From Phorcus lineatus (Eukaryota > Mollusca > Gastropoda > Trochida > Trochidae): 64,000 bases of DNA. The stretch is taken from assembly GCA_921293015.1 (NCBI GenBank), contig OV121090.1, positions 4,030,001 to 4,094,000 of the forward strand, written 5' to 3'. Under the pieces are notes generated by a model that worked only from the letters and a program-made list of their open reading frames with translations, was not told the DNA's origin and made no database searches. Shown here piece after piece: positions 1 to 64,000 of the stretch. The translations under genes were made by a program, and so were the position numbers. Position 1 is the first letter of the stretch, and every line of letters begins with the position of its first letter.

Positions 1-3000
1 TAGTACATGGAAGAATCATGTTGTATACTAGTGTCTTTTGTTTTGTTCCAGCCTCTTAAAACTTTCCGGCTTTACAAGTAATTCCATGGAAATACAACTT
101 AACACTTTTTCTTTAATAACTGCTAAACCAATTATGTCCTAAATGAAGCCCCATATATACCAATTTCTTGGATAAACCGAACACATTTTTCCTCCTCATT
201 AGTATACAAGACCTTTGTCAGAGAGTTATAATTGCCCAGTCTGTTTGCTAAAGTATTCTTGTTGGACAATGAAGTGACACTCTGTTAGTGCCAGATCGAC
301 TGTTATTTATACAGAGATATTGATACTCAAAAGTTTGATACGTTACGAATAGATCAATAGGAAACTATCTTAAAGTAAACAAGGCACCATTACGGTCTTA
401 GTAAGATCATATTGCTAGTAATATTTCTCTATGGTATTGGGAAAACATTAATGCTTCGATTTTCAAAGAAAATTATTTCAAGCATTAATCATTGTCAATG
501 TGTGAACTTAGTGAATAATATTGCATTGTCATTTCCCGTGGTCGTTTAAGTATAAACGATGTATAAAAACATGTATACATTAAAGAGACAGTAGAGCGTT
601 TTAGATAAATGATGTGATCTTACGTTTACATTAATAGACTTTTCAAGTTGCCAATTTGCGAATAGTTTTTCAAAAGAAGCAGTTATATACATTTGGCATA
701 CATGTTTATTGTTGGATAGTTGAGCAAATAAATTCAAAAGAAAATGCTACTGCTCCTTTACGCGGTGTTGACAAATGTCACATGTCTAAATTTCACAGTT
801 AAGTTTGTTCATTCATGTAAACTGTGTGTCTGATTAGAATCGACCTGGTGTAATTACAAGGATTAACAAATTCTTGATTAATTCCATTTATCGGGATACG
901 TTTTTCGGCTGCAGAATGGTCTGATGATATACCGTGTGTGAAGGAAACCATTGAACGAGGTCGTATCCTGGTAGATGAAAAGTTCAGAATTCCTCGAAAC
1001 ACGGTCATTCAGACTAGTTAATAAATCATATACTGGGATATACCATTGATGAAGACTTGTGTATTCAACATATCCTTTAAAACGATTAGTAGATCTTTAG
1101 TCCCGTAAGTTAGGTAGAAAATATAAGTTTGATAGAACTGCTGCTATACCAGATCAATGTGATAATGTTTTAGTTATAAACCAGTAATGATAAGACTTTT
1201 GGGACATTTGGGTTATATCGTTAAACTCAATGAAAAGAATCAAAACATTTATAACCAAACCATTTCACATTTTACGAGCATTTAGATCGTTCATCTTGAC
1301 AAAGAAATATTATGCCTTAGTGAAAATATGAACCCGATATGATTGCCCTCGTGGAATATAAATTCAGATATTTACCCTTTTCTATTCTGAAACATTCGCT
1401 GAAGTATCATTACCCAATGTACTATATTTAGGTAAGTATGACTTCCAATTTCCAAAATGTTATGTTCCGGATACTGACCCAAGAGACCTTAGATCTTAAA
1501 GGCGCTCTAGGGCGTTTTCCTGGGGCAATAAGAGGGATTTAATAAAAATGGTAAAGATAGTACCAACTGTAAAACTTTTTAACATCAATAAAAGAATGTT
1601 TAAACGAACATACAAATGTCAGTGAAAATACGCATTTTCCTTGAAAGGTGCTCACAACGGCCACGTGCAATTTTTGCTTGACACATTATTCTATGACAAT
1701 CAGTTTTAATTTGTTAATTAGATTCTTTACTTTTTGAAGAACTTATGTAACCCAGTATTGAATTAGAAATATTTAAAGAATTTAAATTTGTAATTTAAAA
1801 AATGTGCTACACTGGCTTTTACGAAACCTTGAACAAGTTGATTCGCTCAAATGTATGAAGCGTTATCTATCAAGGAAATCAGAATTGAGTAACGTCTCCA
1901 AATATAAGAACCAAGGGTGTTGAATGTTTAGCGTTGCCTAAAGTCAAATCGAGTTGTTAAGATGACTTAGTTCAATATCATTATTTGAATAGATTGGAAC
2001 AAGTCAGTCTTGATAGCCCTTTATTTCTTTTCAGGCAGAAGTCATAGTCTTTAACAGATGAGGACACATTCCTGAACGAAATTATGAACCGTTTTATCAG
2101 TATTGCCTTGCTGCCTGTCACCTTGAGAATTAATGTTACAAAGTTATATAACATGAAACATGGTAACACCTGCCACAGTATTGATAACAGGATTTCACTA
2201 TGGTGGTTTGATCATGATTTACGGCTTTTGTGCTGAGCCCTGTAAAGAGCTTTAGAAGCATCATCGGCCATATGGCAAGTCATGCATATTTATAGGTTCC
2301 TTAATTGCATTGCTCTGCAATTCTTCCAAGAAATTGTTTCTTTGAGAATTTTAATTGATTGATACAAGAATACATAAAAAGCTAACCATGTTATTTTCTG
2401 CAAATAATGAAACGTGTGTTATCATCAACCATTTGAAAGCCCCAGTAGCATACTTCAATAACGACCTTAATGTTTCCATCTTAAGAGATAAAAGTTGATA
2501 TTCAACGTTGAAGAGCAATTTATCATATTACAACAATTAGATATTGAAAACTATGATTTAACGGTTTGTCGTATGACGTCATAAGTTCATAACTCATGAG
2601 GGAAACATATTTTGATTTCATAAAATCAACTGTGATTTGTAGAAGAGAAATACAATGAAGGAAGTTTTGGAAAGTGCTTTTCAGTAGCAGTTGAATATTG
2701 GTTTTATAAAATATTTATGTACTTTATGTTTTTGTCACCGACACAATATTACACATTTAGTCCATATCTTAATCAAAAACAAAAAAATCCACTATCTGAA
2801 ATCAACAGTGAATCGTATAGTTTATATTGAGTTGAGATATGAAAAGCATGTGACAAGCGTGAAGAAAAACTAATACGAATAAGTAATGGGAACGTCCCTT
2901 CTGCATTGCGAATATCTCCTATTATGCTTTAAGGTATGCTGGCTGAAAATGACACAAGATGTACACAAAACAGAATATATCAACACAGAAAGTGATATGA

Positions 3001-4620
3001 AACCAATTGCCTTCTGGAGTGTAAATCAGAAAAAACAGGTAACACGTTTTAAGACAACCGTTCACAAGTGCTGAGGATATCACTAACAAGGTACAACTAA
3101 AATAACAAATACAAAGCATCATCACACACTCATTGGAACTGTAATTGGCAAATGCCTGTTTCGAGATGTATTCTTGTGGGACTTGAAGTAGCCATCCATA
3201 AGTGCTTGACTACATTTTATTTACGGAGGCTAATTGCTTACACTTGTAAGATCACTTGGAGTCTTTCTACATGTAAACATTACAGCAATAATGTTTGCAT
3301 TCGGTGATTCCATAGTAGCGTTGGCAACAATGGTTTACAATGAATACAGCTGATGTTAAGGTTGTGGTATGATATTTTCCTGGTTGTTAAACATGTTGGA
3401 AAAAGTGATTACTGATTGATCGAATACATCACCTTCATTTATTCAATTGTGCCTTATAAACAGGCTTTAGGTTTTGTCTGCATTAAATTGCAGATGTTTG
3501 TTTATTCTCTGAGAATGAATAAAAGTGATCAAGACGGAAGTGGGTTTTTTACAGATAAAAATCGAAAATATTGTCAATTCTTCTATTTTCCATTATTTTC
3601 ATAGCTGAATGGTTCAAATATAACAAACCTTAATAAGCAAACATATCAAAGATATAAACAAAATCTGGTCATATTTGGTTTAATGCCAACCATTTTGTGT
3701 ATGTTGGTCAAATGAAGTGAGACGATGTATATAGATTCATGTGTTTCATCGGATAAAAAGGATGAATGACATTGTTAGAAATATATTCTTGTGTTTTGTG
3801 TCCGGACCGCTTCACCTGATGCCAAGAAAAAATCACCTGTGAGCTGTATTTCATTTGATTTGAAAAACGTCACATACAGATAATTAAGGCATGTTTGTAG
3901 CGTCAGGTATGTATGTGGTTGATAATGATATACTCAGAGATTTTCCAAATCAAATGAAATCCAGGCCAAGAGAATCGGATCTTAGATGATCTTGTGTACA
4001 TTGAAATAATAACACGTTAAGAGAGACGACTGAAAGATATTACGAAATGTGATAAACATACTGATTAATGATAAAACAATTTGGACATTGCGATCCTCTA
4101 ACAAGGAGAATGAGTAATCTAAGAAAATTGCATATTAGGTTTGAATTCTTTGTATCTAAAACACATTATATATCCTATAAGGTTTCAAAATTCGTCTCAA
4201 ATGTAATGCCGATATATTTTCCAATTAAATTTGGAATCTAAGAACTGAGCCCATGAGTAAAATACTTTCTTACTTTGCATGGTCTTTAATATTGCCACCG
4301 AAAATTGAATATCCTATGCAATTTCATATGGACAATTGAATATCAATATATTGGAAATCAGGGTTGTCCTCAATATAATTTCCTCAGTTTATACTGTTTA
4401 TTGGATAAAATATATCACCAGGATTGACCCGTACATTATGTTCGTTAACTTAAAGTAGCAAAATATTTTTTGACAAACTGTCATATCTAGATAAACCATC
4501 CAAAACTGTGTTCCAAAAAACATTTGCTAGTTGTACACCATTCGATTCTACACAGCAGATGGTATGGAAATTGAGACTCTACTCGCAATGAATTATGGTA
4601 TGTTCTATTGATAAAGAGTC
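1..4620. other. AT-rich non-coding stretch, no gene seen
   Basis: All open frames here are short (under about 70 codons), lack recognisable domains and look like chance openings in AT-rich DNA. The only structure I noted is a short inverted repeat near 3.85-3.96 kb, listed separately. I could not match this stretch convincingly to the duplicated units downstream. Confidence 0.6.
3848..3963. repeat. short inverted repeat, possible small MITE or hairpin
   Basis: A 15-base word containing ATTTCATTTGATTTG at the left edge recurs as its reverse complement at the right edge, about 85 bases apart. The outer flanks do not match well, so this may be a worn miniature element or a chance hairpin. Confidence 0.35.
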
Positions 4621-4659
4621 AATATATACATGTAACGAAAAATATCATAGTGTGTGGTG

Positions 4660-5000
4660 CACTCATGTCATGCAATAATATGAATGCACCAGACGTCCCT
4701 GGTAAGTTGGGCGAGTGTTGACTTAGTCTTCACAGGGTGAATCTCTTCACATACGATCGAAACAGGTCTGAGTAGAAGTAATTGATGCTGCCAAAATATC
4801 AGACATATAAGTTCCAGGTCGATAAATTTGTGTCGTTATTGCCCCTAAAGGAGAACTCACCATTGCCATATTTCTAAAGGTGATTATCAGAAGCTTATTA
4901 TAGAAGAGCACGGACTCTTTATGGCTATCAAATCGATCGGTAGACCCTGGCACATTATATTTACACATTACCTTGCAAGTTGCAACGTTTGGGAACACAT
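4660..5000. repeat. dispersed diverged repeat, copy 1
   Basis: The stretch holding the word AGTAGAAGTAATTG, then a match to ATCAGACATATAAGTTCCAG, a poorly conserved middle and an AT-rich end with CATTTATACACATT-like words, is similar to 7500-7700, 11640-11970 and 26020-26350. Two of these (11.6 and 26.0 kb) are partners in the large duplication; the others suggest an older dispersed element. No termini or coding potential seen. Confidence 0.45.
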
Positions 5001-7174
5001 AAGAAAAGCTATTTCCAATTAAACATTTTTGTAAACATGATCTTCTCCCATTAAGGAGTAAATAGTTTTTCTGGTTCTCCTAGAGCAATTTCAGCAATTA
5101 GAAACATTTTATATAAAATGGGGTTGTTTTTTTTCTACGTATCAACATACATTAAACTTGAGTGCTTTGACATTTCGATAGCCATATGCGTCGCAACCCA
5201 TCGATTTACATGGATAACACTGCAAGACCTCCATCCATTAAAGATAAGATACTTTCAGCTTCCTCTAAAAGTAACCATCACCAAAATACCATGGCTTGTG
5301 CGTAGATCTGACCAACACCCAATAAAACATTTATGGGACAACCGGGGACACAAAAGAAGGAGAAGCAGGGTTAGAGTTTGGTGCATCCTGTTATATCAGC
5401 GTTACATGTCTCGTTACTCATTGAGCTTGATGTAAATTTATCAAACTGAAAGGTTCTGTCACAGGATGGTGCCACTTTTGTTATATGCAAGTGATTTCAT
5501 TGGCAGGTTTAATAAATGTAAACATGCGTTTAAAGTATGTGTATCTACTGCAACCTTAGGTAAATTCAGGTAATGACTGTTTCACCCTAAAAGATTTACC
5601 GTAATTGAAGACCATTTAAGACAACAATTTTACTAAACACGAGTTTGCACATAATGTTTAAATAGCTATGTAATGTACATTGCATTATAGTTACAGAATA
5701 GTTCTTCATGAATACAAGAAAACTGATATTATATATCTTGTAGCCATTAAAACATGTATTGTTGTAAGAAATATGTGATAGAAGAATAGATTTGTGTTGA
5801 ATATTTGTGGAACAAGAGAAAGCTAAACTATATTTTATGATACCTACATTTCTACTTTTAAAAAGATTTGTTACAACGAGTGTCTGCACATATGTCTCAT
5901 AATATGGGTCGTTATCTTAAAAGCTCTCCTAGTGGATCAATGACGTCTCCAGATCAGATATTGTAATACTCAGATTGCATTCTGGCAGGCAATACGTTAG
6001 GAGCTATATCATTACTTTATAACGAACATGATATACCAAATGCCAAACTTGTAATCTCTTAAACAGAGGCTAAGAAAGATAAGACGTACATTTGTACATT
6101 ACCATATGCCTTCACGTGTTGACATCTTTTTTTCAAAAAGGGGCTACGATTAGTTTTTGCTTTGTATTTAGTTCTGTAATCCGTCTTGAAATTTGCGTTA
6201 TGGTATTTTTTACTCCATTTGCTACTTAAACAGATCAAGATTATATGTTTCATAATCGCAATATCATGACTCCATCAATCAATTATTTAACAGCATCGGC
6301 AAGGGCAACTCACAATGACCCTAATGACATTGATTTTATGAGCTTATTCCACTTTAAATCACGACCTTATCAAGAACCTCACAGAAAGGAGATACACTGA
6401 CACATGGCAAATATGAAGTTTTCTGATATTGTCAATGCATATTTGATAATGACACAGTTTTCAGGAGCTCATTCCACTTCAATTTACCATCTCATCAAAT
6501 AATTCACAGAGAGTCGGTGCACTGCCACATGAAGTAACAAGGATCGATATAATGCAGTGTATTGTAACTCAATTCAAATTGTATCATCACACGAAGTTTG
6601 CTGGGAAAAAATTGCTGATATTGTAATTGATAAAAGATATTTATAAATTATCTGTGTTTAAGCCTACAATGCTACCATTAACGTTATAGAAGCTCGTCTG
6701 GAATGAAAACGTTTACAGGTAAAACTACTCAATTTAATATAAATCTCTCTATGGAATCATGTTTATATCCTAGATTAGATGTCGGTGTTTATCGATCAAG
6801 GAATAAAATCTACAAGTTTACAAAAACATCAACATTGTATCATCTCCATGTCAATTCCGCATGTGTGAGCCCAAGTTGTTGCTATTGGTTGAGTTATCGA
6901 TGCCTTGGGACTGAGTAGATTCCTAAGTGTTCATATTTTCAAATTACATTACAACATAAAGTTTTATGAGGTATATTTATGAATCGGATAGCAACGTTGT
7001 GGATTTCATAACTCCATATTCATAAAAATGTCATGTCATTTTCAAATAATTCATGTGCATATGAAATGTAAACAGCATTTACACTCTCGAGGGAAACGAT
7101 ATTTTTTTATTTCAAGGATTAAAGATTTATAGAATGCACGTCTCAGATAGAATGATAACTGTCATTAATAGACA

Positions 7175-7480
7175 CATCCTGCTACATCAGCGTACATGAA
7201 TCCGCTCTCGCTCCTTCCATATACCCTGATCTCATTGAAGCCAAAACCTTCGTATCGCTAGCTATCTAACCAGCCAATGAGAAGACTCGCTTTCAGCAAC
7301 AACGGCACAACCCGGATGCAAAAATCCGTTCATGCGCCTTAATTAACGACATTTCATCGGCTGAAAAAATAACAGGTAAATAACAGGTGAGCATAGCCAC
7401 GAATACCTAGTCGCGCCAGCCGTACGAGGGTTATGGCCCGAATGAGATCAGCGGATTCAATTACGCTGATGAGCAGGATG
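7175..7480. mobile_element. MITE of the CATCCTGCTACATCAGCG family, full copy
   Basis: A 306-bp non-coding element with long imperfect terminal inverted repeats: it opens with CATCCTGCTACATCAGCGTA and closes with a diverged reverse complement ending GCAGGATG. Inner words (ACCCTGATCTCATT, ACGAGGGTTATGG, CAATGAGA) recur in the other copies. The flanks resemble a worn 9-bp target duplication (6 of 9 bases). It holds no open frame and must depend on an autonomous relative. It lies at the same relative place as the copy at 23549 in unit B, so it probably predates the duplication. Confidence 0.8.
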
Positions 7481-8774
7481 ATATTGACAATTCTCATCAG
7501 ACGACCCTTATTACTTCTGCTAGTGTTGGCACAGTGTCCTCAGAGCAAACCTCTTCACATCCAATTCACACATATCTGACCAGATGTAATTGTTGCTGCA
7601 AAAATAATCATCACATCTTGATAACCAAATGGCATTGTAGTCCCTTGCTATGATAATACCTTAGGATCATTCATGTATGATGAAAAAAGAACTTGCAATT
7701 AAAACTTCATTTTGCATATTAACATTATCAACAATTAAGGGACAAAGTAGGACATATATTCCTTAATAACCTTTTTACAAAGACAACGATATATCATTTG
7801 TCTTGTTATTTCACAAACGCTTTTCTTATTTCTGAATAAGAGAACCCTATATAGGCCACCAGCAATAGTTAGTCATTAGTTGACTCATAATTAACATGAA
7901 CACAGTCATTAACGTCTGTACATAACATCAATAAACTAATATGTGGGTACGAGGATTATTACCGAGCGCATGGTTTATGTATATTTTAAGGCACTTTCTT
8001 GCCAATCTTAATGTACTTATCATGTAATGCATAGCGAAAAAAAGAGATGTTTTCAATTCAGAAGAGATGATTCAAGATACCATAAATATTTATTATTCTT
8101 ATATATTCTTATTTTATACCCCCCAAAGACATGTAATGCATTTGGCAGCCCGTTGAGTTAAAGTGACCAGTTTTCAAATTCCAAATACGAGATCAAATGC
8201 CTCATAATATTCATTTTTAATGCTTAAGAATACTTTAATGAAGACATTATCCCAGAGGAATAAGAAACTGATATTTTTTTAAAATGTTGATTTGTAATTT
8301 GCCTTTATAAATACCATGAGAATACTAAAGAATTATGTTTTCCTAATAGTTTTGCTGAAGTATTTTAGATTATACTTACTCATTCCTAAAAACCAATATA
8401 TCTTTTTTCACGAGATTTGATTTTGCAAGGGTAATATCGCGATATAAAATTTCAAAATTTTCAAGACATCAGAATCACAAGTTTCAGTGATGACATACTG
8501 AATGGATACTTGGCAGAAGCTGTCTCTTTTATCATTGTTGTTTATCAATATGATAATAATCTCAATGATAATATTTTAACGCGCACTTATTCTTCTGCCA
8601 AGGAGCTTGGTGAAAGTGCTACACATGTACAGAAATTTACTTCAGAGCTAACGAAGTGCTACACGAAGCAATGTACACCCGGTATTTCAGGTTACCATTT
8701 ATACAACTGGGTGAAGTTAGTGCAATGAGGATACAATTCCTAGGGATACAAGACAGTACGAGTTACAATTCTTT

Positions 8775-8850
8775 CGTGTTTCAACCGGGATTCGAACCCG
8801 GAATTTTCATGTGAGAGACCTACACCATGTGCTCGAAAGACATGTTACAT
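8775..8850 (-). repeat. tRNA-like B-box remnant (SINE or tRNA pseudogene fragment)
   Basis: Read on the - strand, this contains CCGGGTTCGAATCCCGG, which is a perfect T-arm with an RNA polymerase III B box. An acceptor strand that would pair with the sequence after the T-arm is missing and the upstream half does not fold as a tRNA, so it is a fragment, not a functional tRNA gene. Confidence 0.5.
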
Positions 8851-10918
8851 TAACACCTGTTTGTATTTTATTTATAAGTAACTTAGAGCAGCCAAATTTG
8901 TTCATCAACTTCTAAAAATAGATTGTCATCCTCTAGTGACAAGCTACACCTTATTGTATCATTTTTGTATTGTATCATCACGCTAAAATATTTAGGCAGT
9001 ACATGTACAAGATCTGTAATATTATTCATGAAGTTGCAGAGAGAAAATAATTTATCATTATCTTACAACTTTGTGTCTCATAACCGAAAAAAGGAGAAGA
9101 CTTTAAAAGCATTTTAAAAAAAGCACTTTTGTTTCTTTAATTAAAATTGTGTCTATTGTAGGTCAAATTCTGCTTTTGTAGCTTCCTGAATAACGGAAAA
9201 GGCATTTGCCAGCATTTTAGTTAAAACATCACCTATCTGTATTTCAGTAATAACTGCAGATTATTTCATTGTTTTTGCCCAATACCATTCCTATCTCATC
9301 GAGTGGAGTGAGAAAGTAATATGTTCATGAGTTACGCAGCTAAATGTGAAAAAATGTGACTGTCTTACTTCATGAAACGGGATGGAAATTATATTCGGCA
9401 GAAATAATGAAATAGTTTATTCATTTTATAATCTTCCTCATTGTAAAAGAGCATTTTAAACAGTGTAGGCCGACATCGAGCGAAATTTTACTACTGTTAT
9501 GAATGACACAACTTAGAAACTCCCATCACTGTTGCACAGTAAATGCGATAAGGAATTAGTTCGATTGAATCAATATAGAGTTTCACTTTAAAAATATATA
9601 TCTACTGTGACTGTTATAAATTAGAGTTTAAGAATACAATTCAATTCTGGAAATACTTGGCGAAATAATGGCTCCATGTGCATTTATGATCACCAAATTA
9701 GACACGAACTGCTACTGCAAGTGAAGCTTTTGAAACTGTGACTTTTCTCTCGCTTCGCTACGTTTTTCGTGGTAAATCGAATCATAATACAGTAAACAGA
9801 TAAGATATGAACTCAATAAGTTTTTATGATGTCAAAAAGACATATTTACACTGAACACTTTGAATAGTTACGTACTGAAAACATCGCAACAAGTCATTTA
9901 TCCCCAGTCCTAATCAACCCCTTGACGTGAAGGGAGATAATTGCGCAAAGGTAGGTAAAAGGTCCTGTCCAACTTTTGTCACTGATTTTCTACTGCTTTT
10001 GTTTAAATATGGATTGTATTGTCATTGTATACTCCTTTATTTCATTGCTATATATATGATACAAGCTATTATCAAACTGATCATGGAAGGTTGGATTGAA
10101 AATGTGCTTCAAATTCTGAATCTACAGAGGTTGCAGAAGAAATGTGAAATATGAGATATGCTCAAACAAAGCGCCTACAAACATAAAATACATCAATTCA
10201 TCTGACATGAATAGTTAATGTATTTCTGGCTAGAAACGATATAAATCGTGCAGTTAATGTTATCTTGAGAGTGAAATAATGCATTTTTCTCATGTAATGG
10301 CGACTCATATCATGTATTTCAATTGTAAAACAAATGATTATTTTTCTGTTTTTTTACAAATATTAAGTATGGTACGAGTTATACACTAACCGAATGATGT
10401 CATCGCCTAATGCTTCCATCATACCTGTCAGTTGTTGCAGACACAAACTTGTACTGGTTTATGGAAATATGAAAGTATCATCCTGGAAGGACATCCTAAA
10501 ACTATGGCAACTTTTAATTGTAAAGTAATAGGTTGCTGTGACCTTTTATCACGCAGTCAGATGTGATAACCCCTCACTGCCAGACATAATAAGGGTTTTA
10601 TTTTGTTGCTTCTGTAGCATAATTATCCAAAGCTATGATATTACGGCTTTATTACCTGCTTTCGATTTGTCTGACCTTGTGGGTGTCTGGCTGTTTTCTT
10701 CTACTTCGGGTCTATTTCCGAGTCAAAGTCGAGATGATAAACGTATGCCACATGAACAGATTCAGTGATTACCAAACTTTTGTGTGGTTCATATTTGAAA
10801 TACTGTATCTTGGTGAACGATAATTAATATGTTATAAAGTTTGGTTTTAAAGATAAAAGTAAGATAACAATCATCTCACATATACAACCATAATTAAATC
10901 AGAGTCATTAGACGTGAG

Positions 10919-11181
10919 TTGAGGTGAATTGATAAGGGGTTCAACGCCGCTTTCAATAGTATTTCACTTATATCGCGGCTGCTAGGTTTATTGCAGGGAG
11001 AAAGCCCGCAACACCATTGTGGCTATGCATTGCAGTGAAACCTGCGAGCATCGGCTGGAACTAGCAAATCATGGGTGTTACCGCACTGAACTTTAGTGTA
11101 GCATTGCACCCAAACCTGACTGCTTCTAGATCAGTTCTCTACTGCAAAGTTGCCGAGCCCCTGGCGGGATTCGAACCATCT
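10919..11181 (-). mobile_element. tRNA-derived SINE (family 1), near-complete copy lacking most of the tRNA head
   Basis: On the - strand it runs from a B-box-like GGTTCGAATCCCGCC, through the body (GGGGCTCGGCAAC..., CTGCAGG-type words, a GGTGTTGCGGGCTTTCTCCC motif), to a 3' tail containing GCGGCGTTGAAC and CACCTCAAC. The same body is found complete with a tRNA head at 36608. The A-box half is missing, so it is 5'-truncated. SINEs have no protein and are copied by a LINE reverse transcriptase. Confidence 0.75.
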
Positions 11182-11639
11182 GTTGTCAATCTAATCGCCA
11201 AATAAGACCTAATAACGTATAAAATGACTGTTGATCTCGAAACCTGTTTTGATGGTTTGGCATGACGGACAGTTCAAGTACTGTAAAATAAAAGATCCGA
11301 ATAAGCAACACGATGCATTAAAAACCATCTAAGTTACTTCTTTTTCACGTTTGTGTATTGTGGCGACATAAACACAATTAAATGCAAAATTAACACAACG
11401 CTAACCGCGTGTGTGTTTTAACATAAGTTGTTGTGAATTAATCCGAATACATCTAACGTTAACAGAAGTTACACCACCATTTAATGCTATACTGGGCTTG
11501 TTTCTGAAGTGCAATTCCTAACATAGATACACTTTATGTGTCAAATTGTCTATTATGCAGTGATAACAATATGTACACCTTTAGCAAGAACAAAGAAAAC
11601 GATAAATGCTGCACTGTATAAATAAAGGTTTTATTGGTT

Positions 11640-11970
11640 AAGAGTGAAAACAAGAACAATCAAAAGGTTCTGTGCTTTTATATCACCTAATTAGTTGAAA
11701 GCATCAGGCGACTCTCATTATAGTAAAACTGTTAAAGTCTAAAAACACTTCTGAGTAGAAGTAATTGTTGTTTGTAAAAATGTTAGACATATCAGTTCCA
11801 TCTGGATAACCTCTTGAGGTTATTGTTCCATATGGATAAAACATCGTTGCAACTGTCATCGAAAGCTTTAAATGGAACCATTAACTCAATGAAGTTATAA
11901 AAAATGATTTAATCGTCAGGCAATGGTATTTATACACATTAGCGTGCATGTTTTTAATGCATTCCATGCA
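11640..11970. repeat. dispersed diverged repeat, copy in unit A
   Basis: It aligns with 26020-26350 over its whole length, and more weakly with 4660-5000 and 7500-7700. It is non-coding and its boundaries are not resolved. Confidence 0.5.
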
Positions 11971-13750
11971 TGTTGAATACGTGTTATATCAATAACTTCT
12001 TTGAAGTGTTTCATCTATTCCTGGATCCAGGTCCTTTGCAACCGAGATAACTACAGTCAACTACACTTTGATGACATATTTATCTAAGCAGAAATGATAA
12101 AAAGTCGATTTATACACAATGAGTTCCTCATAATGCGGAGACCCACATACAGTTCTCATTTCTCTTCAATGGATGCTATTCACAGTCCCGCCCTACCTCT
12201 GCAGACAATTCAGATGGTATTTTATGTAAATCACTTAGTTAGGTTAACTGAGTTATTTCTTTAAAGTAAATACTGTTATAAGCATTCTGATACATCAGTG
12301 TATTTGAAATCGTACTTTTAACAATCCCCGATATATTTTAAGGCAAATGCTTTCTGTCTAAATACGTAATGAAATGACCTCCTTTCAGCCCTAGCCCCAG
12401 TACGCGGATGAAAGATTGGAATGAGAAAGTTTGCTTTGGAATCTCCGAATAAAGCTTCAATAACTGGGAACATTGCATGCCACATATAGCCAGCCTTTTA
12501 TCGATACAATTTTTTTTATTATAGACAACAGTATATGGCAGGAAATATCCGGTTACACATACATTGAAGTTGTAGAGTGAATAGTCATTCAAAGAACTTC
12601 CGTTTTACTACAACATCAATAGCTACAAAATGTGTCTTTCGTATTGGCATGTATCGATCTGTCCTTGTTCATTAGCGTAAATTTTTATGATTATTTTTCG
12701 AATATGAAATCTAGTGTTAAATGTAGTAAATTTACATCATTCTAGCTGTTTTATTTTCCGGTCTTAAAAGGTTAAACTTAATGGCTGTGAAAACATAATA
12801 ATTTTATGTTCGGATCTAGAGAATCTGATCATTTGAAAACAGAGAGAAGATTTATTTTCGATTTTTTCCGTAAAGGTTGGGTCATATATATATTGAGATA
12901 TAAATAATTAGTAATTCTCTTCTAACTTTGATCGTTGAGTTTTTCAATGAAAAAACAATTGAATGGAATTACATAAAGAATTGTCAACATCAATTACTTT
13001 CAGGTGAAACTGCAGGTTAATATCATTTCCAACCACAGATGAATAGAAGTTACAGAATATTTTGTAATTTCCTTTCATCACAACTTTGTCTGCAACATAT
13101 GGCACGGTTCTGTATATTTCTAATAAATTTACGTCATCATACAACCAAATTACATAATTGTTCAGTTAAACAGAAAATATGCTCTATTATTACGAAGGGC
13201 ACTATAATCTACGGTATGCCGGTATTATGTTGCATGACTGACTAAATGGAGAGGTAAACTGTAGTAGCTTCATTTCGACCCTCTATGTAGAGGTAGAATG
13301 TACATGTTTTTAAAATCTTCGTTATCTTTTTAAAATCGTTTGGACAAGATTCCATTCGCTTAAACTTAATCATCATTAACAAACATGTATAAGTTCATCT
13401 GATATATATTGACAGGAAACTTTGTCAGTGATATACAATCACACGATTGATTGATTGGTCCTTGGCATGACATGATTATAAAGAAATACATTGTGTTAAT
13501 GTGGATATATGACTTTAACATAATGTACTTTATACGTTATGCAAGGTACGTGATAAAAACACATTTTCAGACACTATACAGACAGAATTCCGCTTAATAA
13601 TGTACAAACTATATTTTATATCGAATTTCGAGCTTCCTGTTATCCTTGGAGAGGATGACTAACTGAATAATTCTATCAACAACTGAAAAGTTTTACACAG
13701 AACAGACATCTCACTTGGGATATTTATAGGAATAATGTCTGTGAAAGATG

Positions 13751-13770
13751 GGGGGGGGGGGGGGGGGGGG
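13751..13770. repeat. poly-G homopolymer tract
   Basis: An uninterrupted run of about 20 G bases precedes AGGGATTTGGATGG. A similar run occurs at about 44660. Runs of this kind can form G-quadruplexes and their length is unreliable in assemblies. Confidence 0.85.
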
Positions 13771-14275
13771 AGGGATTTGGATGGAGTGATGGGGTTGCCT
13801 CTTGACATTTACGACCCCTAGGGAATAAATGTTTTTATCAGTCCTTCCCTTCACATATCCAAAAAATGGAAAAAAGAGAATAATTTGTAAAATGTCATTT
13901 TATTTCTGAGGTTATCCGGTTCAAATAAAATCGTCCTATCAACAATAGCACAATTATCAAAATTGTAGCTGTACTCCAAATAGGGTGAATTAGCTATACA
14001 ATATCCATAGCAACAATGTATTTAACCTGACAAAGAGTATGCTGTCAAATAAGTCAAAACTGTCAATTATGTTGTTTCAACAAACCCAATGACTGCTTCT
14101 GATAATTTCCATTTCAATGCTAAATGGTTTATATATTGACATCATGATTTTCGATCGGAAGTTTGACAATATTTTACGACTGTTTGTTGATAGTGCTTTA
14201 GGTATTATAACTACATTCAGTGCACATGTAAGCAGGACACTATTAGCATTTGGGCTTCCACACATTATCTAATAT

Positions 14276-14292
14276 CTTGCTACATCAGCGTC
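14276..14292. repeat. tiny remnant of the CATCCTGCTACATCAGCG MITE end
   Basis: The word CTTGCTACATCAGCGT matches the left terminus of the MITE family seen at 7175, 23549 and 57443. No partner end is visible, so this is either a deletion remnant or a chance match. Confidence 0.35.
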
Positions 14293-17200
14293 TGACAATT
14301 ATGTAGCCCTAGATAAAAATAGGCTGATTTAGCGTGGGATTAAAATGCAAGTTGAATGAGTTTATTTAGACTTAAATCAAGTTATTTGTCACAAGTCTAA
14401 GCCAAAAAAGTCATTATGTCAATCTTATCAGCTGTCAAATAAAATTCATTTTGTGTTTTGAAACTGTGTAGGAAGTGAGTAAACAGAAACTCATGCATTA
14501 GTGACTATTTGAATATTCAATTTTACAGTGTGTTAGACTGCCCCTTTCCAAAACCTGCAGTTGTGAAAATGTAATTATTTACTTACTGATTTTCAATAAA
14601 AATTCTGTTGCGAGATAGCTGCCATTGTTATAAATTGCCTCTGACAACATGTCTTAAAACTCATTTATTCTACAGGATTTTAAAAAAAAATTGATAGGAT
14701 TCTTGAATTATATTGGTCATTTTGAAGATATCATTCAAATGCTTAGACTTGAATTCAGTTCAAAGTGTTTCAACATTTCAACAGCTAAATAACAAGAAGT
14801 TATAAACTAAGTATCAAATTTTCTTAGCTTTTAACTGTACATGAGACTTACATATTTGTTATTATGATCTCAACTTTTGAATGATATATTTGTTGTTTCC
14901 TGTGTATAGTTATTCTAATCCAAATCCAGAAAATCTTCCGAGTAACAAATAGTTTACGCATGTCGATTTCAAGTTAACCACGTCAACGTGAAAGGTCATT
15001 AAATAAGATCATAATACTATGGCAGGTCGTTTATGTATCACTAGATAATGTTATAAGCGTTCTCATCTAAAGCATTTAAACGGACGTAATGCCAGAAGGT
15101 TATTTGATAGGACAACGTCCTTGAAGTCACCGTGTTCATGTAAAGTTATTTCTTTTACAGGTTTTTCTAGGCTTAGGACCTTGCAACTTTAACAGTTTTC
15201 TGAAAAATGAAATAATCTTGCAACATGTTTTAATGGATTAACGTTATCGTTTAAAAATTAGATTTAATAGATAACATGGATAATGTTATATTGAAGAAAA
15301 ATTCTGACTGAAGTCAACATTCCTTTGTACCAGAGTTCTTCTGTATGTGGTCAAACACGAAATAAATATTTATACACCTTAGTCATACATTATCTACATA
15401 AACAATATAAATCGTCGAAAATGTCGATTTTGTCTTCCTGAGAGAACAAATTAGAATTGAAGAATTGGAGAGAAATTTCTAAGAAAAAAACGTTAAATAA
15501 TATTTTTCATGTCAAATAATGAATCAATTACTGCAGGTTCACATGGCATGACTATTTTTTTCTCCTCATTCCGTGTGAATTTCAAGAAACGCATATCAAA
15601 TAAAAACGATGTATTAAGACTATATATTTACATGTTAGGAAGTCATGATGTTCTATTTACAATGACATAGATTGATTTCACAATTTTTAAATACAGAAAC
15701 ATGCCAGAAGTGGTACTTTCTTATATACATTTTATTACTTATGTCAACAATCATCATAAACTAAAACATCGTTAACATGGAATGTACAAAAGTAAATGTA
15801 ACTGTTTTTTTGTGCTATGCGCCAATATTGCTTTAAAATAAATCACTCTGTGACAATCTGTGTTCAATCAAACTTATAGGACTTTTTCTAGAATTGAACA
15901 TACCAGCTGAATGATAGAAATCACATACAACACAAAGTCCATCAACTTTAGCACTATATCATTGCAGTACCAGAATTGTTTAGTACTTCACTTTTCAAAT
16001 GAGGTGCAATTTCCAGCCTTTAATTACGACCTTCTTTTTTCGTGTTCAGTGATATCAATTATAGACACATGTGACTAAAATGTCATCATATATTTAAGAT
16101 GACAATGAGTATGCTCAAAGGATTGATGATACAGTTTTTGGCATCTATGGATTCTTAGAGCTTCTAGTATTGTGTAAGCGATACAGCAATCAGTTGAATG
16201 AAGTCTTCTGGGGATGCAAATAAGACGTATCCAGCTTTTTACTGATAACTGCTTTCTGAACTAACTGAATTACTCTGTCTCTTGATAATGTAACAACAGT
16301 TGGTAAACATATAGATTAGTTCGTGTTATATAGGTCACGTCTTTGATTTTGGCCTACTTGAAAAGTTAATTTGACCTTAAGTCGCAGATAAAAATAAATA
16401 AGAAAACGTCAATGAATTTTGTAATAATTGTTACATGTAATGTGCCGAGTTCCAAAACAGTTAGTTTGTTTAAGACGTTGAAGATAACTGTTCAGAATTA
16501 ATGTTGACTATAGTTTTCTTTAAAGGTTTCCTTAAATATCAAGTAAACAAGATCTGTTTCCTTGGTCTTTTAGGGAAACATTTCCTTAATGTATACATTT
16601 TAGTATTTCAGTACACTCATGAAACTTATAAAAAATAAATACATGTTTAAATACATACTAGATTCCATGCAGGTTTGCATTAGAAAAACGATAAAGAAAT
16701 GAGGATTTATCAGTGATGTTCACGGGTCCGTTACTCATTACAGATTTATGACGTACAGCTACATGTATAATGTGTACCCGAGCCTGTATGCCATATGACT
16801 TTTATCAAGAACTTTAAAAGTTTTATCACTCCAGATAGATTCAGGGTAATACACAAATGTGCACACGTTTCGTCGTGATGAGATGATATAGGTCCTGGTG
16901 TAATAATTTGTATAACCCGTGTTTGTCATTTAAATCTCATAGAAATATCCAGAAAACGAACGTCCCTAGGGACAGCCCTGTATAGTAACAACACAAACAA
17001 TGTATGTATGGCATCATAGGTGACGATATATCCGAACTAAGGCCAAAACATTGCTAGCATTGCTAGGCAAATGTTACCTGTACATCTGCTATAGTCCTGC
17101 TTCATGACTGTGTATTTAAATAAAAGCCTCTAATACAGTCTAGGTCCACATTAAGCAAGTCTAGATTGACTGAATACACAAATATGAAATTAGGAGCCCA

Positions 17201-18225
17201 AAGAAAAGAATATGTAGATGAAGGAACAGTCAATTATTAAAATATTTCATAGACTAAATTTTAGTCTACATCTGCTAATATAAAAATTATGTCACTGCTT
17301 ATGTTCATCCATATATTCTTTCAAGCTGTATTAACCTTAGGACCTGAAAGAATTTTGTAAACTAAATAATAAAATATGCAATGATCTATGGTACTGAACT
17401 ATTCTGGCCAATAATGTTTTAAAATATTTGAATAAGTTGTCATTGTTGTTAATTGCTTTGAAACAAATACAGATATAATAATTCTACCACAAAATCAATC
17501 GAAAACCATCAGCAAATACATTAATAAGATACAATATTAGCATTGATGACGGTTCACATAACATTAATGTCACCTTTGTAGATATTTGTACAGATGGAAT
17601 GAACATCCCCTTTTGTTTGTTATCGGTTGTATGAACTTGGGAGCAAACAGCTCATTACAATGTTAACAGGATTAATCAATGATACTGATATACAAATCAT
17701 GAACGAGAGGAAAGAAGATTATTGATTGAAGCATTACTGTCAAACAAAGGTTTATAGATAGTGTCTTTGAAGCATTCCGTTGAAAATTGAATTTGAGCTC
17801 ACAACGAATTGTAATATAAAAAATATAAGTATATACAACGATTATTTACCTTGAGAGTAAAGATATTTTGACGCTCAATTCTCTAGCTTTTCTACATGGA
17901 AATATAAGCCCATGAGAAGTATTCTTATGTTTAGATTATGACAAGACTTGTCGATGAAACCTTCATCCGCCTGTTATTCTTCTACACGCCTTTAATGGTC
18001 TTTTCAGAGCACAGCTATGAACGTTCTATCAACAAAGGCCTGAGAAAAATTAAATGTTGTCTTGTCTCAAGAAAGTTCACATTGGATGAAAATAGTTAGA
18101 GATAAATGAAAATTCATATGATATGATTAATGATGTGTCAATTCATCGATCACCTGTTATGGAATCAATCTTTAAAATCCCAATTACCCTTATATTTACT
18201 TACTGTAGTATAGTTCCTATAGTGC

Positions 18226-18345
<120 letters not shown>

Positions 18346-21300
18346 TTCTTTCATCCGTAGAAAGCTGAAGAAAACATCCTACTAAATAACTTAACGACGA
18401 TTTTTAATTTTCCTGGTTATTTTATCAGTCAATCTATATATTTTATATATATATATCGAAAAGTATTATATTGAACATTAGGTAAAGTGAATAAATATAA
18501 TCAATTAACTTAGATTCTCATCTTTAAACGATAGAATTTGTTTAAAGAAATTTGAAATTGAATTAGTTCTGAAAGAAGAAAAGCAATTCTCGAAATAATT
18601 GTTTTGAATCGATTTTACAATATAAAGTGTAGAAGTAACATGTCTTGCATCATGAAGAGCGTAAGGAGATGATTCCCTTATCGATTCTGTCGTGATGAAT
18701 TCTACAAGTGCCATGAACAGATGTTTGCTGAAGATTTCTGTCTGTATCCGTCACAGAATTAGATGTTATTTAATCAGTATTTAAAATGTTCAGTTGAAAG
18801 ATTTTGAAATTGCTATTTCATTATAGTGTGACAAAAAAAAATAAAAACAATTTTTTAAAAACAACCTGCATTAAAAGTAATATGCTATTGTCATTACATA
18901 AAATGTTTGACATTTACAGGAATATCCGTCATGGTATATTTGGTTATGTTTGTATCAGTTATTGTATGGAAGTAAATCATCATAACTGACCAATGCCATT
19001 TTATCATTAACTTTAGATACTAAAATCCTTTGTAAGAAACTGTCATGACTATATATACATTGAATATTTTGAAAAAAGAAAATCAGTGACAATTTTTATT
19101 ATTAATATACTATTATTTTGGTAAAAATAGAGAAATTATAAAAAATTGTTTTTTACAATGATGGCGGTTATTGCAAAGGGTTATTTTACAGTTCATTCAT
19201 CAAGTTAGACAGTTAATATAATTTTTCTACATTTATAAGGCTGCAGCATTTTTATAATTTGTATATTTAAAAAAAAGTCATATCATGTAAATGTAGTACC
19301 ATCCCAGTTTGGGAAAATAGTATAAATCCTTTTTGAACGTTTGAATAGAACCTTGGTTCATTACTGTGATTTAATACATGTTTACACTCAGAAGCGATTA
19401 TGTGAAAAACCTCATACACTATTCATTTTAACAGGGCTATTATGTTGTATCATCCTTCCTTTCTCTCTCCCAGCTATGATATTACTGACCTGCTGTACAT
19501 CTGTCTGACTTCGTTGATCTTTGGCTTTCAATTTCTACTCCTGGACCTATAAGTTATTGGACTGATACTATGTGAAAAAAATACAAAATGTATCTAATTA
19601 TCCATTAACAAGAACATATTAAGAAAGAAGAATTATGTATATAAAATCACACACCATAATTGCTTTGATTTTTAAATTTTATTTTAAATGTTAGTATGTT
19701 GTACACAATGTAAAGATACACAGTCAATTAAATGAAAATTAACTCTATTTGATAAAATGTTACAGAGTCAATAAATGACGTGATGCACTAATGTCATGCA
19801 AGGATATGAATAAGACATGTACAAGGTGTCCCTATTCCAGCATTGATTATCATTATTCAGTCATCCATGTTCATAGATTATAAATCTGAACATATCAACA
19901 TATAAGCGTATGGATATTACAAATTCCTGACATATCAGGCTTATGATGTTGACAAAAAAGAAAGTGTAAATACGCATTATGAAATTTGTTAAGTCTGTCG
20001 ATTTGAATAAGAGAACACTTTTAATCATTGCTAACTGTCATATTGTAACCCACAAGAGACTCATTAATCGTTATCGTTCATACGGTTGATCATATTTTAT
20101 CTCCTTGATGTCAATATCGCACTTGGAAATATGGAGGTGTTTACATAATTAACTAAAATTTACTTCTGTAATTTACTGTTGAGCAAAACGACACAGAGAT
20201 CAAAATAATGAACTTTCACAACTGTAAAAATCAATATCCGATGAAAATTAATTCTTCACACTGGGGTAATTCCATGCAATTACTGAACGTTTCAGTTTCA
20301 AAACATACGTGTACCTCTACAATAATCTTAGGAGAGCTATTTCTTAACCTATGGAATGACAGGCACAGCCAGACAGACTCGTTAAGATGTTCATACTTGA
20401 CAACTCATACTTTATATCCGTAAATGTAAATGAATTTCATATTACAAGAAACATAAATTTAATAAATAAAAACATAATAAAGAATAAATATAATCTATTG
20501 TGTTGAATATTTGTAGGATAGATTAAACTTACACTCTATTTCACAATGCCATAATATGTACTTTTCAAAGGATTAATTACAACAAGTGCATGCACATATG
20601 TCTTATAACGAGAGTTATTTTCTTGAAAGCTCTAGTAAATCAATATGTTTGTCAAGCTAGATATCGCATGACATGGTTATGGGCAGATTGAAGTATTGGA
20701 ATTGCATTCCGGCAAGCAGGACACCCATTACTTTATAATCAACTTGAAATACCAAATGCCAAACCTAAATTCTTTCAACATAGGTTGTGACTATGCATTT
20801 GAGAGATAAGTTGCCATTTTCCAATCTTATATCATTTAGATTACCATGTCCCTTGATATTGTGGCATAATTCTTTTTAAAAAAGAGGCTGTGATTAGGTT
20901 TATGTTATATATGTAATTTAGTTTTATAGTCCGTTCTAAAATTGCATCATGACATAGCATTCTTCAAGCCTAAACGAATATTACTTAATAAAATTTTATT
21001 CTTTTAATGTAATCATTGAAGTTCTTTGACCTGATTATGCTAAGATATTATTACTGAAATCGCATGTCACTAAGCCTAACGTCAGGAGCAATCCCATTTC
21101 TTTATAATCAACAAATACCTAATGCCAAACTTGTACTTTTGAAATAGACACTATGACTATAGAAATGCGAGAGAACACTCACATTTTCCAGAAGTACATC
21201 AAATAAATTACCAAATGCCATCATATTGTGACATATAATTTTTTGCGTTTGAGTTATCTATTACTTGATTTAGTACTATAGTTTTGTAATATGTACGTCA

Positions 21301-21862
21301 TATAGTTATTCATTTGCTTCTCAAAACTCGTTATCATTGCTTTTAAATGGTTCTTTCTAATGTTTAATTGATAATTTTAGAACTAAGTTAAAAATTGTAT
21401 TTTTCAATACAACAGCCTTATCAGTTTATTTTCAAAAATATCAGGTTTAACTATTACATAATTTGTCAGCAGTAAATTCCATACATAATATTGTCTTTTA
21501 CGCCAAAAGATCGCCATTCCTTGTTATCAGCTGTTTATTTTTGCAATATATATTTTCCATATTCTAAGAGGGATTAGTAATCCTATGACATGCAGTTAAA
21601 GGTATTTGAAAAAGAAGGGAATCTAGAAATTAAAATAATCCTGATGTATGTATGTGAGAAACAATATAACAGTATAATTTTGTACATGTTTTATCGATGG
21701 CCTACATTATTTTCCTGCGTGGCAAGACTATTGGTAAACGTATCCATCACCTTATGAATTGCATATAACCTAGATCATTTGTTGCCTTAAACCTTTAGGA
21801 AATGTTCCACCTTCGGTTACATGTGACACCATGTCAATAGATAGTACTCATTTTATAGAATA

Positions 21863-21867
<5 letters not shown>

Positions 21868-21906
<39 letters not shown>

Positions 21907-21971
21907 TATATATATATATATATGTGTTTGTGTGTGTGTGTGGGTGGGTGGGTGGGTGTGGGTGTGTGTGT
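21868..21971. repeat. compound (TA)n-(TG)n-(GGGT)n microsatellite
   Basis: About 56 bp of TA repeat passes directly into TG and then GGGT/GTGTG repeats. It forms the left border of the palindrome at 22006-22298. Confidence 0.9.
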
Positions 21972-22005
21972 TAAAGGTGAAGAAGGTCTCACGTGAAGTA
22001 AAAAG

Positions 22006-22291
22006 ATATTTGAAAATAAAATACTTCAGACGACACTTGCTGTAGATATCATTTTAATGATGACTGGATGCGTCGCATTTCGATGTCACTTGCTAATCAA
22101 TCAAAGTCTATTGTACATTATTACATTGTTAAGCATGCGTACCTATATATTTGCCATGTTGAGAAAACTCCACACTGTTGAAAAGACTTGTTATCAAGTC
22201 AAAATGCGACGCATCAAAAGACTTGTTATCAGTCATCCAGTCATCATTAAAATTATATCTACAGCAAGTGTCGTCTAAAGTATTTTATTTT

Positions 22292-22298
<7 letters not shown>
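22006..22298. repeat. imperfect palindrome (inverted repeat) bordered by TA repeats
   Basis: The left arm 22006-22080 and right arm 22201-22298 are inverted copies. The shared core includes GACGACACTTGCTGTAGATA and AATGATGACTGGATG, ending in GCGTCGCATTT. The right arm has about 20 extra bases; these contain AAAAGACTTGTTATCA, which also occurs once more at 22181-22196 as a direct repeat. Both arms run outward into TA microsatellites (21868-21923 and 22294-22333). It looks like a miniature foldback element. No protein is encoded: the 73-codon frame at 22057 is the arm read through. Confidence 0.8.

Positions 22299-22333
<35 letters not shown>
22294..22333. repeat. (AT)n microsatellite
   Basis: About 40 bp of AT repeat borders the right arm of the palindrome and precedes the retroelement tail at 22350. 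Confidence 0.9.
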
Positions 22334-22349
22334 TTAAATATAACATACT

Positions 22350-22460
22350 TCACATAGTCGTTTGCAGAATCATTTTAATCCGATACTAGTAGTTCGTCAA
22401 TAGTATTGACTCATCAGGGATGAAAGGATATGATCGTTAACATCGCGTTACAAGCGTTTT
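22350..22460 (-). mobile_element. Penelope-like 3' tail fragment (tentative)
   Basis: On the - strand the stretch reads CCTGATGAGTCAATACTATT, GACGAACTACTAGTATCGG, then ATTAAAATGATTCTGCAAAC. A 'TGATGAGT...GACGAAAC...GGATTAAAAT' pattern is what I recall from untranslated ends of Penelope-like elements. No further evidence of family is visible; the call rests on this motif and on the GIY-YIG fragment next to it. Confidence 0.45.
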
Positions 22461-22641
22461 TATAACAAAATATACGTACAATGTACAATGATATATTGTA
22501 AATTACGCTAATCAGGTGACATCATGGTACTTCCTTGTTGGTCTTCTGATTGACACAATCACTCTCTCATGAGTTTACCCCTTGAGCAATATGTTAATGT
22601 GACATAATCTCTTTTGTTTTGAATAGCTAAATTGTAGTTAG

Positions 22642-22905
22642 AGATATAAGTGTAAAAAATCCTATATTGGTAAAACTGAATGCCTAAGAAATAGGGTAAC
22701 CTTACACAGACAACACAATAACGATAGCAGATACCGCTGTTTATTTGTAAATAAACATCTTTCTACTTGTACAAATGGTGATTTCAAAATATTTCCTTTC
22801 TATAAATGATTCCATAAATCTAACATGGGCAGTGTCTCAAATGCACTTTTACGACTTGAAGAGTCCTTCATTGACACCTATAGACCCTCACTAAATAAAC
22901 AATGA
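22642..22905 (+). pseudogene. GIY-YIG endonuclease fragment of a Penelope-like retroelement, one in-frame stop
   Basis: The + strand reading frame gives a GIY-YIG nuclease domain. It opens RYKCKKSYIGKTECLRNRV, where the YIG motif is followed by the usual T...LR.RV segment, then HRQH. After a TGA stop at 22807-22809 the same frame resumes and ends E-E-S-F-I-D-T-Y-R-P-S-L-N-K, the typical C-terminal motif with the YRP..N signature. About 87 codons are left. In Penelope-like elements this domain nicks the target for reverse transcription; here no reverse transcriptase is joined to it, so it is dead. It sits between inverted copies of a 40-bp word (22612-22650 and 22930-22972), and the neighbouring tail-like sequence reads in the opposite direction. 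Confidence 0.7.
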
Positions 22906-22929
22906 GATGATTACCCTTAAATCACTGAC

Positions 22930-23150
22930 ATATATCTCTAACTACAATTTAGCTATTCAAAACAAAAGACATATGTTTTCTTCTTCTCCCGGATTTATTT
23001 AGACGTGGCGGGAGAGTTGATGGACAGAATGCAACTTGGACAAATTCAGTAATACTAAGGATAGTGATATTCACAAAACAGAGAGTATACAATTGTTCCA
23101 TTACGATTTTAAGGCTCAAGTGGGTAACAAATAGTATGTCATTGTACACT
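22930..23150 (-). pseudogene. short open frame next to the GIY-YIG fragment, retroelement remnant
   Basis: A 66-codon - strand frame (22949-23149) ends in a basic segment (PPRLNKSGRRRKHMSFVLNS). Its last 13 codons and the following bases repeat, inverted, the sequence immediately upstream of the GIY-YIG fragment. The function is not recognised; it is probably another piece of the same retroelement. Confidence 0.4.
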
Positions 23151-23548
23151 ACTAAAATTTATAAACTCAAAGAAGTACTGCCCCGAACCTAAATTCTTGA
23201 ATGAAATATATATGTTTCATAACTGCGATACCACGACTTCATCAGGCTAGGGGTATTCAGTATTGGCAACTCTCAGGGACCATAATGACATGGATTTTAT
23301 GAGCTTATTCCACTTCAAATTACGACCTAATCAAAAATCCGTGCACTGCCTCATGAAACACGGATCAATATAATGCAATGCATTGTAACTGAATGAAAAA
23401 AATATCATTGTCCGCATGAAGGTTGCTTGGAAAAATTTGCTGACATTATCAATCCATATTTGATAGACAGTTATAAATTATCTGTGCTTGTGCCTACAAT
23501 ACTACTAATAATGTTATCCACGCCCTTTATTAGGATTTTTTTTTACAC

Positions 23549-23858
23549 CATCCAGCTACATCAGCGTAATTGAATCCGCTGATCGAGCTCCTTTCATATA
23601 CCCTGATCTCATTCGGGCCAAATCCCTCGTACGGCTGTTATTTTTTCAGCCAATGAAATGTCGTTCATTAAGGCGCATTAAGCGACTAGCTTTAACTCAA
23701 CGAATTTTTCAATCCGGGTTGTGCCGCTGTTGCTGAATGCGAGTCGTCTCATTGGCTGGTTAGATAGCTAGCGATACGAGGGTTATGGCTAGAATGAGAT
23801 CAGGGTAATATGGAAGGAACTCGATCAGGGGATTCAAATATGCTGATGTAGCAGGATG
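23549..23858. mobile_element. MITE of the CATCCTGCTACATCAGCG family, full copy
   Basis: A 310-bp element with long inverted ends: left CATCCAGCTACATCAGCGTA, right ending TGCTGATGTAGCAGGATG. It has no coding potential. Left flank TTTTTTACAC and right flank TTATTTACAC match at 9 of 10 bases, a probable target duplication. It corresponds in position to the copy at 7175 in unit A. Confidence 0.85.
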
Positions 23859-26019
23859 TTATTTACACTAAAGTGATGAAACTCGGGAACTAGTAGATGT
23901 TATTACTGTTCGAATTTTCAACTTCCAACTTCCAAAAAAACTATATATCTTTTAGTTTTTTTAGTTTTTTTTTAATTGCACACACGCTCTACAAATTTCT
24001 AAAAAAAGAACTTCATTTTTGCCAGCATCTTAATATACGTTTTCACCAAAATATGCATACAGACATTCATTAACTTTCATTCCTAAAAGGCAAAATGATT
24101 TATAAACTAAAATATTGATAAGGATTGCTTACTGAACTTTTGATTTATGTACAATATAAAGAACTTAATCTGTTTCACATACTTGCCAATCAAAATCCAT
24201 AAAAAATATATTCTGAACTGGAGTTAAATCAATAATTATTGTCAAACAAAGATATCCACTTTGATTGATTAAAATTACATATTTGAGAGTACGTACATAT
24301 GTGCTGAAATATTTACATGGTTATGATTATTTTCAAGATGACTGATAAAACCTGTAAATATATAAGTGTATAAGGGTATTTTGATTTACATATTTTTGCA
24401 TTTTAACAATAAACATCATCATCATGGGCATATTTACTTAGCGCTGGTATCCAGTGCTAATTGGTCAAACTTGTTAAGAGATAAATAAACACTGATAAAC
24501 AGTAGTGGATGATGTCAAAGAAAATTTGATGTACCAAGCATTCCAGTAAAGACTGAAATCCAGAAATGTGGGGAAAATGAACTCATTCAAAATTTGAAAA
24601 AACCATCAGGATTAAAACTTTACTGCACCATGCTGTAAAGAGTAGCTTGATAGTTGAAGAATGTCTTTTTTCTCACACCATGGCAACCATGTCATTTATT
24701 TTAACTGTGCAAAAATATCATTTTCCTTAATATTTTCTTTTGCGAATGTTTGGTCCTAAGGTTTGAGTTGGCTGAATGTTTCCCTAATACAAGTCATTTG
24801 TTGCAGTCACACTATTTGTCCTTCTTTTATAGAAATGTGTTCATATAATATCGTTGGGCAATACTAAAGTGTCATCTTCGAAAGATATCCTCAACACTTC
24901 GGCAACTTTTATTTTTTTCTAAGTTTCAGTGACATAATATCTATATCAGATCTAGTTTGTCAGATGTCAAAAACTTCATTCACTGCCAAAAGTAATACGG
25001 GTTTTTTGTTGAAGCCTACTGCTATTATATACAAATGTGACTATAAAAGAGTGGTATACACTACATTAACATCATCATGGAAAGACATCATCTACGATTT
25101 TGCAACTTTTAAGTGTACACTGGCAAGTGGCAGTGACCTAATATATATATATAGAGAGACAATTTTTATTTAATGATATATGTATTACCACACAGTTTGT
25201 CAGATAATATAACGTAAAAAGACCTCATTTACTGCCAAACATAATACAGATTTTATATTGAAGCCTCTGCAGCATGATTAACGACAGCTATGACATTGCT
25301 GAATAGCCATAAATTTGACTGACCTCGACGGTGGCATGCTGTTTTCTGATTGAAATAGTCTACATGAGCTGCCTTTCATTCCGTAATACATTGTTTGTGG
25401 CATATATCCTTCTCTAAACGTGATAAGCTGTTAGTATGATTCATATTATGAAACTACTTTGTCTTGGTGAAAGATAATGAGTATGCTATAATTTGTTTGG
25501 TTTAATACTAAAACTTGATGGTACAGTAAACATTACATACATCGATTTGCGAACGATATGCTTTATAGCCTTTGTTTTTAAAAAAATTTACATTTAATAC
25601 GTACGTGGCAAATCATAATACAAATTTGATAAGATGACCCTATTTACATTGTGATGTCGTGTATCTATTAATGCTTTGACATCACAGTTTGACTTTGGCG
25701 ATGCATCATATATAGAACTAGGACCAAATATACATCTAACGTTTAAAAAAATCACACTTCCATATAATGCTATATTTTGCTTGTTTCTGAACCGGAATGA
25801 AAAGTTCATTTGTAAAACATTTTAAAAGAATCAATTTACTTAACACATTATTGTACCAAAGTTAAAGTCCAACTCAAGCATAAATAAACTTTATGTGTCA
25901 AATTGTCCATTATGCAGCGAAAGCAATATGTACACCATTAGAAATTACAAAGCGAACGACATATTCTATATATGTGCGTCAGGTTTTATTGGTACGCGTG
26001 AATACAAGACAATATACAT

Positions 26020-26350
26020 CAAAAGGTTGGGTTCATGTATGTCAGCTAATAAATTGAACGCACCAGACGACTCTCGTTAGCTCTGCTAGTGCCTCGTCAT
26101 CATAAAACTGTTAACGTCCAATCAAAATAGGCATGATTAGAAGTAATTGTTGGTTGTCAAAATATCAGACACATCAGTTCCAGCTGGATGACTCCGTGAC
26201 ATTAATGTTCCATATGGACAACTCATCGTTTCAATATTTCTATGTCAAAGAAAGCTTTACATGGAAGAACACGAACTCGTTATAGATATAAAAGAGATTT
26301 AATCAGCAGGCAATGACATTTATACACATTGACTTGCACGTTTCAAAAAG
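26020..26350. repeat. dispersed diverged repeat, copy in unit B
   Basis: This is the partner of 11640-11970. It shares the ordered words for the AGAAGTAATTGTTG region, the CAGTTCCA region and the terminal CATTTATACACATT-like region. Non-coding. Confidence 0.5.
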
Positions 26351-29300
26351 TAATACCGTAATAAGGAACTCATTAGAAATTGTGTTTCCTTGTTATCTTA
26401 ATCAAGCAAGAAACGATCTCCCTTTCGGTTCTGCCGATTTGATTTTTTAATTTCAAAGAAAGAAACAATATCTTCAAGCATCATTTCAATTGTACTGATA
26501 TCAAATTCACAATGAAACAAACAACAGTGTCAAAAGTAATACAAGTATGATAAATAGCAGATATTTCCTGGACGTTGAATGTAAGTGATATGACCATTAC
26601 TCCTTTACAGTGATGTTTCCTTTCCAGAACTCAGGGCACATGCCTAAAGTCAACAACACCTTAATAGCTCGAAAGATTTTTCGAGCGGAAATGATAAAAA
26701 AATAACGATTTATGGATAATTCGCCTCTCATCATGCACAGAGGCAAGTGAGGATGATAGAACATTCAAATTTTTTTTTGTCATCAATAGATGCTGTTATT
26801 TACAGTTCTTGCTTAAAACTTAAAGATCGACTGAAATGACCCATGGCAACTTTCATCATTCATAAGATATGTATTCCAATTTGCCAGTAACTTTAGTTTA
26901 AATTTTCGAAATCAGCCGATAAACAACTTTAATACGGCTTTTTCGAATCACCAGCTAATTAGCACCAGTGAACAGAACTGAACTGGCCCGTGGTCACCGA
27001 GGCGTGTCCTGCCGCTTGTCATACCGCGTGACGTGCTAGTCGGCGGAAGTATAATCTCCTTAATGAAAAAACAACAGGGGATCTCACAGTCTCAACAACT
27101 GTTTAAACATATCTAAAGTCATCCAAGGAACTCAAACCTCTGATAAATTGATGTTAAATATATCTTTAATTATTTGTATTGTTCCAAGCGAAAGACAGTG
27201 TTTTAATATGATGCTATGCGCACTATCCCATGGCATATGTACATCAATTACGACGTCTGCCAAATGTTGTCACAACATTCAGACTGGTTTAATTAGTCAT
27301 ATTTTTTTATGACACACAGGTGGCCGTTATGTAATCCTATCGCATTCAATTTCAATTCTTGATTTAATTGTCTCTAATTATACCTTTTGAATTTTAACGC
27401 CTTGGACCCACCAAGCCGAATATATTTCCTGTCATAATGGCGTAACTCTTGGCATTCGACTGCTACTTAGTTTATTGTCACGGCGTCCAGTCATTTTGAA
27501 CCAATGAACTTGTAGAATATATATTCAACCAATAAATTAAGAGAAGGAGATTTGGCTCATGCACTTCTACGGACGATGACACACATGTAAAAAAGTACAT
27601 CGTGAATAACGCGCGGGTACCAACATTCTTTAGGATTACATAGGATGTTTTTAACGCTTGCGCGAGGTATGTTTTCATGTCATTGATTGTGAAATTCAAA
27701 GACAGAGATATTGCAACACGGTGTGAGATGTTATACTAGATAAGAATATAATATGTGTTATATGTGTTTGTAAAATACAAACGAATCATCCACTAAGTAC
27801 TAAGTTGTGTTGAAAGTGAAGTGATACAAAATTATTTTTTCTATAGTGAACATTAAAAAATTTTCTACATTGTCTCCCGTTTAATACAAAAAACCTTCAT
27901 TTTTTGAGACAATTTAGAACTTCATATCGATAAATACATGTTGTAACACTACGTGATATCCCATAGTAATGGATCTCTCACCGACCAAGTTCTTAACCTT
28001 TTTGATATAAACCCACCCAAGAAAACCGCGTCCAAGGATTGTCACAGTCCAATCAAGATGGATTTGACGACTGAGAGGGAAAGTTTATATCATGAAGCAG
28101 TTATATATCGTATTTTGGAATTCTTTCGGTCATGCTATTGCCTCTATTTTGCTGTTGAATTAGCATAAAAATACAGAGAAAATCAAAGGGCTGGACTTTC
28201 AGCTGACGACTAGCACGTCACACACTGGGCGTGGCTTCGAGTCATGCTTCGGTGATTTTGTCTGAGCGTTCTCCAGTCTCATTAGGCGGTTATCCAAAAC
28301 AGGGGTATAAAAGGTCTCCTAGTAGTCGAATTAAAGCGTATATTTTCTCATTTTTTGGCTCTATTAATTCTTATAAGTGAAGCGAATACATATACTAATT
28401 TGTAATAATCAAATTTATGCGTTACTTCTCCTCTTTAAAACCTTAGGGCAATCAATTTCTCACCATAAATGTGTATTCACAAAGAATCTCAAGCATCTTT
28501 TGCATGTTGGAGTTCAAACACATTGGCAGCTAAAAATCAAATATAATCTTTAAAAAGATGAGAGCAAATCGCTTTGAATCAAGTGACTTATTTTATCTGG
28601 TTTAATTAAAACGTGAGGACCCCTTGCTTTGTTGTTGAAATTTTCTTTTTTCTAATCTTAAATTCTTAAATTTGTTATATCCCCGTTTGATGGAGTGTTA
28701 TTGTATTCGTAACCCGATTCAGAGTAGATATGTACATTCTTCATATGTTCAAATATAACATACTGAATGTCATCTGCAAAACAATTTCTAAGAATATCAA
28801 TAAAGCCACTCAATAAGAAAAGTATCAAATAACAAATAACACTTCGATGCTAGAAAGTTTGGTTATTTTTGTGTCACTTTGCATTTAATTGTCGATAGTA
28901 TGATATGTACTGTTGGATTTGAACAAGCGTTTAATGTAAATGCTATCGCTCTGAATGGTTAATTTAATTTCTAAACAAAGACCCTTAGAAGATACAGATT
29001 ACTTTGTAATTTCCTTTAAACACAATTTTGTCTGCAACTTATAACTCGACAGGTCCATTATAATTCGCCTTTTGAATTTACACCATCATACATTGATAAT
29101 TACATGACTGTACAATAAAAACATGAAATATGCTCTATCTAAATACGAAGGGCATATATGTCACTCAATTTAATCTCCGGTATGAAGATACAAGACTGAT
29201 TAAACGGAGAGGTAAAACTGTAACAGCCTTATTGCAATTACCTTTGGGATCATGTGAAGGTCATATGTGGCAACAAATGAATACTGTATAAGATGCTTCT

Positions 29301-29689
29301 GTATGAAAGGGTTCACATGAATGTATTTCGAGACAAGAGCAAATTAGTGTCTGTCTAGTTTGGTAAGCATATTCCCATTCTCCACATCAATAAATTATAA
29401 TGTCAACGTTGGAATGTTGAAATTATCAATTTGGCAATCAGTCATTGAAACTAGCTTTGCTTAGGATAATGCAAATTATGATGTTGGTTGCACAATAGCA
29501 TGCTTTGTCAATGGGATGTTTGCATATATAATCCCCACTGAAAATTAGTTAATACAAAAGATAAATACTTCATTTTACACAAACTAGTTTATGAGTATAA
29601 TAGAAAGAGATGTCCCATGCAACTATACATCTTATTTTTATGATAAATAGTTGAAACAACCAGTTATCTCATATATCAACCTTTAAAAA

Positions 29690-29951
29690 CATTCGGGGAA
29701 TATGTTTAATACTTGATTGTTTTGGTAACAAAAAGTTGAGGCAAATGTGTCAAGTTATTCTATGTATGAAAGATTGTTGAGATTGGAATTGAATAAAGAA
29801 AACAACTATCAAAGGCGTTGGTTTCTCATGTTTAAGCATTCAGGGAATATGTATAATTCTTGGGTTTTTTTCAGGGAACATTTATAATCCCTGGACATTT
29901 CAGGGAGTATACGTAATTACTGAGTGAATCGGGAAATATACATAATCCCTT
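29690..29951. repeat. degenerate ~30-bp minisatellite
   Basis: The words TTCAGGGAATATGTATAATT, TTCAGGGAACATTTATAATC, TTCAGGGAGTATACGTAATT and TCGGGAAATATACATAATC follow each other about every 29-35 bases from 29836 to 29951. A single related unit lies at about 29692. Confidence 0.6.
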
Positions 29952-32900
29952 ATTATACATATTAACTGTAACATATTTACTGTTATACATACATACATAT
30001 TTTATGTCCATTCAAGTTTTAAAAAATAATTGTGACTGAATTATTCATTTTGAAGACATCATTCAATTCTTCGATCGCTATACCCTGTTAATCTGTTCAG
30101 TACTCTCAAACGGCTAGATAAAAAAGAAGTTTAAAACCGGACCCAATCTTAACTTTTTAAAGTGACGCCCTTATAAGTAAAACTAAGACGCGTTTGAAAA
30201 ATTATTATACAGGAAATTTCAAAGATTGTTGTGCGCACTTACACTTCTGAATAAAATATTTGTTGTTTCAAATGTTTTATTATACTTTGTGAATTCTGAC
30301 ATATCTGTTCAGGAGAACCATTTTATACGTGTCAATATCACTTTCATTACGTCCTTCTACAGCCATCTTTTATTTGCTATTTCAAGAGTTACAAATTGCC
30401 ATAACCTGTGTAATATCTTCAGAACAGCAATATTTTTATACGCTTTTTTGGAAATCCTTGTTTACAAAACTTACTGGACATACTTCTAAAAACCTCCTTA
30501 ATTATTTGTGATGCATTTCAAGTTAAATTGAGAATGTATATGGTTTGAAGTCATTTCAATTTATAATGCTCAATTAACAAGGACACTGACTTTTTTTACG
30601 ATATTGACATACATACAAATCAATGGATTGTCACTTTTTGTGAACTTTTTATTAGGTTTATATCATCCATCTTTATAAACTATATCACTATGACCAGCAA
30701 ATGTAGGAAGGAAAATCAATTTGATAACTGTTTTTGTTTATGTTATGCGCTAATAGCGCTTTAGAATAAACCATTTTTCAAACTGGCCATTTAACTGACA
30801 TGTAATTATTTTTTTCAGAGAACAACATATCATTTCAAACAATTTAAACTGACTATAGGGTATACAGTTCAAAAGTAAAATCAATGTTATTAAGAGCTGT
30901 AAAAATAATCCTGATGTTCAAGAACACCTTTGCGGGATGTATCAAAGCTTGAAAAAGCAGCCAATGAGTATGCTCAAAGCATTTGTGATACAGTGTCTGG
31001 CATCTATGGACTCTTTCAGCTTTTATTATTGTGTAAGAGATAAGGCAATCTGTTAAATAAAGTCCTCTGGGGATGGAAAATAGACATATCCAGCTTTTAC
31101 TGATAACTGCTTCCTGAACTAACTGAATTACTCTGTCTCTTGATAATGTAACAGCAGTTAAGAAACAAATAGACTAGCTCGTGTTATACAGGTTACGTCC
31201 CTGATTTTGGCTTACTTGAAGTTGACCTTAAGCTGCAGATGAAAATGAATAAGAAATCACCAATAAACCTTGTAATTATTGTTGTTACAACATGTAACGT
31301 GCAGAGTGTAGTAAGTTTGATTTGTTTAGTAGTGAATTTTGGAAGTGTTCCAGTGTTATAAGTAGATATAATTACGTGAGCATGTGTGTCATATGACTTT
31401 TTTGGAGAACTTTAAAAGTTTGTATTACGGGTAACACACTAACATACTAATTTGCATGATTTTTGTCATAGTCGTATGACACACTCACCAGTGAAATAAT
31501 TTCTTCATTATCCGTTTGATGCCATTCGGATCATTTCGAAATAGCCATTCCCTTAGGAGGGCCTGCTGCAGTGACGATACAACTTATCTATGACGTCACA
31601 GTTGACGAAATACCAGACATCTCACTGAAACATTGCTCGCATTGCTAGGCAAAGGTTATGTGCACATCTGCGGATATGGAAAATATGTCACTACTTATGT
31701 ACAACCAAATGGGTAATGAAATGACGTATGCAGTGTTGTACACATATCGCATCATTTAAATGCAAGAAGCAAGGATAGGTCAATCACCCCCAATGTTTGT
31801 ATACTGCTCATTGTTCTTCTTCTTTTATCCTAGGACCTGTGAGTATGTGTAAATTAGATACTGAAAATACATTGATCTGTGGAACTGAACTACGACATAC
31901 AAATAATGTTTTTAGATATTTGAGTTATTTATAATTCCTAACCGTTGTGACACATATGTTATAAGAATCTTACCCCAACATTAACTGAAAAACATCAGCA
32001 AATTTTACACTTTTTAAAACGATAAGAAACAACATCAACATTGACAATGACTCACGTTACATTAATTCCACTATGGGAAATATTTGCACAGATGGAATCA
32101 GCATGTCGGTTTGTTTGTTATTGGTTGTATGAACTGGAAAGCAAACAGCTCATTACAATGTTAACACGATAGATCAATAACACTGATATACACAATCATG
32201 AATGAGAGAAAAGGTGATTCATTTTAGCATAACTGTCAACCAGAAGTTAATGTATAGTGTCTTAGAAGCGTTCAGCCTTATATTGAATTAGAGCTGAAAA
32301 ATTATTCACATTGTAATGTGCAATAAATGAACTACGTGTATACGATAATTATTTACTTGCATAGTAGCCAGTAACTTTGCAACTATGACGCCCGGTTTTT
32401 AAAGTTTTTTTCTACAAGCTACTTCTACAATCTTAGAACGTTTGAACAGCTATGAACGTTCTATCAAACAGGCAAGAACATAAGTAATTAATGTCTTGAC
32501 TCCAGATAGTTGATAATGGATAAAAATAGTAACAGATAAATGAAAAATAATATATTATGAATAATAATATGTATCTTCATTAATCCCTTATTTACTTCGC
32601 CTAGAAAGTAAATTGTCAACTTAGTGACACTAGTGTTTCAGATTAATTGTATGTTTATAATTGCAAAAGGAAAGTAGACAAACACGAGGTCGACAGTTTG
32701 CATTTGGTTCATAACGTTACACCTTTAGGAACACAAAGCATATAAGAAGAAAAGGTCTGTCGTTTAAAAACACCTCTTCAAATTATCCTCTAAAACTGCT
32801 ATGTGATCAATAAATACAATTTGTTATTTTATATTAAGGTCTTCATTTTGAGACCATTGTAATTGGAGAGTAGAGATCTAAATACATTTCAAATAAAATC

Positions 32901-33104
32901 AATCTGTTTACTGTTCACAGATGTATTTACAAGAGCTTAAAATAAATTACTTTTATACACCCAAAGAGAATAGTGTAGAGGTATAAGTTCCTTCTTGATT
33001 GCATAAAGGACCTCGTCAACCTAGATAAGTAAACGTTGAATTAGAGGAATATATCCCCGGTCACTTGGTGATGATCTCTGTATGTGTCATCTTTAATAAT
33101 GATA

Positions 33105-33660
33105 GTGAGTGAGTGAGTTATTGTTTAACGCCGCTTGGGCAATATTTCAGCCATTAGCGACCTGAGATTTAATGAAATGAAATTGATTGCAAAAGCAAGG
33201 AAAAGATACAGCACGGAGGCTGTAAAAATATCATCAAAATATCACAGAGTTGGTTAAAAGCTGATATAGAATATGTAAAATTCTACAACTTAACAAATAG
33301 ATTGATTTCCATTAGAAGGGATAAAATACGGTGTTCACCGATTTTATTAAAAAGTTGTGAAATTGAAACATTTGGGTAAAATGTTTCCCAAATGTTTCCC
33401 TTACGTGTGCAGTGTCCCAGCAGTCGCACAGGATGTGCTTAACTGTGAGGGAACACTGACAGGGAATACACACAGGAGGGTCTTCCCCCTTTAAGAGATA
33501 TGAATGAGTGAGATGGGTGTGTCCAATGCGACATCGTCGCAGAACACATGCTTCCTGACGGGTCAAAGAAGATAGAGATTTATAACCTAAATGAGGTTGT
33601 ATTGCATGAAGTTTATTGTGTTGTTGTTGGTCCCGTTGGGACTTTAATAATGATAACAAA
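33105..33660 (-). mobile_element. I/Nimb-like LINE, truncated 3' end with C-terminal zinc knuckle
   Basis: The - strand frame 33312-33659 (115 codons) reads through HNKLHAIQPHLG, a basic RRCRIGHTHLTHSYLLKGED motif and a knuckle C-I-P-C...H-I-L-C-D-C. This is the region that follows the RNase H domain in I-clade/Nimb-like non-LTR retrotransposons, as I recall it from mollusc sequences. It is followed by a short 3' untranslated part with TGGCTGAAATATTGCCCAAG, then GCGGCGTTAAACAATAACTC and a CACTCACTC end at 33105. The reverse transcriptase and endonuclease are missing, so it is a dead 5'-truncated copy. Its tail matches the tails of both SINE-like families in this window. Confidence 0.7.
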
Positions 33661-33963
33661 CATTATTTGTCCTACCTGTAGCTTAGCTAAGTTAATGTCA
33701 AGGACAAATGTCTATCCAAGTCGTCCTCCTGTCTCCGGTTTCCATATCCCTGTAGCTCCTACCATGTCCTAATAACTCATGGACATTGTCTTTTCATGTC
33801 TTTCATTGTTTTTGACATAAAACGCGAACATATGCTTCAAAATTTTATCAATTAATCAAACTCTTTCAATCATGATGATTATTAATTTTATGATCTTTTC
33901 ACAAATTTCGTGCTTTATTGATTAACATAGTCTATTTTGAAACAAAGAAATGAAAGGAATTAA

Positions 33964-35312
33964 ATTAATCTACTTGTTGACAAGATTGAAAAAATCATTG
34001 ACGACATATCATCTGCATCCTCAGCTCATGATCCTCTTGAATATAATGTTAAATTTAAAGGCTCTTGCATGTCCAACTTCGAACCAGTATCAAAACCCTC
34101 CTTGTTATCAGTGTTGCAGACAGCACCAAATAAGTCTTGTTCCCTGGACCCCACCCCAACTTGGTTGCTTAAAAGTTGTCTCCCCTCCATTGTCTCGGCT
34201 GCCTGCTCAGTCACGAACGCATCTCTGGAAGCTGGAACTTTTCCACAATGTTTCAAGAACGCTATTGTGACCCCGCTACTTAAGAAACCATCTCTAGATC
34301 CCTCTGACTTCCGGAACCTTAGACCTGTGTCCAATCTCAGCTTCCTGTCCAAAGTCATGGAGAAAATAGTGCTCGCTTAGCTTCAGTTTCACATAGAAGA
34401 GTACAGCACCGAGACTGCCTTGATTAGAGTCCAGAATGACATTTTACGAGCAATGGACAGACAGGAGGTGGTCCTACTTGTGCTACTAGATCTTTCTGCA
34501 GCCTTCGATTCTATCATTCAAATTCATGATGCAGAACTAACCATTGATGGCATTTGTGTCACTCCATCTAGAAATATCAGGAACCTCGATCTGACAATGA
34601 ACAACACAATGTCAAGCAAGCAACATGCCCTCAACACAGCCAGATCAACTAACTTTCATATTTCAAACATTGGGAAAATCCGGAAGTATATTGACAGTGA
34701 TACTTGTAAAACTCTTATCCACTCATATGTCACATCCAGACTCGATTTCTGCAATGCCCTACTCTCCGGATCAGGCCCCATCTCACAATTACAGCGCATA
34801 CAGAACAAGGCGGTACGCTTGGTGACTCGGACAAGACAGGATGCTCACATAACCCCAGTTCTCCAGCAACTACACTGGCTCCCCATTAAGCACAGGATTT
34901 CTTACAAGATCCTTGTCTTGACCTTCTGTGCTCTCCATGTTGACTCGTCTCCTATGTACATGAAAAAACTGCTGTCTATATATCAGCCCTGCCGATCTCT
35001 ACGATCGTCAAATGAAGCACAACTGTGTGTCCCATCAACCTCTACTAAACTTGGTGAAGGAGCCACCTCTGTTGCTGCCCCTGTCTTATGGAACTCTCTC
35101 CCACATGACCTCAAAACCTCTGGATCACTGGACTGTTTCAAGAAAGACTTAAAAACCTACCTTTTTTCTCTCCTGTAAACCCTACCTCTTTCTATCCTGT
35201 AAACCCTACTTTTCTCTATCTCTGTATATACTTCCACTTTTTCTTCTCCAGCGCCGTTGAGCAGCTCTTGCTGGAAACAAGGCGCTATACAAGTTATTAT
35301 TATTATTATTAT
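33964..35312 (+). mobile_element. CR1/L2-type LINE, dead copy with deletions inside reverse transcriptase
   Basis: One + strand frame can be followed from 33964 to the stop at 35178. First comes the N-terminal side of the reverse transcriptase (SCSLDPTPTWLLKSCLPSI, then FKNAIVTPLLKKPSLDPSDF, then RNLRPVSNLSFLSKVMEKI). A TAG at 34378-34380 replaces a probable CAG codon. The frame resumes with STETALIRVQNDILRAMDRQ and VVLLVLLDLSAAFDSI, the first catalytic Asp region. It then jumps to IQIHDAELTIDGI, so roughly 150 residues including the YxDD/FADD catalytic motif are missing. The C-terminal region (SRLDFCNALLSG, LQRIQNKAVRLV, LHWLPIKHRISYKI, WNSLPHDLK) is intact. The untranslated end has a hairpin-like GCGCTATACAAG word followed by an ATT repeat (35295-35312), as in L2/CR1 elements. 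The copy cannot move on its own. Confidence 0.88.
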
Positions 35313-36607
35313 TACTTACTTACTTCACTCAGAGAAATTTTTAATAAGCGATGGTCAAACCCCCGAAACACCGCGATGGGGGAGTCCCTCGGGGTGACTG
35401 ATGGCGACGATGTTTATGAATTACCAATAGGCAATTAAATGATTGATATGATTTATATCGTAAGATCTGATTAGAACTGATTGTTTTGAAACATTATTTT
35501 TGTTTCGCTTGAAAATAATTAAAATATAACTGTGGATTGTTCAGGCATACTATGATTAGTTATGTACCAAGCAATATCTTAGTTTTACAACCTAAAAGGT
35601 AAAGCTAGTGTTAGGGAAATATTTGTATACAGCTGAATAAGAATGAATAAAACCTGTCTGTCTGTCTGATTTACCATGCCATTGAGGGATTGGTGGCTTT
35701 GTATACATGGATAATACATCTGGGATGGCAATTTCAATATAATAATGTGAATGAATCATTTGAGATAAATTTATCCGACAACAGTAAAGACGCGATTCAC
35801 GGACCATAATTTAAAAACCCTCGAGGTGTTCCGTGATATATATTCAAACCGAAGTATCAAAATAAATAGTCGGTCTGAATAATATAGTAGAAAAGTATAT
35901 TATATGTTCTGGTAAATCACTCTGACAACCACTAATTCTTATTCATGAAATAGTTTTGTTATAAAACTCTGTCGTCCGTAATAAACCTTGCAATCAGCAA
36001 TGACGTCCTCATCAAAATAACAATTCCTCCCACGAGCATTTTAACAGGAATAGTCTATATATAAAGCATACGTTCAATCTGGAACACTTGGGACTTGTTA
36101 TTCATTTGCATGTAATCTGACTGATTGTTTCTGTCTGGCCTTCTGTGAAGTGGTCGTGACTAAAAACAACAAAAAGCTATGGTTAAAGATGAAAAGAAAG
36201 GTTTTAACTATATATACAACAAGGAAAGTATGGCATTATCTGCACATTCAGGGATCAGAAAATCTTTCCAAAGACTTGACTCATTCTAGTTCAGATGCAG
36301 CATGAAATGCTATGTAAAATTTAGATCTTTACGTGTTATTTTCTAAAATGTCAATCCATAGATTTGATCAACTCCTTCACAAATTTATGAGTGCGTCTCC
36401 TTAGGTCTTCTGTAAACTACACAACTGAGTTCAAAACATAAGAATGAATGTTAATGTCATTAACTTTCTCTGCTGGTTCAAATATCAAAAAATACTTTTA
36501 AAAACAAAAAGTGAAACTTGTCAAATTGTACTTTTTATTTGGATTTGCAATTGTTTTAGTAAAGAAAACTTTGAGTACATGATATATTCACAATTCTTTT
36601 AACAGTT

Positions 36608-36911
36608 GGGGGCGGGATGGCGCAGTAGTTAGCGCGTTCGGCTTCGGATCAAGACGTCCGTGGTTCGAATCCCGCCAGGGGCTCGGCAACTTTGTATGCA
36701 GCAGAGAACTGTCAGAACACGCAGTCAGGTTTGGGTGCACTTCTACACTGAATTTTAGAACAGTACCACCCATGGTTCGCAAGTTCCAGCCGATGCTCGC
36801 AGGTTTCACCGCAATGCATTGGCACAATGGTGTTGCGGGCTTTCTCCCTGCAATAATACCAACAGCCGCGATATAAGTGAAATAATCTTGAAAGCGGTGT
36901 TAACTCACCTC
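36608..36911 (+). mobile_element. tRNA-derived SINE (family 1), full-length copy
   Basis: The head (about 36608-36676) has an A box in GGATGGCGCAGTAGTTAGCG and a B box in GTGGTTCGAATCCCGCC, the bipartite internal promoter of a tRNA-derived SINE. An anticodon-loop-like CTTCGGA hints at an Arg(TCG) ancestor. The body contains AGGGGCTCGGCAAC, CAGTCAGGTTTGGGTGCA and GGTGTTGCGGGCTTTCTCCC. The 3' tail is GAAAGCGGTGTTAACTCACC. The flanks TTTTAACAGTTG and TTTTCACCGTTG match at 10 of 12 bases, a plausible target duplication. Non-coding; it is the reference copy for the other family-1 copies in the window. Confidence 0.88.
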
Positions 36912-37810
36912 TTTTCACCGTTGATATTGAACTCAATATAACAGTTGTTATAAAATTTCATAATTATACTTGCGTTGTAAGTGAACATATTGTAATCGAT
37001 AATGAAAATTGTGAATAATTTATGTGTGTGTTTATAAATTTGAAATTTAACAAAATGAGTTATAACTGATTAAAAGTCTTGATAATTTTTGTTTGATGAT
37101 TTAAACTTCTTGTATGGGAAACATTAATTGACAAATCTTATACAAATCCGTTATTGTCCTCTTTATAGTTTCTAGGTTTCAATGTTTGTTATTTTCACTA
37201 GTCATTTTACCTGTTTATTAGATTTTTATAATTTCAAATTTTTTGAAAACTCTAGACACATACCTAAACGGATTGCTCACGTATTCCTCAGCAATTAAGG
37301 ATGTTAAAGAGTTCTAAAAAATCAGTTTCGATTCTGGTCTTTAATTGGTAAAAAAGGGTTTCAGGAAATTTGAAATTGAATTAGTGCTGACAGGAGAAAG
37401 GGCCTCCAAAATAATTGTTTTCAATCGATTTTACAATAATGAGTCTAACTGAAGAGTGGAGTAGACGATTCCCTTGATTCAGTCTTGATGGAATCTGAAA
37501 GTGCCATGAACAGCCTACAGTCACAGAATTAGTTATAAATGACTTAGAATTTGAAACGTTCAGTTAAAAAATCTTACATTTTATTTTACTAAGACTGACA
37601 TATATACCAAAACATCACACAACCAGCGTGAAAAGTAATATATTAATGTCAGATAATCCTTTTTTTTATATTTAGGAAAAATTTGGCAAATTACAAATCA
37701 CGTCTTTTTCAGTTTTAACAAGCAGAAGACTCGGCTATATCCGCCACCAATTGCGAAAAATGTAAATCATCTTAAACAACAGTAAATATATAGTGAATAT
37801 ACGATTGAAA

Positions 37811-38083
37811 TCCGTGGATCGAATCCCGCCAGGGGCTCGGCAACTTTGTCTGCAGTAGAGAACTGTTCTACACGCAGTCAGGTTTGGGTGCAATGCTACA
37901 CTGGAATTCAGCGCAGTACCACCCATGGTTCGCTAGTTCCAGCCGAAGCTCGCAGGTTTCACCGCAATGCATAGCCACAATGGTGTTAAGGGCTTTCTCC
38001 CTGCAATAATACTAGCAGCCGCGATATAAGTGAAATAATCTGGAAAGCGGCGTTAAACACCAGCTCACCTCACCTCACCTCAC
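37811..38083 (+). mobile_element. tRNA-derived SINE (family 1), 5'-truncated, with perfect target duplication
   Basis: It begins within the B box (TCCGTGGATCGAATCCCGCC) and follows the body of the copy at 36608 to a tail GCGGCGTTAAACACCAGCTC followed by CACCTCACCTCAC. ACGATTGAAA stands immediately before it (37801-37810) and again at its end (38082-38091). The perfect 10-bp duplication and 5' truncation are the mark of LINE-style target-primed insertion, so this copy is comparatively young. Confidence 0.9.
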
Positions 38084-38123
38084 GATTGAAATATGAAATT
38101 GTTATATTTTAAAAATCATTTAA

Positions 38124-38172
38124 CATCCTGCTAGATAATCGTATTTGAATCCGCTGAGCTCCTTCCTTCGAT
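38124..38172. repeat. fragment of the CATCCTGCTACATCAGCG MITE, left end
   Basis: CATCCTGCTAGATAATCGTA and GAATCCGCTGAGCTCCTTCC match the left inverted repeat of the MITE family; the rest of the element is absent. It begins about 40 bases after the SINE ending at 38083. Confidence 0.6.
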
Positions 38173-41100
38173 AGAAACGGCTAAAAGAAGGTTGTTGAAT
38201 GCAATAAAATAAATTCCCTCAAAAATAAAATTTCATGTGTAAGGACATAACCATCTCTTATGGTCAGATCACCTTTCGTATTAACGATACCCACAGTTTG
38301 GTTGACTCTTAGTTGGAGCTTAAATTGGTGATTTTTCAAGGACTGTTTGGTATGTCATATGCTCTACACAAAGGTTTGTCGACAGGCAATACTGAACCCA
38401 TTTTAACAAGACATTTACTTTGTATTACTTACACATTTTTAAATTTCTATGCAGGGAATTATGTCACAGGTCTGGTCCTTAACTTCTTTTGGTTAATATA
38501 TATAAATAGGAGACTCGGAGGCGAGCAGTTCCTTTTCAGAATTACCAAATGTCTTGCCCAATCAGTTAAAAGATCAAGCTGATGATAATGACATTTTCCT
38601 GAATGAAATGTGTTAACTTCCTGTCATTAAAGTGAAATTACTGACTTTCGCACAAAATTGATCATGACTTTTGATTTTTCTAAATAGGAAAATAATTTGT
38701 TCCATATGAGATTTGAATTTGATATAATCAAATTTCAATTCTGTATTATGAGTGTCTTATGATTGATTGCTTCGAATGGCTTGCACAGAACATAGCGGAA
38801 TAAATGTCATCTATTTACAACTAATTATACAAAGACTTGAAAAAAATTGCTCAAGAAACGCAAATATTGAAATTGTGGAGCCTCTTCTGATGTGAAGTGT
38901 TGGGAATGGTGATTGTATCCAGACTGTTTTCAATAACGTAATCGAATAAGCCAGCCTTGATCCTTGATTATTGATGAGAATGTGAAATGTGTTGGAATGA
39001 CTAAGGGAAATTTAAGTCAACCTTTTATTTGGAGACTTGAATTATCAAATTATGCATTGTGCTATTTCAAAATCCAATCAAACTCTGAAAGAACGCTTTA
39101 AAGGGTTACCTTAAGTATAGATTCATCAGCAATTTGTAAAGTTTTTGGAAATTACTGCCCATACCATTTTGGAATTGACCGAACTGACGGCTCTGACTCT
39201 ATTCTGCTTAATGTCATAAAATAGACTTTAAAATTCTTAAACTTTATTAATCTATATGTAGTAAACGGTAATAGAGACCAAAACAAACTGCTCCTTAATT
39301 CCTATTAGTATCGCTATTTAATATCAAGCAACGAAACTTAATTTTTATGAAATCTTAGGTAACATATTCTTTGAACTAATGAACAGAGGAGGAGAAATTG
39401 AATTCAATCATTTCCTTAATTGATAAATAGTTTGAATGTTGAACTAAAGAGAGCGTAATGGGTACATTTATATCTAGAGAGTCGCAAGAAAAATTTCAGT
39501 TAACGATCGACTAAATAGGTTACCGTGACGTAATAAACACAACTAAACAGTCGCGATGTTTGCATACTTAATAAGGGGGAAGAGAATGTGCAGTAATAGT
39601 AATCATAATCTAAATTTAACAACTGTTGTTTAGATGTGTTGACACAGTGACGGGCACAAATGGAGGCCGCCATGGCATGACATTATTCTAATTATAGACA
39701 TAGGCATACAACTCTGATCCTATTTCTTTGAGTGGATTTTAATTCTGTGCACGCTTCACTCAGCAGGTATATGCGCTTCTTATTATATAGTACAGTTACA
39801 CATACATAATATAACGCTAAAAGATGTTAAGAGGACATCTGATATATGCATCAGCAAATTCAAATGAAACAATCAGTCCCCCAGACATCTTCAGCGGCTC
39901 GTTAAGTCAGCAAGGAGGCGTTTTGCGGCACTCATTCGTGACCTTACATTTACACTTTAAGATAAATAGAAAATATAATGTTTATCAAAGGTTACTTCGA
40001 CGATTGCTTTCAAACGAGGAAATGGAGATTCCTTTGCAGATATGTTATGTCTAAAAGAAAATAAATTCACTTTGTCGCAAAGGTAATTTGAGTTACCTTT
40101 CCAGTATTAAATGAATATGAGGCTCGATGACAGTATTGAAAAGTTTCGTACGCTTCGTTTCGAAGACCGGCCATCTGCATGAAATATAAACTAGTGGATG
40201 CGAGGTTACAAAAATATAAATCTTTACTTTTAAGGTAAAGTATTATATATCACAATTTTCCAAATTAGAAATTAAGCTTTCAGGTAGGATGAGACGATCT
40301 CAAGATAAAAGGAGCCTACGTGAAGGTTCATCATAACCATAGCGCTTAGTATCATAACAACATGAAAGCCCGTGACACCATTGCTGCTTTAACCTGCGAG
40401 CAGTGACTGAAACAAACTAACTGTTGGTGGTACTGCTGCAAAATACAGAGTATATCTAAGGTTAGTCAAGTCTGACTCCCAAAATCACTCGATAAAATTC
40501 TGCTATGCTATGCCTGCGATGGGACTCAATAGTAATGAAGTGCAAACTACATCTCTTCTGACAGACAGGATATTCTATACATAAAACAAGCATACGTTGT
40601 CATCATTGATAAATATTGCCATCAGCAATGATAGAGCTCACCATAAAATATATCCTTTGAGACTAAATAATAATTCTCGTGGAGATGTGAATATATAAAG
40701 CATTTCATCGTGGCATTCTGGGGATGGTAGTCATCATTTGAAACGTAAACAATTCGTATCACATAAAATTCATAAAAAGACCTTGTCAGAACAAATGTAA
40801 AACTAAAACTTAAATTTTTCTCAAATTCAAATTTCAAATTGATGAAGAGGAGCGTAACAGGTTGTGATTTGTGACGAAAATCTTGTGATACATCGTTTTA
40901 TCATCCAAAAGGCATGTTACTCAGGAGACATCGCTTGTAGGGTATCTGCCAAATAGCCTTTTCATTGTCAAGTCCATGATGTCACAATGTTATTTTACAT
41001 CATTAAGTTATGACAAGTTATGAAGTGCAGTCGAAAATAGTTTTAATAACCAGGACGACGTTAGAATTCTTTATCATCAATGCATTGGAAGTCTTTCAGG

Positions 41101-41700
41101 TCAAGAGACGAGCACTTTCGAAGGATATGTTATGCAAATTGATTTTGGATGATAAACAGAATATTACACTAGTGTCGTCCGATATCAAATATATCAACAT
41201 TCGTAGTTAGAATTAAAATCATTCTCTTAAAGCCTATGCTACTTGTAACTTTAATTAACTCGCTTTGATACTAGTCAATTGTGCTTGGTGTTAACTGAAC
41301 TATTCGGGTATTTTATGAGCGCATCTCAGGGTTTATTTGTCATTGCTTATTACGAAACAGAGTCACGTTTCTGTCTGATAGGAGATAATGAAGCATTCGT
41401 AGAGAGGAACGGTCTCGGACTTCATGAAAAGAAGCCCGGTCAGATGCAATGACGAAAATGGGTTGTAATAAAATAGCTTGATCAAAGTGATGATGGTGTT
41501 GATTGATGTGAAGACTGATGAAAGACTGTTGTAAATACAAAACCAACCAAGTGAACAGTAAATGACTAATGCCCGAGACGAAATGGCAGTCCGACCAGTC
41601 CGGAAGTGTGCAGTCGAAAATAGTTTTAATTATATTCGGTAGATGCAGATGTTTAAATTTGATTTAATATTCAATTACAAGTCATATAATTGTGTTCACG
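38173..41700. other. non-coding stretch, no gene seen
   Basis: Open frames are under 90 codons and show no domain. A weak, much-diverged family-1 SINE match on the - strand lies at about 40361-40520 (words ACCATTGCTGCTTTAACCTG, GCGAGCAGTGACTG, GGTGGTACTGCTGC). Nothing else was recognised. Confidence 0.55.
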
Positions 41701-41715
41701 ATCAGTATGACTTGA

Positions 41716-41831
41716 ACTAGCGAACAATGGGTGGTACTGCACTGAAATTCAGTGTAGCATTGCACCTAGCTAAACCTGGTTGCGTGTAGAACAGTTCTCT
41801 ACTGCAGAAAAAGTTGCCGAACCCCTGGCGA
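41716..41831 (-). mobile_element. family-1 SINE fragment
   Basis: The - strand carries GGGGTTCGGCAACTT, CTGCAGTAGAGAACTG, then GCAATGCTACACTGAATTTC and ACCACCCATTGTTCGC, the 5' half of the SINE body. Both the head and the 3' tail are missing. Confidence 0.7.
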
Positions 41832-41875
41832 GTGAGAGTGAGTTTGGTCTCTGAAAAATATTTTAGTTATTAATC

Positions 41876-41948
41876 ACGTGGATGACAAGCCTCAAAAGAG
41901 AGTGGATAGATAAGGGAGAAAGAGATCGACAGGATGAGGAAAAAGACG
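41876..41948 (-). mobile_element. SINE-like family 2 remnant, interrupted by the CACTA-like element
   Basis: CACGTGGATGACAAGC and AAGAGAGTGGATAGATAAGG match the family-2 element best seen at 52053 and, inverted, at 56007. The match stops exactly where the 3.56-kb transposon begins and resumes at 45506 with the opposite end of the family-2 unit. The central part of the unit (about 140 bp) is absent from both sides. Confidence 0.7.
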
Positions 41949-42846
41949 CACAGCAAAAATAACTTCATGTCCATACTTGCGGATATGATGCGGATTAGGG
42001 GTAATATAGATTTCCACAACGTTTCTGTAATCCTGAAATGAGAGGTTATAGTATCCGCATCGTTTCCACAATGGAAACAATCAACTGTTTATTTCCGCAA
42101 CGTTAATTCGATGGAAATTCAAAATTTACATTTCAATCTAGTTTCCGCAAATAGAAATTAAAAAATGTTGTCTTTGAAATCGTCATTCCATTTCTGCATT
42201 TGCGGAAATATAATGGATTTTGATAATGTTCATTTCCGTAATAAATCCGCATCCTGAAACTTGTTTTCTATGCATGTTTCTGGTTATTCAAAATTCGAAC
42301 TTTGGACAATTTTAATTGGAAAGGAAGTTCGAACTGACCTGTAAATAATAGTTTACCGATGAGCATATATTTCTTTACTTTACAATCAAATTCAAAGACT
42401 CTATTTAAAAAAAACCCAGAAATAACTGAACAAGTAGATACATAATTAATTATAAGAGCAATAATTGTGGGTAAAGGAAATTAAGTGGCCTACTTCTTAA
42501 TGTTTATGCAAGTACATTTATAATAGCCTAAAACGTAAAATATATATATGCAAGTTTTGCAGTACGAATACACTGATCGTGTTTATGGAAACGCTCAGTC
42601 AGTTAAGTGCGCTTGCAATAGGCATGCACTAAAGCTGAGAGTAGTCTCCCTTCCACTATCAAGATCAACGACATCTAGATCGGTCCCTGTGTCCTACTCG
42701 TTGGAGCAATCATCATTATCTGGCCCGTAGCAAGCGAGTCTGGGAGGTTCCATGTGACGTCTTCGAGACTCCTCCATGTCCCCGTCTCTGATGTCGAAAT
42801 GCATGTTCTAATCTCAACCGTTAAAACGTCGTTTGGTCCTTCTTAA

Positions 42847-43552
42847 GGATGTTCGCTCCTCAGTCACAGTTACAAAATTCAAATAACCTTAAATCATAAT
42901 GTTCTTATATATAAACCAAAATGAAGCTGTAATTTCTCAATTTTGATGATTTCAGACCAAATATTCATCAAAATAAAGAAACGTAGTATTTTCATTTTGA
43001 AATTATTCACAATTTTGCTGACTCAGCAATTTTAATTGTAACTATTATTTGAGCAAGTTCTATTATCTGTTTTTCTTAGAAAGTAGATGTTGTTGAATGA
43101 AAATGATTTGTATGAATTCGTTAAGGTATATTTTAAGATAATGAGTGGGAGAAAGCATGTTTTTAGTCCAAAAATAGCTTGAATGTTGATAATTCAATTA
43201 AAATATTTGAATACATTATGTGCCGTAGCGGCTAAAAACCCACACTACCATATATATTTTTTACTTTTTTCTGGAAGAGGATTATGTTAACTGTCACATG
43301 TTTTCATATTAAAAAAAGTTTAATACAGGAACTAATTAAAATTTAAGATTTCTCCGAAAAGGTCATCATTTCCCCATAGACTCCCATGTTAAAACCCTGA
43401 CTGACAGAGGAATCTTTGTCTTTAAATATCTCGAAAAAACCCACACTAACCCCTATTTTTTGGGGTGGATATTTCAAGCATATACACTAAACCTTTGAAA
43501 AAAACAAGTTAGAAAAAAAGTTTAATACTTTAAATTTGAGGAGCGAACATCC
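42847..43552. mobile_element. 706-bp MITE with TTAA target duplication, nested
   Basis: It opens GGATGTTCGCTCCTCA and closes with the reverse complement TGAGGAGCGAACATCC, a perfect 16-bp inverted repeat. TTAA stands immediately outside each end (42843-42846 and 43553-43556). TTAA duplications are made by piggyBac and Kolobok transposases; the terminal bases do not decide between them. The interior is AT-rich and non-coding, with three separate words 'CCCACACTA'. It interrupts the CACTA-like element and is therefore younger than it. Confidence 0.85.
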
Positions 43553-43749
43553 TTAAACAAACTTTTCCAACTTCAAAATGCCCGACCTCTTGATAAGTTC
43601 TTTTATCGTTAAGTTCGGGCAGTTTCGTCTGAAGTGGTAGCGCAATTTTATAACAGTCTGCTCACTAAATCTAACGACCCCTCTGGCTTATAAGTCACGT
43701 GACTTCCAATCGGATTTCATCGGCTAGCAGTCGGTATTTAAGTTATATA

Positions 43750-44258
43750 TGCAAGACTCGAATTCATGGCAGGCCTCAAATCTGTGGCGGATTTCCAAAT
43801 CTATGGCAGATTTTCAAATGCCTGACATTTGTACCTTTTTTTGTATTATTCTGCAATGATTACCCAAACCTTACCCTAGACAAACTTATCCTAAAATTCG
43901 TCGACATAGTCTTTCAATATCTTAGGGTTAAAGAAGAGGGACTCACCGAGGACTAAAAAGATCCTACAAAATGCACACAATTGATGTGGCACGAAGCTGC
44001 AAATGTCTCATTTACATGTAAGGTATTGCTTAATGTATTTTCGTAATTGGGATATGGACTCTTTATTATTTGATAGTTATCCGTTCGCAATATCTCTGTG
44101 ACTTCCCTAATTATTACGCTAGCGAAACAGTTAGCTATTATGACGTCATCGCATAATGACATCACTTAGCATGACGTCATGAAACAGTCTAACAATCAAA
44201 CAGGCCACAGATAAGGAAACCCGCCATAGATTAGAGACCCGCCACAGATCTGAGTCCT
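43750..44258. mobile_element. ~510-bp inverted-repeat element with ~21-bp subrepeats, nested
   Basis: The left edge (43755-43815) and the right edge (44205-44256, inverted) each consist of about three units of an ATCTRTGGCGGRTTTCC-like word, preceded by GACTC. The ordered inverted match suggests terminal inverted repeats built of tandem units. The interior holds an 85-codon frame (43699-43956) that mainly reads the left repeat and is not convincing as a gene, plus two TGACGTCA palindromes. No target duplication was identified. Confidence 0.55.
44141..44179. promoter_or_regulatory. pair of CRE-type palindromes TGACGTCA
   Basis: TGACGTCA occurs at 44141-44148 and 44172-44179, with a related TGACATCA between them. 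This is the consensus site for CREB/ATF factors. No gene starts nearby and the pair lies inside a transposon, so a regulatory role is unproven. Confidence 0.3.
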
Positions 44259-44659
44259 ACATTATATATATATATTCACACTTACGAGTAATTCAATGCC
44301 CTTTACCTTTAATAACCACCCAACGTTAAATAGGTAGATAAAAGTTATTTAGGAGATAAACCTAGTGTGTTTGAAAATCAGAAACATGTTATACTCGATT
44401 GATAGCGAGTAAATTTTAAATTAAAACCGAACGTGCAGAATTTTGGAATGAACTTATGATTTTTATTAGAAATAAAAATTATTTAAACTATATATGCTTG
44501 AAAAGAAATGTATGAATTATGGATTGACTTATTGGGATAGAGGCAGCTGTCTTATGGTTAATCTTATGTTGGTTTTTAAAAGTTAGTTTGAGTCATTGAA
44601 ATCTGTATCTATCTAAACATATGATTTTACCATGTTTGGGGTTCAGATTTTTTACAACG

Positions 44660-44681
44660 GGGGGGGGGGGGGGGGGGGGGG
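44660..44681. repeat. poly-G homopolymer tract
   Basis: A run of about 22 G bases lies inside the CACTA-like element. It is a likely G-quadruplex former with unreliable assembled length. Confidence 0.85.
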
Positions 44682-45505
44682 GCGGAACCCCTGAACCCTC
44701 CGATTTTTTTTCTGGTGATCGCTTTGTGTGGTGAATATTGTCAGTATATTCAAACTTCTACTTTTGACGGGTTTCGAAAACTTTTTTCCCATTATTAAGC
44801 TCATTTCCGAGTTACAAAAACTGGACATGTTCTTCTGATTTCAGAAATTATGCCAACGCCAGAAGGCTCTGGATGTCATTGATTGGCCGGATAGACGTCG
44901 ACAACGCCTATTGTCTGTCCTCACACTTCCCCAGCAGAAGGTGGTGGAGAGGACATCATTTCATGTAAAATGTTGCAATTATGAAAAGCTAGCATTATTT
45001 AAGTCGAGGGAAAGTTACTGAGTTTAATCAATGATTAATCTTCAGTTTCTTTTAAACATATGCATGTCTTGAGTGCAGTTAATATCTGGATATATATAGT
45101 TTGTGGAGAAAAAACAACATTGACTATTTAAAACTGTAGGAAAGCAACAGACATATTAATGATTAAAATGAAATTGTTGCTAAAATTCAGCGGAAATGCA
45201 AATGATTAATAGTTGCGGAAATGCAATGGAAACATTCAGGATTAAAGGTTGCGGAAATGCAACGGAAAAGTTAAGTATACGTATTTGCGGAAATACAGTG
45301 GATATCATGAGGATTTTATTGTGTTGCATTTCCATTTGCGGAAACCGTGCAGAAAGTAGGTAACTGAAACTGGACGGAAACTTTCCGGATAGTGTGTCAT
45401 TATGCATTTCCGCACTTGCAGAAATTAACATGAAATGTGCGGAAACATAACTGAAACTAACAGTAAAAATTTCCGGATTGCGGAAATGAAGTTATTTTTG
45501 CTGTG

Positions 45506-45552
45506 ACGCAAACCACCACTCTACGATAAGGTATCGAGTCAAGTAGTGGTCC
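45506..45552 (-). mobile_element. SINE-like family 2 remnant, other side of the CACTA-like insertion
   Basis: ACGCAAACCACCACTCTACG and AAGGTATCGAGTCAAGTAGTGG match the far end of the family-2 unit (compare 52309-52360). Together with 41876-41948 it marks the host copy into which the transposon inserted. Confidence 0.75.
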
Positions 45553-45829
45553 GAACCACAGGCCCTCGGATCAATTAAAAAAAAAACATAAAATTTTTTT
45601 TTTAAATTTGAGAACACCCCCTGAATAAAATTGTTCCTCTGTTAGTAGTATATGGAAAGGCCAGACACTCCATTCGCCCCCACCCGCTTTCTTGACCGAA
45701 TGCTACAATAAATACGCACGCAATCAATATAAAATCTATGCAGACATGATGTCAAATGATTTGTCTTTCTACTCCAACTCACTTAAACAAATAAATCTTT
45801 GGGGCTATTTAATGAGGACGGCCGAAAGA

Positions 45830-46070
45830 CGATTTCCACGCCCAACTTAATGCTGATGGGACAAATGGCCGCCCGTCACATTGACCTTACGGGGTGTGTG
45901 GCCGCAGCGACAGATCTCATTGGTTGCAAGAACGGAGAATTAGAGTTCTCGGTAACCTAGCATTTAGCCTGTTACACGCCCCATCATGCTTAGCGGCATC
46001 CGCACGCTCGCAGTGTATTGGGCCTGTCACCCACTGTCCAATGGACTCTCGCATAGAGCCAAATTCAAGA
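45830..46070 (+). promoter_or_regulatory. candidate TATA-less, CCAAT-type promoter of the SANT-DUF6589-like gene
   Basis: This stretch is clearly richer in GC and CpG than its surroundings. It has inverted or direct CCAAT boxes at 45919-45923 (ATTGG), 46017-46021 (ATTGG) and 46038-46042 (CCAAT), and ends in CAAGATGGCGGAG at 46067. An AAGATGGCGG word at the start codon is a known downstream promoter element (YY1-type) of animal genes. No TATA box is seen at a fitting distance. The assignment depends on exon 1 being real. Confidence 0.5.
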
Positions 46071-46091
46071 TGGCGGAGAGCATAAACTCGG
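46071..46091 (+). CDS. predicted exon 1 (start codon, seven residues)
   Basis: ATGGCGGAGAGCATAAACTCG is followed by a GTATGT donor. The start lies in a CAAGATGG context and the phase-0 join to 47261 keeps one open frame into the SANT-like exon. The exon is very short, so the support is the donor, the frame and the promoter-like context rather than similarity. Confidence 0.55.
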
Positions 46092-46228
46092 TATGTATCC
46101 AATGTAAACAAAGGTCCCACATTTTTATTATTGGTGACATAGGCCCAGAATTTACACCAACGATGTCCCTTGACGCACACAATTCAAAGATGTTCACATA
46201 TTTCGCTACAAAATCGTATTTTCTTGTT

Positions 46229-46473
46229 AAATCCAACTTTCATGATAGCGCTATAGTGGATGCATCCGATCACCAGCGTTATTGTAGGGCTAAGAACGAA
46301 GAAAGTGCTATATCGTTCAAAGTAAAGTGTTGTTGTCGCTGAAATTAGGTCTAAATATTCCTTACACCCTATCGACTTCATGATTGTTTCCTTTTTTTCC
46401 ACACAAAAAAATTTAGGCCGACAGTCAGTAATTCAGTCCACCGCAAGATTCACGATTAACTTGAATGAATGAA
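46229..46473. repeat. left arm of a 245-bp inverted repeat (in intron 1)
   Basis: From AAATCCAACTTTCATGATAG to TTGAATGAATGAA this matches, inverted, 51721-51966 with only a modest number of differences. It lies just inside exon 1, with the CpG-richer promoter outside it. As the other arm is 3' of the gene, the pair could be terminal or subterminal repeats of a transposon that contains the gene. Confidence 0.9.
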
Positions 46474-47260
46474 GAATTTGGATTACATATTTTTAGAGTA
46501 TTTTTTTCTTTGTAGTTATTTATTTTGCAAATATATTTTGGTAAAATACCCAGTAGTTCTTAATGGACATTGAAAATCTTCACTCTATCCAAATTATATT
46601 AAACAAATTTAAGAAAAAATCCTTATCGAAGCGCTCATAAAATACACAAAAACAACAAATTATTAAACATTTTGTCTCTATATAGAAGTTGATTACAGTA
46701 TTTATGGATTTCTTTCGTTAAAAAACAGATGCACACTTACTCAAGGAAGGTGGACATGATGCCTTCCTTAATAGAGTTTAGATCCCATGATCATTCCTAT
46801 GGAAAAAAGAGGCAGAGTCAAGAACCTACAGGTCTTACTCCAGAGTCCAAAAGAGTTGATTTGGTAATTCAATAGATTCTGTTTGCCATAGCTTATAATA
46901 ATTATTGTTCCCTCATAATGAAAATTGACAGGCCTGAATTACAAAGTCCTCAAAGGATCTGCTGGTTGTTACAATATCTTAATATATGCAAAGGCAATGC
47001 ATTCTTAGTTTTCAAGTGACTTTGTTCAAGTATTATCAATTCTTTACTTTCCTTTATTATTTTGCAAGGTTTGTAACTACATGAGACATGTTTAAATATA
47101 TATGGAATGGCAGGTTCTGTCATAAGGAATGGATATATATATATATATGTATATATTTATCTTGATTTTCTTCAACAAACTTGTGACTAAAGCATCTTGA
47201 CTTTCTTCAACAAATGTTTTTTTCTATAATATTTATATATGTAAATATGTTACTTTACAG

Positions 47261-47435
47261 GGAAGAAAGCAACAGAACAGATCTTCAGACCACTGCCATT
47301 TGAAAACAAAATGGAGTGCAGAAGAAAAGAGTTTCCTTTTTCAGAGAGTAAATTCCACCAAAGCTGTACATTCCCTCGGATTTTGGAAAAATTGTTCAGA
47401 GTTGTTAAAGGAGAAGTTTGGGGGTGCACGCACAG
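47261..47435 (+). CDS. exon 2, SANT/Myb-like DNA-binding domain
   Basis: The acceptor is TACTTTACAG and the donor CACAG|GTAGAG. It encodes GRKQQNRSSDHCHLK and then the SANT-like helix segments with spaced aromatic residues (KWSAEE, FLFQRV, FWKNC, LLKEKFGG). Such domains bind DNA; in Harbinger-type systems a Myb-like protein guides the transposase to the ends. Here the domain is at the N terminus of the same predicted polypeptide. Confidence 0.7.
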
Positions 47436-47789
47436 GTAGAGCTGTGGTTATTTATATTTAATGCCAAATTTTCATCAGGCAAAAAGCAATTTAAAAGAGA
47501 GGAAAATGAGGACTGATGAAATCAAGGTTTCAAGATTACGTAATTTCTCCTATTCTTAAATACTTATAAACAAATTAATATTAATCATATTTTTTTATCA
47601 TAATCATAAGAATTTAAAACACAATTATAACCAAAAGTCACATAGAATTAATTTGTAAGGTTAGAACATGTCAGAATTTATGAATTATCAGAATTATGTT
47701 ATTTGGCTAAAGCTTAAGGACTGATTGATGCTGATATTGATAACCATCCGAAAGCAAGTAAGTTAAGCAAGTCACATAATATGTTGCAG

Positions 47790-47907
47790 GTCCAATGTGC
47801 CGAATGTTACATAAGAGACAGCTTCAGGAGGGGGGAAAAGTCCAGAACAAAGCAACTAATGATGTCAGTGTCCAGACAGAACCTGCCATTCCTGTGCTTG
47901 ATTTTGC
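47790..47907 (+). CDS. exon 3, linker
   Basis: The acceptor is ATGTTGCAG and the donor TTTTGC|GTGAGT. The reading is PMCRMLHKRQLQEGGK, then VQNKATNDVSVQTEPAIPVL. It completes the SANT-like domain (P-M-C-R-M) and starts a polar linker. Phases 1 in and 2 out fit both neighbours. Confidence 0.7.
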
Positions 47908-48634
47908 GTGAGTTAACAACCATGTAGAGTTTTTAGAATTATTTATATAAGGAATTTCAAAATCATATAAAATATGAACTAAGATGAAAGTTAGATGAAT
48001 CCACTTTTAAACTTTTTTTTTTTTTTAAGAGGCCAAACCTTACATGTATATATAAGATTTTGTAATGTACAACTGATATTTTGTGATAACATTTAATTGT
48101 TGTGTCACTCAGAACTATTGCAATAAGATAATGTTTTGCCCTCTATTTAAGCTTTCTGTAATTTGATCATGGGCATTTTTTTTACTGTTTTAAAAAGTCT
48201 TTATCATTGAATTTGAATGGTTTTGTTTCAAAAGATAAACTAAGTTTGCTGTAAGTTGAGAGTCCCTTATGATTCAATGTAATGAGATTTATTACATTGA
48301 GCTCCTGTCCTACCAAAATATTACTGCCATGCATGGAATGTACTGCATTCCTAACTTGAAAGCTTAGGATAGATTTTGTCATAGCAGCTATAATGATTTT
48401 GCTACTAAAACTTTCAAAATATAGAACATTACTTAAAGAAAGAAAAAAAAGAGCCATGGACTCATTAGCTTTTATATAGTTAATGTTCAAAAGTAAGATA
48501 CATACTCTTCCAGGTGAAATACAACACCACCCTGCCATATCCATATTTAAACAAATTTAACACCAAAGTTAACAATTTGGTCTGCATGTCATAGTAATAT
48601 TGAAACTCATAATAAATTTTCAAAAATGTTTCAG

Positions 48635-49175
48635 TCCAAAAGATGAAAGTCAGGTAATAAAAAGCACTCAGGTTTCACGAGAGGTCTCACAAAGTAAAGA
48701 TCAGCTGGCAGCACTATCAACTGAGCAGGAGGATTCTTTGTTGGAAGAGAAAGAAAGATCAAAATTGTTAACACTTCTTCTAAACTCCTCAGATGTTACT
48801 ACTTTTGCAAAAGGCATTTTTGATTGTAAATCTTTGAAGGGGAAGATTTGGGAATTGTTTTTGGGTGTAATTAATGAGGATGCAAATTCACTTAAAGAGA
48901 GGAGATCAAGTTACCTTTTTCATGGGGATTTTGAAAATTTAACTGAATTCAATTGGGATGGTGTAATTGACGAAATGTGCTCCCAGCAAAGGTTTCTCAC
49001 TATGGTGCTGTTAGCTGTTCTGACAACCAAAAGCTCATCTTCCGACAAAATGGTGGCCTGGGTAAAACCACTCTCCATGGTGTATGGGATCCTCATGAAA
49101 AATAGGATTAAGGAATGTTCTAGACTCCAAAGAGTCCTTTCATTGCTCCTTGCAAAAGAACAAGTGCATCAAAAG
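48635..49175 (+). CDS. exon 4, unrecognised central region
   Basis: The acceptor is AATGTTTCAG and the donor CAAAAG|GTATGT. It encodes 180 residues, starting with a charged, serine-rich part (PKDESQVIKSTQVSREVSQS) and continuing with an alpha-helical-looking, leucine-rich part (MVLLAVLTTKSSSSDKMVAW, RLQRVLSLLLAKEQVHQK). The last segment is characteristic of the same protein family in other invertebrates, as I recall. No catalytic motif lies here. Confidence 0.72.
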
Positions 49176-49881
49176 GTATGTGAATTACTGTAAGCTATTC
49201 TGTAAGTGAAGTTATTGAATTTGAGTTCTAGTTAACTGTTCTTATTATTTCCAATCACATAAAATCAATATCAGAGTGTGATGAATCAATGTTTTATTTC
49301 ATAATATGAGAAACAAAATAACAATAATTACCAAGTAGTTTAATCAATTGAACATATGCAATGACATTAACAAAATGGACATATAGAACGCAAAAGAACT
49401 GAAAAATGAGAATTAATGACATGTCTTAAAATTTTAATTCATAACGAATGTGCAATTAATTTTTAATTAATTTGGTTAATGAGATTTAAACAGGATGATT
49501 TAAAGATGATTTGTTCCAGTTGGTGTTCCTTCTTGTTACCTGCAATCATTTCATACATTGTCTCGTGTGTTTATGTGAGGAGCTTTTGTGGTAATTTAAA
49601 ATTACATTTGCCCTCATATAAATAAATGGGATATGATTTATCACAAATTGATGGCTGTTGATGTTCTTCATGAAGATTGCCAAATGCAAAAGATTGATGT
49701 AATTTGGTGAGACAATAATTACTATACAATTACTTGATGCTGTAAGTAACAGTTTATCTTAATTATGAATCATAAACAGTGTATAAAACATTAATTCAAA
49801 TGTTTCAATAAAAGAATAACGCATTTCTGAAAATAAAACATAAAATTATGACAAAAACTTAATGATTATTACACATTTCAG

Positions 49882-51011
49882 ATTTATGATCAACTTCAAC
49901 CACTTGGGATTTGCCTCTCGCACAACGTCACCTCCCGAGTTCTAAACCACATTGATGGATATTTTAACACAGAACTTGTACAAACATTAAAGGAAGGAAA
50001 GAAGTTTAGAATTATTGGTGACAATGAAAATTTTATGATTGATGTAAGTAATGTAAGAAAAATCAGTTGCAAAAAAAGCACATATGGAACATTGGTTTGC
50101 CTCAGCTGCAATTGTGCAGAATGTTAGCTTTAACCATCTTTCTGCCTCAACTCCAAGGTGTTCGTTGTTCGTGTTCGTTGAATTCATTTTCGAGTGACCA
50201 GTTGATGATGCAAAATGGGGATTGGGAAGTCATTAAAAGTGATTATGTTGTTTTGATTTCTCGGGTTCTGTGCAAATTCATGCCATGTTTTCAACAATTC
50301 AAAAAGTGTATTCCAAAATACATAAAAAGGGACATGACAGACACACTCAATGAAAAGAATAAGGTTATCCCCTTACCAGTTTTGGCGAAAAATGAACAGA
50401 AATATACAGATGTCATGGACATTTTGGACCATTACGAGTCTGTCATTGCACAAGTTTATGATAGGTCAGACAGGTCACTTGACAATGAAACAATGGTTCA
50501 CATTGGGGGTGATCAATTGACTAGGGAAAGATTCTCTGGGGCCAAAAGATTAAGGGCCATGGCAGACAGTGATGCTGATAGATATAGCCATTTGTCTCCT
50601 ATAAGTTTTGAATTTTTCCATCTTCAGATGAAATTTCTGTCAACGATGTATAAACACTTGTACAATGATAAAAGCACAGAGCCAGGTACTCTGAATGTAG
50701 AAAAACCAAGACTTGACAGATCAAAAGCAGAGGGCAATGATGTTAAAAATCATTATGAAGATTGTAAGGAATTAGCAGTTTCCTTTATTGATAGTTATAT
50801 TGTTGAGGCAGCTCAAAAATATTTTGGAATGGAATCATGTGAAAGTATTCCAAAGAAAAACTGTGAAATGTTTTCAGAATGTGATGATATGGAAGAGAAA
50901 AGTAAGTCACTTTCAAAGACCATTGCAAGAATGGTTGATGAGATGGTGTTGACAAAAACAAAATTGTCCTTATCAGAAAATAATGAAGTTTCAAAATCAT
51001 TTAAACTGTAA
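49882..51011 (+). pseudogene. exon 5, DUF6589-like core with two apparent +1 frame changes
   Basis: The acceptor is ACACATTTCAG. The frame runs from IYDQLQPLGICLSHNVTSRV to VSNVRKISCKK. It must then shift by one base at the A7 run (50071-50077) to read HMEHWFASAAIVQNVSFNHL, and by one more base at the TGTTCG-rich stretch (about 50159-50185) to read DQLMMQNGDWEVIKSDYVV to the TAA at 51009-51011. Removing one base at each place restores a continuous frame that agrees with the family pattern. Both places are a homopolymer or short tandem repeat, where slippage or sequencing error is common. The C-terminal ~100 residues are polar and less distinctive. Confidence 0.65.
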
Positions 51012-51720
51012 CTTGCTTTGATTGATTTTTCTATTCTGAAAAATAACAAACTTTCACAATTTAATCTCTCAACCTGTCAGAACAAAACTGTTGAAATTAT
51101 TACTTACTGCTATTTCTTTTGCAATTTGCGGATAAAAAGGATTTTGTGCTGTTAACAATCTTCATCTCTCAATGAAAACATCAAATTTGAATAAGTTTAC
51201 TTACGTAATTCGTTAAAAAAGAGCCTTACCTCATTCATTAACGCTGAGTTTCCATTCTCCAGTTGTTCCATAAGTTTGATCAGTTCTATATCGCTGAAAC
51301 ATTTACATTGGACAAAATATAATACAACAATAAACATTTTCAATCTAAGATTTTTTAAATTTTGGATTATGACAGTTAACAATCATCAAGAATAATGAAT
51401 AATTCCCATAATCACACAGAATAATTCTTAATTCTCACCATATAATATTGTCTTCGTTGTAGTCATGCTCTACGATGCAGTGATCATCTAATTGTGCCAT
51501 TCTTTCCTTATAGTGAATCACCTTTTTCACAAACGATAAGAAAAATACATGCTATTCAGAACAATGTTTTTAACTTATAAGGGCATCAAACAGAAAAAAA
51601 TCGAATTAACTTGTTAATGTTATTAATGTGTATGTTTATTACAGCATTTCACACGTTAATAAAATACATTTCTTCTGCTACATAAAGAAGCCAAATATTC
51701 TGAGGGCAGAGCGAAATTGT
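51012..51720. other. 3' flank of the SANT-DUF6589-like gene
   Basis: Non-coding and AT-rich. A candidate poly(A) signal AATAAA stands at 51329-51334, some 318 bases after the stop codon. Nothing else was recognised before the right arm of the inverted repeat. Confidence 0.45.
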
Positions 51721-51966
51721 TTCATTCATTCACGTTAATCGTGAATCTTGCGGTGGACTGAATTACTGACTGCCGGCCTAAATGTTTCTTTGTGGGAAAA
51801 AAAGGACACAGTCATGAAGTTGATAGGGTGTAAGGAATATTTAGACCTAATTTCAGCGACAACAACACTTTAGTTTGAACGATGTAGCACTTTCTTCGTT
51901 CTTAGCCCTACAATAACGCTGGTGATCGGATGAATCCACTATAGCGCTATCATGAAAGTTGGATTT
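51721..51966. repeat. right arm of the 245-bp inverted repeat
   Basis: This is the reverse complement of 46229-46473 and ends in GAAAGTTGGATTT. Immediately outside it begins a truncated family-2 SINE-like unit (CAATTATTGAACACGTGG), so any longer outer part of this arm, such as a second copy of the promoter region, has been lost. No target duplication can be read across the two arms. Confidence 0.9.
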
Positions 51967-52505
51967 CAATTATTGAACACGTGGATGACAAGCATCCAAA
52001 AGAGAGTGGACAGATCAGGGAGAAAGGGATCGAAAGGATGAGGAAACAGAGGGAGTGAGTGGGTTGGGGTTTAACGTGCTTTGAACAATATTTCAGTTAT
52101 TAAGCACGTGGATGACAAGCATCCAAAAGAGAGTGGACAGACAAGGGAGAAAGGGATCGAAAGACTGAGGTAAAAGACGGAAAAGAAAGACATAGGGAAA
52201 GATAGACAACAGGACTCAAATTTAGTCTGGCTTCTACCCGTCGACCTGTCCAGCTTGGGTGTCCCTACAAGGAGCATGAAAGCTCCAGCTGGCATAGCTC
52301 TTGGGGTCTCTGAAGCACGCAAACCACCACACCACGTTAAGGTATCGAGTCCAGTGGTGGGAAAAAGAAGGAAAGAAAGGCATAGTGTGAGAGATAGAAT
52401 GGAAGTTTTAGAAGGACTCAAATTTGGCCTGACCACTACCAGGAGCAGCATGTAGGGTCTTAGAAGCACGCAAAACGCGATTTAAGGTATCGAGTCCAGT
52501 GGTGG
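51967..52505 (-). mobile_element. SINE-like family 2: three adjoining copies, one near-complete
   Basis: A fragment (51967-52050) is followed by a near-full unit (52053-52360) and a third, internally shortened copy (52361-52505). The full unit, read on the - strand, runs from CCACCACTGGACTCGATACC, through GTGGTGGTTTGCGTGC, GAGCTATGCCAGCTGGAGC, CAGGTCGACGGGTAGAAGCC and GTCCACTCTCTTTTGGATGC, to GAAATATTGTTCAAAGCACG and the tail TTAAACCCCAACCCACTCAC. The tail is the same type as that of the LINE at 33105, which sets the orientation. No convincing polymerase III promoter was found at the 5' end. Confidence 0.75.
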
Positions 52506-53023
52506 CATACCATATCATATGTTTTGGCATTAACTGATGTAAATAGAACCAAAATGTAACACAAAATTGGCACGTTATGTTGTTTTGAAAGATGGAAAAC
52601 GTAGGAATCGGAAATTGCAATGGGCTACTTGTAGGGCTTGACCCTATCAGAAATTTCTTATTATAAGGGGCCATTTTTCACTTAGTTTGGTTTTAAAAGG
52701 TTATTGTTTTGGTAATACAAACGTAAATCTGATGTTACTACTGGTGCAATATATGAATTTGCACCGTGAGGAATGTTTTTGAATGTAACATGCTAATAGG
52801 GATTGATTAAGTTCCCTCTTTAAAGATATTTTAATTGAAAAGCGATAGGAATATCAATTCGCCCATAGTCAGCAAATTTATGACGCATACCGATAAACGT
52901 AGCATCCAATTATTGGCAAATGACCAAAGTTGGGAAGACGTGGACTTTGATTTATTGTCTGTTAGTTCTGAAAGGCTGTCTTGGCTTCACAACATGTCAA
53001 TGTTAGGTAAAAAAAATATTTTA

Positions 53024-53243
53024 GTGAGGGAGTTGGGGTTTAACGTGTTTTGAACAATATCTCAGTTTTTGAACATGTAGACGACAAGCATCCAAAAGAG
53101 AGTGGACAGATCAGGGAGAAAGGAATCGACAGGATAAGGGAAAATACGGAAAGAAAGGCATAGTGAGAGATAGAATGCAGGTTTCAGGGCTCAAATTTGG
53201 TCTGGCTTCTACCCGTCCACCTGTCCAGCGTAGGTGCCCCTAC
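53024..53243 (-). mobile_element. SINE-like family 2, truncated copy
   Basis: It starts, in + strand terms, with GTGAGGGAGTTGGGGTTTAACG and passes through ACGACAAGCATCCAAAAGAG to CGTCCACCTGTCCAGC. The head half is missing. It lies just left of the nested MITEs. Confidence 0.75.
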
Positions 53244-53568
53244 TCGAAAGAAAGTGTACGTTTGGGCAAAGTGTATGGTTTTCGGCTGTTCAGTTTTGAA
53301 AGGTATAATGGAATTCTCTACGATTTTCCTAATCCTGCTACATCAGCGTTTATAACCCCCTTCCAATTACTACTCACTCTCCCTGAAAGCATATGCATCC
53401 TATCCCTAGCTAATTAATCAACCATTGTGTTGATTCCCATCCATCAAAGTAGCGAGACGCGGGTAAGAAGTCCGTCGACTTCATGACAGTAGCTTCTAGC
53501 GACATTTCACTGGCTCCAATATAACACGTGAACATACAACACAGATATCAAGCCGCCAGCCATACGAG

Positions 53569-53780
53569 CATCCTGCTAAATTAGCGTATGTGAATCCGCT
53601 CTCACTCGTTCCTAACACCCTGGAGCCCGTTTCATGAAAGTCTCTTAGGGCTAAGATAAAAGTTACGATATCTTAGCCCTAAGAGACTTTCATGAAACGG
53701 GCTCCTGATCTCCTTCAAGCCAAAACGCTCGTATCGGTGGGTATTTAACCAACGATCATATACGCTGATTTAGCAGGATG
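53569..53780. mobile_element. second MITE copy nested in the first, itself carrying a hairpin insertion
   Basis: It begins CATCCTGCTAAATTAGCGTA and ends CTGATTTAGCAGGATG. CCATACGAG lies before it and CCATACAAG after it, an 8-of-9 match and a clear target duplication. The central part is shortened compared with the 310-bp copies. Its ACCCTGATCTC word is interrupted by the palindrome at 53622-53705. Confidence 0.8.
53622..53705. mobile_element. perfect 37-bp-arm hairpin inserted in the MITE
   Basis: Arms 53622-53658 and 53669-53705 are exact reverse complements (left arm opens GGAGCCCGTTTCATGAAAGT), with a 10-base loop AAAGTTACGA. The element splits the MITE word CCCTG|ATCTC, with CTG or CCTG repeated on both sides, which suggests a 3-4 bp target duplication. 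The perfect match between arms implies a young insertion or active correction between them. Confidence 0.85.
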
Positions 53781-54282
53781 CCATACAAGACATGTGACCC
53801 GAAAGGGATCAGAAGATATGAAAGGGATAAGCGGATACTTGAACGTTGATTGAATCTGAATATGATTATCCTTCAAAGATCACATTGAGTATCAATTGAT
53901 GCTAACATCTGAGTGATTGAATTTAATGTGTTTTCAACTGTTAGTACAATATTCAGTTTTTATTAAGTAATTGAGGATGAGATACTCTATTCTATCAGTG
54001 AAATATACCCTCTATCAGGCCTCAGTGGCGATAACCTTTATCGTCACTCTACTCAGTGGCGGAATACTTTATCGTCACTCGTCAGGTGTTCACGCTGACA
54101 CGAAAAGGTTTGAAATTAATGGTCAAAATTGAGTTTATAGAGTGGTTTCTTTTTTGGAAATAAGTTTGGAATGGGAGTAGTCTTTATTCCTTTCCTTTTT
54201 GTGTTAAATTTTCTTTAAATACAGGCGTTTTACACTTAAACCGATTTACCTTGAATTGCGTTACGTAAAACGTAAAGAATAA

Positions 54283-54400
54283 GTGAATTGGGGGTTAACA
54301 TGTTATAATATTTCAGTTATTAAACACGTGGATGACAAACATCCATAAGAGAGGGAGAAAATTGATCGAATGTAGAGGGGAAAGAAAGGCTCAGGGAATG
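54283..54400 (-). mobile_element. SINE-like family 2, tail-end fragment
   Basis: GTTATAATATTTCAGTTATTAAACACGTGGATGACAAACATCC (short internal words match the full unit) followed by GAGAGGGAGAAAATTGATCG. Only the 3' part of the unit is present. Confidence 0.65.
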
Positions 54401-54955
54401 TTGTAGAGACTCGTTTACTTACTCATGTAGAAGAAACATTTAGGTCCGTATAACAGAAGCGGGTTTAGGACAGGATTAACGGGAGTCCCGGTCTAAGTGT
54501 TGGTTTAAACTTGAACTGGTAAGATGTAAGGTGGTTTAAGTGTTAAACAAAAGAAGTTGGACGGTAGTGTTTCATATTATGAAAGAAGGTTTAACTTAGT
54601 CTCACGTTTTCCGTCAGTCCCCAGGAATTCCCGATAACGGTCACGACACTTTGCCGAGATCCCGGGTTTAAACCAGCTCTGACGATGGATTTTTAAACCA
54701 TGTTGGTGTTATCGAAGCCGTTTTTGCACTAAACCAGGTCTAAATCTGCCAAAATTATGCTAGAAATGTAGTCCAGGTTGGGGTCAGGTTTAAATGCTGG
54801 GATTTCCTGTATAGCTCTCCCAGAAAGATTTAATACATGTATGTTAATTATGAATTCAGTGAACTAATTGTTAAACGATGTAATGGAAGAAGTTAATTAA
54901 TCAATTAATTCCTAAGTCAATGCATGTTAATTTTTTCTCTGCCACCACAGTGTGA
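54400..54955. other. unassigned non-coding stretch
   Basis: No domain-bearing frame or known repeat was recognised. Words such as GGGTTTAAACCAG and GGTTTAAACTTG suggest an unidentified repeat, but no boundaries are visible. Confidence 0.4.
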
Positions 54956-55726
54956 TATAAACTCCTCAAAAAAAGAAACTTGACCCGCATGCGAAATTGA
55001 TTTTTTCGAAACGGGTAAATTTTTTCATGATACATACCTGTAATTTAAAGAAAGGCTTGCTCAAATGTGTAAATTTACCCAAAAAAATGGCCCAGAAAGT
55101 TTACGTTGTGTTCAGGGACGAAAACGAGCAATTCTTCCAAATGCATTTTGTCCCAAAGCACGTGCAGCATGGGATTATGAAGTTTTACATGCGGACACGT
55201 CTGCTTTAGAGGTTTAAAAAGCCATATTAGCCGCTGTTCATTCAGACTACACGACATCGGTACAGCGACCTGAAGAATGCCAAGACTGAACAGAGCGCAA
55301 CAACGCTATTAGCAGACTGCAAGCAGGAGCGACGCAGCGAGATGTTGCAACACACTTGGCGTGTCCAGACAGGCCATCTCTTCATTGTGGACGCGTTTCT
55401 ACACCCGAAACAGCGTTGATGATAGGCCAAGGTCAGGCAGACCTAGGGTGACTACTCGGGCCCAAGATCGGTACATCCGGACTGCTCCACCTTCGGGAAC
55501 GCAGCAGGACAGCAACGTCAACAACAACGCAGATACCAGGCCTGCGTCGAATTTCCGACTCTACGGTACGCAACAGGCCGAGAGAGGCTGGACTTTTTCC
55601 ACAAGGACCGGTTCGAGGTCCCGTTTTAACGCAGGACAGCCCTTGTGCATGTTGTGGGTAACCTCACAGGAGTACGGTATAGGGACTTGATCCTACAGCC
55701 GTACGTTATTCCTCACGTCAACGTCC
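54956..55726 (+). mobile_element. Tc1/mariner-like element, decayed, 3' end lost
   Basis: After a TA stands a terminus-like AAACTCCTCAAAAAAAGAAAC, as in Tc1-type inverted ends. Fragments of a transposase follow in changing frames: RLNRAQ, then SRQAISSLWTRFYTRNSVDD and RPRSGRPRVTTRAQDRYIRT, the paired helix-turn-helix DNA-binding region with its GRPR motif. The element ends with a later-domain scrap, TGVRYRDLILQPYVIPHVNV in one frame, so most of the catalytic DDE region is deleted. The right end is cut off by a family-2 SINE-like unit at 55727. It cannot be active. Confidence 0.75.
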
Positions 55727-55984
55727 AAGAGCTATGCCAGCTGGAGCTTTCATGCTCCTTGTAGGGACACCCAAGCTGGACAGGTCGACGGGTAGAAGCC
55801 AGACTAAATTTGAGTCCTTCTAAAACAACCTGTTGTCTATCTCTCACTATGCCTTTCTTTCCGTCTTTTCTCTCAACCTTTCGATCCCTTTCTCCCTTAT
55901 CTGTCCACTCTCTTTTGGATGCTTGTCATCCACGTGTTTAATAACTGAGCTATTGTTCAAAGCACGTTAAACCCCAACTCACTC
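55727..55984 (+). mobile_element. SINE-like family 2, 5'-truncated copy
   Basis: It begins within the body (AGAGCTATGCCAGCTGGAGC) and follows the unit to AAAGCACGTTAAACCCCAAC and TCACTC. It directly abuts the Tc1-like fragment, so it was probably inserted into that element. Confidence 0.8.
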
Positions 55985-56006
55985 CTCCTCTTTACATGTA
56001 AATAAG

Positions 56007-56299
56007 CCACCACTGGACTCTTATATCGTGGTGTGGTGGTTTGCGTGCTTCAGGGACCCTGAGAGCTATGCCAGCTGGAGCTAAGATGCTCCTGGTAGGG
56101 ACACCCACTCTGGACAGGTCGACGGGTAGAAGCCAGACCAAATTTGAGTCCTTCTAAAACCTGCTTTCTATCTCTCACTGTGCCTTTCTTTCCCTCACCC
56201 TTTCCCCCTGATCTGTCCACTCTCTCTTGGATGCTTGTCATCCACGTGTTTAATAACTGAAATATTGTTGAAAGCACGTTAAACCCAAACTCACTCACC
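56007..56299 (+). mobile_element. SINE-like family 2, full copy
   Basis: It runs from CCACCACTGGACTCTTATAT through GTGGTGTGGTGGTTTGCGTG, GAGCTATGCCAGCTGGAGC, ACAGGTCGACGGGTAGAAGC, ATCTGTCCACTCTCTCTTGG and CATCCACGTGTTTAATAACT to AAGCACGTTAAACCCAAACTC and ACTCACC. This is the best + strand reference for the family (about 293 bp). It is a non-coding element using a LINE-type tail. Confidence 0.82.
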
Positions 56300-56384
56300 C
56301 CAAATTTATAAGATAGTCAAATTCATTATCTGTCATTAAATCTTACAAGTTTTCGAGAAATTTATTCAATCTTTTTTATGTATA

Positions 56385-57200
56385 TATGTCTTCTGTCTTC
56401 TCATAACTTTCCACTCTTCAGTGTTTGGCCGATCTGGTGAAGGGGTAAATTTTAAACCTTTGCTTAAAACGTTAACTTCAATCGGTGTAAATCGCGTTTT
56501 TCAGAGGTTCACAATGTTTCACATACTTCATGAAACATAATCTGTGTCATTTTGAAACACATTTTGTTGGTGTGTAATACAGATCCTTCTTTGTTGACTC
56601 TTGAATATTTTCCTTGTGTTTCTTTCTTGGGATTTGTCCTCATTGTTTTCAAGGATTTAAATGTTTCTTTTGCAGCAGTGTCCGAAGTTGTTGATCATGT
56701 TGCTTAGCGCCTTTGTTGACTTCTCCAGTGTTTCAATGTCTTGGCAATGAATTGTCAATTTCTCTGAATTGTTTCTGACTATATGCAAACATCTTCCCTT
56801 TACTTTTGTTATCCGTCTGTTTACAGGTACTCTTTGGCCAGTTTTGGACATTGAATTCTGAGGTCATGAGGCTTCATCACCACAACTGATCCCCTCAACA
56901 TGGTGAATATGGGGTGATCTTTATAGGATTCGGGCAAGCTGTTAAAGGATACGTCTTGTGTTTAAAAACTGCTCCGAAGTGTTTACATAACGATCTTGTC
57001 TTAGCGAAATGCCTGCATATGCGTTTTGGAACTGTCAGGTCTACCTCAATTGAAGTGTTGAAGTGAAAGGACCTTACAATAAACTATTGCTCCCCTACTA
57101 GTTGCAGGGCATCTTTACTGATAGATGCAGCTGCTTTGTCCATTTCTCTGAGAAGTCGCTCCCTTCCTAATTCCCTGATTTCTTTCTGGATTCGTGTAAG
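56385..57200 (-). pseudogene. fossil of a retroelement ORF, Penelope-like N-terminal part
   Basis: Three - strand pieces look coding but are broken. At 57087-57198 the frame reads LTRIQKEIRELGRERLLREM and DKAAASISKDALQLVGEQ before a stop. At 56657-56851 it reads NRRITKVKGRCLHIVRNNSE...IETLEKSTKALSNMI. At about 56415-56500 it reads FTPIEVNVLSKGLKFTPSPD. The LSKGLKF-P-P motif precedes the reverse transcriptase core in Penelope-like elements, as I recall. The core is absent. Confidence 0.5.
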
Positions 57201-57442
57201 CTGATTAAGCAGGGTTAGCCAGATCAGGGCTAATACTTATTGCAACAATTTCCTACCAAACAAATCTTTGGTGATTTAAAGATTTGTCAATTGTCATTTG
57301 TGTTTGTTCATTATAGAATAAAACACATTTTACGCAGAGGCAAACTGATAATAATTTAACACTTAATAGCCCTTTGATATAATAACTCTTCTCCATACAC
57401 AATATAGGCTTATGTTATGATAGGGAATGGTTTATATTCAAT

Positions 57443-57716
57443 CATCCTGCTACATCAGTGTAAATGAATCCGCTCGGCTCCTCCTTATACCCTGATCTCT
57501 TTCGGAGCCCATGCCTCGTACGACTGGATCGGCTTGATATCTGTGGATAAGTTATGAAAGGAGCTTGAAGCTTCTATCTTAAAACTCAACGGATTTGTTG
57601 CAAATGCGAGTCGTCTCATTAGATGGTTAGATAATGATACGAGGCTTTAGACTTTAAAGAGATCAGGGTATTAGGAAGGAGCTGAGCGGATTCATTTACG
57701 CTGATTAAGCAGGATG
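57443..57716. mobile_element. MITE of the CATCCTGCTACATCAGCG family, full copy with 9-bp target duplication
   Basis: It opens CATCCTGCTACATCAGTGTA and ends CGCTGATTAAGCAGGATG (274 bp). ATATTCAAT precedes it (57434-57442) and ATTTTCAAT follows it (57717-57725), an 8-of-9 match. It contains the shared inner words ACCCTGATCTC, GCGAGTCGTCTCATT and AGAGATCAGGGTATTAGG. Non-coding. Confidence 0.9.
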
Positions 57717-57747
57717 ATTTTCAATAATCTTTGTAGTTCACTTCGTT

Positions 57748-57860
57748 GATGAGCCATCACTGGACTCACATACCTTGTGGTTTGCGTGCTTCAGATACCG
57801 TGAGAGCTATGCTAGTTGGAGCTAACATGCTACTGAGGTGTAAGGAGACACCCAGTGGGT
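57748..57860 (+). mobile_element. SINE-like family 2, head fragment
   Basis: CATCACTGGACTCACATACC, TGTGGTTTGCGTGCTTCAG, GAGAGCTATGCTAGTTGGAG and a diverged GACACCCAGTGGG match the first third of the full copy at 56007. The rest is absent. Confidence 0.7.
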
Positions 57861-58175
57861 GACAGTCTTGGTTGAGAAACAGACTTGTAATTGTGTTGTC
57901 TAAGTCCATGTCGTCATCATCAGCTTCATCTGGTTTTCGTCTAGTCTGTAAAATTATGAACATATGTAAGAGACACCACAACTTTAAATAAGATATGTAA
58001 TTACTTATGGAAGCAATATCGTTTAGAAAACTTATTTTAAAATTAAACTCATATATCACAGTTTTCAACCCCAAGAATGCTCGTAGCATAGGCGTTTATG
58101 AACATTCCACTAAAATGTCCTCATCACTGTCTTACATCGACTTATACAAAACCTTTTACCACTCAAAAAAGAAGA

Positions 58176-58275
58176 GTTTTCTACTGCAAACAAACTTGCC
58201 TAGCCCCTGGCGAGATTTGAACCATTTCACCCTACGATCCGAAGTCAAACGCGCCAACCACCATACCATAACTAT
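58176..58275 (-). mobile_element. family-1 SINE, tRNA-head fragment
   Basis: On the - strand it reads TGGTGGTTGGCGCGTTTGAC (A box), CTTCGGATCGTAGGGTG, then AATGGTTCAAATCTCGCC (B box) and AGGGGCTAGGCAAG, the start of the SINE body. The remainder of the copy is not contiguous. Confidence 0.7.
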
Positions 58276-58407
58276 ACCATTTAGTGGAAACAACTTAGAA
58301 TGTTGTGGATAGGGCTAGCTCATTGAAGCCGATAATGAGGAACAATATTCATTTGAGGTGGTGCGTTTTGGGGTCTTAAACTTCCTAATTCTTTTTTTCA
58401 TTAACAA

Positions 58408-58542
58408 GTTTACAGCCGACGCCCGCAGCTTTCACCACAATGGTGTGGCGGGCTTTCTCCCTGCAGTAATACTAGCGGCCGCGATCTAGGTGAACTACTC
58501 TTGAAATCGGCTTTAGAAACGTATATAAACTCACCTCACCTC
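58408..58542 (+). mobile_element. family-1 SINE, 3' half
   Basis: GCCCGCAGCTTTCACCACAA, TGGTGTGGCGGGCTTTCTCC and CTGCAGTAATACTAGCGGCC are followed by a tail with AACTCACCTCACCTC. The head is missing. It lies 130 bases from a head fragment in the opposite orientation. Confidence 0.75.
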
Positions 58543-58789
58543 ATTTAATAGTAAACGAACCTTAGAATCCCCTTTCCGATCCATCAGAAAAAAATGACAA
58601 GGCCTAGCTCATTGAAACTTAGCATATTGTTTAATCATCATGTGCAATGATGCCTCTTCCTGTTTTCATTTTCTTCATACATTTCTGGTCGTTCCAGTGG
58701 AAACAAAACAGAAAATCAGTGACATCTGCACCCAAGTATGTCCTTTACTGCCGTCACCACTCCTAACGCTACAACAATAACTGTGTTCA

Positions 58790-59440
58790 GACTTGGTGAC
58801 CCTCGTATTTGATAAGGGCCACTTAAACTATTTCTTTTATTTACTCAAACCGCAAAGCTTATGGCAAGGCATGTCGTCTATTTCATCTACTTTTCCAAAA
58901 CCATCTGAGATCTTGTGTACAGACTTCATGACTAATGACGTTATTAATTTATAGATTTAGAGATTCTGTGACCAATATAAAGGGCCACTGGGGTTATATC
59001 CTAAAAACATTTTCATCTTCTTCTTCAGGAGCAAAAGGTCTAGAAAGCTGAAACCAATGTCACAGACTCCTTAGCTGATGGGGATTCTAACTCAACGACG
59101 TAGTGACGTAGGAACTCCTAATTAGGAATCTAATAACCTATTATAAACTTCTTCAAAAGAAGACCTAGAAAACTGAAACCTTGTGAACAGACTCACTAGC
59201 TGATGGGGATTTTAGTTAAAAGCATTGGTGACCACATGACCCCTTATACGGGCCACAGGGACGACGCCCTAAAACTTACTTTCTTCTGCTCCACAAACAA
59301 AAGGCCTCAAAAGCTACAATGTTGTGTACCGACTCATTAGCTGATTTGGATTTTAGTTTGTTTATTTGGTAACGATGTGGACCCTATTAAGGGTCACAGG
59401 GACCACGCCCGAAAAAAGTAAATCTACTACTCCAGGTTAA
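58790..59440. repeat. degenerate tandem repeat, ~130-180 bp units
   Basis: Ordered words recur: a GTGACC word then AAGGGCCAC (58818, 58981, about 59256, about 59389), AAAAGG.CTAGAAAGCTGAAACC, CAGACTCATTAGCTGATGGG (near 59060, 59185, 59330) and GGGATTTTAGTT. Units vary in length. There is no continuous reading frame; the source is unknown. Confidence 0.65.
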
Positions 59441-60147
59441 ATAAAAACCTCTTAATGTACACCTTAAGCTCTGGCAGGTTACCAAGCCGGAATTCGTCCA
59501 AGAATGCTATGGATATGAAATTTTGACAGAATATAATTGTTGTAGGATTGAGACAAAATGTGTGAATTTTAAATTGTCCTTTCCCAAAATTCAGTTACAA
59601 ATGTAGTAAGGCTAACCATTCTTTAAACCAAATTCTGACACGTAGACTAAAAATAATTAACTTTGGTGTAGCCCCTTTTCAAATATGGGCGATCAGGGTG
59701 TTAACCCTGAAATTCCTCTGTCAATATTTATGAAACCAAAATTGCTAGGATTCTCACATTTTGCAATTATCGTCTTTGTAGGGTGGAAACAAAGATGTGT
59801 AAATTTATATAATATTGGGCAGTTTTATCTCCGGATAAGTATTTCATTATCAACACCCAAGGGCATTCGATTGGTATTTCGGCTTTTATTGTCAAGGTGC
59901 CAAGTTTATAATAATAGTTTATATCCAATTAATAATAAACTATAAAGAATAAGATTTACATTTTCTTTGGTGTTTGTAATGGGATTAGCTTATAGAATCA
60001 ATTCAACTCAACGTTATTACAAACAATTATTTTCTTTGATTTTCTTTAAGTTACATCTTAAATATCAGAAATGACTGGAGAAAGATATACAATACCGATT
60101 AGATCTGTTTATCTGTTTATTGAGACATTGAATGAGTTAATCCAGAT

Positions 60148-60274
60148 TTACACAGCCTCATATCCAACTGGATAGGGAATATCGACACCATCTGGACAAT
60201 CCGGCACTTTACAGCATTTGCCCGGTGCATTTATGAAGGTACAGTTATATTCTTCCGGTAAGTCCCAAATACAC
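60148..60274 (-). CDS. VWC-type gene, terminal exon
   Basis: A 127-bp exon ending in TAA and encoding the CC...C...C end of the domain and a short acidic/aromatic tail (DGVDIPYPVGYEAV). A polyadenylation signal lies 27 bases further on. Confidence 0.78.
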
Positions 60275-62565
60275 CTGGAAAACAGCAGGTTCTAGATAGA
60301 TTAATGATGGCGTTATACAGATGAACAGATACAGATTAAACTATCTTTTTGAAAAGAGACTCCGTAATTCTCGAATTTTGACTTATAATCGATGTCATAA
60401 GACCTTATGAACCGGACATATCGCACATTTCTCTCTTTTTCAAATGATAAATTAAAGCAATTGATAGTTTGGTAGAAAAATAAAATGACATTAATCTTAT
60501 TCTAATTTTATATTAAGAATCGGAATGTCAATGACTAATCACCCAAGTTGTTATATTTGAAATTCAAATCTAACATCACTCGATGCAAACAAAAATAACA
60601 AGCATAATAAGTTACCCAGCAGGCAATCTGACGTTGTATCAACGTTGAAACGACGTCGTTTAGCAACGTTGAAATAACGTTGAAATTTGATTGGATTTGA
60701 AATTTGCGGCGACGTCGAAATCCGACGTGATTTCAACGTCGGTTCAACGTTGAAGCCAAGACGTCGTATTGACGTTGAAAAAACGTCATTTCGACGTCAA
60801 GTCTTATTGATCAATCAGGTTGTGTTGTTTAGTTTCGTTATTTACTTGAAGCAATGCATTAAATATCTGTGAGGCTACGCTTTCATTTTCAGCTCTTTCA
60901 TAAGCCTCCATGCAAGACTTTGATGTCTGCTCGTGTGAACTTATCCATGTAATGGAAAATTACATGAGTTGTGAGGGTACCACTGTTTATATGACACTGC
61001 AACGATTTAGACCAAAGTGTCACGAAAAAAATTTTTTTTAAAAATGCGTAAATACCGTTTTGTAAGAACTACTAACTTTATTCAAATGGAAAATTTATGT
61101 TGTCAGTTGTGAACATAACTGAAAAAATAAAAACTGTTGAAAATTACCATATACCTTGTTAATTCTAATTAGCCATAGGACAGAGTTACTTCCCTTTATT
61201 GTGAAATTGAAAGAAATTAACTTTTATTTATTTAATTCCAATATCAATAACACTTTTAAATGTCAATGATAGCTATTTGTTTTTGCATTTTTTATTTCAT
61301 TCTTTAAAACAATCCGTAACGTATTTGATGTTATTAATAATAATGAAATCTTATAAAAGTAATCACTTTTCAGTTTAAAGTTGTTCTGATGACATTGAAA
61401 CAACGTCAAAATACCAACCAAATTTCAACGTCAGGAAACTAACGTTGTTCCGACGTCGAAAATTGGTTGATCGACGTCCTGACCTGAATTCAACCAAATT
61501 TCGACGTCGAAATGACGTCAGATGCCTGCTGGGTAAAGAGACCAGTTTTCGTATACGGTTTTTAGGTCTGAAGTTTGAATTAATCTCCACGTAATCTCAT
61601 TCAAAACGTCGTATCTGCTACTCGCTTATCGCCGCGTTAAAACTGTTAAATGCTGTAATATTGGAGTGAAAGGTTATGCCTGATTTCAATGAGATTGCAC
61701 TAAATTGTAACTCACTCCATTATGTTGGTCCCAGGTTATCTGCCACCCTCTACTAAAACGTCTGTTTAGATCCCCATTCTGATCTCTTAAAAATGGATTT
61801 AACCACACCTAACAACAAAACAATACTTACAAATCCTTGCATGAAGCAAATTCATCGGTACATGTGCATTTCATCTTTTTTGGATTGTCGTTTGTATTAT
61901 CGCATTCAGTATACCAGGTTTCGCCCTTCTGGTGTTGCACTCCTTCGTATATACAGTATCCTAGAAAAAGAAGGTTTCTGCTGTTTTTAATGCTGAAAGT
62001 GACGAACACAAACTGTAGATTTGTATTCACTCGGTTTGACAATACATACAAACAGCTGAACTTTAACTCATCAAGCTAATAAGGCTTAAAGGGACAGCTG
62101 GTACCGGTACCTTAAGTTGCTTTGGTAGCAGAACCCGAATTATTAAAGTTACTAAATCGTATAACCCTATACTTCTTTACGTAAACTTTTATCAAATCAT
62201 TTAATTTTGACATTGTCTCGCTTTGTCAACAGACCTTCTTATTTCCGTGATAGGCTAATTAAACGCAGCCAGCTATTGATCTCATAATATCGATGTTGAA
62301 CAAAAAGCATGTAATCAAATCCTCGACTCAAAAGGTAACTCTTTATTTTTTTCGAAGTTTATGTTATTTGTTTACCAAAAATATGTAAAATTATGCATCG
62401 TGTTAAACATTCAAATACCAACCGATGTCAGGTGAGTGCATATGTTGTTCCGGGGGTGGCAGAAGGGGTGGGGGATGGTGTGCACCCTCCTACCGTTTCT
62501 CCCACAAGAGTTCCAGCGTGGATCAGCACTAAGGTTAGGATTCCAGCGTTTGCGACGGACAACAT
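60148..62565 (-). CDS. small secreted VWC-type cysteine-rich protein, three visible exons
   Basis: Visible - strand exons: 62565 down to about 62494 (start and signal peptide, MLSVANAGILTLVLIHAGTL), 61960-61831 and 60274-60148 (stop TAA). Exon 2 begins after CTTTTTCTAG and ends GGATTT|GTAAGT; exon 3 begins TTTTCCAG and joins it in phase. Exon 2 reads YCIYEGVQHQKGETWYTECD and then KMKCTCTDEFASCKDL. Exon 3 reads CIWDLPEEYNCTF, then GKCCKVPDCPDGVDIPY. Ten Cys in a C...C...CTC...C, C...C...CC...C order fit a single von Willebrand factor type C domain (C-x-C and CC-x(n)-C). About 85 residues of mature protein are expected outside the cell. The join from exon 1 to exon 2 does not fit in phase with the donor I chose at 62494, so the donor is uncertain or a small exon was missed. 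An AATAAA for this strand lies at 60116-60121. Function and partners are unknown. Confidence 0.7.
60612..61536. mobile_element. ACGT-rich DNA transposon (MITE-like) in intron 2 of the VWC-type gene
   Basis: The termini TTACCCAGCAGGCA and TGCCTGCTGGGTAA are perfect inverted repeats of 14 bases. Both edges are packed with GACGTCGAAAT, AACGTTGAAA and CAACGTT words in both orientations (60630-60810 and 61380-61520), while the centre is plain AT-rich DNA. A TA just outside CCCAGC...GCTGGG could be the target duplication of a Tc1/mariner-type transposase, but the superfamily is not settled. CCCAGCAGGCA-type ends are familiar from elements of fish and other animals. No transposase. Confidence 0.75.
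61831..61960 (-). CDS. VWC-type gene, exon 2
   Basis: A 130-bp exon with good acceptor and GTAAGT donor. It encodes the first half of the domain, including the G-E-T-W-Y-x-x-C-D segment and the C-T-C pair, both typical of VWC. Confidence 0.78.
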
Positions 62566-62599
62566 TTTAAGTGTTGATGGACTAGGCGATCTGTAATCG

Positions 62600-63235
62600 A
62601 GTCACTCGACATCAATACAAATAATATGACAGGTAACTCGATTAGTTCAAAGCTTGTGAGGGGGTTAATAATTACATCACCCACTTAAAACAATGCAATG
62701 AAGGTATATAGATATTTAATATATACAGATACAGCTTCCTCGTTCACCCGGGGCTTGACGTTCCGATATTTTTCACAATCCCGCCTAGGATCAGGAATAT
62801 TTGTACTGAAGTATAAGTTTGTAATTCGCCTACCTTGAATCTTGGTATGAGACAATACCCCCAATAGAATACTAAGCAAGAGAAAAATAAACTAGTGTTG
62901 TCAACGCTGATTTTTAAATATTTTGCTCTTAAACGCACGCCTTGGAACTTGAATTCGAACGGAAACCATCCCTCCTGGTTAGTAAGACGAAAGTGTGAGC
63001 CCTGAGCTTGAATTGCTGGTCAAATTTCTCAACACGAGGCTATTTCATCTTGTAACACGTTGGTTGATAGGTTCACAAGTTCAATGGGCGAAGTTGTTTC
63101 ATTGGTTTTTGCGAAACTTTGCCGGGTACTTTGAGTTCAGATTTTCCTTATAAAAAGGGGGATACGATGAAGGACCTTAGAACAATCAAGACTTGTTAAC
63201 AGAGGAAACGGAACGATATATATTTTAACAAGAAG
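62600..63235. other. intergenic stretch upstream of the VWC-type gene
   Basis: This is the 5' flank of the - strand gene. No CpG island or clear TATA box on the - strand was recognised. A TTATAAAAAGGGG word on the + strand at about 63150 resembles a TATA box but has no gene behind it. Confidence 0.35.
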
Positions 63236-63548
63236 CATCCTGCTAAATCAGCGTGTAAGAACCCCCTCTCGCTCCTTCCCAATACCCTGATCTCTTTAAA
63301 GCCAAAAGCCTTGTATCGCTAGTTATCTAACCAGCCCTTGAGATGACAAACATTCAACGGCACAACCCGGATGGAAAATCCGTTGAGTTCAAAATAGTAG
63401 CTTCATGCTCCTTGCATAACGACAATTCATAGGTGAAGTAAGCCACGAATATCAAGCTGATCCAGCCATAGGAGGCATTTGGCCCGAAAGAGATCAGGTT
63501 ATTAGGAAGGAGCGAGAGCGGATTCATATAAGCTGATTTAGCAAGATG
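63236..63548. mobile_element. MITE of the CATCCTGCTACATCAGCG family, full copy with 9-bp target duplication
   Basis: It opens CATCCTGCTAAATCAGCGTG and ends AAGCTGATTTAGCAAGATG (313 bp). AACAAGAAG precedes it (63227-63235) and AACAAGAAC follows it (63549-63557), 8 of 9 bases. It is the longest well-preserved copy here. Non-coding; the 72-codon frame across it is a chance opening. Confidence 0.9.
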
Positions 63549-63691
63549 AACAAGAACATGGATTCTCAACAATAAGTCATAAAAGATGAAAGGTAACCCT
63601 AAATTAGTACAATGCGGTTGTGCAGTGTGAGAGAGGAAGAGGTATAATGACTACATTTACACGATCGAGCTGTAAGGTAACGTTACTCTAC

Positions 63692-64000
63692 CTTTTGACG
63701 TCTAAAACAGTCAGCTTCGAAGTAACCCACACAAGAGGATTTTTGGAACCAACGTGTGGCGCAGTAGAATTTAGCTTTTGAGTTGTATATGGTCCCCGTG
63801 GTCGTGTAACTTTTTAACATCTGTGGATGATGCCATTGTCCAACTTGAATGGCATGTGTTGTAATGACGCCGCGTTGACGTCTAAAACAGTCAGCTTCGA
63901 AGTAACCCACACAAGAGGATTTTTGGAACCGACGTGTGGCGCAGTAGAATTTAGCTTTTGAGTTGTATATGGTCCCCGTGGTCGTGTAACTTTCTAACAT
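63692..64000 (-). CDS. partial exon coding for 60-residue tandem repeats, runs off the window
   Basis: The - strand stays open from the window edge to 63692, where CGTCAAAAG|GTAGAGT looks like a splice donor. The DNA repeats with an exact period of 180 bp (63699 and 63879), i.e. 60 codons, and the two visible units differ at only a few bases. Each unit holds three Cys and reads TTTGTIYNSKAKFYCATRRF, then QKSSCVGYFEADCFRRQ, then a linker GVITTHAIQVGQWHHPQ. I do not recognise the domain. The period divisible by three, the lack of stops and the donor speak for a real exon of a multi-exon gene that begins to the right of the window; a satellite-like repeat with a chance frame is the alternative. 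Confidence 0.55.

Follow-up and report, generated by a model that had tools for sequence, protein, structure and literature searches.

A dead DUF6589 transposon copy in Phorcus lineatus and its probable place among AcademH-type elements

Does a gene of the DUF6589 family that is accompanied by inverted repeats in the gastropod Phorcus lineatus belong to a mobile element, and if so, to which kind? The stretch of DNA analysed here (the window, 64,000 nucleotides in all) was initially annotated as holding a five-exon gene with a SANT/Myb-like head and a DUF6589-like region, together with a 245-bp inverted repeat, and the whole was read as a possible undescribed DNA transposon. An objection was raised at the same time, namely that exon 1 and the promoter seemed to lie outside the left arm of the repeat.

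The copy in the window

The inverted repeat itself is real, its arms at 46229-46473 and 51721-51966 matching in two blocks, 172 nt at 97% and 82 nt at 93%, or at 95% over 245 bases when scored as one stretch (E 7e-106). The left arm is nonetheless longer than annotated: homology to the related copies on C7 and C11 begins at 45965, with the terminus TAGCCTGTT, and the left terminal inverted repeat (TIR) of about 509 bases thus runs on the + strand from 45965 to about 46473. The right arm (51721..51966, - strand) corresponds to TIR positions 265-509, in agreement with the earlier idea that both arms are inner parts of longer repeats, and its outer half is gone. The right TIR is cut at 51966 and a dispersed repeat takes its place from 51967 to 52268, copies of which were located at 52054 and 53023 of the window and several times on C5; in the initial annotation a SINE was the candidate for this truncation. 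With the right end lost, no target site duplication (TSD) is visible around this copy, and that remark of the initial annotation holds. Since the left TIR starts at 45965, exon 1, with its ATG at 46070, falls inside it, as the promoter probably does too, and the objection drawn from their position no longer applies to a TIR of about 509 bp.

The predicted first coding exon (46070..46090, + strand, ATG...TCG, encoding MAESINS) lies over a CAAGATGGCGG motif with the donor GTATGT behind it, and is the same in other copies. On the same strand follow a predicted head exon (47261..47435), conserved at 80% or more in the copies on C5, C7, C11 and C19 and at 40% in C2, and a further predicted exon (48635..49175) that precedes the DUF6589 domain, the protein of this exon being one which is 78% identical in C7, C11 and C19 and 33% identical in C2. 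A short conserved head was found in six of the seven element copies searched, and three versions of it matched no Pfam family at E<=10, which leaves its SANT/Myb label unconfirmed. The similarity to DUF6589 was corroborated by a match of the PF20231 profile (E 8e-28, profile positions 9-249 of 410) to window positions 50052-51008, which falls largely in the big DUF6589 exon at 49882..50980 (+ strand).

Comparison with the C11 copy shows that the annotated five-exon gene is not intact. The large exon is longer by one base at about 50071 and by 13 bases at 50158-50170, which leaves the frame broken, and its likeness to the C11 gene ends after about 50980, the 3' part being deleted. A remnant recognised by block matches to C11 (50977..51133) is flanked by two deletions relative to that copy, of about 3.4 kb on its left and about 0.4 kb on its right; the larger one corresponds to the 3' end of the DUF6589 gene and to a helicase gene in C11. 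The window copy is dead: its frame is broken, the deletion of about 3.4 kb has taken the putative catalytic Glu along with the helicase gene, and its right TIR is cut.

Mobile relatives in the same genome

A genome search of the kind proposed by the initial annotation found the arm at five loci, with inverted pairs at three others, and located further copies, their termini and TSDs of 9-10 bp. The pairing of arms around other copies of the gene, on which the transposon reading had been made to depend beforehand, is therefore observed. The C7 and C11 copies, both of 11.8 kb, are 99.6% identical and have 514-bp TIRs; fuller relatives in general measure 10.7-11.8 kb, a third one, with extra insertions, 14.2 kb, and their TIRs about 470-514 bp. 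TSDs were scored at four of seven loci, all of one clade, and in these four copies from two families they are 9, 10, 10 and 9 bp long (GATGTTTGA, CTGGAATCCC, ATTAGAACCC and TGAGAACTG), with TTAA absent. Matching empty sites, compared base by base, exist for the C11 and C19 copies, while for C7 and C2 the flanking sequences, once joined, led to no spanning empty site. Paired TIRs, TSDs and empty sites together characterise an element that moves as a unit.

These observations bear directly on an alternative reading, in which a host gene merely has inverted repeats of unrelated origin in its first intron and downstream. The introns of the window gene would agree with it, as would the lack of a visible TSD around a copy deprived of its right end. 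However, the gene is accompanied by the arms at scattered places in the genome, where TSDs and empty sites are also seen, the window gene is truncated and out of frame, and the empty sites refute this explanation for the family, so that hardly any likelihood remains for it. In a more distant DUF6589 clade, two pairs of loci showed neither a recognisable terminus nor a TSD. Likeness within the pair C7:47.03 / C17:35.43 stops at a point without recognisable terminus, and the two C25 loci (at 32.57 and 44.71 Mb) resemble each other over all 3.5 kb examined on the 5' side and, on the 3' side, until a high-copy repeat ends; in two copies of this repeat that were examined, inverted ends and target duplications were absent.

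The DUF6589 protein and its helicase partner

The C11 copy contains a DUF6589 gene (Pfam match, E 1e-49) and, tail to tail with it, a RecQ-type helicase gene (DEAD helicase match, E 9e-22), of which the nearest solved relatives in the PDB are RECQ5, BLM and WRN. Among the matches listed, a helicase lies within 15 kb at 29 of 52 DUF6589 loci, tail to tail at 28 of them, where about 0.06 would be expected under uniform placement; the loci are clusters (same strand, gaps <6 kb) drawn from at least 65 matches, the helicase list is likewise a lower bound, and the 29 are not independent events because some loci are near-identical copies. The pairing recurs in divergent families. The other 23 of the 52 loci among the matches listed, the window locus included, are without a helicase within 15 kb, and at two of them (L034 and L036) another search found helicase-like sequence.

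The protein has a set of invariant acidic residues, which in the numbering of the 623-aa C11 ORF are D57 (9/9 rows), D216 (10/10), D503 (12/12) and E507 (12/12), counted with gapped rows omitted per column and only columns of at least nine letters judged, in an alignment where L026 and L028 stand as two fragment rows each and both L023/L025 and L032/L034 are pairs of near copies. D119, E221 and E302 are always acidic and vary between D and E. The two aspartates initially singled out as possibly catalytic, encoded in the window at 50020..50022 (D57, in GDN) and 50511..50513 (D216, in GGD), both on the + strand, thus do not vary in any relative whose sequence spans them. The invariant acids fit the D, D, D/E pattern of DDE transposases. 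A structure model of the 279-aa piece from the window, made without an alignment, reached a pLDDT of 36, a profile built from the DUF6589 alignment matched nothing in the PDB at E<=10, and viral contigs gave no relative when queried with one intact protein, two small alignments and one distant protein. Taken with the paired arms, TSDs and empty sites, the invariant D, D, D/E strongly supports reading the element as a DNA transposon whose transposase is probably DUF6589.

Gene content also helps to decide among the known types of transposon. Genes of MuDR elements have a convergent layout and start from the TIRs. A MuDR/Mutator-like element would agree with the long TIRs and TSDs of about 9 bp seen here, as MuDR relatives are said to make TSDs of 4-10 bp (PMC10045372). 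It differs in its MULE domain, which was found neither in the DUF6589 and helicase ORFs at E<=0.5 nor in 20 further C11 ORFs at E<=0.1 (excluding the TIRs, 27 ORFs reach 62 aa or more, and the scans covered these 20 and five that are, or belong to, the DUF6589 and helicase ORFs), and the presence of a helicase speaks against it as well. DUF6589 and MULE may be very distantly related, but a MuDR-like element proper is very improbable. A Kolobok element with a RecQ helicase (KolobokH) would likewise share a feature, a RecQ helicase within a TIR transposon, and in one Kolobok from a red alga the helicase is encoded on the complementary strand (PMC9587614). In that account, however, Kolobok TSDs are 4-bp TTAA and KolobokH is reported from fungi only, and the 9-10-bp TSDs without TTAA refute such an element for the four copies scored, making it an exceedingly unlikely source of the family.

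Proposed mechanism and family assignment

We infer that catalysis resides in the DUF6589 protein, which, as a DDE-type transposase, would cut at the TIR ends; the cut ends would then be joined to staggered cuts in the target, giving the 9-10-bp duplications. The presumable task of the RecQ-type helicase is to open or process DNA while the element is excised or integrated. Each TIR, for its part, probably provides a promoter, a start codon and a first small exon to the gene facing it. Start codon and splice donor lie inside the TIRs in three families, with the predicted start exons MAESINS, MADE and MADH. Chances seem evenly balanced that the TIRs, besides being the ends bound by the transposase, are twin gene-start cassettes, each of which would comprise a YY1-like initiator (CAAGATGGCGG), a start codon, an exon of 4-7 codons and a splice donor. 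With such a cassette in each TIR, both convergent genes, for transposase and for helicase, would begin with the same exon, and the DUF6589 lineage would hold promoter, start codon and mobility signal in one piece of DNA.

DUF6589, a Pfam family of unknown function, thereby gains a concrete likely function as the transposase of a helicase-bearing transposon, and genes annotated with it can consequently be recognised as transposon genes. Moreover, the two recently moved 11.8 kb copies, 99.6% identical, offer material for asking why a transposon carries a RecQ helicase.

The nuclease of AcademX elements is XPG-like. The XPG_I domain occurs in five places of the genome, none of them closer than 4 Mb to any DUF6589 locus. 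AcademX, which would share a superfamily with the present elements and is described as encoding a nuclease and making 3-4-bp TSDs (PMC10045372), is rejected by this and by the TSDs of 9-10 bp. AcademH (Kojima, 2020, Mob DNA 11:15, as related in PMC10045372 and PMC10799480) is described with a helicase and TSDs of 9 or 10 bp (PMC10045372). A separate, undescribed superfamily of helicase-bearing transposons, whose resemblance to AcademH would be confined to the helicase and the TSD length, would accord with the 5.39 million papers searched, where DUF6589 is named nowhere and PF20231 appears only in four papers, off-topic by title and abstract. It is unlikely, as both hallmarks of AcademH are present and Academ is reported to rank among the richest DDE groups in bivalves (PMC10294476). 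The window element is very probably a dead copy of an AcademH-type transposon, a membership that rests on anatomy and the described features of AcademH, not on transposase homology, and the label "undescribed" was probably wrong because helicase and TSD length fit that group. The accounts of AcademH in PMC10045372 and PMC10799480 make no mention of a start codon and splice donor in the TIR as seen here; in a comparison by description no other difference was found, and an own helicase and TSDs of 9-10 bp are common to both. AcademH itself is a group that has been described and has received little study.

Complete copies and their target sites

The 245-bp inverted repeat reported in the initial annotation at 46229-46473 and 51721-51966 of the window is real, with two blocks pairing at 97% and 93% and the whole arm matching at 95% over 245 bases. 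A search of the arm across the 958-Mb genome gave 10 matches, namely both window arms, inverted pairs on the sequences C7, C11 and C19, a lone arm on C5 and a 74-base fragment on C19; the arms do therefore occur paired around other copies of the gene, as the transposon reading had foreseen. The C7 copy (30396160-30407992, 11,833 bases) and the C11 copy (25702555-25714357, 11,803 bases) represent the same element at 99.6% identity, and each carries two 514-base terminal inverted repeat (TIR) arms that are identical to each other. The C19 copy (38903366-38917581) reaches 14,216 bases, the left arm having gained an insertion of about 0.5 kb, and a second family with a 474-bp TIR is found on C2.

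Target duplications were scored at four of the seven loci of this clade whose ends were inspected: GATGTTTGA on C7 (9 bp), CTGGAATCCC on C11 (10 bp), ATTAGAACCC on C19 (10 bp) and TGAGAACTG at the second family on C2 (9 bp). The window and C5 copies, each with one end missing, were left out, as was C29, because an inverted duplication makes up its flanks. When the two flanks of C11 are joined over a single copy of the target, the resulting sequence aligns along its whole length, at 89%, with a locus on C9, and the joined flank of C19 has its junction spanned at 95-98% in the best 40 of 2252 candidates (36 end to end, four reaching base 222). Six empty sites were fetched. Four of them, one belonging to C11 and three to C19, hold a single unaltered target sequence; in the other two, relatives of the C11 site that have diverged further, the target shows changes. 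Because these sites span the junctions with the target present once, the 10-bp duplication at C11 and C19 is shown to arise from insertion. Joined flanks used as queries found no empty site for C7 or C2.

Two other loci deserve a mention in their own right. At C29:11086600-11106400 (region G000; loci L063, L061, L020, L060 and L062), an element of a third family, with DUF6589 and helicase, is centred in an inverted duplication whose arms, at least 6.4 kb long and 99.98% identical, reach the edge of the fetched DNA; this is either a real palindrome or an assembly artefact. On C25, the 3' end of DUF6589 duplicates (1357-1606 of L069, also L070 and L071) is about 84% like a high-copy repeat, as scored in the best 40 of 1332 first-look candidates, and two copies of this repeat had neither inverted ends nor a target duplication.

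The window copy

Homology of the window to the C7, C11 and C19 copies begins at 45965, with the terminus TAGCCTGTT, and the left TIR therefore spans 45965-46473 and includes predicted exon 1 (ATG at 46070). This removes the main objection raised initially, that exon 1 lay outside the left arm. The right arm holds TIR positions 265-509 only; its proposed truncation by a SINE stands as far as the truncation by a repeat is concerned, the arm ending at 51966, where a dispersed repeat starts.

The window copy is dead. The expected DUF6589 resemblance is confirmed by a PF20231 match at 50052-51008 (E 8e-28), covering only profile positions 9-249 of 410. Compared with C11, the large exon has one surplus base at about 50071 and 13 at 50158-50170, and the remainder of the gene is gone past about 50980, after which some 3.4 kb are absent whose counterpart in C11 holds D503, E507 (C11 numbering) and both helicase ORFs; another 0.4 kb is absent nearby.

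Elsewhere in the window, degenerate 36-base tandem units (GTTGCGGAAATGCAACGG...) lie at 45176-45268, shortly left of the element, and an ORF of 265 aa at 34381-35178 has the look of a LINE reverse transcriptase fragment. A tRNA-like match at 36611-36677 falls exactly at the Rfam gathering score (29 bits, E 0.06), and ARAGORN called zero tRNAs in the window.

Encoded proteins and a putative shared start exon

The C11 ORF of 623 aa matches DUF6589 over its full length (E 1e-49), and on the opposite strand one ORF contains a DEAD helicase domain (E 9e-22), its best PDB relatives being RECQ5, BLM and WRN, and a further ORF has a weak RecQ zinc-binding match under its cut-off; 20 of the other ORFs of this copy (at least 62 aa) have no Pfam family above cut-off. 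Genome-wide, at least 65 DUF6589 hits were grouped into 52 loci. Among the matches listed, this helicase lies within 15 kb at 29 of these, tail to tail at 28, about 0.06 pairings being expected by chance under uniform placement, and 29 of the 38 helicase loci sit beside DUF6589 in this way. The pairing is retained in families whose DUF6589 is only about 25% identical to the C11 protein. No helicase was found within 15 kb among the matches listed at 23 of the 52 loci, the window included, and two of these 23 (L034 and L036) have helicase-like sequence by direct comparison. L030 (C29:30.22 Mb) is the sole DUF6589 locus listed where the adjoining helicase has an orientation other than tail to tail.

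Across 15 aligned rows, counted over those covering each position, D57 of the GDN motif (9/9), D216 of GGD (10/10), D503 and E507 (both 12/12) are invariant, and three more positions are always acidic, with D and E varying; the two aspartates singled out initially are the first two of this set. D57 and D216 are spaced by 158 residues, D216 and E507 by 290, and in some families a zinc-finger-like insertion separates the second acid from the third, C2H2-like in L022 and L023 and PHD-like in L030 (ORF of 991 aa at 1219-4191, fingers between the second Asp and the Glu), all under Pfam cut-offs. Judged from sequence, pattern and spacing would suit a DDE transposase carrying a large insertion. The SANT label has no Pfam support, and the fold model of one window piece, built with no alignment, had a pLDDT of 36.

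Facing inward in the TIRs of three families is the 10-mer AAGATGGCGG, behind which come a short open exon and a splice donor: ATGGCGGAGAGCATCAACTCG then GTATGT on C7 and C11, ATGGCGGACGAG then GTAGGT on C2, and ATGGCGGACCAT then GTAAGT on C29. The exact 10-mer is present in 11 of the 12 arms examined (the C5 arm has one substitution), and ATG and donor are both kept in 11 of 12, the C19 right arm being without the donor. In the 194 kb searched, 0.37 sites were expected under uniformity and 14 are listed, the window's being counted twice and two lying close to the 3' end of the duplicates on C25. The C2 TIR has no blastn match to window-family TIRs at E<=1e-5; the outermost ~45 bases are common to the C2 and C29 TIRs, and the three families are therefore not fully independent cases. 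Since the helicase frame in C11 and C2 and the transposase head exon in the window all open behind a phase-0 acceptor, both genes could begin with one predicted TIR exon. The motif CAAGATGGCGG is YY1-like. A YY1 site is described as placing the transcription start of human L1 (PMC9148063).

Relation to known transposons

No mention of 'DUF6589' was found in the literature searched, and the string 'PF20231' led only to papers that are off-topic by title and abstract. DUF6589 as the transposase of such elements is hence not in print within that literature, and AcademH proteins may be the same under another name. AcademX is described with target duplications of 3 or 4 bp, related to the encoded nuclease (PMC10045372); XPG_I domains were found at five places in the genome, none of them less than 4 Mb from any DUF6589 locus. 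KolobokH resembles the present elements in having a RecQ helicase, but Kolobok makes TTAA duplications (PMC9587614), in contrast to the 9-10 bp seen here. AcademH is described with target duplications of 9 or 10 bp, related to the encoded helicase (PMC10045372). Both features are found in the present elements, and on helicase and duplication length, as so described, the element is therefore filed under AcademH, of which it is probably a member.
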